From Thalassovita mediterranea (GTDB lineage: Bacteria > Pseudomonadota > Alphaproteobacteria > Caulobacterales > Hyphomonadaceae), in the NCBI GenBank assembly GCA_019448215.1, contig CP080408.1, forward strand, positions 2,914,001 through 2,978,000: DNA of 64,000 nt. The letters are read 5' to 3'. Every line of letters begins with the position of its first letter. Position 1 is the first letter of the stretch. Positions 1-64,000 of the stretch are shown piece after piece. Position numbers and translations under genes: made by a program. The notes below the pieces were generated by a model. The model saw nothing but the letters and a program-made list of their open reading frames with translations. It ran no database searches and was not told where the DNA came from.

Positions 1-1
1 G

Positions 2-436
2 GAAGTCTGGAAAGCTGACCTGATTGTTGGCGGCGCAGGCGGTGAAGGCGTGCTCTTCATCGACGGTGAGCCAACCGGCCAGTACTATATCGGCAAGGCA
101 TCTGTCGGCCTTCAGGCCGGCGTCGATCAGTCAGAGATGGTCTATGTCTTCCGCGAACAGGACGCTCTTGATGAGCTGATGGACGGCGACGAATGGGAAG
201 TCGGTGCTGCAGCTGGCGCGACCGTCGTCGACGCTGACGCGAATGCCATGACTGCGACTGGCGATCCGCGCATCTACATCATTAATGCAGAAGGCCTGAA
301 TGCAGAGCTTAGCGTCAACGCGCTGCGCATCTGGCATGACGATGAGCCGGAAGCCGAAGACGATGATGACATGATGGACCATGACGAGATGGACCATGAT
401 GACGATGACATGATGGACATGGACGACAGCTACTAG
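2..436 (+). CDS. SYLF/YSC84-domain lipid-binding protein, 5' truncated by window edge
   Basis: Open from base 2 in frame with no start inside the window, so this is the C-terminal 144 residues of a longer protein. The stretch with GGEGVLFIDG, the YYIGKASVGLQAG segment and the later ALDELMDGDEWEVGAAAGA segment follows the SYLF (YSC84, DUF500) pattern, a domain known for membrane lipid binding and often secreted in bacteria. After the domain the last ~30 residues are an unusual run of Asp, Met and His (DDMMDHDEM, DHDDDDMMDM repeats). Such a tail is not a normal part of SYLF and could bind metal; that is inference. The gene is followed at once by a strong terminator. Family call is good; the missing N-terminus hides any signal peptide. 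Confidence 0.75.
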   Translation, partial: EVWKADLIVGGAGGEGVLFIDGEPTGQYYIGKASVGLQAGVDQSEMVYVFREQDALDELMDGDEWEVGAAAGATVVDADANAMTATGDPRIYIINAEGLNAELSVNALRIWHDDEPEAEDDDDMMDHDEMDHDDDDMMDMDDSY

Positions 437-460
437 GCTTTTGCCCATTTTTACTGATTA

Positions 461-491
461 GAAGGCGCTCCATGGGGGCGCCTTCTTTTTT
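461..491 (+). terminator. Rho-independent terminator of the SYLF gene
   Basis: An 8-bp perfect stem (461-468 GAAGGCGC with 478-485 GCGCCTTC) is followed directly by six T residues at 486-491. It lies 25 bases after the stop codon of the SYLF gene. Confidence 0.9.
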
Positions 492-572
492 GAGTAATGC
501 TCGGCGGCTGCCCCTTCCCTTCCCCGGCGTCGCTGTCCTAAACCGCTTCTCTCAAGCAAGGAGACCCGACCT

Positions 573-1244
573 ATGGACGTCAGCCAGGCCGTAAATCAGC
601 GCATCTCGACACGCGCATTTCTCGACAAGCAGATCAGCGCAGATGAAGTGCGTGACTGGCTGGCGACGGCGCAGCGCGCGCCTTCTGGTGGCAACCTCCA
701 GCCATGGCGCGTGATCGCAGTCACCGGCGCTGAAAAGCAGGCGGTCATTGATTTGGCCCAGAAAAAGCTCGCCGAAGACCCGCGCGGCGAGAAGACGGAT
801 CGGCCGATCTATCCCAAGGACCTCTGGGAGCCGCATGAAGCGCGGCGCCGCAAGGTTGGCGAGATGATGTATGAGAAGCTTGAGATCCCTCGCGAAGATA
901 AAGCCAAGCGAATTCAATGGTTTTCGCGTAATTTCCGCTTCTTCGACGCACCGCTGGCTGTCTTCTTCGTGATCGATGAGCGTATGGGTCATGGCCAGTG
1001 GGCACATACCGGCATGTTCATGCAGACGCTGGCCCTGCTCGCCGAAGAGCGTGGCTGGGGCAGCTGTTTCCAGGAGTGCTGGGGCATTCTTCGTCCAACG
1101 CTGAAAGAGCATTTTGGACTGGGAGATACCGAGATGCTCTATTGCGGCATGGCCGTAGGCTATCCGGACCCGGACCACCCGGTGAACCAGCTTCGCGCCG
1201 AGCGGGCTAAGGTCGATGAGTTTGCCGAACTCAAAGGCTTCTAG
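573..1244 (+). CDS. Nitroreductase family protein (FMN-dependent oxidoreductase)
   Basis: A 223-residue protein of the NAD(P)H/FMN nitroreductase fold, which reduces nitro groups, quinones or enones; the natural substrate cannot be read from sequence. The N-terminus has the FMN-phosphate motif pattern R10-I-S-T-R14 and the RAPSGGNLQPW segment (about residues 35-46) that packs on the flavin. An AAGGAG ribosome site at 558-563 fixes the ATG start. A paralogue of nearly equal length and the same architecture lies at 7481-8158. No operon partner: a terminator precedes it and an AT-rich spacer follows. Cytosolic, no signal peptide. Confidence 0.88.
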   Translation: MDVSQAVNQRISTRAFLDKQISADEVRDWLATAQRAPSGGNLQPWRVIAVTGAEKQAVIDLAQKKLAEDPRGEKTDRPIYPKDLWEPHEARRRKVGEMMYEKLEIPREDKAKRIQWFSRNFRFFDAPLAVFFVIDERMGHGQWAHTGMFMQTLALLAEERGWGSCFQECWGILRPTLKEHFGLGDTEMLYCGMAVGYPDPDHPVNQLRAERAKVDEFAELKGF

Positions 1245-1252
1245 GCGACGTT

Positions 1253-1281
1253 TAAAAATTTAAAAAAGACAATTTTTTTAA
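1253..1281. other. AT-only hairpin between nitroreductase and H-NOX gene
   Basis: In a high-GC region, 1253-1281 is almost pure A/T. An A6/T6 stem (1262-1267 with 1273-1279) with a five-base loop could be a weak terminator for the nitroreductase gene or an UP-like element for the H-NOX promoter. The rest of the 251-base spacer (1245-1495) shows no FNR/NNR-type palindrome that I can see. Confidence 0.3.
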
Positions 1282-1495
1282 GGTGTTGGACAGAATGTCG
1301 CAGTGCGCCGAAAGGACAAGTGCGCGCCGCGACGCGGTTTACCATTACCCCTCCAGCGAATGCTACAGCAAAGCGGCCCCACCGGCCGCAACACTGTTCT
1401 GACGGCCCGAATTTTCGCTGAAATTTCAGCTGCGCCGTAGAGCGATCAGCAATCGGAGACATCGCATTCCACGCCATCACTTGAGGGGGATGGGC

Positions 1496-2041
1496 ATGAA
1501 GGGTGTGGTGTTTACTGAATTTCTCGATCACGTCGAAGCTGAACTCGGCGTTATCCAGACACAACGCATCATCGACGCGTGCGAGCTGGAATCAGAAGGG
1601 GCTTATACCTCAGTTGGCACTTATCCCTGCGCCGAGATGGGCAAACTCATCGGCGCTGTGTCCAACACCACGGGCCGTTGCCCGGCCACGTTGCTGAAGG
1701 CCTTCGGCCATCATCTGGCCGGGTCATTCAAGCAAGGCTATCCCGCCTATTTCGAAGTCGATGACTTTTTCGATTTCGTAGAGTCCATAGATTCTCACAT
1801 TCATGTGGAAGTCCAGAAGCTCTACGTGGATGCGGAGCTCCCGGAGTTTCACATCATCATGCGGACGGACGATACGCTGGTCGTCGATTACATCTCATCA
1901 CGGGCCCTTGAGCATCTGGCGTTCGGTCTTCTGGAGGCTTCGGCTCAAGCCTTCGGAGAGACCATCGCCATTGCCATGACGCCGAGAGGTGACGGTGCCA
2001 GTCGTGTCGTCCGTTTCCAGCTTGAGCGGAGGCAGCAATGA
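1496..2041 (+). CDS. hnoX: H-NOX heme-based nitric oxide sensor
   Basis: A 181-residue H-NOX (HNOB, heme NO-binding) domain protein. The proximal heme ligand H103 sits in the HIHVEVQKLY context and the heme-propionate motif YxSxR is present as Y132-S134-R136; the spacing matches stand-alone bacterial H-NOX proteins. The start is set at 1496 because GAGGGGG (1483-1489) is 6 bases upstream and the product then opens MKG, as the family does; earlier TTG 1481 and ATG 1490 lie in or against that ribosome site. Its stop overlaps the start of the GGDEF-EAL gene (ATGA), so the two are co-translated. Family knowledge: NO binding to H-NOX alters the activity of its cognate partner enzyme. Confidence 0.93.
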   Translation: MKGVVFTEFLDHVEAELGVIQTQRIIDACELESEGAYTSVGTYPCAEMGKLIGAVSNTTGRCPATLLKAFGHHLAGSFKQGYPAYFEVDDFFDFVESIDSHIHVEVQKLYVDAELPEFHIIMRTDDTLVVDYISSRALEHLAFGLLEASAQAFGETIAIAMTPRGDGASRVVRFQLERRQQ

Positions 2042-3528
2042 CCAACACGCTCTCAGATCATGAAGTCGCAATGCTCGAGAGGCGCGCAATCCGCGAACGC
2101 CAGTCCCGAAAGGCGGCCGAAAAGATCCTTGAACAGAAGTCGCTGGAGCTATTCGCGGCAAATGCAGAACTCAAGCGGGCCAAAGCAAATTTGAGGGCGC
2201 AGATCGAGGCGCTTCAGGTAGAACGCGACCGCGTCCTGGAAGCCTCCCGGATCGACCACCTTACCGGCCTCGCAAACCGAACGGCCTTTTTCGCGCGTCT
2301 CGAAGCGGCCCTACTCCGCCCTCGACCGCAGCAGACTTCGCTGAAATTGCTCCTCGTCGATCTGCGTCGTTTCAAACTGATCAATGGGCGCGTCGGCCAG
2401 TATGGAGGTGACCTCGTCCTGAAGGCCGTCGCGGCGCGGCTACAGCAGGTTGCCGACGAAGCTCAAGGCTTTGCTGCTCGCTTTGGCGGCAATGAGTTCG
2501 CTCTTTGTCTCGAGCTGCCGGCTGGACAGGCCTTCTGCTACACCCAGCACCTGCAGGAGGTTCTACATCAGCCGATCGAGGTTCTGAACCGGCAGATAAC
2601 ACTCGAAGTCGCGATCGGGGCAGCCGGCACGAACATCGCTGGCTCGGACATTGAAGGCCTTCGCCGCGCTGCTGATTTCGCGATGCAGAAGGCGCGTGCC
2701 CTGCCTGTGGGTGGGGTCTGCGTCTATGATAGCGCCCTGAAAGCTGAAGCGAGCCGGCGCCATGACCTCGAAGTGCTGCTTCGCGAAGCGATCAAGAAAA
2801 ACGAGATTGAACCCTGGTTCCAGCCGATCATCGATCCTCGCGACCCGTCGAAACTTTCATTCGAGGTTCTGGCAAGGTGGCTGGGGCCAGACGGCTTTGT
2901 CGCGCCAATGGAGTTTATTCCACTCGCCGAAGAGCTGGGTCTTCGTCGGCGCCTCGACCGCTATCTACTTCAGCGCGCCTGCGAACTCGCCAAACCATGG
3001 ATAGATGATGGCTGGCTGAGCGACATTTCCGTGAACGTGTCGCCGTCCGATCTCATGTCGCCAGATTTTGTAAGGACCCTGTCCGAAGTCCTTGAACAGA
3101 TTGATTTTCCTCGCGACCGTCTTGTGATCGAAGTGACGGAGTCGGTCTTCATCGAAGACCTCGCCTTTGCCAGAAGCCAGCTCGACGCGTTGCACGCGCT
3201 TGGCCTCAAGGTGGCGCTCGATGACTTCGGCACTGGCTACTCGAACCTGCGCTCCCTGGTCGGGCTGCCACTATCCAAGATCAAGCTGGACCGGTCCCTG
3301 ATCTCTGATCTCGATATCAATGACAGCGTCGCCATGCTGATCAGCACGATCACGCAATGGGCACGGGCGATCAATCTCACCATCGTCGCTGAAGGGGTGG
3401 AGACGGAGAACCAGCTGACGGTTCTGAAGGCGCTGGGTTGTACCAATTTGCAAGGCTACCTGTTCGGCAAGGCCCAATGCGCAAACGACATTGAAGTGGC
3501 TTACCAGCCGAAGAAGATTGCCGTCTGA
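2038..3528 (+). CDS. GGDEF-EAL protein coupled to H-NOX; probable c-di-GMP phosphodiesterase
   Basis: A 496-residue cytosolic protein: N-terminal coiled coil (about 10-70, rich in Arg/Lys/Glu), GGDEF domain (about 70-235) and EAL domain (about 250-490). The GGDEF half is degraded: signature GGNEF at 150-154, and the metal motif reads VDLRRF where active enzymes have a second Asp. The EAL half keeps its catalytic set: E276-V-L, the Asn of the SVNVSP segment, EVTES, D395-D396 in DDFGTGYS, the Lys of KIKLD and the Glu of AEGVE. Inference: NO-responsive c-di-GMP hydrolysis, with the GGDEF half regulatory. The H-NOX/GGDEF-EAL pairing is known from Shewanella and Legionella. ATGA overlap with hnoX. 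Confidence 0.92.
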   Translation: MTNTLSDHEVAMLERRAIRERQSRKAAEKILEQKSLELFAANAELKRAKANLRAQIEALQVERDRVLEASRIDHLTGLANRTAFFARLEAALLRPRPQQTSLKLLLVDLRRFKLINGRVGQYGGDLVLKAVAARLQQVADEAQGFAARFGGNEFALCLELPAGQAFCYTQHLQEVLHQPIEVLNRQITLEVAIGAAGTNIAGSDIEGLRRAADFAMQKARALPVGGVCVYDSALKAEASRRHDLEVLLREAIKKNEIEPWFQPIIDPRDPSKLSFEVLARWLGPDGFVAPMEFIPLAEELGLRRRLDRYLLQRACELAKPWIDDGWLSDISVNVSPSDLMSPDFVRTLSEVLEQIDFPRDRLVIEVTESVFIEDLAFARSQLDALHALGLKVALDDFGTGYSNLRSLVGLPLSKIKLDRSLISDLDINDSVAMLISTITQWARAINLTIVAEGVETENQLTVLKALGCTNLQGYLFGKAQCANDIEVAYQPKKIAV

Positions 3529-3720
3529 AAGTGCACGCATTCGAGAGAGGCCGGGCGGTGATACTTTCCAACCGGACGCACACGCCGTTTCCGTGAAATT
3601 CATGGTGCAGTGACGGTGTGCTGGCGGTGTTTCTGGAGGGTGTCCGAAAACCGACGCCGTTCTTGCCATCGCGCACGCCTGTGACATGCTTGCTTCCTGG
3701 CTGCTGGGAGGGGCTGGGAC

Positions 3721-4401
3721 ATGCGCGCATCCTCGTTCGATTTCATTGGCAATCTCGACACGCTGGTGGCGGTCATCATCGGCGCCTTTCTTGCGACCGG
3801 TGGCGCGCTGATCGCCGAGATCATCCAGGACCGGCTTGGGCGCAAGCGCCGCGAACGGGAGGCTGCGCGCTTCTTTGGTGAGATCATGACCTCCATCGAT
3901 GCGATCATCGACCTCGCCACGAGCTCACAGCAGATTGGCGACAAGTGGGGCCGCATCACCCAGCGCTTTTTCAGAACGGCGCTTCGCGAAGCCAATGTCT
4001 ATGAACGCAATCGCGAACGGCTTTTCGATATTCAGGACATGGATCTGCGCTTTGCGATCAATGAACACTTCCTGCGCGAGACAGTGCCGATCATCGCCTT
4101 GCTGGAACAGACCGACAGCATTGATGCGGCAAGCCGGGAGCTGGCCAGAAGCGAACTCAGCCCGGCGCGGCAGGCACAGCTCGAGGCGGAGATCACGCAG
4201 CAGGCAGCGGACCGCGAGCAATCCCTGGAGGCTATGATCTATCAACGTGAACAGACGTCTGCCTTGATCGAGCGCCTGAAGCCGCTGGCACAAGTTTCGT
4301 TCGCTTCGAATTACAGGCGCCTGGACGAGGAAGGCGAGCCCTCTGGCGCCGAGGAGGAGACGGCCTCGGCCGAACTTGACGGCGCGAAGAAACCGGCCTA
4401 G
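3721..4401 (+). CDS. Membrane-anchored helical protein of unknown function
   Basis: A 226-residue protein I do not recognise. One hydrophobic segment (about residues 10-34) is followed by a basic stretch (GRKRRERE) and then a long, charged, mostly helical region with a likely coiled coil near 125-180 (rich in Glu, Gln, Arg, Ala), ending in an acidic Glu/Ala/Ser tail. The positive charges after the helix suggest the helical body is cytoplasmic. It stops only 9 bases before the LRAT-like gene, so the two probably form one transcript. The 192-base spacer before it (3529-3720) shows no clear terminator or promoter; GGGAGGGGC lies just upstream of the ATG. Confidence 0.7.
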   Translation: MRASSFDFIGNLDTLVAVIIGAFLATGGALIAEIIQDRLGRKRREREAARFFGEIMTSIDAIIDLATSSQQIGDKWGRITQRFFRTALREANVYERNRERLFDIQDMDLRFAINEHFLRETVPIIALLEQTDSIDAASRELARSELSPARQAQLEAEITQQAADREQSLEAMIYQREQTSALIERLKPLAQVSFASNYRRLDEEGEPSGAEEETASAELDGAKKPA

Positions 4402-4410
4402 CGTTTATCG

Positions 4411-4791
4411 ATGAACGATAAGTATGACTTCCGACCCGGCGATGTCGTCTCTGTCCGCTTTGGCGGCTTTCTTCGACATTATGGCATCGTTGGCTGGGAT
4501 GGCCGGATCATTTCGAATACGCGCCGGCATCATGGCGTCGTCACACAATCGATCGAGGATTTCGCGGATGGCCGCGAAATCAGGAATCATGGCCGCAACG
4601 CCGCAGCCTGTGACTTCACAGCCATCGACCGCGCCAGCCGCCGCATCGGGCATGACTACCACCTGACTGGTTCGAACTGTGTGCACTTCGTGCGCGGCGC
4701 GCATGGCCGCAAACCGACCGCGACGCAAATCGCGCGCGGCACGTTTGAAGCCTTTCGGGACATGTTGGGGCCCAAGCGCCCGCGCTGGTAG
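4411..4791 (+). CDS. LRAT-like (permuted NlpC/P60) cysteine hydrolase/acyltransferase domain protein
   Basis: A 126-residue protein with the pattern of the lecithin retinol acyltransferase (LRAT)/H-REV107 branch of the NlpC/P60 superfamily: opening PGDVV, catalytic-type H23 in RHYGIV, a second His at 40-41, and the cysteine motif NC at 89-90 in the GSNCVHFVRG context (usually NCEHF). Members are thiol acyltransferases, phospholipases or peptidases; which applies here is unknown. The protein has no signal peptide. It follows the helical membrane protein by 9 bases with no good ribosome site of its own, which suggests translational coupling. Stop codons of this gene and the reverse-strand gene at 4794 almost touch. 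Confidence 0.75.
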   Translation: MNDKYDFRPGDVVSVRFGGFLRHYGIVGWDGRIISNTRRHHGVVTQSIEDFADGREIRNHGRNAAACDFTAIDRASRRIGHDYHLTGSNCVHFVRGAHGRKPTATQIARGTFEAFRDMLGPKRPRW

Positions 4792-4793
4792 GC

Positions 4794-5945
4794 CTATTCA
4801 GCGACCGGCACGCTGGCCCAGTCGATGGCCTCTTTCAAACGGCTTGCCGGCAATGTCGCGGGCCGTTCTCCATGATTGACGTATTGCCGCCAGTCCGAAT
4901 CCGGCTCCAGCTGAAAATGAAAGGTCAACGGCCTCTCGTCCGGCAGGGCGAGGACAGAGGCCGTTGAATCAGCATCGAGCGTGAAGCGCGTTTCTTCTAT
5001 AAATCCATTGTCACTGGATTGCGCAGTTTTTGAGAACGAAAAGCTTTCGTCGCTACCTTCGACACGGATTACGAAACCAGCGACCGCGCCAGACACTAGC
5101 GCTGACAAGGTGCCGTCAGTGAGCGCGTACAATGTGCCGTCGCCGTTCGGCGCATTGCCCCTTTCCAGCGTGACACCTGCAAGGCGCCCTGTGCCTTCGC
5201 CCCCTGTGCGGTAAGCCAGAACAGCAAACTCTGAAAAGCCTTCAAACGAGAAGAAATTAAAGCTCGTCCACGGCCCGTAGATTGAAAGTGAAGTTGGCTG
5301 TCCGCCTGGCGTCTGGGGTTGAAGCTGCTTGCGGTTGTTCCACCAGTAGGCAGGCTCAAGGTCGGTCGCATAGCCGTAAGCATCGCACTGCGCCGCCATG
5401 GCGGGCGACATGGTCGCAACGAGACCGTCCAGTTGCTCCCGCTCATCTCCCTGATAGCGCGCCAGAACTTCAGCGCGCAGGGCATCCATTGCATCGCGCT
5501 TAAGGACTGCGCCGTCCTGACCCACAGCACACTCGGTGATATGGGAAGGCATTGCACCGGCAGCGGCCAGCAAGGCCTCGCCATAAAGCCTCGCCCCATC
5601 GACGAGTTGCCATTTGTCTGCATGTTCGGACCTTGAAAGACATCCTGTCCAGGCATCCTTTGCGATCGCGCTGATGCGGTCCTGCTCCGTCATGACGGTG
5701 TCGCTATTGAAAGCGCTGATCAGCGACTTGCGCATGACAGTCTGGAGATGCTCGACAGCGCCGCGCTGCGCTTCGTCAAAGACCTGGCAATGGTCGTCGA
5801 CGCCAAGGCCATAAGTCGTGGTCCGCAGAACAGACAGCTGACTATCAACTGCCTGCTGCCTCGCGTCCTGCGCGCTAGCAGCCTGCACGGCGAAAACTGC
5901 GCATGCCGATGCCAGTGCAGCAGAAAAACAGATACTCGATGCCAA
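4794..5945 (-). CDS. Secreted protein of unknown function
   Basis: Unrecognised 383-residue protein when started at TTG 5945, which gives a clean signal peptide (hydrophobic run ending AVQAASA, cut before QDARQQ). The frame stays open up to 6173, but that part overlaps the DUF983 gene on the same strand and reads as low-complexity Arg/Cys-rich nonsense, so I reject it; there is no ATG in the right place and the ribosome site is weak, leaving the start uncertain. The mature N-terminal half holds four spaced Cys (DHCQ, TGCL, TECA, AQCD) that could form two disulfides; the C-terminal half is rich in Gly, Ser, Thr and aromatic residues, like a beta-sandwich. Likely periplasmic or surface. Confidence 0.65.
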   Translation of the reverse strand: MASSICFSAALASACAVFAVQAASAQDARQQAVDSQLSVLRTTTYGLGVDDHCQVFDEAQRGAVEHLQTVMRKSLISAFNSDTVMTEQDRISAIAKDAWTGCLSRSEHADKWQLVDGARLYGEALLAAAGAMPSHITECAVGQDGAVLKRDAMDALRAEVLARYQGDEREQLDGLVATMSPAMAAQCDAYGYATDLEPAYWWNNRKQLQPQTPGGQPTSLSIYGPWTSFNFFSFEGFSEFAVLAYRTGGEGTGRLAGVTLERGNAPNGDGTLYALTDGTLSALVSGAVAGFVIRVEGSDESFSFSKTAQSSDNGFIEETRFTLDADSTASVLALPDERPLTFHFQLEPDSDWRQYVNHGERPATLPASRLKEAIDWASVPVAE

Positions 5946-6039
5946 TGTTTTGTCCCGGTTAAGTGAATGCGTCCCGGGTGTATTTAGAGCCCGATTGCGC
6001 CAGTCCGGCAAGGCTCTAACCTGCACTGCCTGCAGCAGA

Positions 6040-6441
6040 TCAGCCCTTCCAGTTACGAGGCGGCGCGCCGTGTTTGCCCGTGCTTTCCCATTGGGCCTCT
6101 TCGGCCTTGTTGGAAAGCTGCAGGTTGAACAGCACGCCCTTGAACAGGGGCAGCAGGGCGAGCGCGGTGCCAATCATAGCGCCCAGCAGCACGGCAAAGC
6201 CGAGAATCTTCAGCCAGAGCGCCATCTCCAGCATGGGGAGAATGAAATAGAATGGCGCAAAGACGATCATCACCAGAAAGCCGACAAAGAAGGCCGGGCC
6301 GTCGGCCGTGTCGGCAGAGCGGAAGTCCTGCCCGCAGGCCGCACACTCTTCCCGGAAGACGAGATAGCGACTAAAGAGCTTGCCTTCGCCGCAAGTCGGG
6401 CAGCGGCGCTTGAGGCCGCGCATGATTGGCTGACTTAACAT
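6040..6441 (-). CDS. DUF983 membrane protein with zinc ribbon
   Basis: A 133-residue DUF983 protein: an N-terminal CPTC...CAAC zinc-ribbon pair, then two or three hydrophobic helices (phenylalanine-rich FFVGFLVMIVFAPFY region and a second near LKILGFAVLLG), and a short charged tail. Function of the family is not established. Start chosen at ATG 6441 (MLSQPIMRG); ATGs at 6495 and 6423 are possible and no ribosome site settles it. In other Alphaproteobacteria a DUF983 gene is often seen near rnr and a NUDIX gene; here rnr and NUDIX lie 55 kb away at the window end. Confidence 0.82.
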   Translation of the reverse strand: MLSQPIMRGLKRRCPTCGEGKLFSRYLVFREECAACGQDFRSADTADGPAFFVGFLVMIVFAPFYFILPMLEMALWLKILGFAVLLGAMIGTALALLPLFKGVLFNLQLSNKAEEAQWESTGKHGAPPRNWKG

Positions 6442-6507
6442 GACCCGAATATGGGCCCTGCCCGCCCGCGCCGATAGTGCGGCGCGAGCGCACATGAGGC
6501 ATACGAA

Positions 6508-7293
6508 CTAGTGGGCGGCGTCGCCCGCTTTTCTGCGCTTGCGGGCGATGAGATTCAGCACCTCGACAAAGACCGAGAAGGCCATCGCCGCGTAGATATA
6601 GCCCTTTGGCACATGCACGCCGAAGCCATCCGCGATCAGCACCATGCCGATCATCAGCAGGAAGGCCAGCGCGAGCATGACGACGGTCGGGTTCTTGTTG
6701 ATGAATCGGGCCAGAGGCCCCGCCGCGAGCAGCATGACCATCACCGCAATAACGACGGCGACCACCATGATGGGCACCTGATCGGTCATGCCAACGGCGG
6801 TCAGGATCGAGTCGATCGAGAAGACCATGTCGAGCAGGATGATCTGGACCAGAACGCTGGCGAAGCCGACGCTGGCGCGCTTGTCGCCAAAGACGCTGTC
6901 GCTTGGTTCCGGGTCAATATGGTGGTGGATCTCTGTCGTCGCCTTCCAGACGAGGAAGAGACCGCCTGAAACGAGGATGATGTCTCGCCAGGAAAAGGCG
7001 GTTTCGAAAGTGACCTCGCCGTGATCACCCGGCGGACCGGAAATGCCAAGGTCGAAGACTGTCGCGGTCAGCCCGACGATCCAGGCGATCGTTGCCAGCA
7101 GCGCCAGACGCAGAATGAGCGCGAGGCCGATACCGATACGCCGCGCGGCAGGCCGCTGCTTTTCGGGAAGCTTGTTTGTGAGGATCGAGATGAAGACGAG
7201 ATTGTCGATACCGAGAACGATTTCGAGAACAATCAGGGTGGCGAGAGCCGCCCATGCCTCTGGCGTTGCAAACACTGCAAGATAATCAGCCAA
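6508..7293 (-). CDS. TerC family integral membrane protein (putative metal ion exporter)
   Basis: A 261-residue TerC/Alx-type protein with about seven membrane helices. The diagnostic acidic motif EIVLGIDN lies in the first helix (about 23-31) and its repeat-related counterpart MVFSIDS in the middle. Characterised relatives export manganese; specificity here is inferred. The start codon is TTG at 7293, supported by GGGGGAAAG immediately upstream on the reverse strand; no ATG is available nearby. The 187-base divergent spacer to the second nitroreductase gene contains inverted repeats that would form a structured leader (see findings). Confidence 0.88.
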
Positions 7294-7480
7294 CTCTTTC
7301 CCCCTGCTTTGTCAGTCGGAGTATTAATGGCTTCAGCTGGCGCTGGGTTCCAGCCCCTTCTTGTCGGGGCAATTTCTGACAAGGCGATTTCGCCGCTGGT
7401 CACCTCTTGGCTACCGCAGCGGCAGCGAACTAGCTTGCACGGCAAACAGGGCCGATTCAGGCATGAGGGAGAGATACGAT

Positions 7481-8158
7481 ATGGAATACGAGCAGGTTGT
7501 ACGCGAGCGCCGCAGCATCAGGGGCTTTCAGAAAAAGCCGGTGCCTAAAGCTTTGGTGCGCGAAATCCTCGAGATTGCGATGCGGGCGCCAACCTCGCTC
7601 AATACCCAGCCCTGGAATTTCTACGTCGTCGCTGGCGACGTGCTGGACAAGATCCGCAAGGGTAATGTCGAGCGCAATGTGGCGGGCGTGCCAGACAGCC
7701 GCGAGTTCCGCATGGGCCCCGGCTATGAAGGCGCCCACCGAGAGCGCCAGATCGAGATCGCGAAACAGCTTTTCGCCGTCATGGGCATCGAGCGCCACGA
7801 CAAGGAAGCGCGCATGGACTGGGTGCTGCGCGGCTTTCGCCAGTTCGACGCGCCAGTGTCCATCGTGGTGACCTATGACAAGTCGATACAGGGCAGCGAC
7901 ATCGCGCCCTTTGATTGCGGCGGCGTGGTGAACTGTATCGTCAATACGGCTTGGTCGAAGGGGCTCGGCTGCGTCATCAACAGCCAGGGCATCATGCAGA
8001 GTCCGGTTGTTCGTGAGCACGCGAAAATCCCGGATGATCAGGTGATCCAGACCTGCATTGCCATGGGTTGGCCGGATGATGAGTTCCCGGCAAACTCTGT
8101 CGTGTCGAACCGTAAATCGGTCGACGAGGCAGCGACCTTCCTTGGTTTCGAGGACTAG
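7481..8158 (+). CDS. Nitroreductase family protein, paralogue
   Basis: A 225-residue FMN nitroreductase-fold protein, close in layout to the one at 573-1244: R10-R11-S12-I-R14 near the N-terminus, RAPTSLNTQPW at 35-45, and a similar C-terminal PDDEFPANS...SVDEA ending. Start chosen at ATG 7481, with AGGGAGAG about 8 bases upstream; the frame is open to 7361 but that part is compositionally unlike coding sequence, and ATG 7463 would sit on the ribosome site. Substrate unknown. Monocistronic by context, divergent from terC. Confidence 0.88.
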   Translation: MEYEQVVRERRSIRGFQKKPVPKALVREILEIAMRAPTSLNTQPWNFYVVAGDVLDKIRKGNVERNVAGVPDSREFRMGPGYEGAHRERQIEIAKQLFAVMGIERHDKEARMDWVLRGFRQFDAPVSIVVTYDKSIQGSDIAPFDCGGVVNCIVNTAWSKGLGCVINSQGIMQSPVVREHAKIPDDQVIQTCIAMGWPDDEFPANSVVSNRKSVDEAATFLGFED

Positions 8159-8259
8159 GCCTGCGGGCAAGCGAGTTGCCTTTGCGTCACCTCTCGAACA
8201 ATCGTCAGAACTGGCGTTAGATAGCTTTCAGGGATGGAAACCAGGAAGGCTACACGCTC

Positions 8260-9420
8260 ATGGATGGCGGGGCCGCACACACTGAAACCGGCGCAAAGTC
8301 CGGTCTCTCAAGGCGTTGGCAATGGCTGACGGCGCGGCGCATAAGGCTGGCCGTGATTCTGGCGGCCGTTGCGCTTGCTGCCATCTTCCTGTTCCGGTTC
8401 CTGAGTGAGCGTGCGCGCTATGTGGCGACAGCCGATGCGCGCATCGCCTCCGACATGGTGGCGGTCTCGACGGACATTTCCGGGCGAATCACGACGCTTG
8501 CCGTCAGCAAGGGCGACCGGGTCGCGGCAGGCGATGTCATTTTCGAGATTGACCGGCGCGAGGCAGAGCTGGCGCTGGCGCAATACCAGGCCGAAGCTGA
8601 CCGGCTGCGCGCGGAAATCCAGCGCGAGGAAATGCGCGCCAATCTGTCGACATCGAAGGCCGGCAGCGAAGTTGCCGCGCGCCGGGCGGGCACACTGTCA
8701 GCCAGTGCATCGGTGGCCGCCGCCATGTCTGACTTCGAGACTGCGCAGTCCGACTTCACCCGCACCGAAGACCTGTTCGCCCGCGGGCGGGTGACGCAGG
8801 CCGCGCTGGACCGCGCGCAAAATGAACTCGACACGGCGCAGCAGGCGGTGAGGCGCGCCGAAGCCGATGCCGACCGGGCCCTCGCAGAACAGCGCACGGC
8901 GAGCATTGCAGGCGAGGAAGTCGCCCTGATCGAGTACGACCTTTCAGTCCTTCGCGCGGCGCTGCGTCAGGCAGAGGCGCGGGTTGAGGCGCAGGAAGTT
9001 GTCGTTGACCAGCACACGATCCGCAGCCCCATCGACGGCGTGGTGGACGAGCTTTTCTATGATGTCGGCGAGCATTCCCTGCGCGGCTTCCGCATGGCGC
9101 TGGTACACAACCCTGATGCGGCATGGGTGTCGGCGAATATCAAGGAAACCGAGATCAGGCACGTCCAGCCCGGCGCGCCGGTGGCCGTGAAGATCGACAG
9201 CTATCCGGGCCGCGAATTCGAGGGCCGCGTGACGGCGATCAATGATTCGACATTGGCTGAAGCGGCCCTGATGCCGAACCCGAACGCGAATGGCGTCTTC
9301 ACCAAGATCACGCAGCGCATTTCAGTGCGCATCGACCTAGAGGCTGCGGGCGTGCCGCTACGCCCCGGTACGATGGCGACCGTGAGGATCGAGAAAACGC
9401 AAGTCGGGGATGCGGGGTGA
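8260..9420 (+). CDS. emrA: HlyD/EmrA family membrane fusion protein
   Basis: A 386-residue periplasmic adaptor. One N-terminal transmembrane helix (about 29-47) follows a basic stretch (RRWQWLTARRIR); then a lipoyl/barrel-sandwich half (VSTDISGRITTLAVSKGDRVAAGDVIF), a long Ala/Glu/Arg-rich coiled-coil hairpin (about 105-235), the second lipoyl half (HTIRSPIDGVVDE) and a beta-barrel domain. This is the layout of EmrA-type adaptors that link an inner-membrane MFS pump to an outer-membrane channel. Its last codon overlaps the start of the MFS gene (GTGA), so the two are co-translated. Drug range cannot be deduced; the symbol rests on architecture and partner. No TolC gene is nearby. Confidence 0.88.
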   Translation: MDGGAAHTETGAKSGLSRRWQWLTARRIRLAVILAAVALAAIFLFRFLSERARYVATADARIASDMVAVSTDISGRITTLAVSKGDRVAAGDVIFEIDRREAELALAQYQAEADRLRAEIQREEMRANLSTSKAGSEVAARRAGTLSASASVAAAMSDFETAQSDFTRTEDLFARGRVTQAALDRAQNELDTAQQAVRRAEADADRALAEQRTASIAGEEVALIEYDLSVLRAALRQAEARVEAQEVVVDQHTIRSPIDGVVDELFYDVGEHSLRGFRMALVHNPDAAWVSANIKETEIRHVQPGAPVAVKIDSYPGREFEGRVTAINDSTLAEAALMPNPNANGVFTKITQRISVRIDLEAAGVPLRPGTMATVRIEKTQVGDAG

Positions 9421-11063
9421 GCGTCACGTCAGGAACGCCGCGGCCGGGCAGATTTCGCGCGCCGCTGCCCCTGCCCGCTGACATTCCACCGCTTGCCAAT
9501 AGTGCGATCCGCGAGCGGTTTGCCCAGTTTGGCGCGTCCTATCGCTGGCTCCTGCTTTTCTCCATGCTGATCGGGTCCATGTCGACGCTACTGGCGGCGA
9601 CAACGATCAATGTTGCACTGCCCGCCATTATCGGCGCCTTCGGCCTTGGACAGGATCAGGCGCAATGGATGTCGACGGCGTTTCTTGCTTCGTCCACGAT
9701 CGCGATGCTCGCCAATGCATGGGCGATGTCCGCATACGGACCACGGGCAACCTACATATTCGGTATGCTGATGTTCGTCGCGGGCTCCCTGCTCGGCGCG
9801 GTTAGCAACACGTTGGCACTCCTCATCGTGGCGCGCGCGATGCAGGGCATGGCAGCGGGGCTGCTGCAACCCATGTCGATGTTCCTGATCTTCCAGACTT
9901 TCCCAGACAAGCAGCGCGGGACGGCGATCGGCATCTTCTCGATCGGTGTCGTACTAGCGCCCGCCTTTGGCCCGGCGCTAGGCGGGGTCGCGGTAGACCT
10001 GTCGAGCTGGCGGCTCGTCTTTGTCGCGACGGTGCCGCTCGCCCTTCTGGCACTGGCGGCAGCGCCCCTGCTGATGCCCAAGGCCGACCCGGCGCAGCAG
10101 GCAGAAAAGCGCCCGCTCGACTGGCAGGGCCTCATCCTTCTCAGTGTCTCGGCGGTATCCTTCCTGTCCGGCTTTGCGGGCGGCAATCGTGATGGCTGGG
10201 ATTCGGACATCTCGCTCATAAAGTTTTCGGTCGGCTTCATCGCCGGGATCGCCTTTTATTTCTGGGAGCGGCGACATCCCTTCCCTGCGCTGAACCCGAA
10301 GATCTTCAGCTATCGCCAGTTCTGGTCGGCAGGGCTTGTCATCTCGGCGACCGGCATCGCGATCTACGGATCGACATATATGATCCCGCTCTTTGTGCAG
10401 CTGGTGCAGCATTATTCGCCGACGGCAGCAGGCGTGATGATGATCCCGGCAGGGCTTGCCATGGTGATCGGTTTTCCAATTGCGGGGCGATTGACCGACA
10501 AGGTGGATGTGCGTTGGCTGCTCGCCTTTGGCATAATCTCGTTCGGGACTTCGGCCTTCCTGCTGTCGCATGTGACGGCGATGACGCCTTACTGGACGCT
10601 GGTCTTCTGGATCGTCCTCAGCCGCGTTGGCATCAGCTTCTGCATGCCGCCCGCCAACACGACAGCGGTGCGCGCCGTGCCGCCGCCCTTACTGGCGTCC
10701 GCCACAGGCGGCGCTTCCTTCCTTATGCAGATTGGTGGGGCGTTCGGCGTCAATCTGCTTGCCATCCTGCTGCAGAGGCGGCTCATCTTTCATGGCGAGC
10801 ATCTGGCCTCCGGCGTCAATGAAGCGAACGCGCAGCTTTCTTACACGCATGTCCAGATCGCGCGCGAGCTGGAGCGGAGCGGCATGCCGCAACTGCCCGC
10901 GTTTCATTCTGCGTTCGGAGAGCTCGGGCGTCAGATCTCGAATGAGGCCGCCGTCTACGCTTTCCGGGACTGCTTCCTCGTCATCGGTATCTGGTTCGTC
11001 ATCGTGCTTGGCTTTCTGGCCCTGATGCCGAAGCCGAAGCTCGACCCATCGCAGGCGAGATAG
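9417..11063 (+). CDS. emrB: DHA2-family MFS efflux transporter (EmrB-like)
   Basis: A 548-residue major facilitator protein with about 14 helices, typical of the DHA2/EmrB drug:H+ antiporters. The DHA2 motif region WMSTAFLASSTIAM and the motif C-like GVVLAPAFGPALGG are visible. The GTG start at 9417 overlaps the emrA stop by four bases. Together with the adaptor it makes a tripartite efflux pump lacking only the outer-membrane factor. A GC-rich hairpin lies directly after the stop. Confidence 0.9.
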   Translation: MSVTSGTPRPGRFRAPLPLPADIPPLANSAIRERFAQFGASYRWLLLFSMLIGSMSTLLAATTINVALPAIIGAFGLGQDQAQWMSTAFLASSTIAMLANAWAMSAYGPRATYIFGMLMFVAGSLLGAVSNTLALLIVARAMQGMAAGLLQPMSMFLIFQTFPDKQRGTAIGIFSIGVVLAPAFGPALGGVAVDLSSWRLVFVATVPLALLALAAAPLLMPKADPAQQAEKRPLDWQGLILLSVSAVSFLSGFAGGNRDGWDSDISLIKFSVGFIAGIAFYFWERRHPFPALNPKIFSYRQFWSAGLVISATGIAIYGSTYMIPLFVQLVQHYSPTAAGVMMIPAGLAMVIGFPIAGRLTDKVDVRWLLAFGIISFGTSAFLLSHVTAMTPYWTLVFWIVLSRVGISFCMPPANTTAVRAVPPPLLASATGGASFLMQIGGAFGVNLLAILLQRRLIFHGEHLASGVNEANAQLSYTHVQIARELERSGMPQLPAFHSAFGELGRQISNEAAVYAFRDCFLVIGIWFVIVLGFLALMPKPKLDPSQAR

Positions 11064-11095
11064 GCGCGCCGGGCCCGGCTGGGCGTCCGGCGCGC
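11064..11095. terminator. GC-rich hairpin between convergent genes
   Basis: A perfect 9-bp inverted repeat (11064-11072 GCGCGCCGG with 11087-11095 CCGGCGCGC) fills the 39-base gap between the convergent MFS and M16 genes. Neither side has a T tract, so its role as a bidirectional terminator is only plausible. Confidence 0.45.
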
Positions 11096-11102
11096 ACCAA
11101 AT

Positions 11103-13997
11103 TTATTCGTCTGCGGCAGCCTGTTCGACAGGCTGGCCGTGAATATCGAGGACGGTGACCTCCCCGCCCGCGAATTCGGTCACAGGCTCAAGCTGCGTCT
11201 CGCCATCGCCGACGATGACCCAGGTCATCTGAGGCTCTGCGAGATATGCGCTGATCACGCGCTGATACTCTTCCAGCGGCATGGAGAGGAGCGCCTGCTG
11301 TTCCTGTTCCACGAAGTCGACCGGGCGGTCATATTCACTGATTTCATGCAGGATGCCGAGCTTGGCATTGAGGCTCTCAAAAGCGCGCGTGTTCGCCTTC
11401 ACGACCTTCTGACGGGTAAGCTCCACCGCGTCATCGTCAAAGCTCGGGCCGTAATCCTGCAGCATCTCGCGGATCACATCGAGCGACGCCCCCGTCGCAT
11501 TGGCGCGAACGCTTGTGCCGATCCTGAAGGTCTGCGGCTCGGTTCCGTCGCTGAGATAGGAATAGGCGCCGTATGTGTAGCCCTTCTCAATGCGCAAGAC
11601 CTGGGCCAGGTCACCGCTGATGCCACCGCCGAGTTTCTCATTGGCGAAGTCGATAGGCTTGTAGTCAGGATCAGTCGTCGGGACGATCAGCTTACCGATA
11701 TTCAGTACACTTTGTTTCGAGCCCGGCACGTCGATGAAGTAGACTTTGCCTTCATCATCCTGTTCGGCGACTTCATAGTCTGGCCGCGCAATGTCGTCAT
11801 CGGAGAGAAGCTCAGCTACGCCCGCAAAGGCGGATTCGGCGCGGGCCTGTGAGACATCGCCCGCAATATGCATACGCACGTCGCTCGCCAGCATCTGGTC
11901 GAAGTAGGATTTGAGATCATCGAGCTCGATTGCGCTGACGCTCTCTTCTGTGCCGATGCTGAAGCGGCCTTGAGGATGGTCCGCGCCATAGATCAGCTGG
12001 GCGAAAGCGCCAGCGGCGATGTATTGCGGATTGGCCTGCCGGTCGCGGATGGTCGTGAGGGCCGCAGACTTCTCACGCTCGAAGTCTTCTTCAGCCCAGC
12101 GCGGGGCGGAGATCATTTCCTCGATGAGCGCGAGCGTCTCCTCGAAGTTGCGGGCAAGCGAAGTGGCGCTGATCGTGACGCTGGTCGCGCCAGCGCTGAT
12201 GCTGACACCGGAACCAAGCAGACCGATGGCTTGCTCCAGTTCGGCTGGCGTCTTGGTGGCCGTGCCCTCGTTCAGCATTTCAGCGACGAGATTTGCCGTG
12301 CCAACCTTGTCCTGCGGATCGAGCCAGGAACCCGCGTCGAACACAATATCGAACGTGACCAGCGGCAGCTCATCATTCGCGATGCCGAAAAGCTCTGCGC
12401 CTTTGCCCAGAGATGCCTGCCAGACTTCGGGCATCTCGATCAGTGGAAGCTCACCAAAAGGTGGCTCAGAGCGGTCATACTGGCTCGGCGTCTCTTCGTA
12501 GTCAGCTTCTTCGCCTTGCGAGACTTCCTCGCTGGCGACATCTGAGCGGACATTCTCGATCCAGACTTCGGCCTGTTCAGCGCCTTCCAGCGCGAGAGCC
12601 GTTTCGCCCTGCGGCACGAAGCTGGTGATGATGGATGGCTTGTCCTTGATGTAGGTCTCATAGACCCGCATCACGTCTTCAGCCGTTACGGCTCTAAGCA
12701 GCTCAGCCGTGCGGATGGAGTTGGCCGGGTCGCCTGCGAACTCATTATCGGTGGCGAGCTGGTTGGCTTTGCCAAGAACGGTCGAAAGCTCATTATACAG
12801 AATTGTTTCCTGCTCGGCCTTGATGCGCTGCAGGTCAAGCTCATTGACGCCGTTTTCTTCGAAGTCGGCGAGCGCGGCATCGAGGGCAGCCTTCACAGCA
12901 TCAAGATCCGTTCCGGACTTTGCACGTACACGGAACACAAACTCTCCAGCGAGCTCCATGCTGTTATTGTAGGCCGACACGTCCGGGGCGAGCGCCTGCT
13001 CCTCGACGATCTCACGGTAGAGCGGCGAGTTCTTGGTGCCTGCGATCAGACGAGCAAGGACGTTGAGTGCCTGCTCGTCTTCGTCATAGGAGGCGACTGT
13101 CGGGAAGGTCAGGCGAAGTTCTGGCAGCGTCGCGAAATTGTCCTCGAACCAGAAGGACTTCGTCTCTTCCAGCGAGACAGGCATCGGCGTGAGCGGTTCA
13201 ACGTCTGGCCCGCGGCGAATTTCGCCAAACCAGCGCTGGACCTTCTCTTTCATCTCTTCGATGTCGATGTCGCCAACAATGGCGAGCGTCGCATTCCCTG
13301 CCCCGTAATATTCGGTGTAGAATTCCTTCAGGTCATCCAGCGTCGCGGCTTGCAGGTCCGGCAGCTGGCCGATGACGGTCCAGCTGTAAGGGTGGCCTTC
13401 CGGGTAAAGCGCCTTGCGGATGACTTCCTGCGTGTAGCCATATGGCTGGTTGTCGACCCGCTCGCGCTTCTCATTCTTGACGACCTGCTTCTCACGCTCG
13501 AGCGCCGCTTCGGTCACCGTATTGATCATGTAGCCAAGCCGGTCGGAGTCGATCCAGAGGATCTTGTCGACGGCATCTTTCGGGACGACTTCATAATAGA
13601 TTGTGCCGTCTGACCAGGTGCCACCATTGCGGCTGCCGCCCCAATCGGGGATGGCCTTGCGGTTCCAGCCGCGCGGCACGTTTTCGGAATCGTTGAACGC
13701 CATATGCTCAAAGAAGTGCGCAAAGCCTGTCCGGCCCGGACGCTCACGGTTGGAGCCAACATGGACAACGGTGGAGAAGGCGACGATCGGGTCAGACCTG
13801 TCGACCTGCAGGATGACTTCGAGGCCGTTTTCCAGCGTGAATTTCTCAAACGCGATTTCAAACTCAGGTGCTGCGGCGACCTCTTCTGCGACGCTGGTCT
13901 GCGCCTCGGCAGGTCCGGCTTGCTGCGCGGCGACGGTCGCAGGCGCGATAGCCAGAGTGAGAATGGTTGCAAGCGCTGTGCAGGCCCTGAGCTTCAT
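11103..13997 (-). CDS. Periplasmic M16 (pitrilysin) family zinc metalloprotease
   Basis: A 964-residue protease of the insulinase/pitrilysin family made of two M16 repeats. A signal peptide (hydrophobic 5-24, cut near AAQQ) sends it to the periplasm. The inverted zinc motif HxxEH is H94-F-F-E97-H98 in the first half; the second repeat (from about 500) has no such motif and acts as the inactive half, as in the family. An acidic linker (about 485-515, EEVSQGEEADYEET) joins them. Such enzymes degrade peptides; the natural substrate is unknown. Monocistronic, with a 117-base upstream spacer. Confidence 0.9.
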   Translation of the reverse strand: MKLRACTALATILTLAIAPATVAAQQAGPAEAQTSVAEEVAAAPEFEIAFEKFTLENGLEVILQVDRSDPIVAFSTVVHVGSNRERPGRTGFAHFFEHMAFNDSENVPRGWNRKAIPDWGGSRNGGTWSDGTIYYEVVPKDAVDKILWIDSDRLGYMINTVTEAALEREKQVVKNEKRERVDNQPYGYTQEVIRKALYPEGHPYSWTVIGQLPDLQAATLDDLKEFYTEYYGAGNATLAIVGDIDIEEMKEKVQRWFGEIRRGPDVEPLTPMPVSLEETKSFWFEDNFATLPELRLTFPTVASYDEDEQALNVLARLIAGTKNSPLYREIVEEQALAPDVSAYNNSMELAGEFVFRVRAKSGTDLDAVKAALDAALADFEENGVNELDLQRIKAEQETILYNELSTVLGKANQLATDNEFAGDPANSIRTAELLRAVTAEDVMRVYETYIKDKPSIITSFVPQGETALALEGAEQAEVWIENVRSDVASEEVSQGEEADYEETPSQYDRSEPPFGELPLIEMPEVWQASLGKGAELFGIANDELPLVTFDIVFDAGSWLDPQDKVGTANLVAEMLNEGTATKTPAELEQAIGLLGSGVSISAGATSVTISATSLARNFEETLALIEEMISAPRWAEEDFEREKSAALTTIRDRQANPQYIAAGAFAQLIYGADHPQGRFSIGTEESVSAIELDDLKSYFDQMLASDVRMHIAGDVSQARAESAFAGVAELLSDDDIARPDYEVAEQDDEGKVYFIDVPGSKQSVLNIGKLIVPTTDPDYKPIDFANEKLGGGISGDLAQVLRIEKGYTYGAYSYLSDGTEPQTFRIGTSVRANATGASLDVIREMLQDYGPSFDDDAVELTRQKVVKANTRAFESLNAKLGILHEISEYDRPVDFVEQEQQALLSMPLEEYQRVISAYLAEPQMTWVIVGDGETQLEPVTEFAGGEVTVLDIHGQPVEQAAADE

Positions 13998-14114
13998 GAC
14001 ATTTCCTTTGATCGAGTTTGATGCGCCGTAGCGTGCAGCGCGTGGCCGAAGAAGGGCCGATCAAAGGACTGTAGCTTTATTGATTTTCGATGTCACGCGC
14101 CAAGCTGGATATGT

Positions 14115-14765
14115 CTAGACTTTCCCGGAGAGTACGGCTCGCAACACGCTGAGCCGCTTTGACAACGGGCGCGGGGTGGCGTCACGGGCATAGAGCTTAC
14201 GCAGGCGAAAATGGGCAAGCGCTGGCAGGACAGCAGACGCCAAGCGCATGATGGGCGCTGGCGAAGCCACTGTCTCACCCCGGCGCGCCGCAGCAAATTG
14301 GTGTGCGAGCGTTTCAATGTCAGCGCCAAGGTCCTCCGAAGGCGCAACAATGCGCGCCGCACACCGGGCGATTGCGGCTTCCGGCTCAAGGGCGCGGTCC
14401 TTCTGCTCGAAGGCTGTCTCGTATCCTTCGATGATCGACATTAGATCAGTCGTCTTCAGGGTGGCGCGATTCAGCATGACCGCGACCACTGACACCACAT
14501 CATGGGCGCGCGGCGGGCGCCCCTCTTCAAGCTCTGTCAAGGCGTCACGCCACCATTGAAAGCGAATGGCGCCGAGTGTTGGCTCGGTCACAATGAGGCG
14601 GACCCGCGCAAGCTCCCAACAGAAAGCATAAAGCGCGATCAAATCGTTGCGCGCCTCAGCCTGCGCATAGCGGGATGAAAGCCAGCGATCCTCGTCGCCT
14701 GTTCGCAGTCTTCTATCGATATTTGCCCATATTTCAGGGGCCGGCGGGGTGGAACTAATCGTCAT
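14115..14765 (-). CDS. Squalene/phytoene synthase-like protein, NDUFAF6 type (probably non-catalytic)
   Basis: A protein of about 216 residues of the trans-isoprenyl diphosphate synthase fold: the [24 protein letters not shown] segment matches the family's helix 3, and [17 protein letters not shown] the following core. The Asp-rich DxxxD motifs needed for prenyl diphosphate binding are absent (FCWELARVR stands where YAFCRxVDD is expected) and it is shorter than true synthases (about 280-330). This is the profile of the NDUFAF6 group, known in mitochondria as a complex I assembly factor. No carotenoid genes are nearby. Several in-frame ATGs (14786, 14774, 14765) make the start uncertain. Divergent from sodB. 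Confidence 0.7.
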
Positions 14766-14827
14766 GGCAACCATATCTGTGGGCAAACGCCTTTATAAAA
14801 GGCAGCAATACAGCAAGGAGTGACCTC

Positions 14828-15433
14828 ATGGCATTTGATCTTCCGCCTCTTCCCTATTCCCGCGATGCGCTTTCGCCGCACGTGTCCGAAGAGACCCTCA
14901 ACTTTCACTATGGCAAGCACCATCAGGCCTATGTGAACAACCTCAACAAGCTGATCGAAAGCACTGACCATGCCAACGCACCGCTTGAGAAGATCATCAA
15001 GGATGCCTCTGGCGACAGCTCCAAGGCCGGCCTTTTCAACAACGCCGCGCAGGTCTGGAACCACACCTTCTACTGGCACTCCATGAAGCCAGGCGGCGGC
15101 GGCAAGCCGACCGGCGCAATCGCCAAGAAGATCGACGAGGACTTCGGCTCCTACGAAAAGTTCGCTGAAGAATTCAAGGCAGCGGGCGGCGGTCAGTTCG
15201 GCTCTGGCTGGGCATGGCTGGTCCTGAAGGACGGCAAGCTCGCTATCCGCAAGACGCCAAACGCCGAGACCCCTGTGACCGAAGACGGCGCTACGCCGCT
15301 TCTGACCATGGATGTCTGGGAGCACGCCTACTACCTCGACTACCAGAACTCGCGCCCGAACTATATGGACGCGTTCCTGGAAAATCTGGTCAACTGGGAC
15401 TTCGCAAACCAGAACCTCGCTGACGCGAGCTAG
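14828..15433 (+). CDS. sodB: Superoxide dismutase, Fe type
   Basis: A 201-residue cytosolic Fe/Mn superoxide dismutase. Metal ligands are H27, H79 (NHTFYW), D162 and H166 (MDVWEHAYY). Gln75 in AAQVWNH is the iron-type position; manganese enzymes usually have Gly there and a Gln later. The full family length is present. AAGGAG at 14815-14820 is 7 bases before the ATG. A terminator follows, so the gene is monocistronic. Iron specificity is predicted from one residue and could be cambialistic. Confidence 0.95.
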
Positions 15434-15459
15434 TCGAGTTTAAATCGACAGTATTCGAA

Positions 15460-15497
15460 TGGCCCGCTTCCGGTCTGGAAGCGGGCCAATTCTTTAG
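15460..15497 (+). terminator. Rho-independent terminator of sodB
   Basis: An 11-bp perfect GC-rich stem (15461-15471 GGCCCGCTTCC with 15477-15487 GGAAGCGGGCC) with a 5-base loop, extended by one A-T pair, followed by AATTCTTT. The T tract is short but the stem is strong. Confidence 0.75.
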
Positions 15498-15649
15498 CGC
15501 GACATGCAGACCCTTTCGCACCTGCGGAAATTCGGCTATTGCGGCGCCATATGTTCTTCCGGGCAAGGATAAGCGCCCGGTACATAGCCGTCATACGGAC
15601 GGCTCTCACCCCGAGCGTAATTCATCCAATCTCCGGAAAAGAGACAAAT

Positions 15650-17191
15650 TTGACTGATACCGAAAACGAAATCCCGAAGACGACCTTCGCTGCCCTCGGC
15701 CTTGGTCCGAAAATCCTGCAAGCCATCGAAGAAGCCGGCTATGACACGCCAACGCCGATCCAGGCGAAGGCCATCCCGCAGGTCATCCTTGGCGGCGACG
15801 TAACTGGCATTGCACAGACGGGTACGGGCAAGACGGCTGCTTTCGTCCTTCCGATGATCCATCGCCTGGAGCGTGGCCGCGCGCGGGCCCGCATGCCGCG
15901 TACGCTGATCCTTGCGCCAACGCGTGAGCTGGCCGCACAGGTCGCCGAGAACTTCGAAAAGTATGGCAAGAACCTGAAGCTTGAGATGGCCCTGCTGATC
16001 GGCGGTGTGTCGTTCAAGGAGCAGGAACAGAAGCTGATGCGCGGCGTCGACGTTCTGATCGCGACGCCTGGCCGCCTGATCGACCAGTTCGAGCGCGGCA
16101 AGATCCTGCTGACCGGTGTTGAAATCCTCGTCATCGACGAAGCCGACCGCATGCTCGACATGGGCTTCATTCCTGACATCGAGAAGATTTGCGGCCTGCT
16201 GCCGCCGCGCCGCCAGACGCTGCTTTTCTCTGCGACCATGCCGCCAGAGATCAACAAGCTGGCCCAGCGCTTCCAGAAGGACCCGATGAAGATCGAGGTC
16301 GCGCGTCAGGCACAGACGGCAGAAACGATCACACAGTATGTGGTGAAGCTGTCGCGCAATGACGACAAGGCAAAGCGCACGGCGCTGCGCCGCATTATTG
16401 AATCGCGCGAGGTGAAGAACGGCATCGTCTTCTGTAATCGCAAACGCAATGTCGACATTGTGGTGAAGTCCCTGAACAAGCACGGCTTCGACGCGGCTGC
16501 CATTCACGGCGACCTGCCGCAAGCTTACCGCACCCAGACGCTGGACCGTTTCCGCGACGGCGACCTAAAGCTGCTGGTTGCTTCGGACGTTGCCGCACGC
16601 GGGCTCGACGTGCCGGATGTGAGCCACGTCTTTAACTATGCCCCGCCGCCGAAGGATGAGGACTATGTCCACCGTATAGGTCGTACCGGCCGCGCCGGGC
16701 GTACCGGCGAGAGTGTGACGATTGTGACGCCAGAGGACGAAAAGTCCTGGGAAGGCGTGCTGAAGCTGATCGAGCAGGAAGTAAAAGACCTCGACCTGCC
16801 CGGCCTCGCCGAAGAGATCGAGAACCTGCCTGAAGATACGGGCGGGCGTGGACGCGGCCGCGGACGTGGCAGAAGCCGAGATGGCGGCGGTGGTCGCGGT
16901 GGCCGCAGCAGCGGTGGCCGCGGACGCTCGCGCGGCGGCGACAAGGCCCAGTCCGAAGAGGCTGCGCCCGAAAAGCAGGAAGCCAAGAGCAATGACGCGC
17001 CCGAGAAGAAGAGCTCGAAGAAGGAAGAGCGCAAGGATGAGCGGCCTGCAAAGGACGCAAAACCTCGCAATTCCAGATCATCATCGCGCGGCGGGCGTTC
17101 GAACAAATCGGACAAGTCCGAAAAGCTGCAGCCTGCCTCTGACGGCGTCCGCGGCTTCGGGGACGATATTCCGGACTTCCTGAAGCGCTAG
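15650..17191 (+). CDS. DEAD-box RNA helicase, RhlE-like, with Arg/Gly-rich tail
   Basis: A 513-residue helicase from TTG 15650. Motifs in order: Q motif (TPTPIQAKAIP), I (AQTGTGKT), Ia (PTRELA), Ib (TPGRL), II (DEAD), III (SAT), IV-V (GIVFCNRK, ARGLDVP) and VI (HRIGRTGRAG). The C-terminal ~115 residues are low complexity: an Arg/Gly block (GRGRGRGR, GGRGGRSSGG), then Lys/Glu/Ser-rich, ending GFGDDIPDFLKR; this tail is a likely RNA tether. I chose the TTG because GGAAAAGAG lies about 7 bases upstream and the preceding frame (ATG 15539) reads as non-coding Arg-rich sequence. Likely role in ribosome assembly or RNA decay, possibly cold-responsive; not testable here. Confidence 0.9.
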   Translation: MTDTENEIPKTTFAALGLGPKILQAIEEAGYDTPTPIQAKAIPQVILGGDVTGIAQTGTGKTAAFVLPMIHRLERGRARARMPRTLILAPTRELAAQVAENFEKYGKNLKLEMALLIGGVSFKEQEQKLMRGVDVLIATPGRLIDQFERGKILLTGVEILVIDEADRMLDMGFIPDIEKICGLLPPRRQTLLFSATMPPEINKLAQRFQKDPMKIEVARQAQTAETITQYVVKLSRNDDKAKRTALRRIIESREVKNGIVFCNRKRNVDIVVKSLNKHGFDAAAIHGDLPQAYRTQTLDRFRDGDLKLLVASDVAARGLDVPDVSHVFNYAPPPKDEDYVHRIGRTGRAGRTGESVTIVTPEDEKSWEGVLKLIEQEVKDLDLPGLAEEIENLPEDTGGRGRGRGRGRSRDGGGGRGGRSSGGRGRSRGGDKAQSEEAAPEKQEAKSNDAPEKKSSKKEERKDERPAKDAKPRNSRSSSRGGRSNKSDKSEKLQPASDGVRGFGDDIPDFLKR

Positions 17192-17201
17192 CGCATAAGC
17201 G

Positions 17202-18308
17202 TCAGGCCAGTCGGTTTTTCTGCCAGTGATCGAGGGGATCGTTCTGCGGTGACGCCGGAAGGCCGAGCGCAGAGCGATTGCCCTCTTCCGCGCGCACAAA
17301 GCTGATCGTGAATGTCGTGCCGAGCGGACCAGTTTCGCGCTCCACCGTCGCATCGAGACTATGGGTCAGGCTGGACACGATCATCGAGCCGATGCCCTTG
17401 CGGCCCTCGGCATCTGTTTCCTCGATACCCACGCCGTCATCAGACACGCTGACCGTTACCCGGTCATCATCGCAACATTCCATGACGAGGTTGATGCGCC
17501 CCGCTGCACGCCCCTTGAAGGCGTACTTGCAGGCATTGATCATGAGTTCGGTGACCGCGAGACAGAGCGAGACGGCCTGGCTCACTGCGAGCACGACGAC
17601 ACCTGTCTTGCGGGTCTTCAGGACGATGTTCTGCTTGGCAGAGAAGGTATCGACAATCTGCTTGCAAAGGTCTGGCAGAAGGTAGGAACAGTCCACCCAG
17701 TCATGAGTGCCGAGCTCATAGAGGCTGCGGTGCGTGGCTGTGATCACGTCGATCCGGCGGCGCGCGGCATCCAGCGCCTCGCGCGCGTCTGCATCCTCAA
17801 CCGTGCGCATGTGCATGGCAACGAGCGAAGAGACGACCTGCAGGCTGTTCCTGACGCGGTGGTTCACCTCGTAGAGCAGCGTTTCCTTGACTTCGAGCGC
17901 TTCCTTGAGCTTGTGCTCGGCGTGATAGCGGGCGGTCTCATCGCGCATTGTGAGCACAGAGGCGACCTGCGTGCCGTCACTACCAAAGACAGGCCGTGCG
18001 GTGCCGACGGCAATAACGATGGAACCGTCAGGCCGTCGGATCTTCCATGGCGCGTCTGTTACGGTACGCGCCTCTTTGACCGCGAGCGTGAGCGGCAGCT
18101 TCTCCGGCGGATAAGGCTCCTCGTCCAGCGTCAGTAGCTGGTAGCTGTCGCTGTAGTCATCGGGCTCAACATCCAGCTTGCTACGTCCATGAATGACTTC
18201 GGCAGCGCGATTGACCGTAACGATCTTGCCATCCCTGTCGGCAAGGATGATGCCCTCTCCGAGTTGATCGAGCACGGCGAGCTGGATTTTCTCTCGATTG
18301 TTCTCCAA
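17202..18308 (-). CDS. PAS-HisKA_2 sensor histidine kinase
   Basis: A 368-residue soluble kinase with no membrane segment: PAS domain (about 8-125, with GEGIILADRDGKIV and the FGSDGTQVASVLTMRDET end), HisKA_2 dimerisation domain with phospho-acceptor H150 in EVNHRVRNSLQ, and HATPase_c (N box ELMINACKYAF, G1 DDGVGI, G2 GIGSMIV). Kinases of this HisKA_2/HWE class in Alphaproteobacteria often feed the PhyR-NepR-EcfG general stress response; no such partner is in the window, so the pathway is unknown. The PAS ligand is not evident (no LOV cysteine motif). The gene is convergent with the helicase gene, 10 bases apart. Confidence 0.9.
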   Translation of the reverse strand: MENNREKIQLAVLDQLGEGIILADRDGKIVTVNRAAEVIHGRSKLDVEPDDYSDSYQLLTLDEEPYPPEKLPLTLAVKEARTVTDAPWKIRRPDGSIVIAVGTARPVFGSDGTQVASVLTMRDETARYHAEHKLKEALEVKETLLYEVNHRVRNSLQVVSSLVAMHMRTVEDADAREALDAARRRIDVITATHRSLYELGTHDWVDCSYLLPDLCKQIVDTFSAKQNIVLKTRKTGVVVLAVSQAVSLCLAVTELMINACKYAFKGRAAGRINLVMECCDDDRVTVSVSDDGVGIEETDAEGRKGIGSMIVSSLTHSLDATVERETGPLGTTFTISFVRAEEGNRSALGLPASPQNDPLDHWQKNRLA

Positions 18309-18388
18309 GCGGCGGAATCCTTATGCCAGTGCCGTGAGATAGAACAGCATCCAGCGGAAATTAAAATAGTGAAACTACCTGTGCGCGC

Positions 18389-18418
18389 AAAAAAGGGCCA
18401 AAACTATCGTTCCGGCCC
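18389..18418 (-). terminator. Rho-independent terminator of the aldehyde dehydrogenase gene
   Basis: Read on the reverse strand, a 5-bp GGGCC/GGCCC stem (18414-18418 with 18395-18399) is followed by six T (18394-18389). A wider GTGCGC/GCGCAC pair (18381-18386 with 18424-18429) encloses it. It lies 27 bases after the dehydrogenase stop. Confidence 0.7.
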
Positions 18419-18444
18419 ATCTCTGCGCACAGTTCACGCTCCAC

Positions 18445-19878
18445 CTATTTTTTGAGGCGTCCAGCGACTAGTTTGCGATACTTTTCGCCATAAGGCGGGC
18501 GCGCAATTGCCATCAGGTCCGCGCCAACCTGTGTGTAGACGGACTTGCGATGGCTGAACTCGCGGAAGCCATCGACGCCGTGATAGCTGCCCATGCCGGA
18601 CGGACCGACGCCGCCAAATGGCAGGTCTTCCTGCGCGACGTGGAAGATCACGTCATTCACGGTGACGCCGCCTGAAGTCGTGTTGTTCAGGACGTGCTCG
18701 CGCTCATCTGCGTCCTGGCCGAAATAGTAAAGGCCAAGCGGGCGTGGATGGGCGTTGATATAGTCCACGGCTTCCTGGGTAGAGCCATAGGTCTTGATCG
18801 GCAGGATCGGGCCAAAGATTTCATCCTGCATAACCTTCATGTCGTCCGTCGGGTCGACGATGATTGTCGGCGCAATCTTATGATGCGGCTGCTGGGTGAG
18901 GTCTTCCTGCTTCGGGTTGAGATCAATGACTTCTGCGCCCTTGGAACGCGCATCGTCGATATAGCTGTTGAGACGCTCAAAATGCCGCTGGTTGATGACG
19001 GAGGTGTAGTCATCATTATCCTTGAGGCCGGATGGGAACATGCTTTCAACAGAGGCGCTGGCGGCCTTGATGAAGTCCTGCGTCTTGTCCTTCGGCACAA
19101 AGGCATAGTCCGGCGCGAGGCAGATCTGGCCGGCATTGAGCGTCTTGCCCGCCATGATGCGCTTGGCAGCTTTTTCGAGGTCTGCCGATTCGCCAAGGAT
19201 GACCGGCGACTTGCCGCCCAGCTCAAGCGTCAGAGGCACGAGGTTATCGGCCGCCGCGCGCATGACGTGGTAAGCGATCGAGGTCGCGCCGGTGAAAAGG
19301 AGATGGTCGAAGGCGAGCTTCGAGAAGGCCGCGCCGACATCTGGCCCACCGGTCACGACAGCAACCTCCTCTTCTGAATAATACTCTGCAAGGAGCTGCT
19401 TCATCAGCTCGGATGTGCGCTCTGTGAATTCAGACGGCTTGATCATGGTGCGGTTGCCAGCCGCGAACACGCCAGCAAGCGGCGTGAAGGTGAGGTTCAC
19501 CGGGAAGTTCCAGGGGCTGATAACGCCGATCACGCCTTTTGGCTGGTACTGGATACGCGCCTTGGCACCGAAGAGGCCGAGCGGGAAATCGGTCGAGCGC
19601 TTCTCTGGCTTCATCCATGATTTGACATGCTTCTTGGCATGCTTGAGCGCGCCGATGGAGCCTGCAATATCGGTGAAGTTGGACTGATCGACGGAACGAT
19701 GGCCAAAATCTTCGCGCATCGCTTCGTTCAGCTTGTCGCCATGGGTCGCGAGGAGATCGATTGAACGATCCAGCCAGTCAATCCGCTTTTCGACAGAGGG
19801 AATGCCATCGCGCAAATGCGCAGCTTTCTGTTTTGCGAGGATTGTACCGAGCTCGCCTGGTCCGCCTTCAAGTGCCAT
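18445..19878 (-). CDS. Coniferyl-aldehyde-dehydrogenase-like aldehyde dehydrogenase
   Basis: A 477-residue NAD(P)-dependent aldehyde dehydrogenase. Catalytic Cys253 lies in NAGQICLAP, Glu219 in LELGGKSP and the oxyanion Asn124 in SPWNF; the C-terminal PFGGVGPSGMGSYHG segment is typical. The pattern resembles the coniferyl aldehyde dehydrogenase/class 3 branch, which acts on aromatic or fatty aldehydes, and these enzymes often carry a C-terminal membrane-associating tail; here the end is basic (GEKYRKLVAGRLKK). Its own terminator follows and AGGAGG precedes the ATG. Divergent from the enoyl-CoA hydratase gene. Exact substrate uncertain. Confidence 0.88.
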   Translation of the reverse strand: MALEGGPGELGTILAKQKAAHLRDGIPSVEKRIDWLDRSIDLLATHGDKLNEAMREDFGHRSVDQSNFTDIAGSIGALKHAKKHVKSWMKPEKRSTDFPLGLFGAKARIQYQPKGVIGVISPWNFPVNLTFTPLAGVFAAGNRTMIKPSEFTERTSELMKQLLAEYYSEEEVAVVTGGPDVGAAFSKLAFDHLLFTGATSIAYHVMRAAADNLVPLTLELGGKSPVILGESADLEKAAKRIMAGKTLNAGQICLAPDYAFVPKDKTQDFIKAASASVESMFPSGLKDNDDYTSVINQRHFERLNSYIDDARSKGAEVIDLNPKQEDLTQQPHHKIAPTIIVDPTDDMKVMQDEIFGPILPIKTYGSTQEAVDYINAHPRPLGLYYFGQDADEREHVLNNTTSGGVTVNDVIFHVAQEDLPFGGVGPSGMGSYHGVDGFREFSHRKSVYTQVGADLMAIARPPYGEKYRKLVAGRLKK

Positions 19879-20022
19879 GATTTCCTCCTAGACCCATATG
19901 ATTAGAGCGCAGTGTACCGGAACTGGCGCCCAATCCAAAGATTGCCCCGGCGTCACGGTTTTTGCGGTCCTCACAGCACGCTACAGTCGCCGTCAAATCT
20001 CACAGGAGGAGGAAGAGCTGCG

Positions 20023-20811
20023 ATGAGCTTTGAGAAGATCACTTACGAGGTCCAGGACGATATCGCGATCATCGCGTTCAACGATCCGAAGACGATGAAT
20101 GCCGCCGGTGTCGACACTGTCGACGAGATGAGCCTGGCGCTGGAAAAAGCCGGTGATGCTGCGCGCTGCACGATCATCACCGCCAATGGTCGGGGCTTCT
20201 GCTCTGGCGCGAACCTTTCCGGCAATATGGGCGGCGCAAAGTCCGAGCGTAAGCCGGATGCGGGCCGTGAACTGGACCGGCTGTACAATCCCTTCATCAA
20301 GGCGATCCGCACCCATCCCCACCCAGTCATCACAGCTGTGAATGGCGCGGCGGCTGGCGTTGGCTGCTCCATAGCTCTGGCAGGCGACTTCATTGTCGCG
20401 GCAGAGAGCGCCTATTTCCTTCAGGCCTTCCGCCGCATCGGCCTCGTACCGGATGGTGGCTCGACCTATCTCCTCACCCGCGCGATTGGCCGTGCCCGCG
20501 CCATGGAAATGACCCTGTTCGGCGAGAAGATACCTGCCGCTCAAGCGCTCGAATGGGGGCTCGTCAACCGTGTCGTTTCGGATGACACCCTGCTCGACGA
20601 AGCCAAGAAATATGCCAAGCAGCTGTCAGATGGCCCGACCACGGCGCTGGCCCTGATCCGTGACCTGATCTGGCAGGCCGAAGACAATGACTTCGACGCC
20701 CAGCTTCAGGCCGAACGCTTTGCACAGCGCACGGCTGGCCGCTCACCGGACTTTGCAGAGGGCGTGAAAGCATTCCTCGAAAAGCGCCCGGCAGACTTCA
20801 AGAAAGCCTAA
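20023..20811 (+). CDS. Enoyl-CoA hydratase/isomerase family protein (PaaG-like)
   Basis: A 262-residue crotonase-fold enzyme. Oxyanion-hole segments FCSGANL (59-65) and GAAAGVGCSIALAGD (108-122) are intact. Where hydratases carry a catalytic Glu, this protein has Asp144 in LVPDGGSTYLL, the arrangement of PaaG-type enoyl-CoA isomerases, so an isomerase role is more likely than hydration. The start at 20023 follows a strong AGGAGGAGGAAG (20004-20015); the open frame further upstream lacks coding character. Its terminator lies inside the end of the convergent DUF3253 gene. Probably works with the nearby acyl-CoA dehydrogenases in fatty or aromatic acid breakdown. Confidence 0.88.
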   Translation: MSFEKITYEVQDDIAIIAFNDPKTMNAAGVDTVDEMSLALEKAGDAARCTIITANGRGFCSGANLSGNMGGAKSERKPDAGRELDRLYNPFIKAIRTHPHPVITAVNGAAAGVGCSIALAGDFIVAAESAYFLQAFRRIGLVPDGGSTYLLTRAIGRARAMEMTLFGEKIPAAQALEWGLVNRVVSDDTLLDEAKKYAKQLSDGPTTALALIRDLIWQAEDNDFDAQLQAERFAQRTAGRSPDFAEGVKAFLEKRPADFKKA

Positions 20812-20818
20812 GCGCGCA

Positions 20819-21094
20819 CTATTCCGTACCCGGAAGACCGAGCCGGTAGACCCCCTTGAAATCGTGGGGGTCTACCGGCTTTCCTTTTCTGTAGATCGCG
20901 ATCTGACCTGCATCGGCAAGCTTCACCGCGCGCACGCGGATCTCACCCATAAGCTGCTGCCAGTTCTCGTCACGCTTGGCGCGGGCAACTTCAGACGGAC
21001 AGACCGTCTTTTCTGCGCCGCGCTCAGACACGAGTTCGACGATCAGCTCATCGAGTGAAGCCTTCTGGCGACGCTTGCGGTCGTCCTCGCTCAC
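20819..21094 (-). CDS. DUF3253 protein
   Basis: A 91-residue DUF3253 protein: the PSEVARAKRDENWQQLM segment and the RVRAVKLADAGQIAIYRKGKPVDP segment match the family, a small winged-helix-like fold of unknown function. The GTG start at 21094 overlaps the stop of the serine hydrolase gene (GTGA), so the two are translationally coupled; longer in-frame starts would run inside the hydrolase gene. The coding 3' end carries a perfect 15-bp inverted repeat which appears to serve as terminator for the opposite-strand enoyl-CoA hydratase gene. Confidence 0.82.
   Translation of the reverse strand: MSEDDRKRRQKASLDELIVELVSERGAEKTVCPSEVARAKRDENWQQLMGEIRVRAVKLADAGQIAIYRKGKPVDPHDFKGVYRLGLPGTE
20841..20891 (+). 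terminator. Strong hairpin terminator of the enoyl-CoA hydratase gene, inside DUF3253 coding sequence
   Basis: A perfect 15-bp stem (20841-20855 AGCCGGTAGACCCCC with 20866-20880 GGGGGTCTACCGGCT), a 10-base loop and a following TTCCTTTTCT tract on the plus strand. It begins 29 bases after the plus-strand stop codon yet is fully inside the reverse-strand DUF3253 gene, where it encodes about residues 70-84. Confidence 0.8.
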
Positions 21095-22329
21095 CACTCG
21101 ATGGCTGCGTAAGCGAGTTGCTGGAACTGCGGACGAAGCGGATAGCAACCTGACGGGATCATCTGCGTCGCCTGGATCGCGATCATCTCTTCTTCATAGT
21201 CGATCCAGAAGAAGGTGTTGGCGAGACCGCCCCAGCTGAACGTGCCGATCGAGCCGGGCTGCATGGAATCGGCGACATTGACGATCGTGCTGCCACCCAG
21301 GCCGAAGCCATTTCCTTCCATGCGCGCCTCAGAGAAGGTCTTGTCACCCATCTGCTTGATCGTGCGATTGTCCGGCAGGTGGTTCATGCGCATGAACTCA
21401 ACCGTCTTGGGGCTGAGCAGGCGCGTGCCGTGAAGCGCGCCGCCATGTAGCAGCATCAGGCAGAACTTGTGATAGTCCCGCAGCGTGGAGACAAGTCCGC
21501 CGCCAGCATTGAGAAGCGGCGGCTGATGGCGGTAGGCACGTGAGGCCTCCCCTTTGCCATCGCTCTCGCTGATCTTGCCGGTCTGCGGGTCGCGTGAGTA
21601 GCAGGCCATGAGACGATGGATCTTCTCCTTCGGCACGAAGAAGTCGGTATCGACCATGCCGAGCGGCTCGAAGATCCGCTCACGGAAGAACTCGTCCAGC
21701 TTCATTCCTGACGCAACTTCGACGACGCGGCCGAGCACGTCGGTGGAATGGCTATAGTTCCAGCGCGTGCCGGGCGAGAAGAGAAGCGGCAGCTTTGCCA
21801 GCCGCTTGCACATTTCTTCGAGGCTCTCATCAGGGCGTGCAATCTTCTCACGCCGATAGAGGGCGTCGACCTCATGCTGCATCAGGAAGCCGTAGGTCAG
21901 CCCTGATGTGTGCGTAAAGAGGTCACGTATCTCCATCGGGCGGAGGGGTTTGCGGGTCTCATAATCGTCGACCGTCCCCTTCACCCACATTTCGGTGTCG
22001 GCAAACTCGGGAATGTAATTGTGCACCGGATGATCGAGGCGGAGCTTGCTCTCTTCGAAGAGCATCATGGCTGCAACCGATGTGATCGGCTTGGTCATCG
22101 AGTAGATGCGGAAAATGGTATCCGGCCCGATCGGATCGCCGCCATCAAGCTCATCGCGTCCGCGATAGGCTTCGTGCACGATCTGACCGTTGCGCGAAAT
22201 CAGCGTTGCCACACAAGGCAGCTTGCCGGTGTCGAGGTAATTGTCGGCGAAGAATTCGGGAATCCGTTTCAGCCGCTCTTCATTCAGGCCGACATCCGAC
22301 GCCTGAATTCCATCTTCATTCTCTGTCAT
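21091..22329 (-). CDS. Serine hydrolase, class C beta-lactamase/esterase fold
   Basis: A 412-residue protein of the beta-lactamase/D-alanyl-D-alanine carboxypeptidase (COG1680) family. The nucleophile motif SxxK is S77-M-T-K80; the second motif is Y192-S-H194 instead of YxN, common in the EstB-like esterases. No signal peptide, which argues for a cytosolic esterase/lactonase rather than a wall enzyme or true beta-lactamase. It is coupled to the downstream DUF3253 gene by a GTGA overlap and follows an acyl-CoA dehydrogenase gene on the same strand at 35 bases. Confidence 0.87.
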   Translation of the reverse strand: MTENEDGIQASDVGLNEERLKRIPEFFADNYLDTGKLPCVATLISRNGQIVHEAYRGRDELDGGDPIGPDTIFRIYSMTKPITSVAAMMLFEESKLRLDHPVHNYIPEFADTEMWVKGTVDDYETRKPLRPMEIRDLFTHTSGLTYGFLMQHEVDALYRREKIARPDESLEEMCKRLAKLPLLFSPGTRWNYSHSTDVLGRVVEVASGMKLDEFFRERIFEPLGMVDTDFFVPKEKIHRLMACYSRDPQTGKISESDGKGEASRAYRHQPPLLNAGGGLVSTLRDYHKFCLMLLHGGALHGTRLLSPKTVEFMRMNHLPDNRTIKQMGDKTFSEARMEGNGFGLGGSTIVNVADSMQPGSIGTFSWGGLANTFFWIDYEEEMIAIQATQMIPSGCYPLRPQFQQLAYAAIEW

Positions 22330-22363
22330 CTTGTCCGCTTCCTTCCCGCGCCTTTAGGCCTGC

Positions 22364-23524
22364 CTAGAGTTGGTCAGCCATTGCCGCACGTTTCAGCTCT
22401 CGTGCGATAATGATCTGCTGAATCTGGCTCGTGCCTTCGTACAGACGGAAGATGCGGGCGTCACGGTAAAACCGCTCAATGCCGTAATCGCTGATATAAC
22501 CAGCCCCGCCGAAGACCTGAACGGCGCGGTCTGCGACCCGGCCATTTGCTTCGGTTGCAAACAGTTTTGCCGACGATGCGAGAATGGTCACATTCTCACC
22601 AGCATCGCGTTTGCGAGCGGCATCGAGGATCATGCAGCGCGCGGCATAGGTCTCAGCCTGACTGTCGGCCAGCAGCGCCTGGATCAGCTGGTGATCGATG
22701 ATCGGCTTGCCGCCCTGCACACGCTCGCTCGCATAGGTCACCATTTCCTTGATCAGGCGTTCGGACATCCCCGTCGCCACAGCGGAAATATGCAGGCGGC
22801 CTTTGTCGAGCACGCTCATCGCGACCTTGAAGCCCTCGCCTTCTTCGCCAATCAGATTCTCGACTGGCACGCGGGCGTCTTCAAAGATCACGTCACAGAC
22901 ATGGGCGCCCTGCTGACCCATCTTCTTCTCTGGCTGGCCTACGCTGACGCCTGGCGTGTTGCGCTCAACCACGAAGGCGGAAACGCCCTTGGGCCCATTA
23001 ACATCCGGCGCGGTGCGCGCCATGACCGTGAAGAGATCAGCCTTGTTCGCATTGGTGATGTAGCGCTTGGTGCCGTTGAGAACATAGTGGTCACCGTCGC
23101 GAATGGCTTTCGTCGTCAGGCTGCCTGCGTCCGAGCCTGCACCCGGTTCCGTCAACGCAAAACTCGAAATCAGATCACCGGATGCGATGCCGGGCAGCCA
23201 TTTGTCCTTCTGCTCTGGCGTGCCGAACAGGACCAGCGCCTGCGACCCGATACCGATATTGGTGCCCGCGACAGAGCGGAAAGCCGGAGAGGTGCGGCCA
23301 AGCTCCAGCGCGACAAGGCATTCGGTTTCCATATCGAGGCCAAGTCCGCCGAATTCTTCAGGAACGGCGAGACCGAACAGGCCGAGCTGCTTCATCTCGT
23401 CGACGATTTCCTGCGGCACCTCATCAGTTTCACCGACCTGGTTTTCCAGCGGAATACACTTTTCGCTCACGAAACGGCGTACTTGGTCGATCAGCGCCTG
23501 ACGAATTTCGGCATCAAAAGCCAT
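22364..23524 (-). CDS. Acyl-CoA dehydrogenase
   Basis: A 386-residue FAD enzyme that introduces the alpha,beta double bond into acyl-CoA. Seen: the flavin-contacting ALTEPGAGSD and KRYITNA segments, the PxxNLIGEEGEGF hinge, and the C-terminal catalytic Glu in RLYEGTSQIQ. Start at ATG 23524 because AAGGGAGA lies 7-8 bases upstream; ATG 23530 is too close to that site, and the long extension to 23707 runs into the divergent thioesterase gene. First gene of a reverse-strand set with the serine hydrolase and DUF3253. Chain-length preference not readable. Confidence 0.92.
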   Translation of the reverse strand: MAFDAEIRQALIDQVRRFVSEKCIPLENQVGETDEVPQEIVDEMKQLGLFGLAVPEEFGGLGLDMETECLVALELGRTSPAFRSVAGTNIGIGSQALVLFGTPEQKDKWLPGIASGDLISSFALTEPGAGSDAGSLTTKAIRDGDHYVLNGTKRYITNANKADLFTVMARTAPDVNGPKGVSAFVVERNTPGVSVGQPEKKMGQQGAHVCDVIFEDARVPVENLIGEEGEGFKVAMSVLDKGRLHISAVATGMSERLIKEMVTYASERVQGGKPIIDHQLIQALLADSQAETYAARCMILDAARKRDAGENVTILASSAKLFATEANGRVADRAVQVFGGAGYISDYGIERFYRDARIFRLYEGTSQIQQIIIARELKRAAMADQL

Positions 23525-23658
23525 CTTCATTCTCCCTTCCGGTTTCCGGTCAACATAGGCTTTGATGGGAGTTCTGTCGAAGGGCAAGCCCCGCGTCGCT
23601 TGGCAGCAGGGCTCAGCGGCGTTTAGGACAGGTCGAGAAGAAATTAGCGGAGGAATCG

Positions 23659-24093
23659 ATGGTAACCGGAGAAGTGTGCGAGACCGGAGAATTCCAAGGC
23701 TGGTCAACCTGGCCGGATGAGCCGTTCGAGTTTGAAACGGCAGGCCCGTTCTATTTCCGCGTCGACGAGAAAGGCCCGGTCGCGGCCTTTCGGGCAGAAC
23801 GCAAGCATATGAACAAGGGCGGCGTCGTACATGGCGGCTGCCTGATGGCCTTCGCGGACTTCTCGCTCTTCGCCATCGCGCACGAACAGCTCGAAGGCGA
23901 ATACGGCGTGACCGTCGCCTTTACGTCCGAATTCCTGTCGGGCCCGGCCGAAGGCGCTTACATCGAAGCGCGAGGCGAAGTTCTCCGGTCCGGTCGTAAC
24001 CTGACTTTTGTGCGGGGCCTGATCACGGGCGACGGCAAGGCATGCCTGAACTTTTCAGGCACGATCATGCGCCGCCCGCTAAAGCAGGACTGA
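23659..24093 (+). CDS. PaaI/YdiI-type hotdog-fold thioesterase
   Basis: A 144-residue single hotdog-domain protein. The HMNKGGVVHGGCLMAFADFSL segment (about 50-70) carries the HGG motif and Asp67-like catalytic acid typical of PaaI-type acyl-CoA thioesterases. GGAGG lies just before the ATG. It sits alone on the plus strand between two acyl-CoA dehydrogenase genes and its stop codon abuts the stop of the convergent one (TGATCA). Substrate presumably an acyl-CoA of the same pathway; inference from position only. Confidence 0.85.
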   Translation: MVTGEVCETGEFQGWSTWPDEPFEFETAGPFYFRVDEKGPVAAFRAERKHMNKGGVVHGGCLMAFADFSLFAIAHEQLEGEYGVTVAFTSEFLSGPAEGAYIEARGEVLRSGRNLTFVRGLITGDGKACLNFSGTIMRRPLKQD

Positions 24094-25266
24094 TCAGTAG
24101 CTCTTCGGCAGGCCGAGCACGCGTTCTGCGATGAAATTGAGGATCATCTCACGGCTGACCGGCGCGATGCGGGCAAGCATGGCTTCGCGCATATAGCGTT
24201 CGACGTGATACTCCTTGGCGTAGCCCATGCCGCCATGGCTGAGGACCGCTGTCTCACACGCCTTGAAGCCTGCTTCAGTGCCGAGCAGCTTGGCGGCGTT
24301 CGCCTCTGCCCCGCAATCGACGCCCTGATCGTAGAGACCGGCTGCCTTGTAGGCGAGAAGCTCTGCGGCTTTCAGTTCTGCCCAGCGCTGGGCGAGCGGG
24401 TGCTGGATGCCCTGGTTCTGGCCGATCGGACGGCCGAAGACGACACGCTCCTTGGCATAGGTGGTGGCCCGCTCAAGCGCTGCGAAGCCGAGGCCAACTG
24501 ATTCCACCGCAAAGAGCACGCGTTCAGGGTTGAGCCCCTGGAGGAGGTATTTGAAGCCCTGCCCCTCTTCGCCAATGAGGTGCTCTTTCGGCACTTCGAG
24601 GCCATCGAGATAGAGCATGTTACACTCGACCGCCTTGCGGCCCATTTTCGGGATTGGCTTGGCGTCGATCTTGCCGCGATCAAAGTCGGTGTAGAAGAGT
24701 GAGAGGCCGAGATAGGGCTTCGACGCCTGATCCTTTGGCGTGGTGCGCGCAATGATCAGGATCTTGTCAGCGCGCTGCGCGCCCGTCGTCCAGATCTTGC
24801 GGCCATTGATGGTGTAGCCGGTATTCGTCCGCTCAGCCCTGGTTTCGAGGCTGGAAGTGTCGAGGCCGGAGTTCGGCTCCGTCACGGCAAAACACATCTT
24901 CTCTTCACCCGAGATGATACGCGGCAGGTTTTCCTGCTTCTGCTCAGGCGTGCCGAACTTTTCGAGCGGCTTTGGACCAAAGATGTTGAGGTGAATGGCA
25001 GAGGCGCCTGAATAACCGGCGCCAGAGCGCGTGACGGTCTGCATCACAAGGGCTGCTTCCGTCAGGCCCAATCCCGCACCGCCATATTCTTCCGGGAAAG
25101 CAACACCGAGCCAGCCGCCCTTTGCCATGGCGTCACAGAACTCCTCCGGCCAGTCGCCAGTCTCGTCTGTCTTGGCCCAGTAATCCTCGCCGAACTGGCT
25201 GCAGGTCTTCTCGACCGCATCCCGGATGGCAAGCTGGTCTTCCGTCATTTCACCGATCGAATGCAT
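24094..25266 (-). CDS. Acyl-CoA dehydrogenase, divergent C-terminus
   Basis: A 390-residue acyl-CoA dehydrogenase-fold protein with the usual VTEPNSGLDTS and GRKIWTTGA flavin segments and the HLIGEEGQGFKYLL hinge. At the C-terminus the position of the catalytic EGT motif reads ARIAPVSREMIL, so the canonical general base is missing; some family members place the Glu elsewhere, so activity is not excluded. ATG 25266 is chosen because GAGGAGGAAGAG lies a few bases upstream; the frame is open to 25407 without coding character. Reverse-strand neighbour of the thiO-like gene. Confidence 0.88.
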   Translation of the reverse strand: MHSIGEMTEDQLAIRDAVEKTCSQFGEDYWAKTDETGDWPEEFCDAMAKGGWLGVAFPEEYGGAGLGLTEAALVMQTVTRSGAGYSGASAIHLNIFGPKPLEKFGTPEQKQENLPRIISGEEKMCFAVTEPNSGLDTSSLETRAERTNTGYTINGRKIWTTGAQRADKILIIARTTPKDQASKPYLGLSLFYTDFDRGKIDAKPIPKMGRKAVECNMLYLDGLEVPKEHLIGEEGQGFKYLLQGLNPERVLFAVESVGLGFAALERATTYAKERVVFGRPIGQNQGIQHPLAQRWAELKAAELLAYKAAGLYDQGVDCGAEANAAKLLGTEAGFKACETAVLSHGGMGYAKEYHVERYMREAMLARIAPVSREMILNFIAERVLGLPKSY

Positions 25267-25324
25267 ATCTCTCTTCCTCCTCGAACCGCCCTGTCTAAAC
25301 ATGGCGCGGTCGTTTGAACCAGTG

Positions 25325-26407
25325 TCACGCCGTCGCGCCGCTTCCGGGCGCCGGCGCGAACGCGTCATAAGCGCTTTCGTAAGTAAGGCCTTCGACCTGA
25401 TCGGCAATCAGCTTCGCGGTCGCAGGCGCGAGAAGCACGCCATTCCTGTAGTGGGCGGTCGCGATGAATTCGCCTGAACTTTTTCGGCCGATAAGCGGGC
25501 GCTCCTGCTTCCCGAGCGGTCGGAAACCGGCCCAATGTTCCAGCCGGTCTGCCCTCGCGAGCTGCGGAAGTACGCGCGCGGCTTCCTCGTGGAGCATATT
25601 GGCGACGGCCGGGTCGATGCCCTTGTTTGCGAAGTCCGGCTCACTCGTCGCGCCGATGATGGTGCGGTCGGCTTTGGGCACGATATAGCGGGCACCGAAG
25701 CGCAGGACGCTGGACGGCTGACCCGGGACAGGGCTGAGCGCAATGGCCTGCCCCTTCACTTCGGCCTTTGAACCGGTTTCTGCCGTGCCACGTGCCCAGA
25801 CGACCGCGTCGAATGGCACGCCTGCCAGCTCTTCCATCTCACGACGCGTTGTGACGGCAGACGAGATGATCTTTCCCTGTCCCGCGAAGAAACGCCGGAG
25901 CGCGCTGATCACGCGGCGATTGTCGACATGGGTGTCATTGGGGAGCAGCAGGCCGCTCTCGATCATGGGTGAGAGCCCGAACTGGTTCTGAAGTGTGGTT
26001 GCTGAAATGCGGCGGAAGCCATGCCCGAGTTCGCTCAGCAGGTTAGCCAGCGCATCGAGGCGTGTCTGCTCTTTCGCGTCTCTGGCCAGCGCCAGTGTTG
26101 GGGCGTTTGAAAGCGCGACAGGGCTTCCTGCGTGCTGCTTCATAGCATTCGCGAAACCCGGCCAAAGCCGGGCACTCTCGAAACAGAAGGCTGCGAAGGT
26201 TTTGTCCACTGGCCCAGCCTGCAGCATCAGCTCATAGGCAGGCGCGATCATCCCGGCGGCCGCCCAGCCGGTCGACATCTCTGCGGGGTTTGGATCAAAC
26301 AGCTTGACGTCATGCCCGCGCTGAGCCAGCTCAAGCGCGCAACTGAGGCCAATGAGGCCCGCGCCAGCGATGGCAATCGTCTGAGAGGTGGCGCGCTCTG
26401 CGGTCAT
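25325..26407 (-). CDS. thiO: Glycine oxidase ThiO-like FAD-dependent oxidoreductase
   Basis: A 360-residue DAO-family flavoenzyme. The N-terminal dinucleotide fold (IAGAGLIGLSCALELAQRG, about 13-31) binds FAD; the HWAGFRPLGKQERPLIG segment near the C-terminus and YRNGVLLAPATA match glycine oxidase/D-amino acid oxidase. ThiO makes the dehydroglycine used by ThiG for the thiazole half of thiamine. thiG and thiS lie 6-8 kb away on the same strand, which supports the symbol, but a D-amino acid oxidase role cannot be excluded. It is 58 bases upstream of the acyl-CoA dehydrogenase gene. Confidence 0.75.
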   Translation of the reverse strand: MTAERATSQTIAIAGAGLIGLSCALELAQRGHDVKLFDPNPAEMSTGWAAAGMIAPAYELMLQAGPVDKTFAAFCFESARLWPGFANAMKQHAGSPVALSNAPTLALARDAKEQTRLDALANLLSELGHGFRRISATTLQNQFGLSPMIESGLLLPNDTHVDNRRVISALRRFFAGQGKIISSAVTTRREMEELAGVPFDAVVWARGTAETGSKAEVKGQAIALSPVPGQPSSVLRFGARYIVPKADRTIIGATSEPDFANKGIDPAVANMLHEEAARVLPQLARADRLEHWAGFRPLGKQERPLIGRKSSGEFIATAHYRNGVLLAPATAKLIADQVEGLTYESAYDAFAPAPGSGATA

Positions 26408-26542
26408 GTCTCGCTTTTAGGCAAAGCCGCCCGCTGCGCTCAACCAGCTTGCCTCACATGAAGCGCGACAGATTGACTTGATCGCGGTCAGGCTGACGGC
26501 CGCTAGTTGCGATTGCTTCTCATTTGTGTTTTAGCCAACACT

Positions 26543-27658
26543 ATGAAAACGACGATGAAAACAATTGCGAGCGTCAGCTTCACGGCCCTGCTCGTCGCGT
26601 GTTCCGATGGCGGCGCAGCGCCTGCCTCAACCGATCAGGATGCGGTGTCTGAGAATACCGCAGAGAGCAGCGAAGCGGCCGCAACGGTCGAAGCGGGCAG
26701 CAATGGCACGCTGAACATCTACTCGGCCCGTCACTACGACTCCGACAAGCTGATGTACGAAGCATTTGAAGAGCAATCGGGTATTCGTGTGCGGTATCGC
26801 GAGGCCGGGGCGAACCAGCTCTTGGAAACGATGCGCGCCGAAGGCGAGAATAGCCCGGCTGACCTCATCATCGCGTCCGATGCGGGCGCCCTCTGGCGCT
26901 TCAAGGATGCAGGCCTGACCCAGCCGCTCCCGGAAGGTGAATTTGAGACCCTCATCCCGGAGCGTCTCATTGAGCCGGACCGCCAGTGGGTCGGCCTTGC
27001 CCGCCGTATTCGCGGTGTCGCCTATGACCCGGAGCGCATTAGCCCCGACCAGGTCGACGAATGGCAAGACCTCGCTGACCCGTCACTCGAAGGCGAGATC
27101 TGCGTCCGCTCTTCCACCAATATCTATAATCTGTCGCTGATGGCAGAGATGGTCGAGAAGTGGGGTGCTGAGGAGGCTCAGAACTGGGCGAACGCCGTTA
27201 CCGCCAATATGGCGCGCTCGCCGCAGGGCGGTGATACCGACCAGATCGAAGCGGTTGCAGCTGGTCTCTGCTCGATTGCCATCACGAACCATTATTACTG
27301 GGTTCGCATGACGCAGAGCGGCTCTGACGCGACCCGCGACGCGGCGGCTGCGACGCAGATTGCCTTCCCGAGCTTCGGTGACGGCGAAGGCATTCACGTG
27401 AACATCACAGGTGTCGCCATGGCTGCGAATGCGCAGAACAAGGATGAAGCGATCCAGTTCGTGGAATACCTTCTGTCCTCAAATGGCCAGCACCGTCTTG
27501 TCGACGAAACCAAGGAAATCCCTGTCATCGACGATGTGACCTGGCCACAGGGCCTCGACGCCATTCCGGACTTTGAAGACAGCGACACCCCGCTCGACAC
27601 GTTCGGTGAGCGCCAGTCCGAAGCCCAGCGCATCTATGATGAGGCTGGCTGGAACTAG
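26543..27658 (+). CDS. fbpA: Ferric iron ABC transporter, substrate-binding lipoprotein
   Basis: A 371-residue periplasmic binding protein. ATG 26543 (second ATG 26555) gives a short signal peptide ending in lipobox LVAC, so it is a lipoprotein, followed by a Ser/Glu/Ala linker (about 25-55) and the FbpA-type domain opening LNIYSARHYDSDK. The adjacent tyrosines in NHYYWVRM are where FbpA family proteins hold Fe(III). It is followed after 9 bases by the permease gene and then the ATPase gene, forming an FbpABC operon. The 135-base upstream region is relatively AT-rich near 26510-26540 but I cannot name a Fur site there. Confidence 0.88.
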   Translation: MKTTMKTIASVSFTALLVACSDGGAAPASTDQDAVSENTAESSEAAATVEAGSNGTLNIYSARHYDSDKLMYEAFEEQSGIRVRYREAGANQLLETMRAEGENSPADLIIASDAGALWRFKDAGLTQPLPEGEFETLIPERLIEPDRQWVGLARRIRGVAYDPERISPDQVDEWQDLADPSLEGEICVRSSTNIYNLSLMAEMVEKWGAEEAQNWANAVTANMARSPQGGDTDQIEAVAAGLCSIAITNHYYWVRMTQSGSDATRDAAAATQIAFPSFGDGEGIHVNITGVAMAANAQNKDEAIQFVEYLLSSNGQHRLVDETKEIPVIDDVTWPQGLDAIPDFEDSDTPLDTFGERQSEAQRIYDEAGWN

Positions 27659-27667
27659 CGCTTCGAT

Positions 27668-29290
27668 ATGCAGGCCATCCGGGCATCCTCACTTCACCTT
27701 CCGCGGCTAAACCCGGTCGCGCTGATCACACTGGCTGCTGCCAGCCTGATCGGCGCACCAGTCGCGATTGCGATCTTCACTGGCGTAATCGGCGGCGGCG
27801 GTGACGCGTGGATGCACATCGTGTCAACGCAACTGCTTGGCTACACGATGACGACGCTGGCCGTGATTGGTCTTACGGCTGCGCTGATCCTGTTGTTCGC
27901 GGTGCCAACGGCATGGTTTGTCAGCCTGAATGAGTTTCCCGGGCGCGGCTTTTTTGAATGGGCGCTCATCCTGCCGCTGGCAGCACCGGGCTATGTGCTC
28001 GCCTATGCATGGGCAGATGCGGCGGATGTCGCCGGGCCGATCCAATCTCTGCTGCGGGATGTGACTGGCCTGTCAGCGCGCGACTACTGGTTTCCGAGTG
28101 TCTATTCGGTTCCAGGCCTCTCCTTTGTGATGGCAAGCGCGCTCTTTCCCTATGCCTATCTGACCGCGCGGGCGGCGTTCTCCAATCTGTCTCTCTGCAC
28201 AATGGAGGCTGCGCGTAGCCTAGGGGCCTCGCCGCGCAGGCTTTTCCTGCAGGTCGCCCTTCCAGCGGCGCGCCCGGCCATCTTTGCCGGGCTTGCCCTC
28301 GCCCTGATGGAAACGGCTGCCGACTACGGTGCGGCGAGCTATCTTGGCGTCCAGACGCTCAGCGTGGGCATCTTCCGCGCTTGGCACAGCTTCAGTGAGC
28401 CTGCGGTTGCGGCGCGCCTTGCCGTGCTCCTTATCATGATTGCCTTCGGCCTTCAGTTCATTGAGCGGATCGCTCGTGGGCGCGGCGGCATCCAGCAGAC
28501 GGCCACGCGCTGGCGTACGCCTCGCCGCCAGAAACTTGGTGCGGTTGCGGGCTGGAGTGTGGCGGCGGGCTGCACGCTTGTCCTGCTGCTGAGTTTCGTA
28601 ATCCCCGTCACGCGCCTCATCTGGGTTAGCGCCGAGACCGGCCTTGGACAGGGCCAGATTGTCCGGCCATTCCTCAATTCCCTGACGCTCGCCCTTGCTG
28701 GATCTGCGGCAGCATTTGTGCTGGCCCTCACCATCACGATCGGTGCCCGTCAGAACCGTTTCAGCCAGTTCATCGGCCGCTTTGCAGCAGGCGCTGGCTA
28801 TGCCGCGCCGGGTATCGTGCTGGCGCTCGGGGCGCTTTTCATCCTCTCATGGACAGGTTTCTCCGTCGCCGGACCAGCTGCCCTCATCTTCCTTGTATGG
28901 ATCTATGCGAGCCGCTTTACGGCAGCAGGCGCAGAGCCGCTGAATGCGGCCTTCTCACGCGCGCCAGCAAGCCTCGGCAATGCCTCGCGCAGCCTCGGCG
29001 CAAGCCGGTTCCAGCGCCTTGTACGTGTCGACCTGCCTGTGGCGATGTCGGGGGCGTCAGCGGCCGCAATCATCCTGTTTGTCGAGACGCTGAAGGAGTT
29101 GCCAGCCACACTCATGCTGCGTCCATTCAACTGGGACACGCTGGCGGTCCAGGCATTTGCCTATGCATCTGATGAGCGTCTCGCAGCTGCGACACTTCCA
29201 TCGCTTCTCATCACCGCAGCGGGACTTGGCCCTGTTGTTCTCCTGTCATTGCAGCTAACACGTGCCGGTCAATCAAGGGCGGCTGGATGA
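27668..29290 (+). CDS. fbpB: Ferric iron ABC transporter permease (fused two-domain)
   Basis: A 540-residue inner-membrane permease with about 12 helices in two tandem BPD_transp_1 halves, as in FbpB/SfuB. Each half has the EAA-type loop that docks the ATPase: MEAARSLGASPRRLFLQVALP and later NASRSLGASRFQRLVRVDLP. Its stop overlaps the start of the ATPase gene (ATGA). The fused permease is normal for iron(III) systems. Confidence 0.92.
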   Translation: MQAIRASSLHLPRLNPVALITLAAASLIGAPVAIAIFTGVIGGGGDAWMHIVSTQLLGYTMTTLAVIGLTAALILLFAVPTAWFVSLNEFPGRGFFEWALILPLAAPGYVLAYAWADAADVAGPIQSLLRDVTGLSARDYWFPSVYSVPGLSFVMASALFPYAYLTARAAFSNLSLCTMEAARSLGASPRRLFLQVALPAARPAIFAGLALALMETAADYGAASYLGVQTLSVGIFRAWHSFSEPAVAARLAVLLIMIAFGLQFIERIARGRGGIQQTATRWRTPRRQKLGAVAGWSVAAGCTLVLLLSFVIPVTRLIWVSAETGLGQGQIVRPFLNSLTLALAGSAAAFVLALTITIGARQNRFSQFIGRFAAGAGYAAPGIVLALGALFILSWTGFSVAGPAALIFLVWIYASRFTAAGAEPLNAAFSRAPASLGNASRSLGASRFQRLVRVDLPVAMSGASAAAIILFVETLKELPATLMLRPFNWDTLAVQAFAYASDERLAAATLPSLLITAAGLGPVVLLSLQLTRAGQSRAAG

Positions 29291-30291
29291 GCAATCTTCA
29301 ACCAATTCACGCGCGCGGCGTCACCCGCCGCTATGATGGCCGTGCGGTCGTGCAGGATGCGTCGCTGACCCTGCAACCCGGCAAGATCACGGCATTGCTC
29401 GGCCAGTCTGGCGCCGGCAAATCGACGCTGCTGCGCCTTTTTGCTGGTCTTGAGCCGGTCGACGCAGGCGAGATCCTGCACGGCGATATTCCTGTCTCGA
29501 CGCTGTCCAAACATATGCCCGCAGAAGAGCGGCAGATCGGACTGATCTTTCAGGATTTCGCCCTGTTTCCGCACCTCAACGCCATCGACAATGTAGGATT
29601 TGGACTTAGCCGGCAAAGCAAGGACAAGCGCCGGGAAACGGCCCGTCACTGGCTCGATCGCCTTGGCCTCTCCCACCGGGCAAAAGCTTATCCGCATGAA
29701 CTGTCTGGCGGTGAACAGCAACGCGTGTCCATCGCGCGTGCGCTCGCTGCGCAGCCCGTGGCAATCCTCATGGACGAGCCGTTTTCCGGTCTCGATGTCA
29801 CACTAAAATCAGAAGTACGGCGCACAGCCCTCGCCGCGGTGGCCGAAGCAGGCATCCCTGCCCTCCTCGTTACCCATGATGCCTCTGAAGCGATGCGCGC
29901 GGCAGACCGTGTGGCGGTCATGTCTGACGGTGTAATCCTGCAGGAAGACACGCCAGAAGCACTCTACCTCAATCCGGTCAGCATGTCTGTTGCCCGCGCG
30001 CTCGGCCCTCTTCGGTCAGTCCGGCGCGGCGCGCTGCCAGAGAACTGGCAGGCAAAGGTGCCAGTCGCTGAAACATATTGCCTGCGTCCAGAGGCAGTCC
30101 GTCTCGACCCGGCTGGCGATGCCATGCTGGAAGTCATCGCCGCCCAGAGAACCTCCTCGCTCATTGAGATTGAACTCAAGCTCACTGAGACAGAGAGCAT
30201 TCAAGCGCTAGCACTTGGGCCTTTCACACCGAGCGCGGGCGACAAGCTTGCCGTATCCCTCGCGCCTGAGTTTGTCTTCGCGGCGAAGTAG
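29287..30291 (+). CDS. fbpC: Ferric iron ABC transporter ATP-binding protein
   Basis: A 334-residue ABC ATPase: Walker A GQSGAGKST (about 39-47), signature LSGGEQQRVSIARAL, Walker B VAILMDEP and the switch His in LLVTHD, then a C-terminal regulatory (TOBE-like) domain from about 235. It shares four bases with fbpB. As last gene of the operon it powers iron import; the binding protein and permease support iron over other anions or polyamines. Confidence 0.92.
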   Translation: MSNLQPIHARGVTRRYDGRAVVQDASLTLQPGKITALLGQSGAGKSTLLRLFAGLEPVDAGEILHGDIPVSTLSKHMPAEERQIGLIFQDFALFPHLNAIDNVGFGLSRQSKDKRRETARHWLDRLGLSHRAKAYPHELSGGEQQRVSIARALAAQPVAILMDEPFSGLDVTLKSEVRRTALAAVAEAGIPALLVTHDASEAMRAADRVAVMSDGVILQEDTPEALYLNPVSMSVARALGPLRSVRRGALPENWQAKVPVAETYCLRPEAVRLDPAGDAMLEVIAAQRTSSLIEIELKLTETESIQALALGPFTPSAGDKLAVSLAPEFVFAAK

Positions 30292-30389
30292 GTCGTCCCT
30301 GTCTGACATTTCAGTAAGCTGCGGTAACCGGCCTCGCCAAAGCCGTAATCATCCCATAGGCTTCACCCCTGAATAAGAGGCGAGGTTTC

Positions 30390-31751
30390 ATGCCGACACA
30401 TTTTCTGAAGGGCGCGCTTGTCGCAGCGCTCACCGCAGCTGCTGCAATGACGGCCTCTGCGCAGAGCCTGATCCGCGATGCTGAAATCGAAACCACGCTG
30501 CGCAACTGGACAGACCCGATCCTGGAAGTCGCAGGCCTCAAGCCTGAAGACGTTGGACTATACATCATCAACGATCCCGACCTGAACGCCTTCGTGGCGA
30601 ACGGTCAGCGCATTCACCTTCATACAGGTCTGCTCATAGCCGCTGATACGCCGGGACAAATCAAGGGCGTGATCGCTCACGAGACCTGCCATATCGCGTG
30701 CGGGCACAGCATCTCGCGATCGCGCGCGGCCAATGTCGCTAGCCGTCCAGCACTTGTTTCGATCGGCCTCGGGGTGCTCGCAATGGCCGCCGGTGCAGGC
30801 GATGCAGGCGCAGCGCTGATCGCAAGTTCGCAGCAATTTGCTGCGCTCAACTTCTTCGTTCACACACGCGCTGAAGAGGCTACGGCTGACGCCGCCGCTG
30901 TGTCCTATCTTGCGCAGCTCGGCCAGTCGCCGCGTGGCATCGTGGACTTCTTCAACAAATACCGCGTTCAGGAAGTCCTCTCGGAATCGCGCCGCTATCC
31001 ATACTTCCGCTCCCACCCGCTCGCCTCAGACCGGATCAGGACAACGCGGGCACTGGCTGAAGATACCGGCCTTATGGATGTCGAACCAGATCCACAAACG
31101 GTCCGCGAGTTTGATCTGATGCAGGCCAAGCTGATCGGCTTCCTGGAGCCGCTCGCCCGGGTCTACCAGAAATATCCACGCGGCGATGACAGCGAACCTG
31201 CAAGATACGCCCGCGCAATCGCTTCCATGCAGTCATCCGACATGTCGAGCGCGCTCACCGAAATCGATTCCCTTCTCGAGGAGTTTCCGGAGAATCCGTA
31301 TTATTGGGAACTTAAAGGTCAGGCGCTGTTCGAGATGGGCCGCGCCGCCGAGTCGGTGGAGCCACATGCGAAATCGCTAGAGTACCTGCCAGGGCACCCG
31401 CTTCTCCTGATCAATTATGGCCGCTCTCTCATTGCCCGTGGTGAGGAAGGGGATCTGGAGGCCGGCGAAGAAGCCTTGCGTGATGCATTGATCAAGGAGC
31501 CGGACAATTCCTTTGCGTGGAACCAGCTTGCGTCAGCGCTGGAAAAGCAGGGACGGCGGGCAGAAGCAGAACTCGCGACCGCTGAGTCCGCCTACCATAT
31601 CGGCGACTACCCACGCGCCCATATCTTTGCACGCCGCGCCATCGAGGACCTAGAAGAAGGCACCTCGCAGTCGCGCCGCGCCAACGATATCCGGAACGTC
31701 ACAGACCCTGCCCTGCCAGAGAATCAGGACTATTGGCGTCGCCGCGGCTAG
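30390..31751 (+). CDS. Periplasmic M48 metalloprotease with TPR repeats (BepA-like)
   Basis: A 453-residue protein: signal peptide (cut near TASAQS, residue 25), M48 protease domain with zinc motif H97-E-T-C-H101 and the third ligand in the RAEEATADAAAV segment, then a C-terminal tetratricopeptide region (about 250-430). This is the layout of BepA/YfgC, a periplasmic quality-control protease for outer-membrane protein assembly. A DsbA-like oxidoreductase gene follows after 107 bases on the same strand, a pairing that fits envelope protein folding. Chaperone role is inferred. Confidence 0.9.
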   Translation: MPTHFLKGALVAALTAAAAMTASAQSLIRDAEIETTLRNWTDPILEVAGLKPEDVGLYIINDPDLNAFVANGQRIHLHTGLLIAADTPGQIKGVIAHETCHIACGHSISRSRAANVASRPALVSIGLGVLAMAAGAGDAGAALIASSQQFAALNFFVHTRAEEATADAAAVSYLAQLGQSPRGIVDFFNKYRVQEVLSESRRYPYFRSHPLASDRIRTTRALAEDTGLMDVEPDPQTVREFDLMQAKLIGFLEPLARVYQKYPRGDDSEPARYARAIASMQSSDMSSALTEIDSLLEEFPENPYYWELKGQALFEMGRAAESVEPHAKSLEYLPGHPLLLINYGRSLIARGEEGDLEAGEEALRDALIKEPDNSFAWNQLASALEKQGRRAEAELATAESAYHIGDYPRAHIFARRAIEDLEEGTSQSRRANDIRNVTDPALPENQDYWRRRG

Positions 31752-31858
31752 TCCGCCGATCACGTGATTGTCAGGTGCCGGTCTGCGGCCGTGTTGAGAC
31801 AAACTCAATGAATCGCGGGTAACGACATCCACCGAACAGATTCGATACAGGACGAGAC

Positions 31859-32608
31859 ATGACCTTCAAACTGGCCCCGCTGGCCGCATTCTCCCTCCTC
31901 GCCTTCACCCCGGCCTGTGCGCAGCAGGACAGCGGCACCCCTCAAAATCGCGAAGAGATCGAAGAGATTGTGCGCGACTACATTCTGGAAAATCCGGAGA
32001 TCATCGAGCAGGCCATCATCAAGCTTCAGCAGCGCGCGGAGGCCCAAGAGGCTGAGGTCTCCCGCCAGGCAATCGCGTCCGCCTCGGCGGACCTCTATGA
32101 GAGCGAAGCTGATTATTCCATCGGCCCTGATGATGCACCGGTGACCATGGTGGAGTTCTTCGACTATCGCTGCGGCTACTGCAAGCGCTCCATGGAATGG
32201 ACGATGGACATTCCGGACGCCTATGACGGCAAGGTCCGCGTCATCTTCAAGGAATTCCCGATCCTCTCGCCCGAGAGCGAAAAAGCTGCCCTCGCGGCTC
32301 TCGCCGCGGGTGAGCAGGGCCTCTATGCCGAGATGCACCGCGAGCTTATGGAGCTCGACAATTCCAGCGGCTTCACGCCGGACGAAATCGATGCCGCCGC
32401 AGAGCGCGCTGGCGTCGACATCGCACGCATGCGCGCTGACATGGGCTCGGTCCGTCTTCAGAAAGTCGTCGCAGATAACAAGATGCTCGCCCGCAGGGTC
32501 GGCATTGACGGCACGCCGGCCTTCCTTGTTGGCGACCAGCTTGTTTCAGGTGCGAACCGGGCTGCTGTCACGCAGATGCTGGACGCCGCCGTCGAGCAGG
32601 CGAGCTAG
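31859..32608 (+). CDS. DsbA-family thiol oxidoreductase with ScsC-like N-terminal segment
   Basis: A 249-residue exported thioredoxin-fold protein. Signal peptide ends near PACAQQ; residues 31-80 form a charged helical region (REEIEEIVRDYILENPEI) like the ScsC N-terminal oligomerisation segment; the active site is C105-G-Y-C108 and the cis-proline loop is GTPAF near 220. Such proteins act as disulfide isomerases or oxidases in the periplasm, with ScsC-type ones linked to copper stress. The redox partner is not in the window. AGGACGAGAC lies before the ATG. Confidence 0.88.
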   Translation: MTFKLAPLAAFSLLAFTPACAQQDSGTPQNREEIEEIVRDYILENPEIIEQAIIKLQQRAEAQEAEVSRQAIASASADLYESEADYSIGPDDAPVTMVEFFDYRCGYCKRSMEWTMDIPDAYDGKVRVIFKEFPILSPESEKAALAALAAGEQGLYAEMHRELMELDNSSGFTPDEIDAAAERAGVDIARMRADMGSVRLQKVVADNKMLARRVGIDGTPAFLVGDQLVSGANRAAVTQMLDAAVEQAS

Positions 32609-32609
32609 G

Positions 32610-33383
32610 CTAGATCAGCCCCGCAAGTGGTGAGGATGGGTCAGCATAGCGCTTACGGCCCATCCGACCTGCCAGATAGGCTTCGCGACCAGCAATGACC
32701 GCGTGCTTCATGGCGCGTGCCATGCGGACAGGATCCTTGGCTTCAGCAATGGCGGTATTCATCAGGACGCCATCACAGCCAAGTTCCATCGCCATCGCCG
32801 CATCCGATGCGGTACCTACGCCTGCATCCACGATCACAGGCACGCGGGCCTGCTCTACGATGAGCCGGATGTTAAGCGGATTCTGGATCCCGAGACCCGA
32901 CCCGATCAGCGAACCGAGCGGCATGATCGCGCAGCAGCCAGCCTCTTCGAGCTTGCGGGCATAAACCGGGTCATCAGAACAGTAGACCATGACCTGAAAG
33001 CCGTCCGCGATCAGCGCCTTGGCCGCGCTCAGCGTTTCTTCCATGTCCGGATAAAGCGTTTTCTGGTCTGACAGGACTTCGAGCTTTACGAGATCCCAGC
33101 CGCCGGCCTCACGTGCGAGGCGCAGTGTGCGCACGGCATCGTCAGCCGTAAAACAGCCAGCCGTGTTGGGCAGATAGGTATATTTGTCCGGCGATACATG
33201 GTCCTGCAGCCGGTCCTCATCCTTGTTGGAGAGATTCACGCGCCGCAGGGCGACCGTGACCATTTCCGCGCCAGCGGCCTCGGCGGCCTCAGCGTTCTGG
33301 GCGTAGGACTTGTACTTGCCTGTGCCGATAATGAGCCGCGATTTGAACTCGCGCCCGGCGATCTTGAGCGTGTCGTCTGTCAT
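32610..33383 (-). CDS. thiG: Thiazole synthase
   Basis: A 257-residue TIM-barrel enzyme that joins deoxyxylulose phosphate, dehydroglycine and sulfur from ThiS thiocarboxylate to make the thiazole of thiamine. Seen: opening [17 protein letters not shown], the Schiff-base lysine in LVKLEVLSD, and the phosphate-binding [14 protein letters not shown] segment. It is downstream of an SRPBCC gene and thiS on the same strand. A 12-bp interrupted hairpin lies in the 67-base gap before it. Start ATG 33383 matches the family length. Confidence 0.95.
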
Positions 33384-33398
33384 GGCCTGCTAGGTATG

Positions 33399-33435
33399 TG
33401 ACAATCCCATCCAACGCTAGGGGGGATGGGTGTCA
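33399..33435 (-). other. Hairpin upstream of thiG
   Basis: Inverted repeat: TGACA + CCCATCC (33399-33403, 33406-33412) pairs with GGATGGG + TGTCA (33424-33435), leaving a two-base bulge and an 11-base loop. It ends 16 bases before the thiG start. There is no T tract, so it looks more like a leader structure than a terminator. Confidence 0.4.
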
Positions 33436-33450
33436 GAACTGGTATGCCGA

Positions 33451-33948
33451 TCAGGAAAGACCGAACTTTGCGGGGTTTTCGCGTATATAGGCTTCCAGCT
33501 GCGGCAGGCCTTTCTTGAGGCCGGATTTCATCTGACCCGAAATGAGTGGCCCCAGAATGAAAGGAGCCTTTGCCCGGAAGCGCCAGTCGAGACGGCAACC
33601 GCCCGGCGTGTTCACCAGCTGATAGTCCTCGACACACGCCTTCAGGGGGAGCGTCGTCTTGTCGAAGCGGAATGCCATCCGCTTATTGTCTTCCCAAGCG
33701 AAAAAGACTTCCTCCACCGCCTGTTCTCCAATCCAGACCGTGCGCGTCGTTCCGACCTTGAAGGGCTGAGGCGAGGTCCATTCGACCTTCGTGATCGGCA
33801 GCCATTTCGTCCAGGTCTCACCGTCCAGCAGTGCGTTCCAGACAATCTCGCGAGGGAAAGGAAACTCATGGCGAACAAGCTTGGTTTTGGATGCGTCCGC
33901 GATGAACGCCTCGCCGACTTCCTCAAGCTTCTTCATTTTTTTCGCCAT
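33451..33948 (-). CDS. SRPBCC (START-like) superfamily protein
   Basis: A 165-residue protein of the polyketide cyclase/START-like fold. The HEFPFPREIVWNALLDGETWTKWLP segment near residues 27-51 and the later CRLDWRFRAKAPF strand follow the pattern; the family binds hydrophobic ligands or acts as co-chaperone-like domain. Function unknown. It sits between thiS and thiG on the same strand with 67- and 75-base gaps, so it may share their transcript. CAGGAG precedes the ATG. Confidence 0.75.
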   Translation of the reverse strand: MAKKMKKLEEVGEAFIADASKTKLVRHEFPFPREIVWNALLDGETWTKWLPITKVEWTSPQPFKVGTTRTVWIGEQAVEEVFFAWEDNKRMAFRFDKTTLPLKACVEDYQLVNTPGGCRLDWRFRAKAPFILGPLISGQMKSGLKKGLPQLEAYIRENPAKFGLS

Positions 33949-34023
33949 GACATGCTCCTGATTGTTCAGTTTACGGGGCTATCACCGCACTTGGGCGGCT
34001 AAAAGGCAGGCCGTTAGGGAAGG

Positions 34024-34224
34024 TCAGCCGCCGCCTACAAATTGCACGACTTCAAGCCTGTCACCCGGTTCCAGAACAGTCGAAGCGTGCAGAGATTTCG
34101 GTACGATCTCGCGATTGCGCTCAATGGCCATGCCGCGTGGATCGTCGGTCAGTTTTGCAACGAGATCAGACAGGCTCGCGCCATCCTCGATTTCGAATTC
34201 ATCACCATTCACGAACACTTGCAT
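34024..34224 (-). CDS. thiS: Sulfur carrier protein ThiS
   Basis: A 66-residue ubiquitin-like protein ending in the Gly-Gly needed for adenylation and thiocarboxylation; here the tail reads VVQFVGGG. The body ([18 protein letters not shown]) matches ThiS. ATG 34224 is supported by GAGAGGAG about 8 bases upstream; the frame continues upstream but into the divergent aroQ control region. Sulfur donor for thiG, two genes downstream. The 63-base divergent spacer is too short to hold a TPP riboswitch. Confidence 0.93.
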
Positions 34225-34287
34225 CTGAAGCACTCCTCTCAGGATCAATGGCTTGCCTTGCCTTGGAAACGCGCGCAAACGGAAGCC

Positions 34288-34719
34288 ATGACCAAGCCGA
34301 TTTATGTCCTTAACGGACCTAATCTCAACCTTCTGGGCACACGTGAACCGGAAATCTATGGGCGCGAGACCCTCGCGGACATCGAATCACGTCTGCGCCA
34401 GAAAGCGGGCGATCAAGCGCTGGAGTTCCGTCAGACCAATAGCGAAGGCCAGCTGGTCGACTGGGTCCAGGAAGCCTCCCGTGAGGCAAGCTGCCTGATC
34501 CTCAATGCTGGGGCGTATACGCATACCTCTGTGGCGCTGCACGATGCCTTGCGCGCTTGCACCGCTCCTCTGATTGAGGTTCACCTGTCAAACCCGGCGG
34601 CGCGCGAAGCGTTTCGCCAGACAAATTATGTGGCTTCCGCAGCTATGGCTTCAATTGCAGGGCTAGGCCCTCATGGGTATGAAGTCGCACTCGAAGCTGC
34701 GATAAGAATGAAAGCTTGA
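34288..34719 (+). CDS. aroQ: 3-dehydroquinate dehydratase, type II
   Basis: A 143-residue enzyme of the shikimate pathway. The [17 protein letters not shown] opening holds the catalytic Arg and Tyr, and IEVHLSNP the His loop; length is normal for the dodecameric type II enzyme. Start at ATG 34288 with GGAAG just upstream; the frame is open to 34042 but that part lies opposite thiS. First gene of aroQ-accB-accC-aat; the stop is 14 bases before the accB start, a common alphaproteobacterial order. Confidence 0.95.
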
Positions 34720-34733
34720 GGACACGCAATCTG

Positions 34734-35216
34734 ATGAGCACCGCAAAGAACAGCCTCGACACCGGCCTTGTCCGGGAACTTGCCGCCATCCTCCGGGATG
34801 CAGATCTTGGCGAGGTAGAAGTCGAGCATGAAGGCCTTCGCATCCGGGTCAGCAAGGCGAGCCCCATGCAGGCCGCCCCCGCCCCGGTCCAGTATGCCGC
34901 GCCCCCTGCCCCGGCTGCAGCACCTGCCGCACCGGCGGCGCCTTCGGCATCAGCACCACCTGAAACGGCAGCCCCTGTCTCTGTGAACGCCGTAACCAGC
35001 CCAATGGTCGGCACAGTCTACCTGTCGCCAGAGCCGGGCTCGAAAGCCTTCGTCCAGGTTGGTGACAAGGTGAAAAAGGGCGACACGCTGATGCTCGTCG
35101 AGGCCATGAAGACGTTTAACCCCGTCGAGGCACCGCAGGCCGGCACGGTGAAGGAAATCATCGTGCAGGACGCCCAGCCTGTGGAGTTCGGCGAACCGCT
35201 GATCGTCATCGAGTGA
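34734..35216 (+). CDS. accB: Acetyl-CoA carboxylase biotin carboxyl carrier protein
   Basis: A 160-residue BCCP: an N-terminal helical part (1-45), an Ala/Pro-rich flexible linker (about 48-85) and the C-terminal biotinyl domain with the biotin-accepting Lys126 in EAMKTFN. ATG 34734 preferred; TTG 34716 overlaps the aroQ stop. Immediately upstream of accC. Confidence 0.95.
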
Positions 35217-35226
35217 GGCTAGCGGC

Positions 35227-36567
35227 ATGATCGAGAAAGTCCTTATCGCCAATCGCGGCGAAATCGCCCTGCGCATTCACCGGGCCTGTAAGGAAATGGG
35301 CATCGCGACCGTTGTCGTGCACTCAGAGGCCGACCGGGATGCAATGGCTGTCCGTCTCGCCGACGAGAGCGTCTGCATCGGCCCGGCGCCGTCTTCTGAA
35401 AGCTATTTGAAGAAGTCGCGCATTCTCGCCGCCGCAGAAATCACGAATGCTGATGCGATCCATCCGGGCTACGGCTTCCTCTCCGAGAACGCCCAGTTCG
35501 CGGAGATGGTCGAAGCGCATGGGCTGAAATTTATCGGTCCCAAGGCGCAGCACATCCGCACCATGGGCGACAAGATCGCTGCCAAGCAGGCAATGATCGA
35601 CGCTGGCGTGCCTGTCGTGCCGGGCTCCGATGGCGGCGTGAACAGCATTGGCGACGCCAAGAAGATCGCCAAGAAGATCGGCTATCCGGTCCTGATCAAG
35701 GCAGCTGCAGGCGGCGGTGGCCGCGGCATGCGCGTCGCCAAGACCGAAAAGGAGCTGGAAAGCGCGATCCGCGCCGCGAAGACCGAGGCACGTTCTGCTT
35801 TCGGTGATGACGCGGTCTATCTCGAGAAATATCTCGGCACACCGCGCCATATCGAGATCCAGGTGATTGCCGACAGCCATGGCAATGTAGCCCACCTCTG
35901 GGAGCGCGACTGCTCGCTGCAACGCCGTCACCAGAAAGTGTTTGAGGAAGCGCCATCCCCAGCCCTCAACCAGGCACAGCGCGAAGAGATCGGTAACATC
36001 GTTGCCCGCGCAGTCGAGAAACTTGGCTATCTCGGCGCAGGCACGATGGAATTCCTCTATGAGGACGGCAACTTCTACTTCATCGAGATGAATACCCGTC
36101 TGCAGGTGGAGCATCCGGTGACAGAGATGATCACGGGCATCGACCTGGTGCGGGAACAGATTCGCATTGCCGATGGCAAGAAACTGTCTTTCACGCAGGA
36201 AGACGTCATGCTGGTTGGCCATGCCATCGAATGCCGGATCAATGCCGAACACCCTGAGACGTTCGCGCCGTCGCCTGGCACGATCACCGATTTCCACGCA
36301 CCGGGCGGCCCCGATGTGCGGCTCGATAGCGCGGCCTATGCCGGCTACAAGATCCCGCCAAACTATGACAGCCTGATCGGCAAGCTGATCGTGCACGGCC
36401 GCACGCGCAACGAGTGCATCATGCGCCTTCGGCGTGCACTCGACGAAATGGTCGTTGGCGGCGTCAACACGACACTGCCGCTGCACCAGCGCCTCGTGGA
36501 AGCCCAGGACGTCGTGGACGGAAATTACGACATTCACTGGCTGGAGCGCTTCCTCGCAGCCAAATAG
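35227..36567 (+). CDS. accC: Acetyl-CoA carboxylase, biotin carboxylase subunit
   Basis: A 446-residue ATP-grasp enzyme that carboxylates the biotin of AccB in the first step of fatty acid synthesis. Seen: [10 protein letters not shown] opening, [10 protein letters not shown], the glycine loop [11 protein letters not shown], and the catalytic [14 protein letters not shown] segment. Ten bases after accB. accA and accD are not in the window, as is usual. Confidence 0.97.
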
Positions 36568-36591
36568 GCGGCCTCAACGAACGCTGGACAC

Positions 36592-37260
36592 ATGTCAGAC
36601 CGGTTCAATGCGGACATGCTGCTCGACTGCTATCGGCAGGGCGTCTTTCCCATGGCTGATTCGCGCGAGGACATGAATCTGTTCCTGATCTCTCCCGAGA
36701 TCAGGGGTGTTCTTCCGCTGGATGGGTTCCACGTGCCGCGGCGCCTGCGCAAGACGGTCCGCAAGGACCCTTACCGCGTCACGATCGACCAAGCCTTCAG
36801 CCGTGTCATGGAAGGCTGCGCGGAAGGCACGTCTGACCGGCCGACCACATGGATCAACGTGCCGATCCAGAACCTCTACAGCTCGCTCCACAAGCGCGGC
36901 TACGCCCACTCGGTTGAGTGCTGGGACGAGGATGGAGAGCTGGTAGGCGGGCTCTACGGCGTATCGCTAGGCGCGGCATTCTTTGGCGAGAGCATGTTTT
37001 CCCGCGCGACCGATGCGTCGAAGATCGCGCTGGTTCACCTCGTCGCGCGGCTAATCGCAGGCGGCTACGAATTGCTTGATGCGCAATTCCACAATCCGCA
37101 TCTGGAGCAGTTCGGACTGATTGAGATGAAGAAGGCCGACTTCATGAAGCGTCTGGAGGCGGCGCTATCGCTTGAGGGCGACTTCTACTCGTCGGGCACG
37201 ACCGGCGAAGACAGGCTTTCTGGCGAAGGCTGTCTGCACCTGATTACCCAGACGTCGTAG
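36592..37260 (+). CDS. aat: Leucyl/phenylalanyl-tRNA--protein transferase
   Basis: A 222-residue enzyme that adds Leu or Phe to N-terminal Lys/Arg of proteins, making N-degrons for ClpAP. The SPEIRGVLPLDGFHVPRRLRK segment, GGLYGVSLGAAFFGESMFS and LLDAQFHNPHLEQFG are family hallmarks. It follows accC by 24 bases. Its last 76 bases overlap the reverse-strand DUF2155 gene tail to tail; both reading frames look genuine. Confidence 0.93.
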   Translation: MSDRFNADMLLDCYRQGVFPMADSREDMNLFLISPEIRGVLPLDGFHVPRRLRKTVRKDPYRVTIDQAFSRVMEGCAEGTSDRPTTWINVPIQNLYSSLHKRGYAHSVECWDEDGELVGGLYGVSLGAAFFGESMFSRATDASKIALVHLVARLIAGGYELLDAQFHNPHLEQFGLIEMKKADFMKRLEAALSLEGDFYSSGTTGEDRLSGEGCLHLITQTS

Positions 37261-37796
37261 ACAGGGTGTTCGAGCGCGCTGAGGCCAGGTGTCGACGCGA
37301 ACATCCAGCCAGAGAAAAGCGGACCAGCCTCTTCCTCATCTTCGGTCTCAGTCACGGCGGGTGCGTCTGCCGGTGCCTCGACGTCGCTCGTCTCGGCGCG
37401 GACCTCAGACGCAAGGCGTGGCTCGGTAAGCGTATTGGTCTCAACATAGTCAGCTTCCACAATCTGAAGGAAAGCCGCGCTCTCTGGCGGCTCTTCAGGA
37501 GGGGTCTGGAAGCAGACCTTGAGATCGATTTCGAGGACACCAAAGACCACAGGCTCGCCAACCTCGATCTCGAAGTCGGCAGACCGTCCGGTAATCTTGT
37601 CCAGAGCGCGCAGCGTCGCCATCCGCTCCTGCGTATAGGTCGGGGCGCTACCCTCTTCCTCTTCTTCTTCCAACGGCTCTTCGTCTGAGGCCATTTCGGC
37701 GTCGGCGGAGCTTTCGTCAGCCATCATGTCTTCCTGCGCGGCAGCTCCGCTCAGGGTCAGCGCGGCAATGGCTGCGGTGCAGAAAAGGCGTTTCAC
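37185..37796 (-). CDS. DUF2155 periplasmic protein
   Basis: A 203-residue exported protein: signal peptide to about residue 20 (SGAAAQ), an acidic segment with a Glu run (about 42-48), then the DUF2155 domain (MATLRALDKITGRSADFEIEVG, and the closing FSGWMFASTPGLSALEHPVYDVWVI). The family is nearly restricted to Alphaproteobacteria and has no established function. Here an Asp/Glu/Ala-rich insert (about 135-160) interrupts the domain. Start overlaps the mlaD stop (ATGA). Its 3' end overlaps aat by 76 bases. Confidence 0.87.
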   Translation of the reverse strand: MKRLFCTAAIAALTLSGAAAQEDMMADESSADAEMASDEEPLEEEEEEGSAPTYTQERMATLRALDKITGRSADFEIEVGEPVVFGVLEIDLKVCFQTPPEEPPESAAFLQIVEADYVETNTLTEPRLASEVRAETSDVEAPADAPAVTETEDEEEAGPLFSGWMFASTPGLSALEHPVYDVWVIRCRQPSPESLSSPVVPDE

Positions 37797-38452
37797 TCTG
37801 TATCTCCTGCCGGTTCGTTCTCGGTCTCCGAGACAGAGCCATCCGAATCCGAAGATTCTGTGTCCATATCCGCGTCACCTTCAGGCGCCCCGGCATTGCT
37901 GCGACCGGAAGCCTGCGTGCCCATACCATCGTCATACGAGCCGGACGAAGACGAGCTGTCATCGCCGCCGCCGCTATTCGCAAAGGATGCCATCAGCGTC
38001 AGAAGGTCGACGCTGCCCTGCGTGTACAGTATTTCGCCGCAACCGCTCTCGCCGAAAAGCTCCTCGCCTTGAGGGCAAGGTTCGATCTGGCCAAAGCCGG
38101 ATGCTGGCTCAAGATTGATGTAGTTGCCGCCCAGAAGACCTTCGGACTGAATGCGTGCGGTCGTGCCGTCGTCCAGCGGAACGAGGTCGCGGCTGATCGC
38201 GAGCGTCACGAGCGCTTCGGCACGCTCGGTGTTCAACCGGATATTCCGCACCGTGCCAACTTTCACGCCAGCCATGCTGACCTCGGTGCCAACATTGATA
38301 CCCTTTGCGCTGTTGAAACGCGCGCCAAGCTCTACCGTGCCTGAGGAAGCCTCTGCGCGATCAGTGCCATTGCCGATGGCAAACCACATGAAGAAAGCGG
38401 CGACGCCCAGCACGAGCGCGCCGATAATTGTTTCGAGAATCGATTCACGCAT
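37793..38452 (-). CDS. mlaD: MlaD-family phospholipid transport protein
   Basis: A 219-residue protein: one N-terminal membrane helix (about 7-26), then the MCE/MlaD domain (FNSAKGINVGTEVSMAGVKVGTV, and LLGGNYINLEP), then a Ser/Asp/Gly/Glu-rich tail of about 65 residues that has no counterpart in E. coli MlaD. MlaD rings carry phospholipids between membranes; MlaE and MlaF are not in the window. The start overlaps the NDUFA12 gene by eight bases and the stop overlaps the DUF2155 start, so all three are co-translated. Confidence 0.88.
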   Translation of the reverse strand: MRESILETIIGALVLGVAAFFMWFAIGNGTDRAEASSGTVELGARFNSAKGINVGTEVSMAGVKVGTVRNIRLNTERAEALVTLAISRDLVPLDDGTTARIQSEGLLGGNYINLEPASGFGQIEPCPQGEELFGESGCGEILYTQGSVDLLTLMASFANSGGGDDSSSSSGSYDDGMGTQASGRSNAGAPEGDADMDTESSDSDGSVSETENEPAGDTE

Positions 38453-38834
38453 CTGGGGTCCACGCCTCATAGTCAGCATCAGACTTGCGACGGTTTCCGC
38501 CTTCGCTGAGCGCACCCTTCGGGCGATAGGCAAACAGCGTGCCTGTCATGTTCGGCTTGTGATCGGTTTCCCAGGCGCGGCGATTGAGCGGCGCCTTGGT
38601 CGGCGGTTCATCCAGCGTGTGGTGAAGCCAGCCATGCCACTCCGCAGGCACTTTGGAAGGCTCTGCGAGGCCCTTATAGACGACATAACGGCGATTGCGG
38701 CGCTCGATAGAGACCTTGCGGTCCTCATAATACTTATTGCCGTAATCATCGGTGCCGACATAGTCGCTGCGGCGTTTGATGTCGAAGAGGCCGCCGAGCG
38801 TGACGCCATTCCACCAGGTGAAGAGTTTGAGCAT
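38445..38834 (-). CDS. NADH:ubiquinone oxidoreductase NDUFA12-family protein
   Basis: A 129-residue homologue of mitochondrial complex I subunit NDUFA12/B17.2. The WWNGVTLGGLFDIKRRSDYVGTDDYGNKYYED opening and VPAEWHGWLHHTLDEPP core are diagnostic. In Alphaproteobacteria this accessory subunit is encoded away from the nuo operon, as here. First gene of the NDUFA12-mlaD-DUF2155 operon; divergent from the TSCPD gene across 148-166 bases. Confidence 0.93.
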   Translation of the reverse strand: MLKLFTWWNGVTLGGLFDIKRRSDYVGTDDYGNKYYEDRKVSIERRNRRYVVYKGLAEPSKVPAEWHGWLHHTLDEPPTKAPLNRRAWETDHKPNMTGTLFAYRPKGALSEGGNRRKSDADYEAWTPDA

Positions 38835-39000
38835 ATCGCGATCCTGAAACTTCTGTGCGCAATCTGGAATATGGAGCAGGTCCTGCGGCGAATCCAGTTA
38901 TGGATCGGCTCACAATATCTGTAACGGGCCGTCAAGCCTTCTGCATCACCCATCAGGCGATGAAGAGGGCCGGCCGACACCGATGCGAGAGATAGACGAT

Positions 39001-41280
39001 ATGAGCCGACAGCAGCATGCAGACAAGGTCTTTGGTGATGCGATGCAGTCAGGACGCGTCAGTCCGGTCCTGCCTCTGGAAACGCTTGTCCTGCTGCCAC
39101 AAAGGCGTTTTGCCGCAGATGGTACGGCTGCGCTACGCGAGGCGATGGATTCGCGCACAAGCGAGCGGCTCGAAAAGGAAGCACGGCTGGGTCTTGCTGA
39201 TCTGGTCGAGCAACTGGGTGTTGCCCCGAAGAATGCAGAGCTGGCCGAAGCGCTGAATGCGGGCCTGCCAGCGCAGATGATCGAAGCGGGCATTACCCAC
39301 CCCGAAGGTTTCCCGGGGCTCGAGCGCTGGCTGAGAAGCAGCGCCATGGCAGCAGACGAACAACTGCCCATCGGTCTCGAAGCGTCACAGTATCTGGATG
39401 TCCCCACATTGGCGGATCACGCCCTCGATGAAGGGATCAGCCTTAGTGTCTGGCCGGGCGCTGTCCCCTCTGGCGACATGCCAGCCTGCGCGGTGGACGT
39501 TTCAGCTTTCATCTCCGAGCAGGGCCTAGAAGCCAGCCTGCTGCATGACACGCTGTCGGCGCTTCCGCAGCTTGTACCGGAGGAGGCTGTGGTGGTCATC
39601 CTCCACGGTGTAGCGGCGGGCGCACTCGCCCTCGGCGCAACAGATGAGGCCTCGTTTGTTGAAAAAGGCCGCGCGCTTTGTGAGGCGCTCGCCTGTCTCG
39701 TATCGGGGTGGAAGCTCTCGGCTGAAACGGCAAAGCTTCTGGGCGCGAGCATAGATGATTTCAAACCTGTCAGCGGCTTGCGCCTCGCGGCCATGCCGCT
39801 GCGCGCAAGCGATGAGACGAAATTTGCGGCCACAAGCGACGGCTTGTCTGGCGAGATTGCACTTGTGCAGGCCGCAGAAGAAGCAGGTGCAAGCCCTTCG
39901 CCAGCCGCCATCACGGCGCTGCTGCGCCTCTCACCTAAAGCCGCAGACGAATTGCGCAGCGCGCTTGATGCGGGCTGTGACCTCGACAGGCTGGACGGCA
40001 TCGACAGCGACGCGCTGAAGGCGCGCGGCTTCTCGGGCGAAGCGATCATCCGCGTGCGCAATGCGCTGAAGGAAGGCCTGCCACTTGGCGCGGCTTTCTC
40101 ACGCTGGGTGCTGGGCGATGATGTCATCGCGTCGCGCCTCAAGCTTGCGCCTGAAAGCTTTGATACTGATGGGCGTCCCCTCCTCCGGATGATTGGCTTT
40201 TCGGATGACGAGATCGCCGCCGCAGATGCCGCCGTCAGTGCCGCTTCGGAGACGATCGCGCGCGAAGTGCTGCTCAAGCATGGCATCACACTGCCCGTTC
40301 CCCGCGCTTTCGAGTTCGCTGTCGCCGTGCCGCTGGCAGCCAGCGGCGCGCTGGTCTGCGTCGATGCAAGTGATTGGGAAGACCATGACGACCGCACCGC
40401 CGCCCTGGAGGCTGGCATCGCGCTTTATCTGCGCGCGCGGGACCGCAGCGAAGACGGCGCAGCATCTGATCGTATGAACGCGATCATGGAGCTTGCCGAA
40501 GACCTTCACGCCGAAGAGGCCCGGGCGATCACGCAGGAAGGCATCGGCGCGGATGGCCTCGACGCGACCGGCAAGCCTGCCCGCCGCACAAGACTGCCAG
40601 ACCGCCGCAAAGGCTATATCCAGAAGTCGACCGTGGGCGGCCACAAGGTCTACCTGCACACAGGCGAGTTTGCAGACGGCGCACTCGGTGAGATCTTCAT
40701 CGACATGCACAAGGAAGGCGCCGCTTTCCGGTCGCTGATGAATAATTTCGCCATCGCCGTGTCGCTCGGCCTGCAATATGGCGTGCCACTGGACGAATAT
40801 GTCGACGCATTTGTCTTCACCCGGTTTGAGCCGGCGGGCGAGGTGACGGGCAATGACCGCATTACCAAGGCGACCTCGATCCTCGACTACATCTTCCGGG
40901 AGCTCGCCATCTCCTATCTGCGCCGAGATGACCTAGCTGAACTTGGCGACGATGTGAGCCATGACGGCCTTGGCCGTGGCCTCAAGGACGGTACGCGTGA
41001 AGGGCCGCAACCGCTGCCGGACGAAGCCGTGCAGTTCATCTCGCGCGGTTTCTCTCGCGGACAGCTACCGGACAATATCGTCATTCTTGAGCGCAAGCGC
41101 GCCGAACGCGACGAAGCAGCATCTGCCTCCGCCAGCGAAGAGGATGAGGACGAAGAGGACTATCTGGGCGATCCGTGCCCGAACTGTTCGAGCTTCACGC
41201 TGATGGCGACCGGCGACGAGCGTGTGGCCCATTGCGCAACGTGTAATGAGCCGACGCGGTCTGAATCCGGATTCAACTAA
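39001..41280 (+). CDS. Orphan TSCPD-domain protein related to the C-terminus of class II ribonucleotide reductase
   Basis: About 759 residues from ATG 39001 (ATG 38983 gives 765). Residues near 535-660 (765 numbering) form a clear TSCPD domain: [21 protein letters not shown], the [19 protein letters not shown] segment and [19 protein letters not shown]. It ends in a zinc ribbon, C732-PNC and C751-ATC, after an acidic linker, as in NrdJ. The first ~530 residues are Ala/Leu/Glu-rich and helical, with none of the radical-enzyme catalytic motifs; a stretch before the domain ([25 protein letters not shown]... region) faintly echoes the NrdJ barrel end. It cannot be a working reductase. Role unknown. 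Monocistronic. Confidence 0.8.
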
Positions 41281-41348
41281 GTGGGGAATCTGGCAGCGCG
41301 ATTGCGTGAGAGCCGGGTAAGTCTCATTCCCAGCTCCACAGGTGTGCC

Positions 41349-41837
41349 ATGCTGAAACATTTCCTGACCGCTTTCGCGTTTGCCGCCCTCGCCCTGCCTT
41401 CTACGGCACAGGACGCCAGCGAGATTGCCAAGGTGCGCAACGGCCAATCCTGCCCCGGATGTAACCTCTTCCAGGCAGATCTTGCCTATCTCGATATCGC
41501 CAATATCAACGTCTCAGGTGCACGCCTTCGCCAGAGCGACATGCAGCTGTCGACTTTCGATAACTGGAATCTGCGCGGCACCAATCTCTCGGTCACCAAC
41601 ATGTTCGGCGTGCGGTTCAACGCCTCGAACTTCTCGAATGCAAACCTTGAGAGCGCGACACTGGTCGGTGGCTATTTCGGGTCTTCGAACTTTGCGGGCG
41701 CCAGCCTTGCCGGCGCGAATCTTTCCGGCGCAGACTTCCGCCTCGCCAAAGGTCTGACGCAAGCACAATTGCGCCAGGCGTGCGGTGATCAGGCAACGCG
41801 CCTGCCTGCTGGGCTGACGATCCCAAGGTGCGGCTAG
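41349..41837 (+). CDS. Secreted pentapeptide-repeat protein 1
   Basis: A 162-residue exported protein: signal peptide (to about residue 20, PSTAQD), a CPGC motif at the mouth of the repeat region, about 17 pentapeptide repeats (A(N/D)LXX type: LFQADLAYLDIANINVSGA and later FAGASLAGANLSGADF), then an alphaproteobacterial-type end motif with QACGD and a final Cys (IPRCG). The repeats build a right-handed quadrilateral helix. Cys pairs at both ends could cap it with disulfides in the periplasm. A second protein of the same design follows 81 bases later. Function unknown. Confidence 0.88.
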   Translation: MLKHFLTAFAFAALALPSTAQDASEIAKVRNGQSCPGCNLFQADLAYLDIANINVSGARLRQSDMQLSTFDNWNLRGTNLSVTNMFGVRFNASNFSNANLESATLVGGYFGSSNFAGASLAGANLSGADFRLAKGLTQAQLRQACGDQATRLPAGLTIPRCG

Positions 41838-41918
41838 AGAGACACACACCTGCGTCTGTTTACAGTCATTACCGGGAATTCAGTTCAAAGCAGGCTCCAG
41901 ACCTCGTAAATACGCTGC

Positions 41919-42698
41919 ATGCTTAGATTTAGTCGCTTGTCTGTCATTCTGGCACTTGCTGCATGCGGGGCCGCGTCCGGCGCGGCAAACGCGCAGTCAA
42001 AGTCGACGCGCGTCTCCTGGGCCCCCTCTTATGGTGGCTCCTGCGTGAGCTGCGACCTGCGCGGACGTAACATGTCGGGCGGGGATATCTCGGCAGCGCA
42101 CTATCCCAAAGCCAACGTCTCAGGCGCCTTCCTGCGTGGCACGCGGGCGCTGAATATCGACCTCTCGGACGCGATGGCGAAGGGCACTGATTTCCGCCGG
42201 GCGACGCTCGACGGCTCCAGACTGTCCAATACCCGCTTCGAAGGCTCCCGTTTTGAGCGGGCCAGCCTGCTCAATGTGAACCTCTCAGGTGCCTCACTTT
42301 CAGACACTCACCTGACCGGCGCACGCCTTGGTGTGGCGAATGCCACGGGGACAGATTTTTCGCGTGCACGCGCGTCGGGAACAGATTTCACCGGCGCCAA
42401 TCTGACCGGCGCGATTTTCAATGGTGCGATCCTGCGTGAAGCGCAGTTCAACAACGCAATCCTGAACGGGACCTCGTTTGCCAATGCAGACCTGCACGGT
42501 GCGCGTATCACCAATATCCGGCTGATCAATGTCAGCTTTGAAGGCGCGACTGGCCTCGAGAGCACGAATTTCGAAGGCAGTTGCGCAGGTGAGAACACAA
42601 ACGTACCCGCAGGCATCGCGCTGCTGTCCTGTCAGGCTGTACGGCTCCCTGGGACCGAAGAGCTGCGCGGCGGCCTGATCCAGACAGCCGGCCAATAA
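41919..42698 (+). CDS. Secreted pentapeptide-repeat protein 2
   Basis: A 259-residue relative of the preceding gene with the same plan: signal peptide (AASGAANAQS; a Cys at 16 in LAAC may instead be a lipobox), a CVSC pair opening the repeats (residues 42-45 region), about 33 pentapeptide units (for example GTDFTGANLTGAIFNGAIL) and a closing pair of Cys in FEGSC...LLSC, then a short tail. Longer by about one hundred residues through extra repeats. A bidirectional terminator follows. Confidence 0.88.
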   Translation: MLRFSRLSVILALAACGAASGAANAQSKSTRVSWAPSYGGSCVSCDLRGRNMSGGDISAAHYPKANVSGAFLRGTRALNIDLSDAMAKGTDFRRATLDGSRLSNTRFEGSRFERASLLNVNLSGASLSDTHLTGARLGVANATGTDFSRARASGTDFTGANLTGAIFNGAILREAQFNNAILNGTSFANADLHGARITNIRLINVSFEGATGLESTNFEGSCAGENTNVPAGIALLSCQAVRLPGTEELRGGLIQTAGQ

Positions 42699-42731
42699 AA
42701 AACGCCCTCTGAACCGTCAGAGGGCGCTTTT
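42697..42731. terminator. Bidirectional Rho-independent terminator
   Basis: A perfect 10-bp stem (42703-42712 CGCCCTCTGA with 42717-42726 TCAGAGGGCG) and a four-base loop. The plus side ends in CTTTTCT; the minus side has six T (42697-42702 are A on the plus strand). It ends both the pentapeptide gene and aspS. Confidence 0.9.
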
Positions 42732-42761
42732 CTATCTCTCGACAATCAAGCCGGCCCGCGC

Positions 42762-44597
42762 TCAGTCCTTCTTGGCCTGCGGGGCCAGACGGATGTGAAG
42801 CTCGCGAAGCTGCTTCTCGTCCACCGGTGACGGCGCCTGCATCATCAGGTCGCGTGCCTGCTGGTTCATCGGGAAAAGCGTCACATCGCGCAGATTGTCG
42901 ACTTCGGCGAGCAGCATGACAATACGGTCAACGCCCGGTGCGATACCGCCATGCGGCGGGGCGCCGTAGCGGAACGCGTTCAGCATGCCGCCAAACTCTG
43001 CCTCGACCACGTCAGCGCCATAGCCTGCAAGCTCAAACGCTTTCAGCATGATGTCAGGGCGGTGGTTCCGGATAGCGCCGGAGGACAGCTCCACGCCGTT
43101 ACAGACGATATCGTACTGGAAGGCTTTCAGCTCGAGCTGCTTCTCGACCGTATCGGCCTGCTCAAGCGCTTCCATACCGCCCTGCGGCATGGAGAACGGG
43201 TTGTGCGAGAAGTCGATCTTCTTGTTGTCGTCGTCCCACTCATACATCGGGAAATCGACGATCCAGCAGAACTTGAAGATGCCCTGCTCGATCAGCTCCA
43301 GCTCTTCGCCAACCTTGTTACGGGCAGCGCCGGCCAGCTTGTAAGCGGCGTCGTGGTTGCCAGCGGAGAAGAAGATACCGTCGCCCGCGCCAAGTCCGAG
43401 TTGCTCAAGGAAGGCTTTCAGGTGATCGGCGTCGAAGTTCTTCAGCACGGGGTCCTGGCTGTCGACACCGCCGCCGTCGGCTTCTTTCAGGCGCGCATAG
43501 CCTAGGCCAGGCGCCTGCATTTCCTTTTTCGCCCACTTGTCGAGGTCGTCGAAGAACTTGCGGGACTTTTGCTCGGCCGCTTTTGGCGCCGGAATGGCGA
43601 TAACCTTGCCGCCACCTGCGATTATCTTCGCGAAGATGGAGAAGCCCGTCTTGCTGTCATCGGCAAAGAAGTCAGTGACGTCGGCAAGCTCGATCGGATT
43701 GCGCAGATCCGGCTTGTCAGAGCCGTACTTCGCCATGGCTTCGGCGTATGGAATGCGCGGAAACGGGCCTTCCGGCATGGTGCGGCCCTTGCCCTGCCAG
43801 TCTGCGAACTCCTCAAAGACGCCGCGCATCACAGGCTCGATCGCCTGGAAGACGTCTTCCTGCTCAACGAAGCTCATCTCGATATCGAGCTGGTAGAACT
43901 CACCCGGTGAGCGGTCTGCGCGGGCGTCCTCATCGCGGAAACACGGCGCGATCTGGAAGTAGCGGTCGAAACCCGACACCATGAGCAGCTGCTTGAACTG
44001 CTGCGGTGCCTGCGGAAGGGCGTAGAATTCACCCGGGTGCAGGCGTGATGGCACGAGGAAGTCGCGCGCGCCTTCAGGTGAGGAGGCCGTCAGGATTGGC
44101 GTCTGGTATTCGGTGAAGCCCTGCTCGATCATGCGGCGACGAAGGCTCGCGATGATCTGGCTGCGCAGGATCATGTTCTTGTGCAGCGTCTCACGGCGAA
44201 GATCGAGGTAGCGATGCTTCAGGCGGATCTCTTCTGGATAATCCGGCTCTGCGAACACAGGCAGCGGCAGCTTGGCTGCGGCGCTTTCAATGTTCAGCGT
44301 CTCGGCAGGAAGCTCTACCTCACCAGTCGGCAGCTCCGGGTTCACCGCTTCGGCGTCACGCGCAATCACCTTGCCGGTGACCGTCAGCACGCTTTCGGCA
44401 GTCGCGCGCTTGGCGTCTTCGTAGAAGGCTGCATTCGGATACACCACAACCTGCGTCAGGCCGTAATGGTCGCGCAGATCGATGAACAGGGCGCCGGCAT
44501 GCTCGCGGCGGCGGTGCAGCCAGCCAGAAAGTTTGACCGTGGCGCCGACATCAGACTTGGTGAGTTCGCCGCAGGTATGGGTGCGGTAAGCGTGCAT
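42762..44597 (-). CDS. aspS: Aspartate--tRNA ligase (probably Asp/Asn-type)
   Basis: A 611-residue bacterial-type class IIb synthetase: N-terminal OB anticodon domain ([21 protein letters not shown]), catalytic core with motif 2 [10 protein letters not shown], the bacterial GAD insertion, and motif 3 GVDRIVMLL near the end. ATG 44597 gives [12 protein letters not shown], the normal start; the open frame to 44768 overlaps the divergent rnd gene. Many Alphaproteobacteria use a non-discriminating enzyme with GatCAB; that cannot be settled here. Confidence 0.96.
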
Positions 44598-44685
44598 TCT
44601 CTCACTCCGAGGATTCTTGAGGCCTGAGAGGATTTGTGAACCTTCCCCTCGCCATTGTTGTGCGGATGCGATACGCGTGCGCGCC

Positions 44686-45858
44686 ATGACTGACAAGACG
44701 CTGACGCCGATTACACAGCAGGAAGAGCTGCAAAAGTTCTGCGATTCGCTTTCGGCGAGCGATTTCATCTGTGTCGATACCGAATTTCACCGCGAAACGA
44801 CCTTCTGGCCAGAGCTCTGCCTGATCCAGGCGTCTGCGCCCGGTGTCGAAGGTGTGGTCGACCCAAAGGCAGATGGGATCGATCTCAAACCTTTCCTCGA
44901 CCTTCTGGCCGACACTTCACGCGTGAAAGTGTTTCACGCTGCCCGCCAGGACATGGAAATCTTCAACAAGCTGATCGGTACGCCGCCTGCGCCGGTTTTC
45001 GACACGCAGGTCGCTGCCATGGCGCTCGGTCTTGGCGATTCCATTTCCTACGACAATCTGATCCAACGTGTCCTTCGCCGTCATATCGACAAGTCGAGCC
45101 AGTTTACCGACTGGAAGAGGCGTCCCCTGTCGGACAAGCAGCTTGATTATGCGCTTGGCGACGTGACCCACCTACGCGACGCGTATCTCTGGATGCGGGA
45201 CGAGCTTGAAAAGCGTGGCCGGATGGAATGGATCGCCGAGGAGATGGACAGCATCTCTGATCCGGCGCTTTACGACACTGATCCGAAGAATGCCTGGCAG
45301 CGGCTGAAAGTCCGCAAGACGCACAAGGAATACCTTGCCGTGTTCGCGTCCGTCGCAGAATGGCGCGAGCGTCAGGCCCAGACGCTGGACCGCCCGCGCC
45401 GTCGCATTCTGAAGGATGACGCCATTCAGGAAATCGCGGACCAGAAGCCAAAATCGGAAGAGGCGTTCGACAGGCTGCGCGCCGTACCGAAGGGCTTTAT
45501 CCGGTCACGCAATGCAGATGGCCTGATGCGCGCGGTTGAAACTGCGCTTGCAGACCCTGACGCGCATGCCCCACCGGCTCCACCACGCAAGCAGAACCCG
45601 CAGACGCCCGCTGGCGCGCCAGAGATGCTGAAAGTTCTTCTGAAGTATGTCAGCGAAGACGAGGATGTCGTCCCGCGTCTCATCGCGAACGCTGCCGACA
45701 TCGAACGGATTGCGCGCGGCGAGACGGACAAGGACATCCCGGCCCTGACTGGCTGGCGCTATGATGTGTTCGGCAAGAAGGCACGCGCGCTGCTTACCGG
45801 CAAACTGGCGCTGTCCTTCGAGAGCGGTCAGGTCCGCCTGTTCGAGCCGAAGAGCTGA
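44686..45858 (+). CDS. rnd: Ribonuclease D
   Basis: A 390-residue 3'-5' exoribonuclease: DEDD exonuclease domain ([44 protein letters not shown] with the Tyr of the DEDDy type) and two HRDC regions (about 210-290, 310-385). It trims tRNA 3' ends. ATG 44686 is chosen; the 88-base divergent spacer to aspS is short. Tail-to-tail with ppx after 15 bases. Confidence 0.94.
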
Positions 45859-45873
45859 GACAAGGCCGTCGGC

Positions 45874-47373
45874 TTACTCGGCCGTCACAATCTGGGCGTC
45901 GAGATCCATGAAGGTCGCGAGTTGCTCAAACCGCTTCTTCACGGTGCCGGAAATCATGTCCTCAGCGCCCGGCTGAACCTCAAGGATGAGTTTCGACTTC
46001 GAGGTTTTCAGCTTCACCTGCTTGAGAAGCGGCGCTGAACGTCCAGAGTAAACTGCCCCCAGTCGCATGGCTGCGCCCATGATACGCGCCAGCTGATCAT
46101 CAGATTCGAGGCCGAGCCGCGCAAACGGCTTGGGGCGTTGGAATTTGTGCGTGTAGCGCGCCCCCGTCGCGTGGGCGAGGAGAACGCGTTCATCGTGCGT
46201 GATCCCGCGAATGGGTGAGCGAAGGATCAGGTAATAGGCCATGTCCGCCCGGTGGTCGGGATGGAAACGCCCGCCGCAATCGGCCATCAGGCAGGCTGCC
46301 CTGAAGAGGCGCTGGCGCGCATGAGATCGCGGCAGGACCGGCTTGATGAATTTGTAGAGCGCCTCGCCAAAGGCGAGCTGGGAGGCTTCGAGCCGCAGGA
46401 AGGCGATTGTGCCATCAATCAGCGCATCGCCGAACGGTTCGCGCATGGTCTCAAAAAGGAGCTTCTCGCCGCGGTCAAAGAGAACACCTTCGCGCAGGCC
46501 ATTTGCCGATATCAGCACTTCCTTGAACCCGCCCGCGTCAAAGACTTCATCGAGCACCAGCGCGGCATGGATGATCGTGTCGTAGCGACGCCCGACAAGG
46601 CTGGATATGCGGCCAGCGAGTTCCTTGTCGCGTTGTGTGGCAAGCACGGTCCGTACGACGGATCGGATCGCGGGGCCGGTCATGCGGTAGCCGTGCAGGA
46701 TGGCAAGCGGATAGGCCTTCATATCCATGTGAATGCTGGCCAGTGCACGCCAGGAGCCGCCTACTGCATAGAGGCGGCGATGCCCCTGATTGATTAGCTC
46801 TGATGATTTCAGAACCTTGCGGATGGCCTTGCGCCGCTCCGCAGGCTTCGCATCATCGCCCTGCGGCATAGAGAATGGCCCGAGCTTATGGGTCTCTCCC
46901 TGCCCGTCCTGTCCGGCCGGCGAGATGGGCTGGAATTCGAGGCTGGAGCCGCCCAGATCGCCGACAAGCCCATCCGGCTGGTCAAAGCCTGTACGCACAC
47001 CCAGCGCTGAAAGACGACCCTCTTCCGGCCCGGGCAGGATACGCAGACGCGCACCCAGCTCGGTCGCAGCCATGCGCGCAAACTCAGGCCCGTCTTCAGC
47101 ATCACGCACGGCCGCCGTTGCGACTGCCGTCACCTGCGTCACACCAAGCCCTGTCAGGATCGCGCGATAGCGCCGGATGGCGGCGACGGCCTCGACAACA
47201 CCTTCGGGCGACAGCCTCCCCGTTTCCGGCAGGCCGCGTCCCAGCCCGGCCAGCACTTTCTCGTTGAAGTAAGGAAGCGCCGCAGCGCCCGTGACCTCGT
47301 AAATGACGAGCCGGACGGAGTTTGAGCCGATGTCTACAACGGCAGCTTTTTCAGGCTGCAGCGCTAGCCTCAT
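45874..47373 (-). CDS. ppx: Exopolyphosphatase / Ppx-GppA family
   Basis: A 499-residue ASKHA-fold phosphatase that hydrolyses polyphosphate ends or pppGpp. The nucleotide-binding segments AVVDIGSNSVRLVIYE and VGDLGGSSLEFQ are intact; the C-terminal half (from about 310) resembles the HD-like domain of long Ppx. Start overlaps the ppk stop (ATGA), so kinase and phosphatase are co-translated. Ppx against GppA activity is not readable. Confidence 0.92.
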   Translation of the reverse strand: MRLALQPEKAAVVDIGSNSVRLVIYEVTGAAALPYFNEKVLAGLGRGLPETGRLSPEGVVEAVAAIRRYRAILTGLGVTQVTAVATAAVRDAEDGPEFARMAATELGARLRILPGPEEGRLSALGVRTGFDQPDGLVGDLGGSSLEFQPISPAGQDGQGETHKLGPFSMPQGDDAKPAERRKAIRKVLKSSELINQGHRRLYAVGGSWRALASIHMDMKAYPLAILHGYRMTGPAIRSVVRTVLATQRDKELAGRISSLVGRRYDTIIHAALVLDEVFDAGGFKEVLISANGLREGVLFDRGEKLLFETMREPFGDALIDGTIAFLRLEASQLAFGEALYKFIKPVLPRSHARQRLFRAACLMADCGGRFHPDHRADMAYYLILRSPIRGITHDERVLLAHATGARYTHKFQRPKPFARLGLESDDQLARIMGAAMRLGAVYSGRSAPLLKQVKLKTSKSKLILEVQPGAEDMISGTVKKRFEQLATFMDLDAQIVTAE

Positions 47374-49568
47374 TTAGAGCCCCGCTTCTTCGGCGCGAGC
47401 CTTGGCGGGATCGAGACGACCAGTGCATTGCCGCGCCCCGACAGTGATGGGTTCTCCATGAAGTAGCGGTGCGCACTGAAGCCCTTGCCGCGCTCTGGGG
47501 GGCGCAGGCGGTGGAACTCGCCTTCGCCGTCCATCTCCCAGCTTTGTTCGTCGTCATTGAGGTTTGCGATCATGATCTGGTTCAGCACCTGACGATGCAC
47601 CGTCGGGTTTTCAACCGGGACAAGCGCTTCTACGCGGCGCTTGAGGTTACGCTGCATCCAGTCCGCTGACGAAATCCACACTTTCGCCCGTGCCGATGGC
47701 AAATTCTCACCATTCGCAAAGCAGACGATGCGTGAGTGTTCCAGGAAGCGGCCGATCAGGCTTTTAACCTGAATGTTTTCCGACAAGCCCGGCACGCCGG
47801 GGCGGAGGCAGCAAATGCCGCGCACAACAAGAACGATGGGCACGCCCGCCTGGCTTGCGCGGTAAAGCGCATCGATGACGTCGCCGTCGACGAGCGAATT
47901 CATCTTCGCCCAGACACCGCTTGGCTTGCCAGCTTTCGCATTCTCCGCCTCTTGGTCGATCATCTCGATCAGATACGGCTCGAGCGTGCGCGGTGACATG
48001 GCGATCTTGTCGAAATCCGGCGCCTTTTCAGGCGGTTCGCGGTAAGCTGTGATGTAGTTGAAAAGCTTATTTGCGTCGCGGCCAAGCGCAGGGTCAGACG
48101 TAAAAAGCGAGAGGTCGGTATAGATGCGCGCCGTGACGGGGTGGTAATTGCCCGTTCCGAAATGGGTGTAGGAAACGAGCTTGCCGCCCTCTCGGCGCAC
48201 GACCAGCGAGACCTTTGCGTGGGTCTTGTAGTCGAGGAAGCCATAGACGACCTGCACCCCTGCCCGCTCCAGATCACGGGCGAGGCGCAGATTGGTCTCC
48301 TCGTCGAACCGCGCCTTGATCTCGACCAGGGCCGTGACGTTCTTGCCCATCTCCGCCGCTTCCTGCAGCGCAGCGACGATGGGTGAGTTCAGCGTCGTCC
48401 TGTACAGCGTCTGCTTGATGGCCACGACATCCGGGTCAATTGCCGCCTGACGAATGAACTGAATAACGACATCGAACGACTCGTACGGATGGTGGACAAC
48501 GAAGTCTTTTGCCTTGATGGCAGCAAAGCAGTCGCCGCCCATTTCGCGGATACGTTCGGGGTAGCGCGGTTCATACGGTTTGAACTGCAGGTCCATCCGG
48601 TCTTCGATGATCAGCTCAGAAAGGTTCTTCATACCAAGCAGACCATGAAGGATCATCACATCGCGGGGCTCTGAGCCGATTTCGCGGGTGATAAATTTCT
48701 CGAGTTCTTCGGGCGCGTCGCCATCGATATGAATGCGTACGATCCGGCCCCGGCGACGCTGCTTCAGCAGGATCTCGAATTCGTGGATGAGATCTTCGGC
48801 CTCTTCCTCGATCTCGATATCGCTGTCGCGGACAATGCGGAAGACGCAATGGCCTAGGGAGCGATAGCCCGGAAACAACATGTCCATGAAGGTCGCGATG
48901 ACGCTTTCAAGCCGCACGAAACGGATCGACTGGCGGTTCCTGTCCGGGAGGCGAATGAAGCGCGGTGAAAAAGCCGGCATGGGCACAAGGCCGACCATCG
49001 CCTCGCCAGCGCTCTCAGGTGCCAGCTGGAAAGCGACTGCAAAGCCGAGATTGGGAATGAACGGGAATGGGTGGGCCGGATCGACCGCCTGCGGCGTCAG
49101 GATTGGAAAGATATGGCTTTCAAAGTGATCACGCAGCCAGCCGAGGTCGGTCTTGGTGAGCTCTCCAATCCGTTTGACTTCAATTTTCTCTTCATCGAGC
49201 AGACCACGCAGCTCGCGCCAGCAGGCCTGCTGGGCCTCCATCAGCTTGGCAGACTGCTTTTCAATGGCTTCGACCTGCTGGGACGGTGTCATCCCATCCT
49301 GGCTGGTCCGCATCACGCCGGCGCGAAGTTGCTCGCGCAGGCCCGCATAGCGAACCATGAAAAACTCATCGAGGTTATTGGCGGAGATGGACAGGAAACG
49401 AAGGCGCTCAAGCAAGGGATGCGAGATGTTGTGTGCTTCTTCCAGGACCCTTTCATTGAACTTCAGCCAGGATAGCTCCCGGTTCAAAAATCTCTGGGGC
49501 TGATCGATCAACGACTTTCCTGCGCGCGCCGGCACTTTTTCCTGGGACGTTGTTTCGGTCGTGCTCAT
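47370..49568 (-). CDS. ppk: Polyphosphate kinase 1
   Basis: A 732-residue PPK1 that builds polyphosphate from ATP: N domain (FLNRELSWLKFNERVLEEA), head, and two C-terminal PLD-like domains with the phosphorylated His in HFGTGNYHPVTARIYTD. Full length. It follows hdaA by 23 bases and overlaps ppx, giving a DUF2066-hdaA-ppk-ppx operon. Confidence 0.97.
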   Translation of the reverse strand: MSTTETTSQEKVPARAGKSLIDQPQRFLNRELSWLKFNERVLEEAHNISHPLLERLRFLSISANNLDEFFMVRYAGLREQLRAGVMRTSQDGMTPSQQVEAIEKQSAKLMEAQQACWRELRGLLDEEKIEVKRIGELTKTDLGWLRDHFESHIFPILTPQAVDPAHPFPFIPNLGFAVAFQLAPESAGEAMVGLVPMPAFSPRFIRLPDRNRQSIRFVRLESVIATFMDMLFPGYRSLGHCVFRIVRDSDIEIEEEAEDLIHEFEILLKQRRRGRIVRIHIDGDAPEELEKFITREIGSEPRDVMILHGLLGMKNLSELIIEDRMDLQFKPYEPRYPERIREMGGDCFAAIKAKDFVVHHPYESFDVVIQFIRQAAIDPDVVAIKQTLYRTTLNSPIVAALQEAAEMGKNVTALVEIKARFDEETNLRLARDLERAGVQVVYGFLDYKTHAKVSLVVRREGGKLVSYTHFGTGNYHPVTARIYTDLSLFTSDPALGRDANKLFNYITAYREPPEKAPDFDKIAMSPRTLEPYLIEMIDQEAENAKAGKPSGVWAKMNSLVDGDVIDALYRASQAGVPIVLVVRGICCLRPGVPGLSENIQVKSLIGRFLEHSRIVCFANGENLPSARAKVWISSADWMQRNLKRRVEALVPVENPTVHRQVLNQIMIANLNDDEQSWEMDGEGEFHRLRPPERGKGFSAHRYFMENPSLSGRGNALVVSIPPRLAPKKRGSK

Positions 49569-49591
49569 CGACTGCCTCTTGTCTGTCCCAT

Positions 49592-50302
49592 CTAGTCTTC
49601 AAACAGCGGGCGCGTGCCGTCCATTTCGTCCAGAATTTCCCGCGCGAGAGGAACTGTTACCTCACGCCCGTCACTCATTTCGTGAAGATTTTCCACGAAG
49701 TTTTCAATGGCCGCATAGCTGCGCTCGAGCCGGATGATCAGATAGGACTCCACCTCGTCCGGCAGTTTCAGATAGCGGCGTTTCATTGCAGCCCTGAGAC
49801 GGATCGACATCATTTCATCGTCTGGCGGGCCAAGCTCGATCAAGGTCATCGCGCTAAGCCGCGATTGCAGGTCCGGAAGACGGGTACGCCAGCGCGCAGG
49901 AGGGACGCGCCCTGTCAGCAGCAATGAGCCACCATGACTGGCAGACAGGTTTATGAGCGACAGGAGGTTGTCGTCATTTTCGACGAGATCGGCCCGGTCT
50001 ACGGCAACAGGCGTGCTCGCGATCGCGTCGATCTTCTTGTGCGAAAGTTTGGACAGCGCCTTTGCCCCTAGCATTGAGCCACCCGCAAGCTCGCACCAGG
50101 CCTGCGCGGCTGTCGTCAGGCCGGACAGCTCATCACCCACGAGGCAGAACGCGGCTGTGCGCCAGTCAGGCCAGCGTTTCAGGAGCGCGACCGCGGTCCT
50201 ATTGGCGTCGGTGACCGCCAGCGTGTCCAGCGTATGCCCCTTGCCGGGGAATTCGAACTTGAGCTGACGGCTTTTCCGTTGGGGATGGTCCGTGCGTGAC
50301 AC
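49592..50302 (-). CDS. hdaA: HdaA, DnaA-inactivating AAA+ protein
   Basis: A 236-residue Hda/HdaA homologue. The N-terminal QLKFEF (about 13-18) fits the beta-clamp binding motif QLxLxL, and the later PPARWRTRLPDLQSRLSAM segment is the DnaA/Hda sensor-arginine region. The nucleotide loop is degenerate: GDELSGLTT, where Lys or Arg is expected after the glycine, so ATP/ADP binding may be weak. With the clamp it would turn DnaA-ATP into DnaA-ADP after initiation. Five bases after the DUF2066 gene; followed by ppk. Confidence 0.88.
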   Translation of the reverse strand: MSRTDHPQRKSRQLKFEFPGKGHTLDTLAVTDANRTAVALLKRWPDWRTAAFCLVGDELSGLTTAAQAWCELAGGSMLGAKALSKLSHKKIDAIASTPVAVDRADLVENDDNLLSLINLSASHGGSLLLTGRVPPARWRTRLPDLQSRLSAMTLIELGPPDDEMMSIRLRAAMKRRYLKLPDEVESYLIIRLERSYAAIENFVENLHEMSDGREVTVPLAREILDEMDGTRPLFED

Positions 50303-50307
50303 CAGAA

Positions 50308-51324
50308 CTAGCTCGGCGCGCGCGTTACCGCAGAGGTCATCACCCAGCCCATATCGTCAGTGTCGGCCATGAGGCCGCGCTCACGCAGGCCAGCAATGAA
50401 CTGGTCACGTTCACCGGCATAGGCAAAACGCACCACGGCGCCCTGACGCGAAAGGCCGACAATCTCGAAGCCAAACACGAGCGGAGAACGGGCCAGCGCG
50501 CTGCGCAGCGAGTTCCACTCAGGGAGCGACGTGAACAGAACGGTGGCCTCAACCGGCGTACGCTCACCTGAACGGATGATCGCCGAACGCTTCCAGACGG
50601 TATCGAGAAGGTCAGCCGCGTTCTCAGCGGCCGCTTCCAGCGTCGCGGCTGATCCAGTGGTGCCCAGATCAGTTTCGCCGGCCGCTGTGACGCTGATCAG
50701 ACGGACGCGGTAGCTACCTGCATCGCCAAGAAGCTCTGCCTTGATGGCGCGGCGGGCATTTGCCGCCATGACATCGCCCTGCAATTCCTGCCAGACCGAA
50801 GAGGTCGTCGCTGACGTGCCACGGGACGTGTCGAACGGCGCGAGGCGTCCGCGCGAAGAATTCGGCCAGGCTGAGTTCCAGGCAACAGCGTTGGCAGAGC
50901 TGCGGACCGGGAAGACAACTGATTTTGGCGCCAGCTGATCGATGTATGGAATGGAGCGCTCATCGAGGAATTCGCGGACATTGGTCGGATTGTAGACCAC
51001 AGCGAGCTTGCCGACATATTTGCCGCCGCCGCGCTCTTCTTCTTCAACGTCGACTGCGACAGCGAGACGGTTTGCAACCGCAGCGCTCACTGCACCCGAT
51101 GAAAGCTTGCCGGAGCGGTCCTCAGGGAGCGTAAGGCGTTCGAAGAGCCGGTAGGCGCCTTTGACGCGCGCAGAGGCGAAAGCTTCTTGCTGGGCCTGGA
51201 TCACGCTGCCAGCGGTTTCCTCGACTTCGATCTCCCGGATCGTATAGATATCGCGCAGCTGGGCCGCCGCTGTGCCTGCCGCAAAAAATACCACAGCAAA
51301 CATCAGAAGGATTCGTCTGGTCAT
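50308..51324 (-). CDS. DUF2066 exported protein
   Basis: A 338-residue DUF2066 protein with a signal peptide (hydrophobic 5-20, cut near GTAAAQ). The domain begins with IREIEVEETAGS and continues through VFPVRSSANAVAW and WQELQGD to the end. Function of the family is unknown; it is often found with purM, hdaA and ppk. ATG 51324 has AAGGCGACC upstream; the frame is open further but crosses the divergent promoter region. Confidence 0.87.
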   Translation of the reverse strand: MTRRILLMFAVVFFAAGTAAAQLRDIYTIREIEVEETAGSVIQAQQEAFASARVKGAYRLFERLTLPEDRSGKLSSGAVSAAVANRLAVAVDVEEEERGGGKYVGKLAVVYNPTNVREFLDERSIPYIDQLAPKSVVFPVRSSANAVAWNSAWPNSSRGRLAPFDTSRGTSATTSSVWQELQGDVMAANARRAIKAELLGDAGSYRVRLISVTAAGETDLGTTGSAATLEAAAENAADLLDTVWKRSAIIRSGERTPVEATVLFTSLPEWNSLRSALARSPLVFGFEIVGLSRQGAVVRFAYAGERDQFIAGLRERGLMADTDDMGWVMTSAVTRAPS

Positions 51325-51408
51325 TTGGTCGCCTTTCCGACTCCGGTTGGAAATGTCCTTAGCAAGGCCGCTGGCACGATGGAACCGCCATGTCGGCTGG
51401 CCGAACAT

Positions 51409-51417
51409 TCATCCACA
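51409..51417. promoter_or_regulatory. Possible DnaA box (one mismatch) in the divergent purM/DUF2066 spacer
   Basis: TCATCCACA differs from the DnaA box consensus TTWTNCACA at one base. It lies between purM and the operon containing hdaA. A single near match is weak evidence. Confidence 0.25.
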
Positions 51418-51434
51418 TGGTAACGCGCTTGCCC

Positions 51435-52460
51435 ATGACTTCAAAAGACAAACCCTCTCTCTCCTATAAGGACGCTGGTGTCGACATTGAGGCAGGCGAA
51501 CGCCTCGTCGATGCGATCTCTCCTTTGGCCAAGGCAACACGTCGTGCAGGCGTCATGGGCGGCCTCGGTGGCTTCGGCGCGCTGTTCGACCTGAAGAAGG
51601 AGAACTGGAAGGATCCGATCCTGGTTTCAGGAACGGATGGCGTGGGCACAAAGCTCATGCTGGCCTTCGAAACCGGCATCCACAACACGGTCGGGATCGA
51701 CCTCGTTGCCATGTGCGCGAACGACGTGCTGGCGCAGGGGGCAGAACCACTTTTCTTCCTCGACTATTTCGCCTGCGGCAAGCTCGATGCCGGCATTGCC
51801 GAGGCCGTGATTTCGGGAATCGCTGAAGGCTGCAGACTGGCCGGGTGCGCACTTGTTGGCGGTGAAACTGCCGAGATGCCGGGCATGTATCCGCCGGGCC
51901 ACTATGACCTTGCGGGGTTTGTCGTCGGCGCTGTTGAGCGTGAGAATGTCCTGCCTCGCTTTGCCGAAATGAAAGCCGGTGACATCCTGATCGGAATTGC
52001 GTCGTCTGGCCCGCACTCCAATGGCTACTCGCTCATCCGCCGGATCGTGGAGCGGACAGGCCTGAAGTGGGATGCAACGGCACCGTTCAGCGACAAGCCG
52101 CTTGGCGAGGCCCTGCTCACGCCAACGCGTCTTTATTCGCACGCCGCGCTGCCGCTGATCCGAAATGAACGAATCAAGGGGCTGGCCCACATCACGGGCG
52201 GCGGCCTGACCGAGAACGTGCCTCGCATGCTGCCAGATGACCTGACCCCGCGTTTCGACCGGGCTGCCTGGCCGCTGCCGGATATTTTCCGCTGGCTGCA
52301 GGAAGAAGGCAATGTCGCCGAGGACGAGATGCACCGCACCTTCAATATGGGTATTGGTCTCGTCTTCGCCGTCTCGCCTGATCAGGCAGAGCGTGCGATC
52401 GCAGACCTGCAGGCCGTTGGCGAGAACCCGGTTGTCATTGGTGATATCGTCCCCGCATGA
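51435..52460 (+). CDS. purM: Phosphoribosylformylglycinamidine cyclo-ligase
   Basis: A 341-residue AIR synthetase of purine synthesis. Seen: SYKDAGVDIEAG opening, SGTDGVGTKL, the ATP-binding GGETAEMPGMY and HITGGGLTENVPR. Start set at ATG 51435 (MTSKDKPS), earlier ATGs at 51417 and 51390 being possible. Stop overlaps the purN start (ATGA). Confidence 0.96.
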   Translation: MTSKDKPSLSYKDAGVDIEAGERLVDAISPLAKATRRAGVMGGLGGFGALFDLKKENWKDPILVSGTDGVGTKLMLAFETGIHNTVGIDLVAMCANDVLAQGAEPLFFLDYFACGKLDAGIAEAVISGIAEGCRLAGCALVGGETAEMPGMYPPGHYDLAGFVVGAVERENVLPRFAEMKAGDILIGIASSGPHSNGYSLIRRIVERTGLKWDATAPFSDKPLGEALLTPTRLYSHAALPLIRNERIKGLAHITGGGLTENVPRMLPDDLTPRFDRAAWPLPDIFRWLQEEGNVAEDEMHRTFNMGIGLVFAVSPDQAERAIADLQAVGENPVVIGDIVPA

Positions 52461-53050
52461 CCCGGCTCAATCTCGGCATCCTGATTTCAGGCCGCGGCTC
52501 CAATATGGAGAGCCTGCTCAACGCCTCAATTGATGAGGCGTACCCGGCAAAGCCAAGACTGGTGATCGCGAACAAGGAAGGTGCGCCGGGGCTGGAGACA
52601 GCAAGGCGTTTCGGCGTCGAAGCGGTGCTCATTCCGCACGAGCAATACAAGGACCGCCGCGCCTTCGAGGAAGCGCTTCACGAGACGCTGACGCAGCACG
52701 AGATCGACATCATCGCGCTCGCCGGGTTCATGCGCGTGCTGACGCCCTGGTTTGTCGGCAAATGGGAAAGCCGGATGGTGAATATCCACCCCTCGCTGCT
52801 CCCCGCCTATCCGGGGCTTGATACCCACGCCCGCGCGATCGAGGCAGGCGACAGCGAAGCAGGCTGCACGGTGCATTGGGTCAGTGAAGGTGTCGATGAG
52901 GGCGCGATCATCGGACAGTCCCGCGTGCCGGTGAAGGCTGGCGATACGCCGGATAGCCTGGCCGCACGCGTCCTGATTGCCGAGCATGAGCTTTACCCGC
53001 GCGCGCTCGCCGATGCATGCAGGATGATTACTGCACCGTCAGCGCGCTGA
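52457..53050 (+). CDS. purN: Phosphoribosylglycinamide formyltransferase
   Basis: A 197-residue GAR transformylase using 10-formyl-THF. Seen: ILISGRGSNMESL phosphate loop, LAGFMRVLTPWFVGKW, the catalytic NIHPSLLPAYPGLDTHARAI and VSEGVDEGAII. Coupled to purM. Its last 23 bases overlap the BLUF gene tail to tail. Confidence 0.96.
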   Translation: MTRLNLGILISGRGSNMESLLNASIDEAYPAKPRLVIANKEGAPGLETARRFGVEAVLIPHEQYKDRRAFEEALHETLTQHEIDIIALAGFMRVLTPWFVGKWESRMVNIHPSLLPAYPGLDTHARAIEAGDSEAGCTVHWVSEGVDEGAIIGQSRVPVKAGDTPDSLAARVLIAEHELYPRALADACRMITAPSAR

Positions 53051-53468
53051 AGCTGTCGATCAATGCCCGAAGGTAGACATCCATAGCCCAGCGGTCGGAA
53101 TCGGTCGGCTTGCTTGCAAGCCGCGCGGCACATTCGACGATGTCTGCCAGCTGCCGGACCTGCCCGCGCTCAAGATCACGTCCAGCGCGGTAAGCGAGCG
53201 GCCAGCCTGTGAACATCCGGCCCGGCACGTCGTCATGGAAGATCACCTGACAGTTTTCGTGTCGCCAGTCCCGCCGGATGCGGGCATAGCAATCGCGAAC
53301 GGCGGCTTCTTCGCCTTCAATCACATGCAGGCAGAGCTGGTCCTGATGGATCAGCAGACCCGTGATTGATGCCTCGCGATTATGGTCGCGCGCAGCGGCA
53401 AGCATGTCGTACAGCGCATCATCGCGCAGCGACGGGCGGGCTTTCGACAGATAGATCAAACGTTTCAT
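53028..53468 (-). CDS. BLUF-domain protein lacking the photoactive glutamine
   Basis: A 146-residue protein: a BLUF flavin domain (1-95) plus a short helical tail. Tyr6 (RLIYLSKA), Asn30 (HNREASITGLL) and Trp89 (FTGWPL) match AppA Tyr21, Asn45 and Trp104 with identical spacing. At the position of AppA Gln63, 42 residues after the Tyr, this protein has His48 (LCLHVIEGE). That Gln drives the BLUF photocycle, so light response is probably lost or altered, while flavin binding could persist. Single-domain form, no effector. Overlaps purN by 23 bases; ends far from any partner. Confidence 0.88.
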   Translation of the reverse strand: MKRLIYLSKARPSLRDDALYDMLAAARDHNREASITGLLIHQDQLCLHVIEGEEAAVRDCYARIRRDWRHENCQVIFHDDVPGRMFTGWPLAYRAGRDLERGQVRQLADIVECAARLASKPTDSDRWAMDVYLRALIDSFSALTVQ

Positions 53469-53533
53469 CCGCGCGGATCCTCCAGGCTCAGACGAATCAA
53501 CTATTGCGCGATAATGGTTAATTTGCGTTTACC

Positions 53534-53571
53534 AAATGAAAAGAGCCCTCCCGCCGAAGACGAGAGGGCTC
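53534..53571 (-). terminator. Rho-independent terminator of ndk
   Basis: On the reverse strand GAGCCCTC (53571-53564) pairs with GAGGGCTC (53550-53543), followed by TTTTCATTT. It begins 26 bases after the ndk stop. Confidence 0.85.
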
Positions 53572-53596
53572 CCAATTCATTGATCCTGACGGGCGA

Positions 53597-54019
53597 TTAG
53601 CCTGCGATGTCAGCCTCAGAGAAGAACTGGCGGATCTCGATCGCAGCGTTCTCTTCGCTGTCGGAGCCGTGAACCGAGTTCTCACCGATCGACTTTGCGT
53701 AGAGCTTGCGGATCGTGCCCTCTTCAGCGTCTGCCGGATTGGTTGCGCCCATGACATCGCGGTACGCTTTCACGGCGTTCTCACCTTCGAGAACCTGAAC
53801 GACGACAGGACCGGAGGTCATGAAGTCAACGAGCTCACCAAAGAAAGGGCGTTCCTTGTGGACGTCGTAGAAGCGCTCAGCTTGCGCGCGGGTCATCTGG
53901 ATGCGGCGCTGGCCGATGATGCGCAGGCCAGCCTTCTCGATAACCGCGTTGACGGCGCCGGTCAGGTTACGCTCGGTCGCGTCCGGCTTGATGATCGAAA
54001 ATGTGCGTTGGATAGCCAT
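53597..54019 (-). CDS. ndk: Nucleoside diphosphate kinase
   Basis: A 140-residue kinase that balances NTP pools. Seen: [15 protein letters not shown] opening, [13 protein letters not shown] and the phosphorylated His in [14 protein letters not shown] before ATG 54019 and normal family length support this start; the open frame to 54094 is not part of the family. Its own terminator follows. Confidence 0.97.
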
Positions 54020-54166
54020 GAATGGCTCCTTCAATAGTCTTGCTTTGGGTGAAACTCTCGCGCGGCCTATAGCGAGCAGGCCGCAGTCGGGCAACTCCTG
54101 CTGACAGACTGGGCTTCAGCCACTAGAGTCAGGCAGGATTGCCGCTTGAGAAGAGGACTACGGCCC

Positions 54167-54355
54167 ATGACCGGTATTTTGAGATTGATGATCGCGCTGG
54201 CTGTACTGATTTCGGCAATCTACGCATTGATCTGGCTCTGGACCGGGACCATTCCGGCATATGGGGCGGAGATCATGGGGACACTCGGCATCCTCACTGT
54301 CGTCTCGCTCATCATCCTGCTGATTTCGAGGCCGAACAGCCCACCAAAGGCCTAG
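54167..54355 (+). CDS. Small two-helix membrane protein
   Basis: A 62-residue hydrophobic protein with two predicted membrane helices (about 6-26 and 37-56) and a short polar tail (SRPNSPPKA). GAAGAGGAC lies 8-10 bases before ATG 54167; an in-frame start at 54146 would lie over that site. I do not recognise a family. Its stop codon overlaps the holC stop by four bases on the other strand. A longer frame on the same strand (54139-54828) is opposite holC and is not a gene. Confidence 0.6.
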   Translation: MTGILRLMIALAVLISAIYALIWLWTGTIPAYGAEIMGTLGILTVVSLIILLISRPNSPPKA

Positions 54356-54822
54356 CCAGCCTCTTTCCAGCCGCCCTGCTCTGTCTGCTGGAAGTATCGT
54401 GTGGTGAGCCCTGCATCCGACGCCGCCTTGTACATCTTGCGCGCCTTGTTGCGCACGGGCGTGTCGCCATCGTCGAACATCACCATGCACCGCGTATAGG
54501 ACGCATCCACCGGCATGTCGGCGCCGTCCATCAACAGCGCAACGGCAGCCTCGTTCAGGTTGTTGGGCTTCTCAGCGATCAAAACTGGCTGGCGCGCCGG
54601 ATCCAGGCCTGCCGCTTCAGCCTGGCCATGCGGCAGAAAGCTCTGGTCATCATATGTCCACAGGGCTGCATCCAGCGCCCCGCGGCGACGGATGTCGGGG
54701 CTGACGGCGAGTACGCGCCAGCCCCGCTCCAGGCATTTCTCAAGGAGTGGGCCCGCCGCCTGCTCAAGCGTCGTCCGCTTGAGGTGGTAGAACCACCATT
54801 CAGGTTTGCTGGCCGTGTCCAA
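54352..54822 (-). CDS. holC: DNA polymerase III chi subunit
   Basis: A 156-residue HolC protein: WWFYHLKRTTLEQAAGPLLEKCLERGWRVLAV opening and FLPHGQAE segment are typical, with an SSB-linking role in the clamp loader. The TTG start at 54822 is preferred because GAGGG lies 6 bases upstream, inside the end of pepA; ATG codons upstream are in pepA sequence. Directly downstream of pepA (2 bases between its stop and this start), a common pairing. Confidence 0.88.
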   Translation of the reverse strand: MDTASKPEWWFYHLKRTTLEQAAGPLLEKCLERGWRVLAVSPDIRRRGALDAALWTYDDQSFLPHGQAEAAGLDPARQPVLIAEKPNNLNEAAVALLMDGADMPVDASYTRCMVMFDDGDTPVRNKARKMYKAASDAGLTTRYFQQTEQGGWKEAG

Positions 54823-54824
54823 GT

Positions 54825-56291
54825 CTAGCCCTCGTAATTGTCGGCGATCCAACGATCGAGCAGGCGCGGGCCGTAGCCAGATGCCCAGCTCGGATCGAGC
54901 GGCGACTTCTCGGTCTCGACCCAGGCAACGCCTGCGATATCGAGGTGGGTCCAGGCCTGACCTTCATTGATGAAGCGCTTCAGGAACTGGGCCGCCGTGA
55001 TGGAGCCAGCAGACTTGCCGCCAATATTCTTCATGTCGGCGAATTGCGACTTCAGCTGGCGGTCATATTCCGGACCGATCGGCAGACGCCAGACGCGCTC
55101 ACCCTCGGCAAGGCCGGCTTTGGTCAGCTGGTCTGCCATCTCATCATTATCGGTGAAGAGACCGGCATGATGGTGGCCAAGCGAAATCACGATGGCGCCC
55201 GTGAGGGTCGCAAGGTCGACGATGGATTTCGGCTTGAACTCTTTCTGGGCGTACCAGAGCACGTCAGCAAGAACGAGACGTCCTTCGGCATCCGTGTTCT
55301 GAACTTCGATTGTCTGCCCGGAAGCCGAGGTGAGGATATCACCCGGGCGGATCGCGTTGCCATCCGGCATGTTTTCCACGAGGCCAACCAGACCCACGAC
55401 GTTGGCTTTAGCCTTGCGCTTGGCGAGCGAAAGCATGGCGCCGGTGACGGCTGCTGCGCCGCCCATATCGCCGCGCATCGCTTCCATACCTGGGCCAGGC
55501 TTGAGGGAGATGCCGCCTGTGTCGAAGCAGACGCCCTTGCCGCAGAGGGCCACTGGTGCGTCACCGTCCTTGCCGCCCATCCACTTCATGATGGCGAGCT
55601 TGGATTCCTTTACAGAGCCCTGCCCGACGCCGAGCAGTGAACCCATGCCAAGGGCTTCCATTTCCTTTTCACCGAGCACCTGCACTTCGAGACCATGCTT
55701 CTCGAGTTCCTTGATGCGGTCGGCGAAGCTGGCCGGGTACAGGATGTTTGGCGGGAGGTTCATGAGGTCACGCGCCATGAAGGTGCCTTCGGCGGCAGCT
55801 TCGAGCGGTGCCCACTTGTCAGCGGCCGCCGAAGCGTCGCCGGTTACGAGCGTGAATGTCTCCAGGCTTGGCTTGTCGTCATCCTTCAGCTTCGTGAAGT
55901 AGTTGTCGAAGCGATAAGAAGCGAGCTTCGCGCCAATCGCGGCACGGGCGGCGAACTCAGCGTCATCAGCGTGGAGCCCGAGCGATTTGAAGCCGCTGCC
56001 AGCCTGGCTTTTGACGAGAAGCGCGCCGATCTTTTCCTGGGCGCGGGCATCGCGGCCCTCTGGCTTGCCGCCACCGATAAGAACGGCGCGGCGAGCGGAT
56101 GCGCCTTTCGGCAGGACGACGACGGCCGTCTGGCCATGCTTGCCCGTGAAGCGGGTCTGGCCGAGCGCTTCGCTCAGAAGGCCACCGCTTGATTCGTCGA
56201 GCGACTTGGCCGCGCCGGGTAGACCGCCATCCTGATCGATTACGAATGCGACAATTTCGGTTTCTGCTTGTTCAGCAAATGTGATTTTCAT
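54825..56291 (-). CDS. pepA: Leucyl aminopeptidase
   Basis: A 488-residue M17 aminopeptidase. Signature NTDAEGRLVLAD and the metal-site lysine region GKGVCFDTGGISLKPG are present. GGAG precedes ATG 56291. Also known in E. coli as a DNA-binding protein in site-specific recombination, which is not implied here. Divergent from lptF with a 97-base spacer. Followed by holC. Confidence 0.95.
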   Translation of the reverse strand: MKITFAEQAETEIVAFVIDQDGGLPGAAKSLDESSGGLLSEALGQTRFTGKHGQTAVVVLPKGASARRAVLIGGGKPEGRDARAQEKIGALLVKSQAGSGFKSLGLHADDAEFAARAAIGAKLASYRFDNYFTKLKDDDKPSLETFTLVTGDASAAADKWAPLEAAAEGTFMARDLMNLPPNILYPASFADRIKELEKHGLEVQVLGEKEMEALGMGSLLGVGQGSVKESKLAIMKWMGGKDGDAPVALCGKGVCFDTGGISLKPGPGMEAMRGDMGGAAAVTGAMLSLAKRKAKANVVGLVGLVENMPDGNAIRPGDILTSASGQTIEVQNTDAEGRLVLADVLWYAQKEFKPKSIVDLATLTGAIVISLGHHHAGLFTDNDEMADQLTKAGLAEGERVWRLPIGPEYDRQLKSQFADMKNIGGKSAGSITAAQFLKRFINEGQAWTHLDIAGVAWVETEKSPLDPSWASGYGPRLLDRWIADNYEG

Positions 56292-56388
56292 GAATAAACT
56301 CCGTTTGACGCGAAAACTAAGCATCGACGCGCGCCAATCAACTCGCTAGGCAGTGCCACGCACACAAAAAACTGTATTCAAAGGCGCA

Positions 56389-57504
56389 ATGAAACGCATT
56401 CAGAGCTATCTTTTCAGGCAAGTGTTTCGCTCTGTCTTGATCATTGTGGGCGGCCTGACCCTCCTGGCGATCCTGGCGCAAGGGCTGTCGCAGACGGACA
56501 TCATCGTCGAAAACCGCCAGTCGGCCCTGACCTATTTCACCATCGTCGCGCTTGGCGCACCGCAGGTCATTGCGCTTCTTACACCGCTCGCTTTGTTTGT
56601 GGCGACCATCTGGTCTCTCAATAAACTGCACCGGGACAATGAGGTCGTCGTCGCAGGCGCCGCAGGCATGACGCGCTGGGATATCGCGTCGCCAATCCTG
56701 CGGCTCGCCGTGCTGGCCGCCATCGTCCATCTGGGCGTCAATCTCTGGGTCCAGCCCACTGCGCAGCGCCTGCTGCGAGAGACAGTTCAGGACGCACGCA
56801 CGGATCTCGCGACATCTCTCGTTCGCCCCGGACAGTTCACGACCGCCGGCGAAGGCCTCACAGTCTTTGCCCGCGAGTCGCGCGGCGGCGACCTCATCGG
56901 CGTGCTCATCTCCGACAATCGCGAGACCGAAACTGATTCGCGGGACTATCTCGCCCAGCGCGGCCGCTTCGTCGAAGTCGACGGCGTGCCAAGCATCATC
57001 ATGTGGGAAGGCCAGATTCATCAGATTGATGCAAATGGCGCCCTCTCGGTCCTGAACTTTGACCAGTCGACCTTCGACCTCACACCTTTTGTTGATGACA
57101 ACGCCGCCGTCGTCCTCAAGGCGTCTGACCGCTATCTGCACGAGCTCCTCTACATCGACACGACCAGCTACCAGGAACTGCGCGATCAGGAAGCCTTCCT
57201 GTCTGAAGCCAATGCGCGGCTGACGACGCCTCTGGTCTCGATTGCGATGGCACTCATCGCCGTGATGGCGGTTCTTGGCGGAGACTTTAACCGCCGCGGC
57301 TATTCACGGCGCATTGCGTTCGCGACAGGCGGCGCGCTTTTGCTCGTGATCGTCCAGCTGGTTGTTCAATCGGCCAGCCGCAGCAGTATTGGTGCAAACG
57401 CCGCGCAATGGCTGGTGCCGATTGGTACCGTCCTGGTTCTCTCGCTCATTTTCTTCAAATGGCGACTTAATGTGCCCAAACGCGTCCTGGGGGCAGCCCG
57501 CTGA
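56389..57504 (+). CDS. lptF: LPS export ABC transporter permease LptF
   Basis: A 371-residue inner-membrane protein: transmembrane helices at the N-terminus (IQSYLFRQVFRSVLII start), a periplasmic beta-jellyroll (about 125-265) and three helices at the end. Partner of LptG; with LptB it extracts LPS from the inner membrane. ATG 56389 gives the normal MKRIQSYLF opening. The stop overlaps the lptG start (TGATG). Confidence 0.93.
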   Translation: MKRIQSYLFRQVFRSVLIIVGGLTLLAILAQGLSQTDIIVENRQSALTYFTIVALGAPQVIALLTPLALFVATIWSLNKLHRDNEVVVAGAAGMTRWDIASPILRLAVLAAIVHLGVNLWVQPTAQRLLRETVQDARTDLATSLVRPGQFTTAGEGLTVFARESRGGDLIGVLISDNRETETDSRDYLAQRGRFVEVDGVPSIIMWEGQIHQIDANGALSVLNFDQSTFDLTPFVDDNAAVVLKASDRYLHELLYIDTTSYQELRDQEAFLSEANARLTTPLVSIAMALIAVMAVLGGDFNRRGYSRRIAFATGGALLLVIVQLVVQSASRSSIGANAAQWLVPIGTVLVLSLIFFKWRLNVPKRVLGAAR

Positions 57505-58622
57505 TGTTCCTCACCCGCATCCAAAGATACATCATCTGGCAGCTGCTTAGCGGCCTCGCCCTCGTGCTGGCAGTTTTCACGGCCACCATCATGCTCGTCG
57601 ACGTGGTCGAGCAGCTGCGAACGGTCGGCGGAGACGTTCAGCTTTCTCCACTGGAAGCTGTCGGTCTCTCCTTCATGAAGCTTCCTGGACTGATTGAGCA
57701 GACCCTACCCTTCGCAGTCCTTATTGCGGCCATGATCGCTTACAACCGGCTCAATACCCGCTCGGAGCTCGCCGTCATTCGCGCGAGCGGGCTGTCGGCA
57801 TGGGAGTTTCTGGCCCCCGTCATGGTGCTGGCCGTTGCGCTGGGCCTCTTCTCGATGATGGTGCTCAATCCGCTCGGCGCACGCCTCTCCAGCCAGTTCG
57901 AGCAGTCTCGCAACTCAATCCTGATCACCGGCGGTGTGCGCATCGATTCCAGCCGTGAGGATGTCTGGCTCCGTCAGGGTGACGGCAACTCGCAGATCGT
58001 CATTAGCGCCCAATCCGTCGACGAGACCGGGCAGATCTTCCAGGATGTGAAGATGATCGAGGAAGGCCGCGTCTTTCAAGATGGCCGCCCCACAGATCGC
58101 TACGAATTTATCCGCCGCATCGATGCTGAGCGCGCACGCATCACTGACGGCTTCTGGCAGATCGAGAACCTCGTCGAGAACATTCCCGGCCGCTCACCAG
58201 AGCGGATGGACGCGCTGGCTATTCCGACCGATCTCGACCCTGACCGCTTGCTTGACCGGTTCACTTCGCCAAACACGATCGGCTTCTGGCGCCTGCCGGG
58301 CTTTATCCACCAGACCAGCCAGGCCGGCCTCGACTCATCACGCTTTCAGGTTCGTCTCTACGGACTGACGGCAATGCCGCTCTTCTTTGCCGCCATGGGG
58401 CTGATCGGCGCGCTCGTCTGCCTGCGTATGTCGCGACTTGGCGGGACGAGCCGGCTGGTGGCCACTGGCTCGCTTGCTGCAGCTGGTGTCTTTTTCATCA
58501 TGCAGTTCTCCTCCAGTCTTGGCGCATCGGGTGCGCTGCCGCCGCTGATTGCGGCATGGGCACCTGCGGTCTTTGCGCTCTTTGCCAGCCTGGCTGTACT
58601 GGCATACCGCGAAGACGGCTGA
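57504..58622 (+). CDS. lptG: LPS export ABC transporter permease LptG
   Basis: A 372-residue permease with the same plan as LptF: MFLTRIQRYIIWQLLSG start, the coupling-region SELAVIRASGLSAWEFLAPV, periplasmic jellyroll and three C-terminal helices. Overlaps lptF by one base. Its presence indicates an LPS outer membrane. A GC-rich 7-bp hairpin (58628-58634 with 58646-58652), without T tract, follows the stop. Confidence 0.93.
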   Translation: MFLTRIQRYIIWQLLSGLALVLAVFTATIMLVDVVEQLRTVGGDVQLSPLEAVGLSFMKLPGLIEQTLPFAVLIAAMIAYNRLNTRSELAVIRASGLSAWEFLAPVMVLAVALGLFSMMVLNPLGARLSSQFEQSRNSILITGGVRIDSSREDVWLRQGDGNSQIVISAQSVDETGQIFQDVKMIEEGRVFQDGRPTDRYEFIRRIDAERARITDGFWQIENLVENIPGRSPERMDALAIPTDLDPDRLLDRFTSPNTIGFWRLPGFIHQTSQAGLDSSRFQVRLYGLTAMPLFFAAMGLIGALVCLRMSRLGGTSRLVATGSLAAAGVFFIMQFSSSLGASGALPPLIAAWAPAVFALFASLAVLAYREDG

Positions 58623-58692
58623 GATTCGGCGGCCCGGTTGACACTGGCCGCCACCACCCACAAGTTCCGCCGCGCTCTGGAGGTCACCCTAT

Positions 58693-61275
58693 ATGAAAGT
58701 TGTCGTTGTCGAGTCGCCGGCGAAAGCGAAGACGATCAACAAGTATCTTGGCAAGGACTACAAGGTCCTCGCCTCGTACGGCCATGTCCGTGACCTTCCC
58801 TCCAAGGACGGCTCGGTCGATCCTGACAATGACTTTGAGATGGTCTGGCAGGCCGACTCCAAATCGGCGAGCCGCATTCGCGATATCGCCGAGGCGACCA
58901 AGTCCGCCGACAAGCTCATTCTCGCGACTGACCCTGATCGCGAAGGCGAAGCCATCAGCTGGCACCTTCTGGAAGCGCTGGAAAAGCGTAAGGCGCTGAA
59001 AGGCATTCCGGTCGAGCGCGTCGTCTTTAACGCGATCACCAAGAATGCAGTGACCACCGCGATGGAGCAGCCGCGTGAGATCGATCAGGAGCTAGTCGAC
59101 GCCTATCTTGCCCGCCGCGCGCTCGATTACCTCGTCGGCTTCAATCTCTCTCCGGTTCTCTGGCGCAAGCTTCCAGGGTCTCGTTCTGCTGGCCGCGTCC
59201 AGTCCGTCGCCCTGCGCATCATTTGCCAGCGTGAGCTCGAGATCGAGACTTTCCAGCCTCAGGAATACTGGTCCATCGAAGCAGATCTTCGCGCAAAGGA
59301 CGGGACGAGCTTCAAAGCCCGCCTGCATGCCCTCGATGGCGACAACCTCAAGAAGTTCTCACTTCCCGATGAGAAGAGCGCGACCGCTGCCCTCGAAGCG
59401 GTGAAAGTCGGCGGCTATACGGTCAGCTCGGTTGAATCGAAGCCGGTCAAACGCAACCCGCCGCCGCCCTTCATCACCTCGACCCTGCAGCAGGAAGCCT
59501 CCCGCAAGCTCGGCTTTACGGCCAAGCGGACCATGGGCGCGGCGCAGAAGCTCTACGAGGAAGGCCGCATCACCTATATGCGGACCGACGGCATCAACAT
59601 GGCCGAAGAGGCCTACCATTCCTCGCGCAAGCAGATCGAAAGCGACTATGGCGCCCGATACCTGCCGGAAAAGCCGCGCCGCTATTCGTCCAAGGCCAAG
59701 AATGCGCAGGAAGCCCACGAGGCCATCCGCCCAACCGATTTCTCCATCCGCCCGGAAGAGTATCGAGGCGATGGCGACCTGAAAAAGCTTTACACGCTCA
59801 TCTGGCGCCGCGCTGTCGCCTCACAGATGGAAGCGGCAATCTTTGAGCGCACCACGCTCGACTTCATGTCGAAAGATGGCCGCGCACAGCTTCGCGCAAC
59901 CGGCCAGGTCGTCCAGTTTGACGGCTTCATCAAGCTCTACACTGAGGGCCGCGATGATGGCGACGAGGATGAAGATGCCGAAGGCCGCCTGCCGAAGATG
60001 AATGAGCGTGACCACGCCGACCTCATCGAAGCCAAATCTGACCAGCACTTCACCCAGCCGCCGCCGCGTTTCACTGAAGCTTCGCTCGTCAAGCGGCTGG
60101 AAGAGCTCGGCATCGGGCGTCCTTCGACCTATGCGTCCACCCTGTCGACGCTGGAAGACCGCGATTATGTGCGCCTTGAGAAGAAACAACTGATCCCTGA
60201 AGACAAGGGCCGTCTCGTCACCGCCTTCCTCGAAAACTTTTTCGCGCGCTACGTCGAGTACGACTTCACCGCAGAGCTTGAAGAACAGCTGGACGTCATT
60301 TCTGACGGCAAGCTCGACTGGAAAGCATTCCTGCGTGAGTTCTGGGTCCAGTTCCAGGCAGCGATCGCGGAGACGAAAGAGCTTCGCGTTTCAAACGTGC
60401 TGGACGCCTTGAATGAAGCACTCGGCCCTTACGTTTTCCCGAAGACGGACGAGAACGGCAATCCGAAAGAAAACCCGCGCGAATGTCCACTTTGCGGCGA
60501 AGGCGAACTGTCTCTAAAGCTTGGGCGCCACGGCGCTTTCGTCGGCTGTTCGCGCTATCCAGACTGCAAGTTCACCCGCCCCTTCTCTACCGATAGCGAG
60601 CAGGAGGGCGCCATCAATCCGGAAGGCGAAGAGCTCGGCCTGCATCCGGAAACTGGAGAGGCGGTCTTCCTCAAGACCGGCAGGTTTGGCCCCTATGTCG
60701 AAATGGCCGGCGGTGAGGACGACAAGCCCAAACGGACCAGCGTGCCGAAGGGTTGGGACGCCAAGGCACTGACACTGGATCAGGGCGTGAAGCTGCTTTC
60801 GCTGCCGCGCGATGTGGGGGAGCACCCTGATGATGGCGAGATGATCCGAGCCAATCTCGGCCGCTATGGTCCCTATGTGCAGCACCAGCGCACCTTCGCG
60901 AACGTGCAGACCATTGAGGAGCTGTTCGATATCGGCCTCAACCGCGCAGTGACGCTGATCGAAGACAAGAAAGCAAAACGCGGCGGTGGCCGCGGCGCGA
61001 CCCCGCTCAAGGAGCTTGGCAAGCACCCGGCGGACGACGAACCGATCCACGTTTATGAGGGCCGCTACGGGCCTTATGTGAAGCACAAGAAGACGAACGC
61101 GACCCTGCCAAAGGACGTGACGCCAGATACGGTCACGCTGGAACAGGCCGTCGAGCTGATTGACGCGAAGGCGAAAAAGCCGGCCAAGAAAAAGGCCCCG
61201 GCGAAGAAGAAGCCTGCCGCCAAGAAAAAGCCCGCAGCGAAGAAGACGGCGAAGTCAAAGACAGACGACGCGTAA
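58693..61275 (+). CDS. topA: DNA topoisomerase I
   Basis: An 860-residue type IA topoisomerase that relaxes negative supercoils. TOPRIM domain (VVVESPAKAKTINKYLG, DPDREGEAISWHL), catalytic Tyr about 295 in ITYMRTDG, one four-Cys zinc finger (CPLC...C...C near 597-625), Gly/Arg-rich repeats (GRYGPYV) and a Lys/Ala/Pro tail resembling histone H1 (KKPAAKKKP type) in the last ~35 residues. GGAGGTCACC lies before the ATG. Confidence 0.97.
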   Translation: MKVVVVESPAKAKTINKYLGKDYKVLASYGHVRDLPSKDGSVDPDNDFEMVWQADSKSASRIRDIAEATKSADKLILATDPDREGEAISWHLLEALEKRKALKGIPVERVVFNAITKNAVTTAMEQPREIDQELVDAYLARRALDYLVGFNLSPVLWRKLPGSRSAGRVQSVALRIICQRELEIETFQPQEYWSIEADLRAKDGTSFKARLHALDGDNLKKFSLPDEKSATAALEAVKVGGYTVSSVESKPVKRNPPPPFITSTLQQEASRKLGFTAKRTMGAAQKLYEEGRITYMRTDGINMAEEAYHSSRKQIESDYGARYLPEKPRRYSSKAKNAQEAHEAIRPTDFSIRPEEYRGDGDLKKLYTLIWRRAVASQMEAAIFERTTLDFMSKDGRAQLRATGQVVQFDGFIKLYTEGRDDGDEDEDAEGRLPKMNERDHADLIEAKSDQHFTQPPPRFTEASLVKRLEELGIGRPSTYASTLSTLEDRDYVRLEKKQLIPEDKGRLVTAFLENFFARYVEYDFTAELEEQLDVISDGKLDWKAFLREFWVQFQAAIAETKELRVSNVLDALNEALGPYVFPKTDENGNPKENPRECPLCGEGELSLKLGRHGAFVGCSRYPDCKFTRPFSTDSEQEGAINPEGEELGLHPETGEAVFLKTGRFGPYVEMAGGEDDKPKRTSVPKGWDAKALTLDQGVKLLSLPRDVGEHPDDGEMIRANLGRYGPYVQHQRTFANVQTIEELFDIGLNRAVTLIEDKKAKRGGGRGATPLKELGKHPADDEPIHVYEGRYGPYVKHKKTNATLPKDVTPDTVTLEQAVELIDAKAKKPAKKKAPAKKKPAAKKKPAAKKTAKSKTDDA

Positions 61276-61379
61276 GCGGTTGAATCGCTTTACAATCTCT
61301 TCGGTCGAACCAGATGTAGGTCATTAGCTCAATTCTCGGTGCGGGCGCGAGCTCGCACCCGACAGACAGGATATTGAAG

Positions 61380-61511
61380 ATGACCGAACCGAAACTGCAG
61401 GAAGAAGAAGCACGCCAGGGCGAAACCGGCAAAGGCGTGCGTTACGTGCTCATTATTTCCACCGTCGCCGCGGTGATCGCCCTTGGAGTGATCTTCGCCT
61501 TCGTCATCTGA
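61380..61511 (+). CDS. 43-residue single-helix membrane protein
   Basis: A small gene encoding 43 residues: a polar, Glu/Gln-rich N-terminus (TEPKLQEEEARQGETGKG) and one hydrophobic C-terminal helix (about 21-43) ending at the stop, so it is a tail-anchored type. Start context ACAGGATATTGAAG is a modest ribosome site. It lies between topA and rnr, 19 bases before the rnr ATG at 61531. Base composition and third-position GC fit coding. Function unknown. Confidence 0.62.
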   Translation: MTEPKLQEEEARQGETGKGVRYVLIISTVAAVIALGVIFAFVI

Positions 61512-61530
61512 TTTCAGGCCGGCAGGCTGA

Positions 61531-63840
61531 ATGAATACGGGCAAACCGCGCAGAATCCCTTATATGGGAGGCATGAGTTTTCCCGACAGAGAGACAGTTC
61601 TCCAATTCATCGCCGACAATCCTTCAGCCACCACGAAGCAGGAAATTGCGCGTGGGCTGAAGGTTAAAGGTCGTGAGCGCCAGACATTGCGTCAGGTCCT
61701 GAAAGGCCTTGAGAATGACGGCACGCTAGAGCGCACAGGCAAACGGGCCTGGGCCAAGACGGACACCCCGCCGCCGACAGGCGTCATCGTCTTCGAAGAG
61801 ATCGACTCCGATGGCGAGTTGATCGGGCGCAGTGTCGGCCGCGATGGCGCGTTCGGCCCACCCATTCGCTATGCAGGCTATAGTGGCCGCACCAAGGGGC
61901 CTGCCCCGGGTGTCGGCGATAAAGGCCTTGCCCGCATCAATGAGGCGAATGGCGAGTATCACGCGAAGCTTCTGAAGCTGTTTGAGCAGCGCGACGAAGA
62001 AACCTCGCTCACCGGGCGCTTCGAGAAGACGCCGCGCGGCGGCCGCGTTGTTCCGGCGAGCCGCAAGGACAAGCGTACCTTCCTCATCGACGGCACGGAC
62101 GCCAAGGGCGCCGAGGATGGCGACCTCGTCACAGCCATGCCGAAGCCTGGCAGACCAAACGGTCCAGCCTTCGGCGTCGTGACAGAGATCATCGGGCGCA
62201 TGGACGATCCGCGCGCAGCGTCCCTGCTCGCGATCCATGGCCATGATATCCCGGTCGAATTTCCAAACGACGTCCTCAACGAAGCCCAGACGATCAAACC
62301 GCTGGACAGCCCACGCGAGGACCTGACCCACATCCCGCTGATCACGATCGACCCGCATGATGCGCGCGATCATGACGACGCGGTCTATGCCGAAAAGCTC
62401 AAAGATGGCTGGAAGGTCATCGTCGCGATTGCTGACGTCGCGGCCTATGTGAGGCCCGGTACCGCTCTCGACCGCGAAGCACAGAAGCGCGGTAACTCGA
62501 CCTATTTCCCGGACCGGGTCGTGCCGATGCTGCCTTTTGAGCTTTCGGCTGACGCCTGTTCCCTCGTCGACAATCAGGACCGCCCCTGTATGGCGGTCGA
62601 AATGAAATTCGACAAATCAGGTACCAAACGCTCGCACCGCTTCATCCGCGGCACGATGCGCTCGCATGCCAAGCTTTCCTATGAGGAAGCGCAGGCCGCG
62701 ATTGACGGAAAGAAAGGCGGCGAAGGCGAGAAGTGGCTGGAGCCGGTGCTGAAGCCACTCTGGGGCGCCTATGAGGCGCTTGGAGAGGCCCGAGCCCTGC
62801 GTGCGCCGCTTGCGCTCGACCTGCCTGAGAAACGCGTTGAGATCAGTGAGGACGGCAAGGTTGCCGGCATAATCGAGAAAGAACGCTTCGACGCGCATAA
62901 GCTGATCGAAGAATTCATGATCCAGGCCAACGTTGCGGCCGCAGAGACGCTGGAAAAGCTAGGCTCTCCCCTGCTCTACCGCGTTCACGATCAGCCTTCA
63001 GATTCAAAGCTCGCCGCCCTGTCTGACTTCCTTCAAACGCTGGATATCAAATGGCCACTCGGCGAGCGTCCGCAGACCCACCGCTTCAACCGGCTGCTGA
63101 ACGATCATGCCGAAGGTGAGCATGCCGGCACGATCTCCGAGATCGTCCTGCGCTCTCAGGCACAGGCCGTCTACTCGCCGGAGAATAATGGGCACTTCGG
63201 TCTCAACCTGACAAAGTATGCTCACTTCACCTCGCCGATCCGCCGCTACAGCGATCTGATCGTTCACCGGGCGCTGATCTCGTCGCTCGGAATGGGTGAG
63301 GATGGCCTGACCAAGGAAATGGCGGCCTCGCTGGAGGATATTGCCAGCCACCTCGTCGCAACCGAGCGCCGCTCCATGGCGGCAGAGCGCGAAGCCACGG
63401 ACCGTTATCTCGCCCTCTACCTCGCAGACAAGGTCGGCGCAGAATTCGAAGGCCGAATCACGGGAGTCACGCCTGCGGGCCTGTTCATCCGACTGGGCAG
63501 CACGGGCGCAGACGGCTTCTCGCCGATTTCGAAGCTCTCCGACGACTATTGGGTGCACGATGAAGGGGCGATGGCCCTCATCGCGCGCGGATCCGGCAAA
63601 CGCTTCGAGATGGGTCAGGTCGTGACGGTAGAACTTGCTGAGGTGACGCCGCTACAAGGCGGCCTCCTGCTCAAGGTGCTGTCTCCTCCGCGTCCCAGAA
63701 AGCCCGGAGAAAAGCCGCCCTCCTCGCGCGGGGGCAGGTCTGGTCCGCCGGGCCGCTCGCGTGGCAAGATGTCCAAAGCGCGCAAAAAGACGCGACAGAA
63801 AGCCTCCCGTAAAAAGGGAGCCAAGGGAGGAAAGAGCTGA
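61531..63840 (+). CDS. rnr: Ribonuclease R
   Basis: A 769-residue RNase II-family exoribonuclease: N-terminal winged helix (DRETVLQFIADNPSATTKQEIA), cold-shock domains, RNB catalytic core with the acidic ITIDPHDARDHDDAVY motif (near 271-286), S1 domain and a Lys/Arg/Gly tail. Start uncertain: ATGs at 61531, 61564 and 61573 are in frame; homologues often open at the position of the third (MSFPDRE). It degrades structured RNA and matures rRNA. Coupled to the following NUDIX gene (TGATG). Confidence 0.95.
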   Translation: MNTGKPRRIPYMGGMSFPDRETVLQFIADNPSATTKQEIARGLKVKGRERQTLRQVLKGLENDGTLERTGKRAWAKTDTPPPTGVIVFEEIDSDGELIGRSVGRDGAFGPPIRYAGYSGRTKGPAPGVGDKGLARINEANGEYHAKLLKLFEQRDEETSLTGRFEKTPRGGRVVPASRKDKRTFLIDGTDAKGAEDGDLVTAMPKPGRPNGPAFGVVTEIIGRMDDPRAASLLAIHGHDIPVEFPNDVLNEAQTIKPLDSPREDLTHIPLITIDPHDARDHDDAVYAEKLKDGWKVIVAIADVAAYVRPGTALDREAQKRGNSTYFPDRVVPMLPFELSADACSLVDNQDRPCMAVEMKFDKSGTKRSHRFIRGTMRSHAKLSYEEAQAAIDGKKGGEGEKWLEPVLKPLWGAYEALGEARALRAPLALDLPEKRVEISEDGKVAGIIEKERFDAHKLIEEFMIQANVAAAETLEKLGSPLLYRVHDQPSDSKLAALSDFLQTLDIKWPLGERPQTHRFNRLLNDHAEGEHAGTISEIVLRSQAQAVYSPENNGHFGLNLTKYAHFTSPIRRYSDLIVHRALISSLGMGEDGLTKEMAASLEDIASHLVATERRSMAAEREATDRYLALYLADKVGAEFEGRITGVTPAGLFIRLGSTGADGFSPISKLSDDYWVHDEGAMALIARGSGKRFEMGQVVTVELAEVTPLQGGLLLKVLSPPRPRKPGEKPPSSRGGRSGPPGRSRGKMSKARKKTRQKASRKKGAKGGKS

Positions 63841-64000
63841 TGGCCGGAAAACTCGGCACAGCCTTCGACAAGGAAGGGGACGGCGACGTCATCCAGACGG
63901 ACCGTCCAACGCCCCGCCCCAAGGACGCCGCAACGCTCATTCTCGTGCGGCGCGATCAGGCACAGCCGCGACTGCTTATGGGCAAGCGCTCTGGCAAGCA
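63840..64000 (+). CDS. NUDIX hydrolase, 3' truncated by window edge
   Basis: The first 53 residues of a gene whose ATG overlaps the rnr stop (TGATG), with GGGAGGAAAG before it. The AATLILVRRDQAQPRLLMGKRSGK segment is the typical opening of a NUDIX domain (coenzyme A/AcP-type NUDIX proteins of Alphaproteobacteria begin this way); the NUDIX box itself is beyond the window. Placement after rnr is a common alphaproteobacterial order. Confidence 0.75.
   Translation, partial: MAGKLGTAFDKEGDGDVIQTDRPTPRPKDAATLILVRRDQAQPRLLMGKRSGK

What the first reader, a model, noticed from the sequence alone, without database searches (positions are those of the whole stretch)
1496..3528. H-NOX sensor translationally coupled to a GGDEF-EAL with a dead GGDEF and intact EAL
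The H-NOX stop and effector start overlap (ATGA). GGNEF and loss of the second metal Asp argue against cyclase activity, whereas all EAL catalytic residues are present. This predicts a dedicated NO-to-c-di-GMP-hydrolysis switch, likely governing attachment, and flanking nitroreductases raise the possibility of a nitrosative-stress neighbourhood.
Basis: partly seen in the sequence, partly recalled or inferred. Interest (0 to 1): 0.55.

Follow-up and report, generated by a model that had tools for sequence, protein, structure and literature searches.

The report
Nitric-oxide sensor with hydrolysis-only partner
A marine bacterium carries a nitric-oxide sensor gene overlapping the gene of its partner enzyme, which appears to have lost the ability to make the signal molecule c-di-GMP and kept only the ability to destroy it, and the front end of that partner carries a short helix seen next to most of the sensor genes examined, possibly where the sensor docks.

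Summary
Window 1496-2041 is a heme-competent H-NOX; 2038-3528 is a GGDEF-EAL overlapping it by ATGA. The GGDEF site is GGNEF and the EAL catalytic residues are present. The kind is known (H-NOX/HaCE). One residue claim is off: the metal-binding Asp of DxD (D108) is kept; the lost metal ligand is the third residue of GGDEF (N152).

The broken GGDEF is a lineage trait: 5 of 41 H-NOX-paired GGDEF-EALs have it, 36 keep RxGGDEF. With one orphan they form one clade in an EAL tree (100/100). EAL is the most constrained part. I infer a bifunctional enzyme that became hydrolase-only.

The nitroreductases look unlinked: the upstream one is in 27 of 29 congeneric genomes, H-NOX in 8, and two very similar neighbourhoods lack the pair.

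Unexpected: the effector starts with a helix motif found just after the H-NOX stop in 122 of 156 H-NOX loci, before several kinds of output. In a phylum sample all 27 matches above 45 bits follow an H-NOX; weaker ones mostly do not. It is a candidate portable docking helix. The NO effect's direction is inferred.

The parts
1496..2041 (+). H-NOX (HNOB) NO sensor, 181 aa
   Evidence: PF07700 120.8 bits; best solved relatives 6bde/6bdd and 6ocv, named as H-NOX of K. algicida and S. woodyi; His103 and YxSxR present, no distal Tyr
2038..3528 (+). HaCE-type effector, N-terminal helix-GGDEF-EAL, 496 aa
   Evidence: PF00990 and PF00563; AF2 mean pLDDT 91.4, pTM 0.72
2038..2041 (+). ATGA start/stop overlap
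   Evidence: 26 of 122 motif-bearing H-NOX loci share the exact overlap
2065..2184 (+). 40-residue helix motif shared by many H-NOX effectors (candidate docking helix), effector aa 10-49
   Evidence: lies within predicted helix 7-70
2254..2745 (+). degenerate GGDEF domain (D108 kept, D to R110, GGNEF with N152, no RxxD inhibitory site)
2758..3492 (+). EAL domain with all catalytic residues
1246..3593 (.). segment absent from the corresponding neighbourhood of congeneric genomes G001 and G006 (presence/absence module)
   Evidence: in G001, window 514-1245 and 3594-3649 match with 34 bases between; in G006, 1-1244 and 3583-3649 with 24 between (gap sizes recomputed)

Best explanation
A two-gene NO switch on c-di-GMP. 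Shown: a heme-competent H-NOX coupled by an overlapping start/stop to an effector made of one long (predicted) N-terminal helix, a GGDEF domain without a complete active site, and an intact EAL domain; the GGDEF damage is inherited and belongs to one small Hyphomonadaceae clade. Inferred: H-NOX docks on the N-terminal helix; NO binding shifts this contact, the shift runs down the helix into the dimer, and EAL hydrolysis of c-di-GMP changes, most likely upward as in S. woodyi; the GGDEF domain no longer makes c-di-GMP but is kept as a structural or GTP-binding relay. Output (less attachment, more dispersal) is inferred from other H-NOX/HaCE systems.
For: EAL residues all present and GGDEF ligand lost. 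EAL dN/dS 0.012-0.029 against 0.070-0.096 for GGDEF in the three close genomes, so both are kept but EAL far more tightly. At EAL identity 0.55-0.70 the GGDEF/EAL divergence ratio is 1.46 (9 pairs) in the degenerate group against 1.19 (8 pairs) in canonical ones. The six degenerate members in the tree form one clade, 100/100. Strong matches to the helix motif lie next to H-NOX. NO with SwH-NOX raises PDE and lowers DGC activity of SwDGC (PMC8846402, passages). Own genome has one H-NOX and no FIST/NosP match.
Against: No biochemistry. GGDEF is still under purifying selection (dN/dS below 0.1) and keeps nucleotide-contact residues, so it has some function. H-NOX inhibits its partner in kinase systems, so the sign could be opposite. 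In Caulobacter, of the same order, Fe(II)-NO H-NOX did not inhibit its kinase and Cys oxidation at a zinc site did (PMC12329717, abstract and passages), so NO response cannot be taken for granted. In P. denitrificans c-di-GMP represses biofilm (PMC5588039), so the output could be reversed. Above 0.7 EAL identity the divergence ratio does not clearly separate degenerate from canonical pairs. The pair is patchy (3 of 29 congeneric genomes), so the role is dispensable. G007 keeps such an effector without any H-NOX.
Confidence: 0.6

Rival explanations
1. NO-bound H-NOX inhibits the phosphodiesterase, so NO raises c-di-GMP and favours attachment.
For: NO-bound H-NOX inhibits most studied kinase partners (PMC12329717 and PMC8738867, passages), and H-NOX-adjacent kinases in my loci carry the same N-terminal helix motif.
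Against: The only direct H-NOX partner with a working EAL in the review table, SwDGC, has PDE activity raised by NO.
Confidence: 0.2
2. The GGDEF domain is a GTP-sensing module: GTP bound there activates EAL, so the enzyme is a coincidence detector of NO and GTP (as recalled for Caulobacter PdeA/CC3396). Compatible with the best explanation as an added layer.
For: N116, D125, K113, R148 and D108 are kept in the window clade; PdeA EAL is among the closest solved structures; GGDEF stays under purifying selection.
Against: The sister Hyphomonadaceae members lose D108 and K113 as well (NLQHFQ), so nucleotide binding may not be kept across the clade.
Confidence: 0.35
3. The H-NOX does not signal NO but another state (heme oxidation or Cys oxidation), as reported for Caulobacter H-NOX.
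For: Caulobacter is in the same order and its H-NOX acted through Cys oxidation, not NO (PMC12329717).
Against: This H-NOX has Cys only at 29, 45 and 62 and none in its C-terminal half, where the zinc site lies in other H-NOX (positions recalled).
Confidence: 0.08
4. The enzyme is still a working cyclase or bifunctional enzyme despite GGNEF.
For: The GGDEF fold is predicted intact and most substrate contacts remain.
Against: The third-position acid is a metal ligand (recalled), and the sister branch drifted further (SGTEF, NLQ), as expected after loss of function.
Confidence: 0.08
5. The pair belongs to a nitrosative-stress gene neighbourhood with the flanking nitroreductases.
For: Both neighbours are nitroreductase-family proteins; nitroreductase is listed near hnox in some H-NOX group (PMC8738867).
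Against: Upstream nitroreductase in 27 of 29 congeneric genomes against 8 of 29 with any H-NOX; both nitroreductases sit together without the pair in G001 and G006.
Confidence: 0.05

Closest known systems
Shewanella woodyi SwH-NOX / SwDGC (H-NOX-associated c-di-GMP processing enzyme, HaCE)
   Same: Stand-alone H-NOX next to a GGDEF-EAL; the S. woodyi H-NOX is among the three best solved relatives
   Different: SwDGC has both activities; here the GGDEF is degenerate
Legionella pneumophila Hnox1 / Lpg1057
   Same: H-NOX beside a DGC/PDE protein
   Different: Opposite retention: Lpg1057 acts as a cyclase and its PDE domain is likely inactive (PMC8738867 and PMC8846402, passages)
Paracoccus denitrificans and Dinoroseobacter shibae H-NOX / DGC
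   Same: hnoX overlaps the effector gene in P. denitrificans
   Different: Effectors described as cyclases; the P. denitrificans H-NOX lacks the heme His
Caulobacter PdeA (CC3396)
   Same: GGDEF-EAL hydrolase with a degenerate GGDEF (recalled); its EAL heads the structural matches (Z 33.3, tied within 1 with 4rnh, 5m3c, 4rni, 8arv and 5m1t)
   Different: No H-NOX partner known to me (recalled)
Soluble guanylate cyclase, beta H-NOX on beta coiled coil
   Same: H-NOX/coiled-coil contact proposed as the activation switch (PMC6839917, abstract and passages)
   Different: Here sensor and helix are separate proteins and the output is an EAL hydrolase

Membership tests
H-NOX (HNOB, PF07700), NO-sensing branch | HNOB domain above curated cut-off | tested here: met
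   120.8 bits against 25.5
H-NOX (HNOB, PF07700), NO-sensing branch | proximal His and YxSxR heme residues | tested here: met
   His103; Y132, S134, R136
H-NOX (HNOB, PF07700), NO-sensing branch | no distal Tyr for stable O2 binding | tested here: met
   Leu at that position; residue identity recalled from T. tengcongensis
H-NOX (HNOB, PF07700), NO-sensing branch | binds heme and NO | not testable with these tools
   needs spectroscopy
HaCE (H-NOX-associated c-di-GMP processing enzyme) | gene adjacent to H-NOX encoding GGDEF and/or EAL | tested here: met
   ATGA overlap; GGDEF and EAL domains
HaCE (H-NOX-associated c-di-GMP processing enzyme) | bifunctional (complete GGDEF and EAL sites), as in SwDGC | tested here: not met
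   GGNEF; EAL complete. Not required of every HaCE: Lpg1057 also lacks one activity
HaCE (H-NOX-associated c-di-GMP processing enzyme) | activity changed by NO-bound H-NOX | not testable with these tools
   needs assay
EAL c-di-GMP phosphodiesterase | EAL catalytic and metal residues | tested here: met
   E276, N333, E365, D395/D396, K416, E452, Q472
Diguanylate cyclase | GG(D/E)EF signature | tested here: not met
   GGNEF, N152
Diguanylate cyclase | RxxD inhibitory site (absent from many active cyclases too) | tested here: not met
   EAQG at those positions
Zinc/redox-sensing H-NOX (Cys-ligated zinc) | three Cys and one His/Gln zinc site | tested here: inconclusive
   Cys only at 29, 45, 62, none in the C-terminal half; zinc-site positions recalled

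The most novel reading that the evidence does not exclude
The N-terminal helix of the effector is a portable H-NOX-reading module: one conserved helix, read by the same H-NOX face (helices A-C and F), couples NO sensing to histidine kinases, c-di-GMP enzymes and a class III nucleotide cyclase, and the contact is the same one that sGC uses between beta H-NOX and its coiled coil in the active state. In this lineage that module drives a c-di-GMP hydrolase that has shed its cyclase activity.
Probability: 0.38. Interest if true: 0.66.

Novelty: new variant of a known kind. Interest (0 to 1): 0.47.

Why it matters
The review table I saw lists as direct H-NOX partners two cyclases, one bifunctional enzyme and a kinase, none hydrolase-only (PMC8846402, passages). 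A hydrolase-only partner would be a clean system for asking how H-NOX controls EAL activity, with no cyclase background. The shared helix, if it is the docking site, turns a scattered set of H-NOX partners into one mechanism that can be tested by moving or deleting about 40-60 residues, and would tie bacterial H-NOX signalling to the sGC activation switch.

Tried and rejected
Nitrosative-stress neighbourhood: disfavoured as above.

Denitrifier context: the COX1-family search of the own genome gave two matches, CtaD- and CcoN-like, so no heme-copper NO reductase was seen (the CtaD-like one scored 623 against an equivalog cut-off of 671 on the matched stretch). Nitrite reductases and flavohemoglobin were not searched.

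NosP as second NO sensor: no FIST match in the own genome.

Motif-specificity failures: in the order sample 5 of 42 motif matches are not next to an H-NOX (G289, G290, G032, G259, G007). In the phylum sample 16 of 50 examined are not, all below 45 bits, where only 7 of 23 are next to one (one further match, G106, was not re-examined there but is next to an H-NOX). Two of the 16 follow an MCP-signal plus CZB protein. So weak matches are partly generic coiled coil or other sensors. The motif profile was trained on these H-NOX loci, so 122 of 156 is a recall figure, not a test; the genome searches are the test. At least two pairs among the 156 loci come from the same contig (L042/L122, L069/L129). 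34 of 156 H-NOX loci lack the motif.

Library coverage: the motif is not free of library matches; several long NCBIfam models start inside it (earliest at residue 22). No Pfam model covers it.

H-NOX surface analysis: 14 of the 20 positions that best separate motif-type (121 sequences) from other H-NOX (33) fall in helices A-C or F (63 of 175 positions; p 0.001), the faces reported by HDX-MS (PMC7108781, passages). The two groups are also different subfamilies, so this is weak. One sequence of each group was dropped as too short.

Docking model: residue-level contacts could not be read, because no coordinates or PAE are returned. The active/inactive pattern of the VIA alignment was not seen with Foldseek: there the longest alignments were to ligand-free entries (6jt0, 9oxn; 204-205 columns, rmsd 13-15), while 8hbh stopped at 187 columns. 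Fold-library absences were not used as evidence.

Rows dropped: the split copy in G072 (L021/L215) and L056 (failed my distance filter); six loci cut inside EAL were refetched in full and re-read.

HNOBA label for the second effector type: one of two tested pieces gave HNOBA at 19.9 bits, under the cut-off of 23.4.

Literature: ten open-access searches showed no title or abstract start naming such a helix or a PDE-only direct partner. The most direct papers (Lahiri 2014, Rao 2017, Guo 2018, Liu 2012) were not read; the id tried for Lahiri was not held, the others were not tried.

Full report
What is there. Window 1496-2041 encodes a 181-residue H-NOX, and 2038-3528 a 496-residue GGDEF-EAL protein in an ATGA overlap. 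The H-NOX has the heme His and YxSxR and lacks a distal Tyr, which fits an NO rather than O2 sensor (family knowledge, recalled). The effector has GGNEF and DLR in the GGDEF domain and every EAL catalytic residue. The genus is Henriciella: the closest H-NOX genes, at 97 and 92% protein identity, are in records named Henriciella, and those contigs have the lengths of the contigs of G012 and G003, which one search places in the window's genus. The own genome has one H-NOX, 12 EAL matches over the curated cut-off of 13 listed, 16 GGDEF matches, no FIST and two COX1-family proteins, CtaD- and CcoN-like.

How unusual is the dead GGDEF? Of 41 H-NOX-paired GGDEF-EALs that passed my filter (window included), 36 have RxGGDEF and 5 do not: the window, G003 and G012 (GGNEF), and G067 and G050 (SGTEF with NLQ). 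A split, decayed copy in G072 shares the SGTEF form. G007, in the same genus, has a 53%-identical effector with DLR and GGNEF but no H-NOX match in the genome. In an EAL-only tree of 40 proteins the six degenerate intact members form one clade, support 100/100. Their EAL residues are intact. In the three close genomes dN/dS is 0.012-0.029 for EAL, 0.070-0.096 for GGDEF and 0.075-0.089 for the N-terminal helix. The simplest reading is that GGDEF lost catalysis once, in the clade's ancestor, and is kept for something else; this is inference.

Neighbourhood. The upstream nitroreductase is in 27 of 29 congeneric genomes; any H-NOX is in 8 of 29, and this H-NOX/effector pair in 3. In G001 and G006, whose nitroreductase is 98 and 97% identical, the gene is followed by the LRAT-like gene and window 1246-3593 is missing, with 34 and 24 bases between the flanking matches. 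The pair is a gain/loss module in a conserved block. Whether it was gained or lost was not resolved.

The helix. The effector is predicted to start with one helix, residues 7-70, running into the GGDEF domain (mean pLDDT 91.4, pTM 0.72). Its first part matches a 40-residue motif, consensus xxxxLxRRxxRERxARKEAExLLExKSxELYxANxxLxxx (68 sequences). No Pfam model covers it. Among 156 H-NOX loci (15 known duplicates removed) 122 carry it right after the H-NOX stop, median 24 bases. What follows varies: GGDEF-EAL, or, in 20 other effectors that I picked for scanning, HATPase_c in 18, a GAF-class III cyclase in one and only PAS in one cut piece. Independent searches: in 299 genomes of the order, 42 matches in 40 genomes, 37 of them next to an H-NOX, and 27 of 28 above 45 bits; in 398 genomes of the phylum, 34 of 50 examined matches next to an H-NOX, all 27 above 45 bits but only 7 of 23 below. 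The two samples share a few genomes.

A natural comparison. In genus g21 the GGDEF-EAL of G315 follows an H-NOX and has the motif (49 bits). Eight relatives at 38-41% identity to the window effector (L234-L241) have no H-NOX in the locus and no motif match even at E 10; seven of the eight, and G315, sit by the same dicarboxylate-symporter gene. So helix and sensor come or go together there. Against this, the G007 orphan keeps a weak motif (25 bits) without H-NOX.

Does it dock? A read-through of H-NOX plus the helix from a Burkholderiales pair (L123) was modelled with mean pLDDT 93.1 and pTM 0.79. Structural alignment of that model by VIA stops at the end of H-NOX in five inactive, ligand-free or cinaciguat-bound sGC entries (8hbe, 6jt0, 7d9t, 9oxn, 6pas), but runs on to sGC beta residues 359-372 in four active or extended-state entries (8hbh, 6jt2, 6pat, 9p2r); 8hbf and an alpha chain, 7d9r, align further but at 14-16 A rmsd. 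The number of extra aligned residues is small and Foldseek does not show the same pattern, so this is only a hint. An sGC study states that beta H-NOX to beta coiled-coil contacts are specific to the active state and that changing Ile41 blocks this interface (PMC6839917, abstract and passages). Ile41 aligns with window Gly41, 98% Gly in motif-type H-NOX and 18% in the others. H-NOX contacts its kinase through helices A-C and F by HDX-MS (PMC7108781, passages), where 14 of the 20 most motif-type-specific positions fall, with the subfamily confound named under tried and rejected.

Mechanism. Shown: gene coupling, residues, conservation, motif distribution. Inferred: NO-bound H-NOX changes its grip on the helix; the helix, probably a dimeric coiled coil, passes this through the GGDEF to the EAL dimer; hydrolysis changes, most likely upward as in SwDGC; c-di-GMP falls and attachment is disfavoured. 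The opposite sign, and a signal other than NO as in Caulobacter, are live rivals.

Known or new. The kind is known: H-NOX/HaCE (PMC8738867, PMC5588039, PMC8846402; passages). The hydrolase-only form is a variant I did not see listed in those passages. The helix was not found described in the searches named under tried and rejected, but the key interface papers were not read, so its novelty is provisional.

Noticed in passing
L116:5001-6944: Planctomycetota MAG with a stand-alone H-NOX followed by helix motif, GAF and a class III nucleotide cyclase: a split, sGC-like pair.
   Followed up: partly
L215:4792-6792 (same genome as L021): Decayed copy of the same lineage in G072: H-NOX with an in-frame stop and an effector split over several ORFs; assembly error not excluded.
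   Followed up: partly
window 3721-4398: ORF of 226 aa without Pfam or NCBIfam match, not found at the same site in G003, G012, G001 and G006, with a 65% homologue in G007.
   Followed up: partly
L205:9001-10518: Orphan GGNEF GGDEF-EAL in G007, downstream of the second nitroreductase of the same block, with no H-NOX match in that genome.
   Followed up: yes
L126:1604-7277: One contig (uncultured Thiotrichales) with two H-NOX genes, each followed by an ORF with the helix motif.
   Followed up: no
L333:1613-3793 and L338:1413-4100: Weak motif matches in ORFs following an MCP-signal plus CZB protein; the helix, or one like it, may serve other soluble sensors.
   Followed up: partly
L083, L084, L085, L090, L217-L221: Second effector architecture: stop-to-stop ORFs of about 600-650 aa with an SPADxSxDLL-like stretch before canonical GGDEF-EAL and without the helix motif, including other Henriciella; HNOBA-like only below cut-off in one tested piece.
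   Followed up: partly
L234-L241: GGDEF-EALs with complete GGDEF and EAL motifs but neither H-NOX nor helix motif, seven of eight beside the same symporter gene as the H-NOX-paired one of G315.
   Followed up: partly
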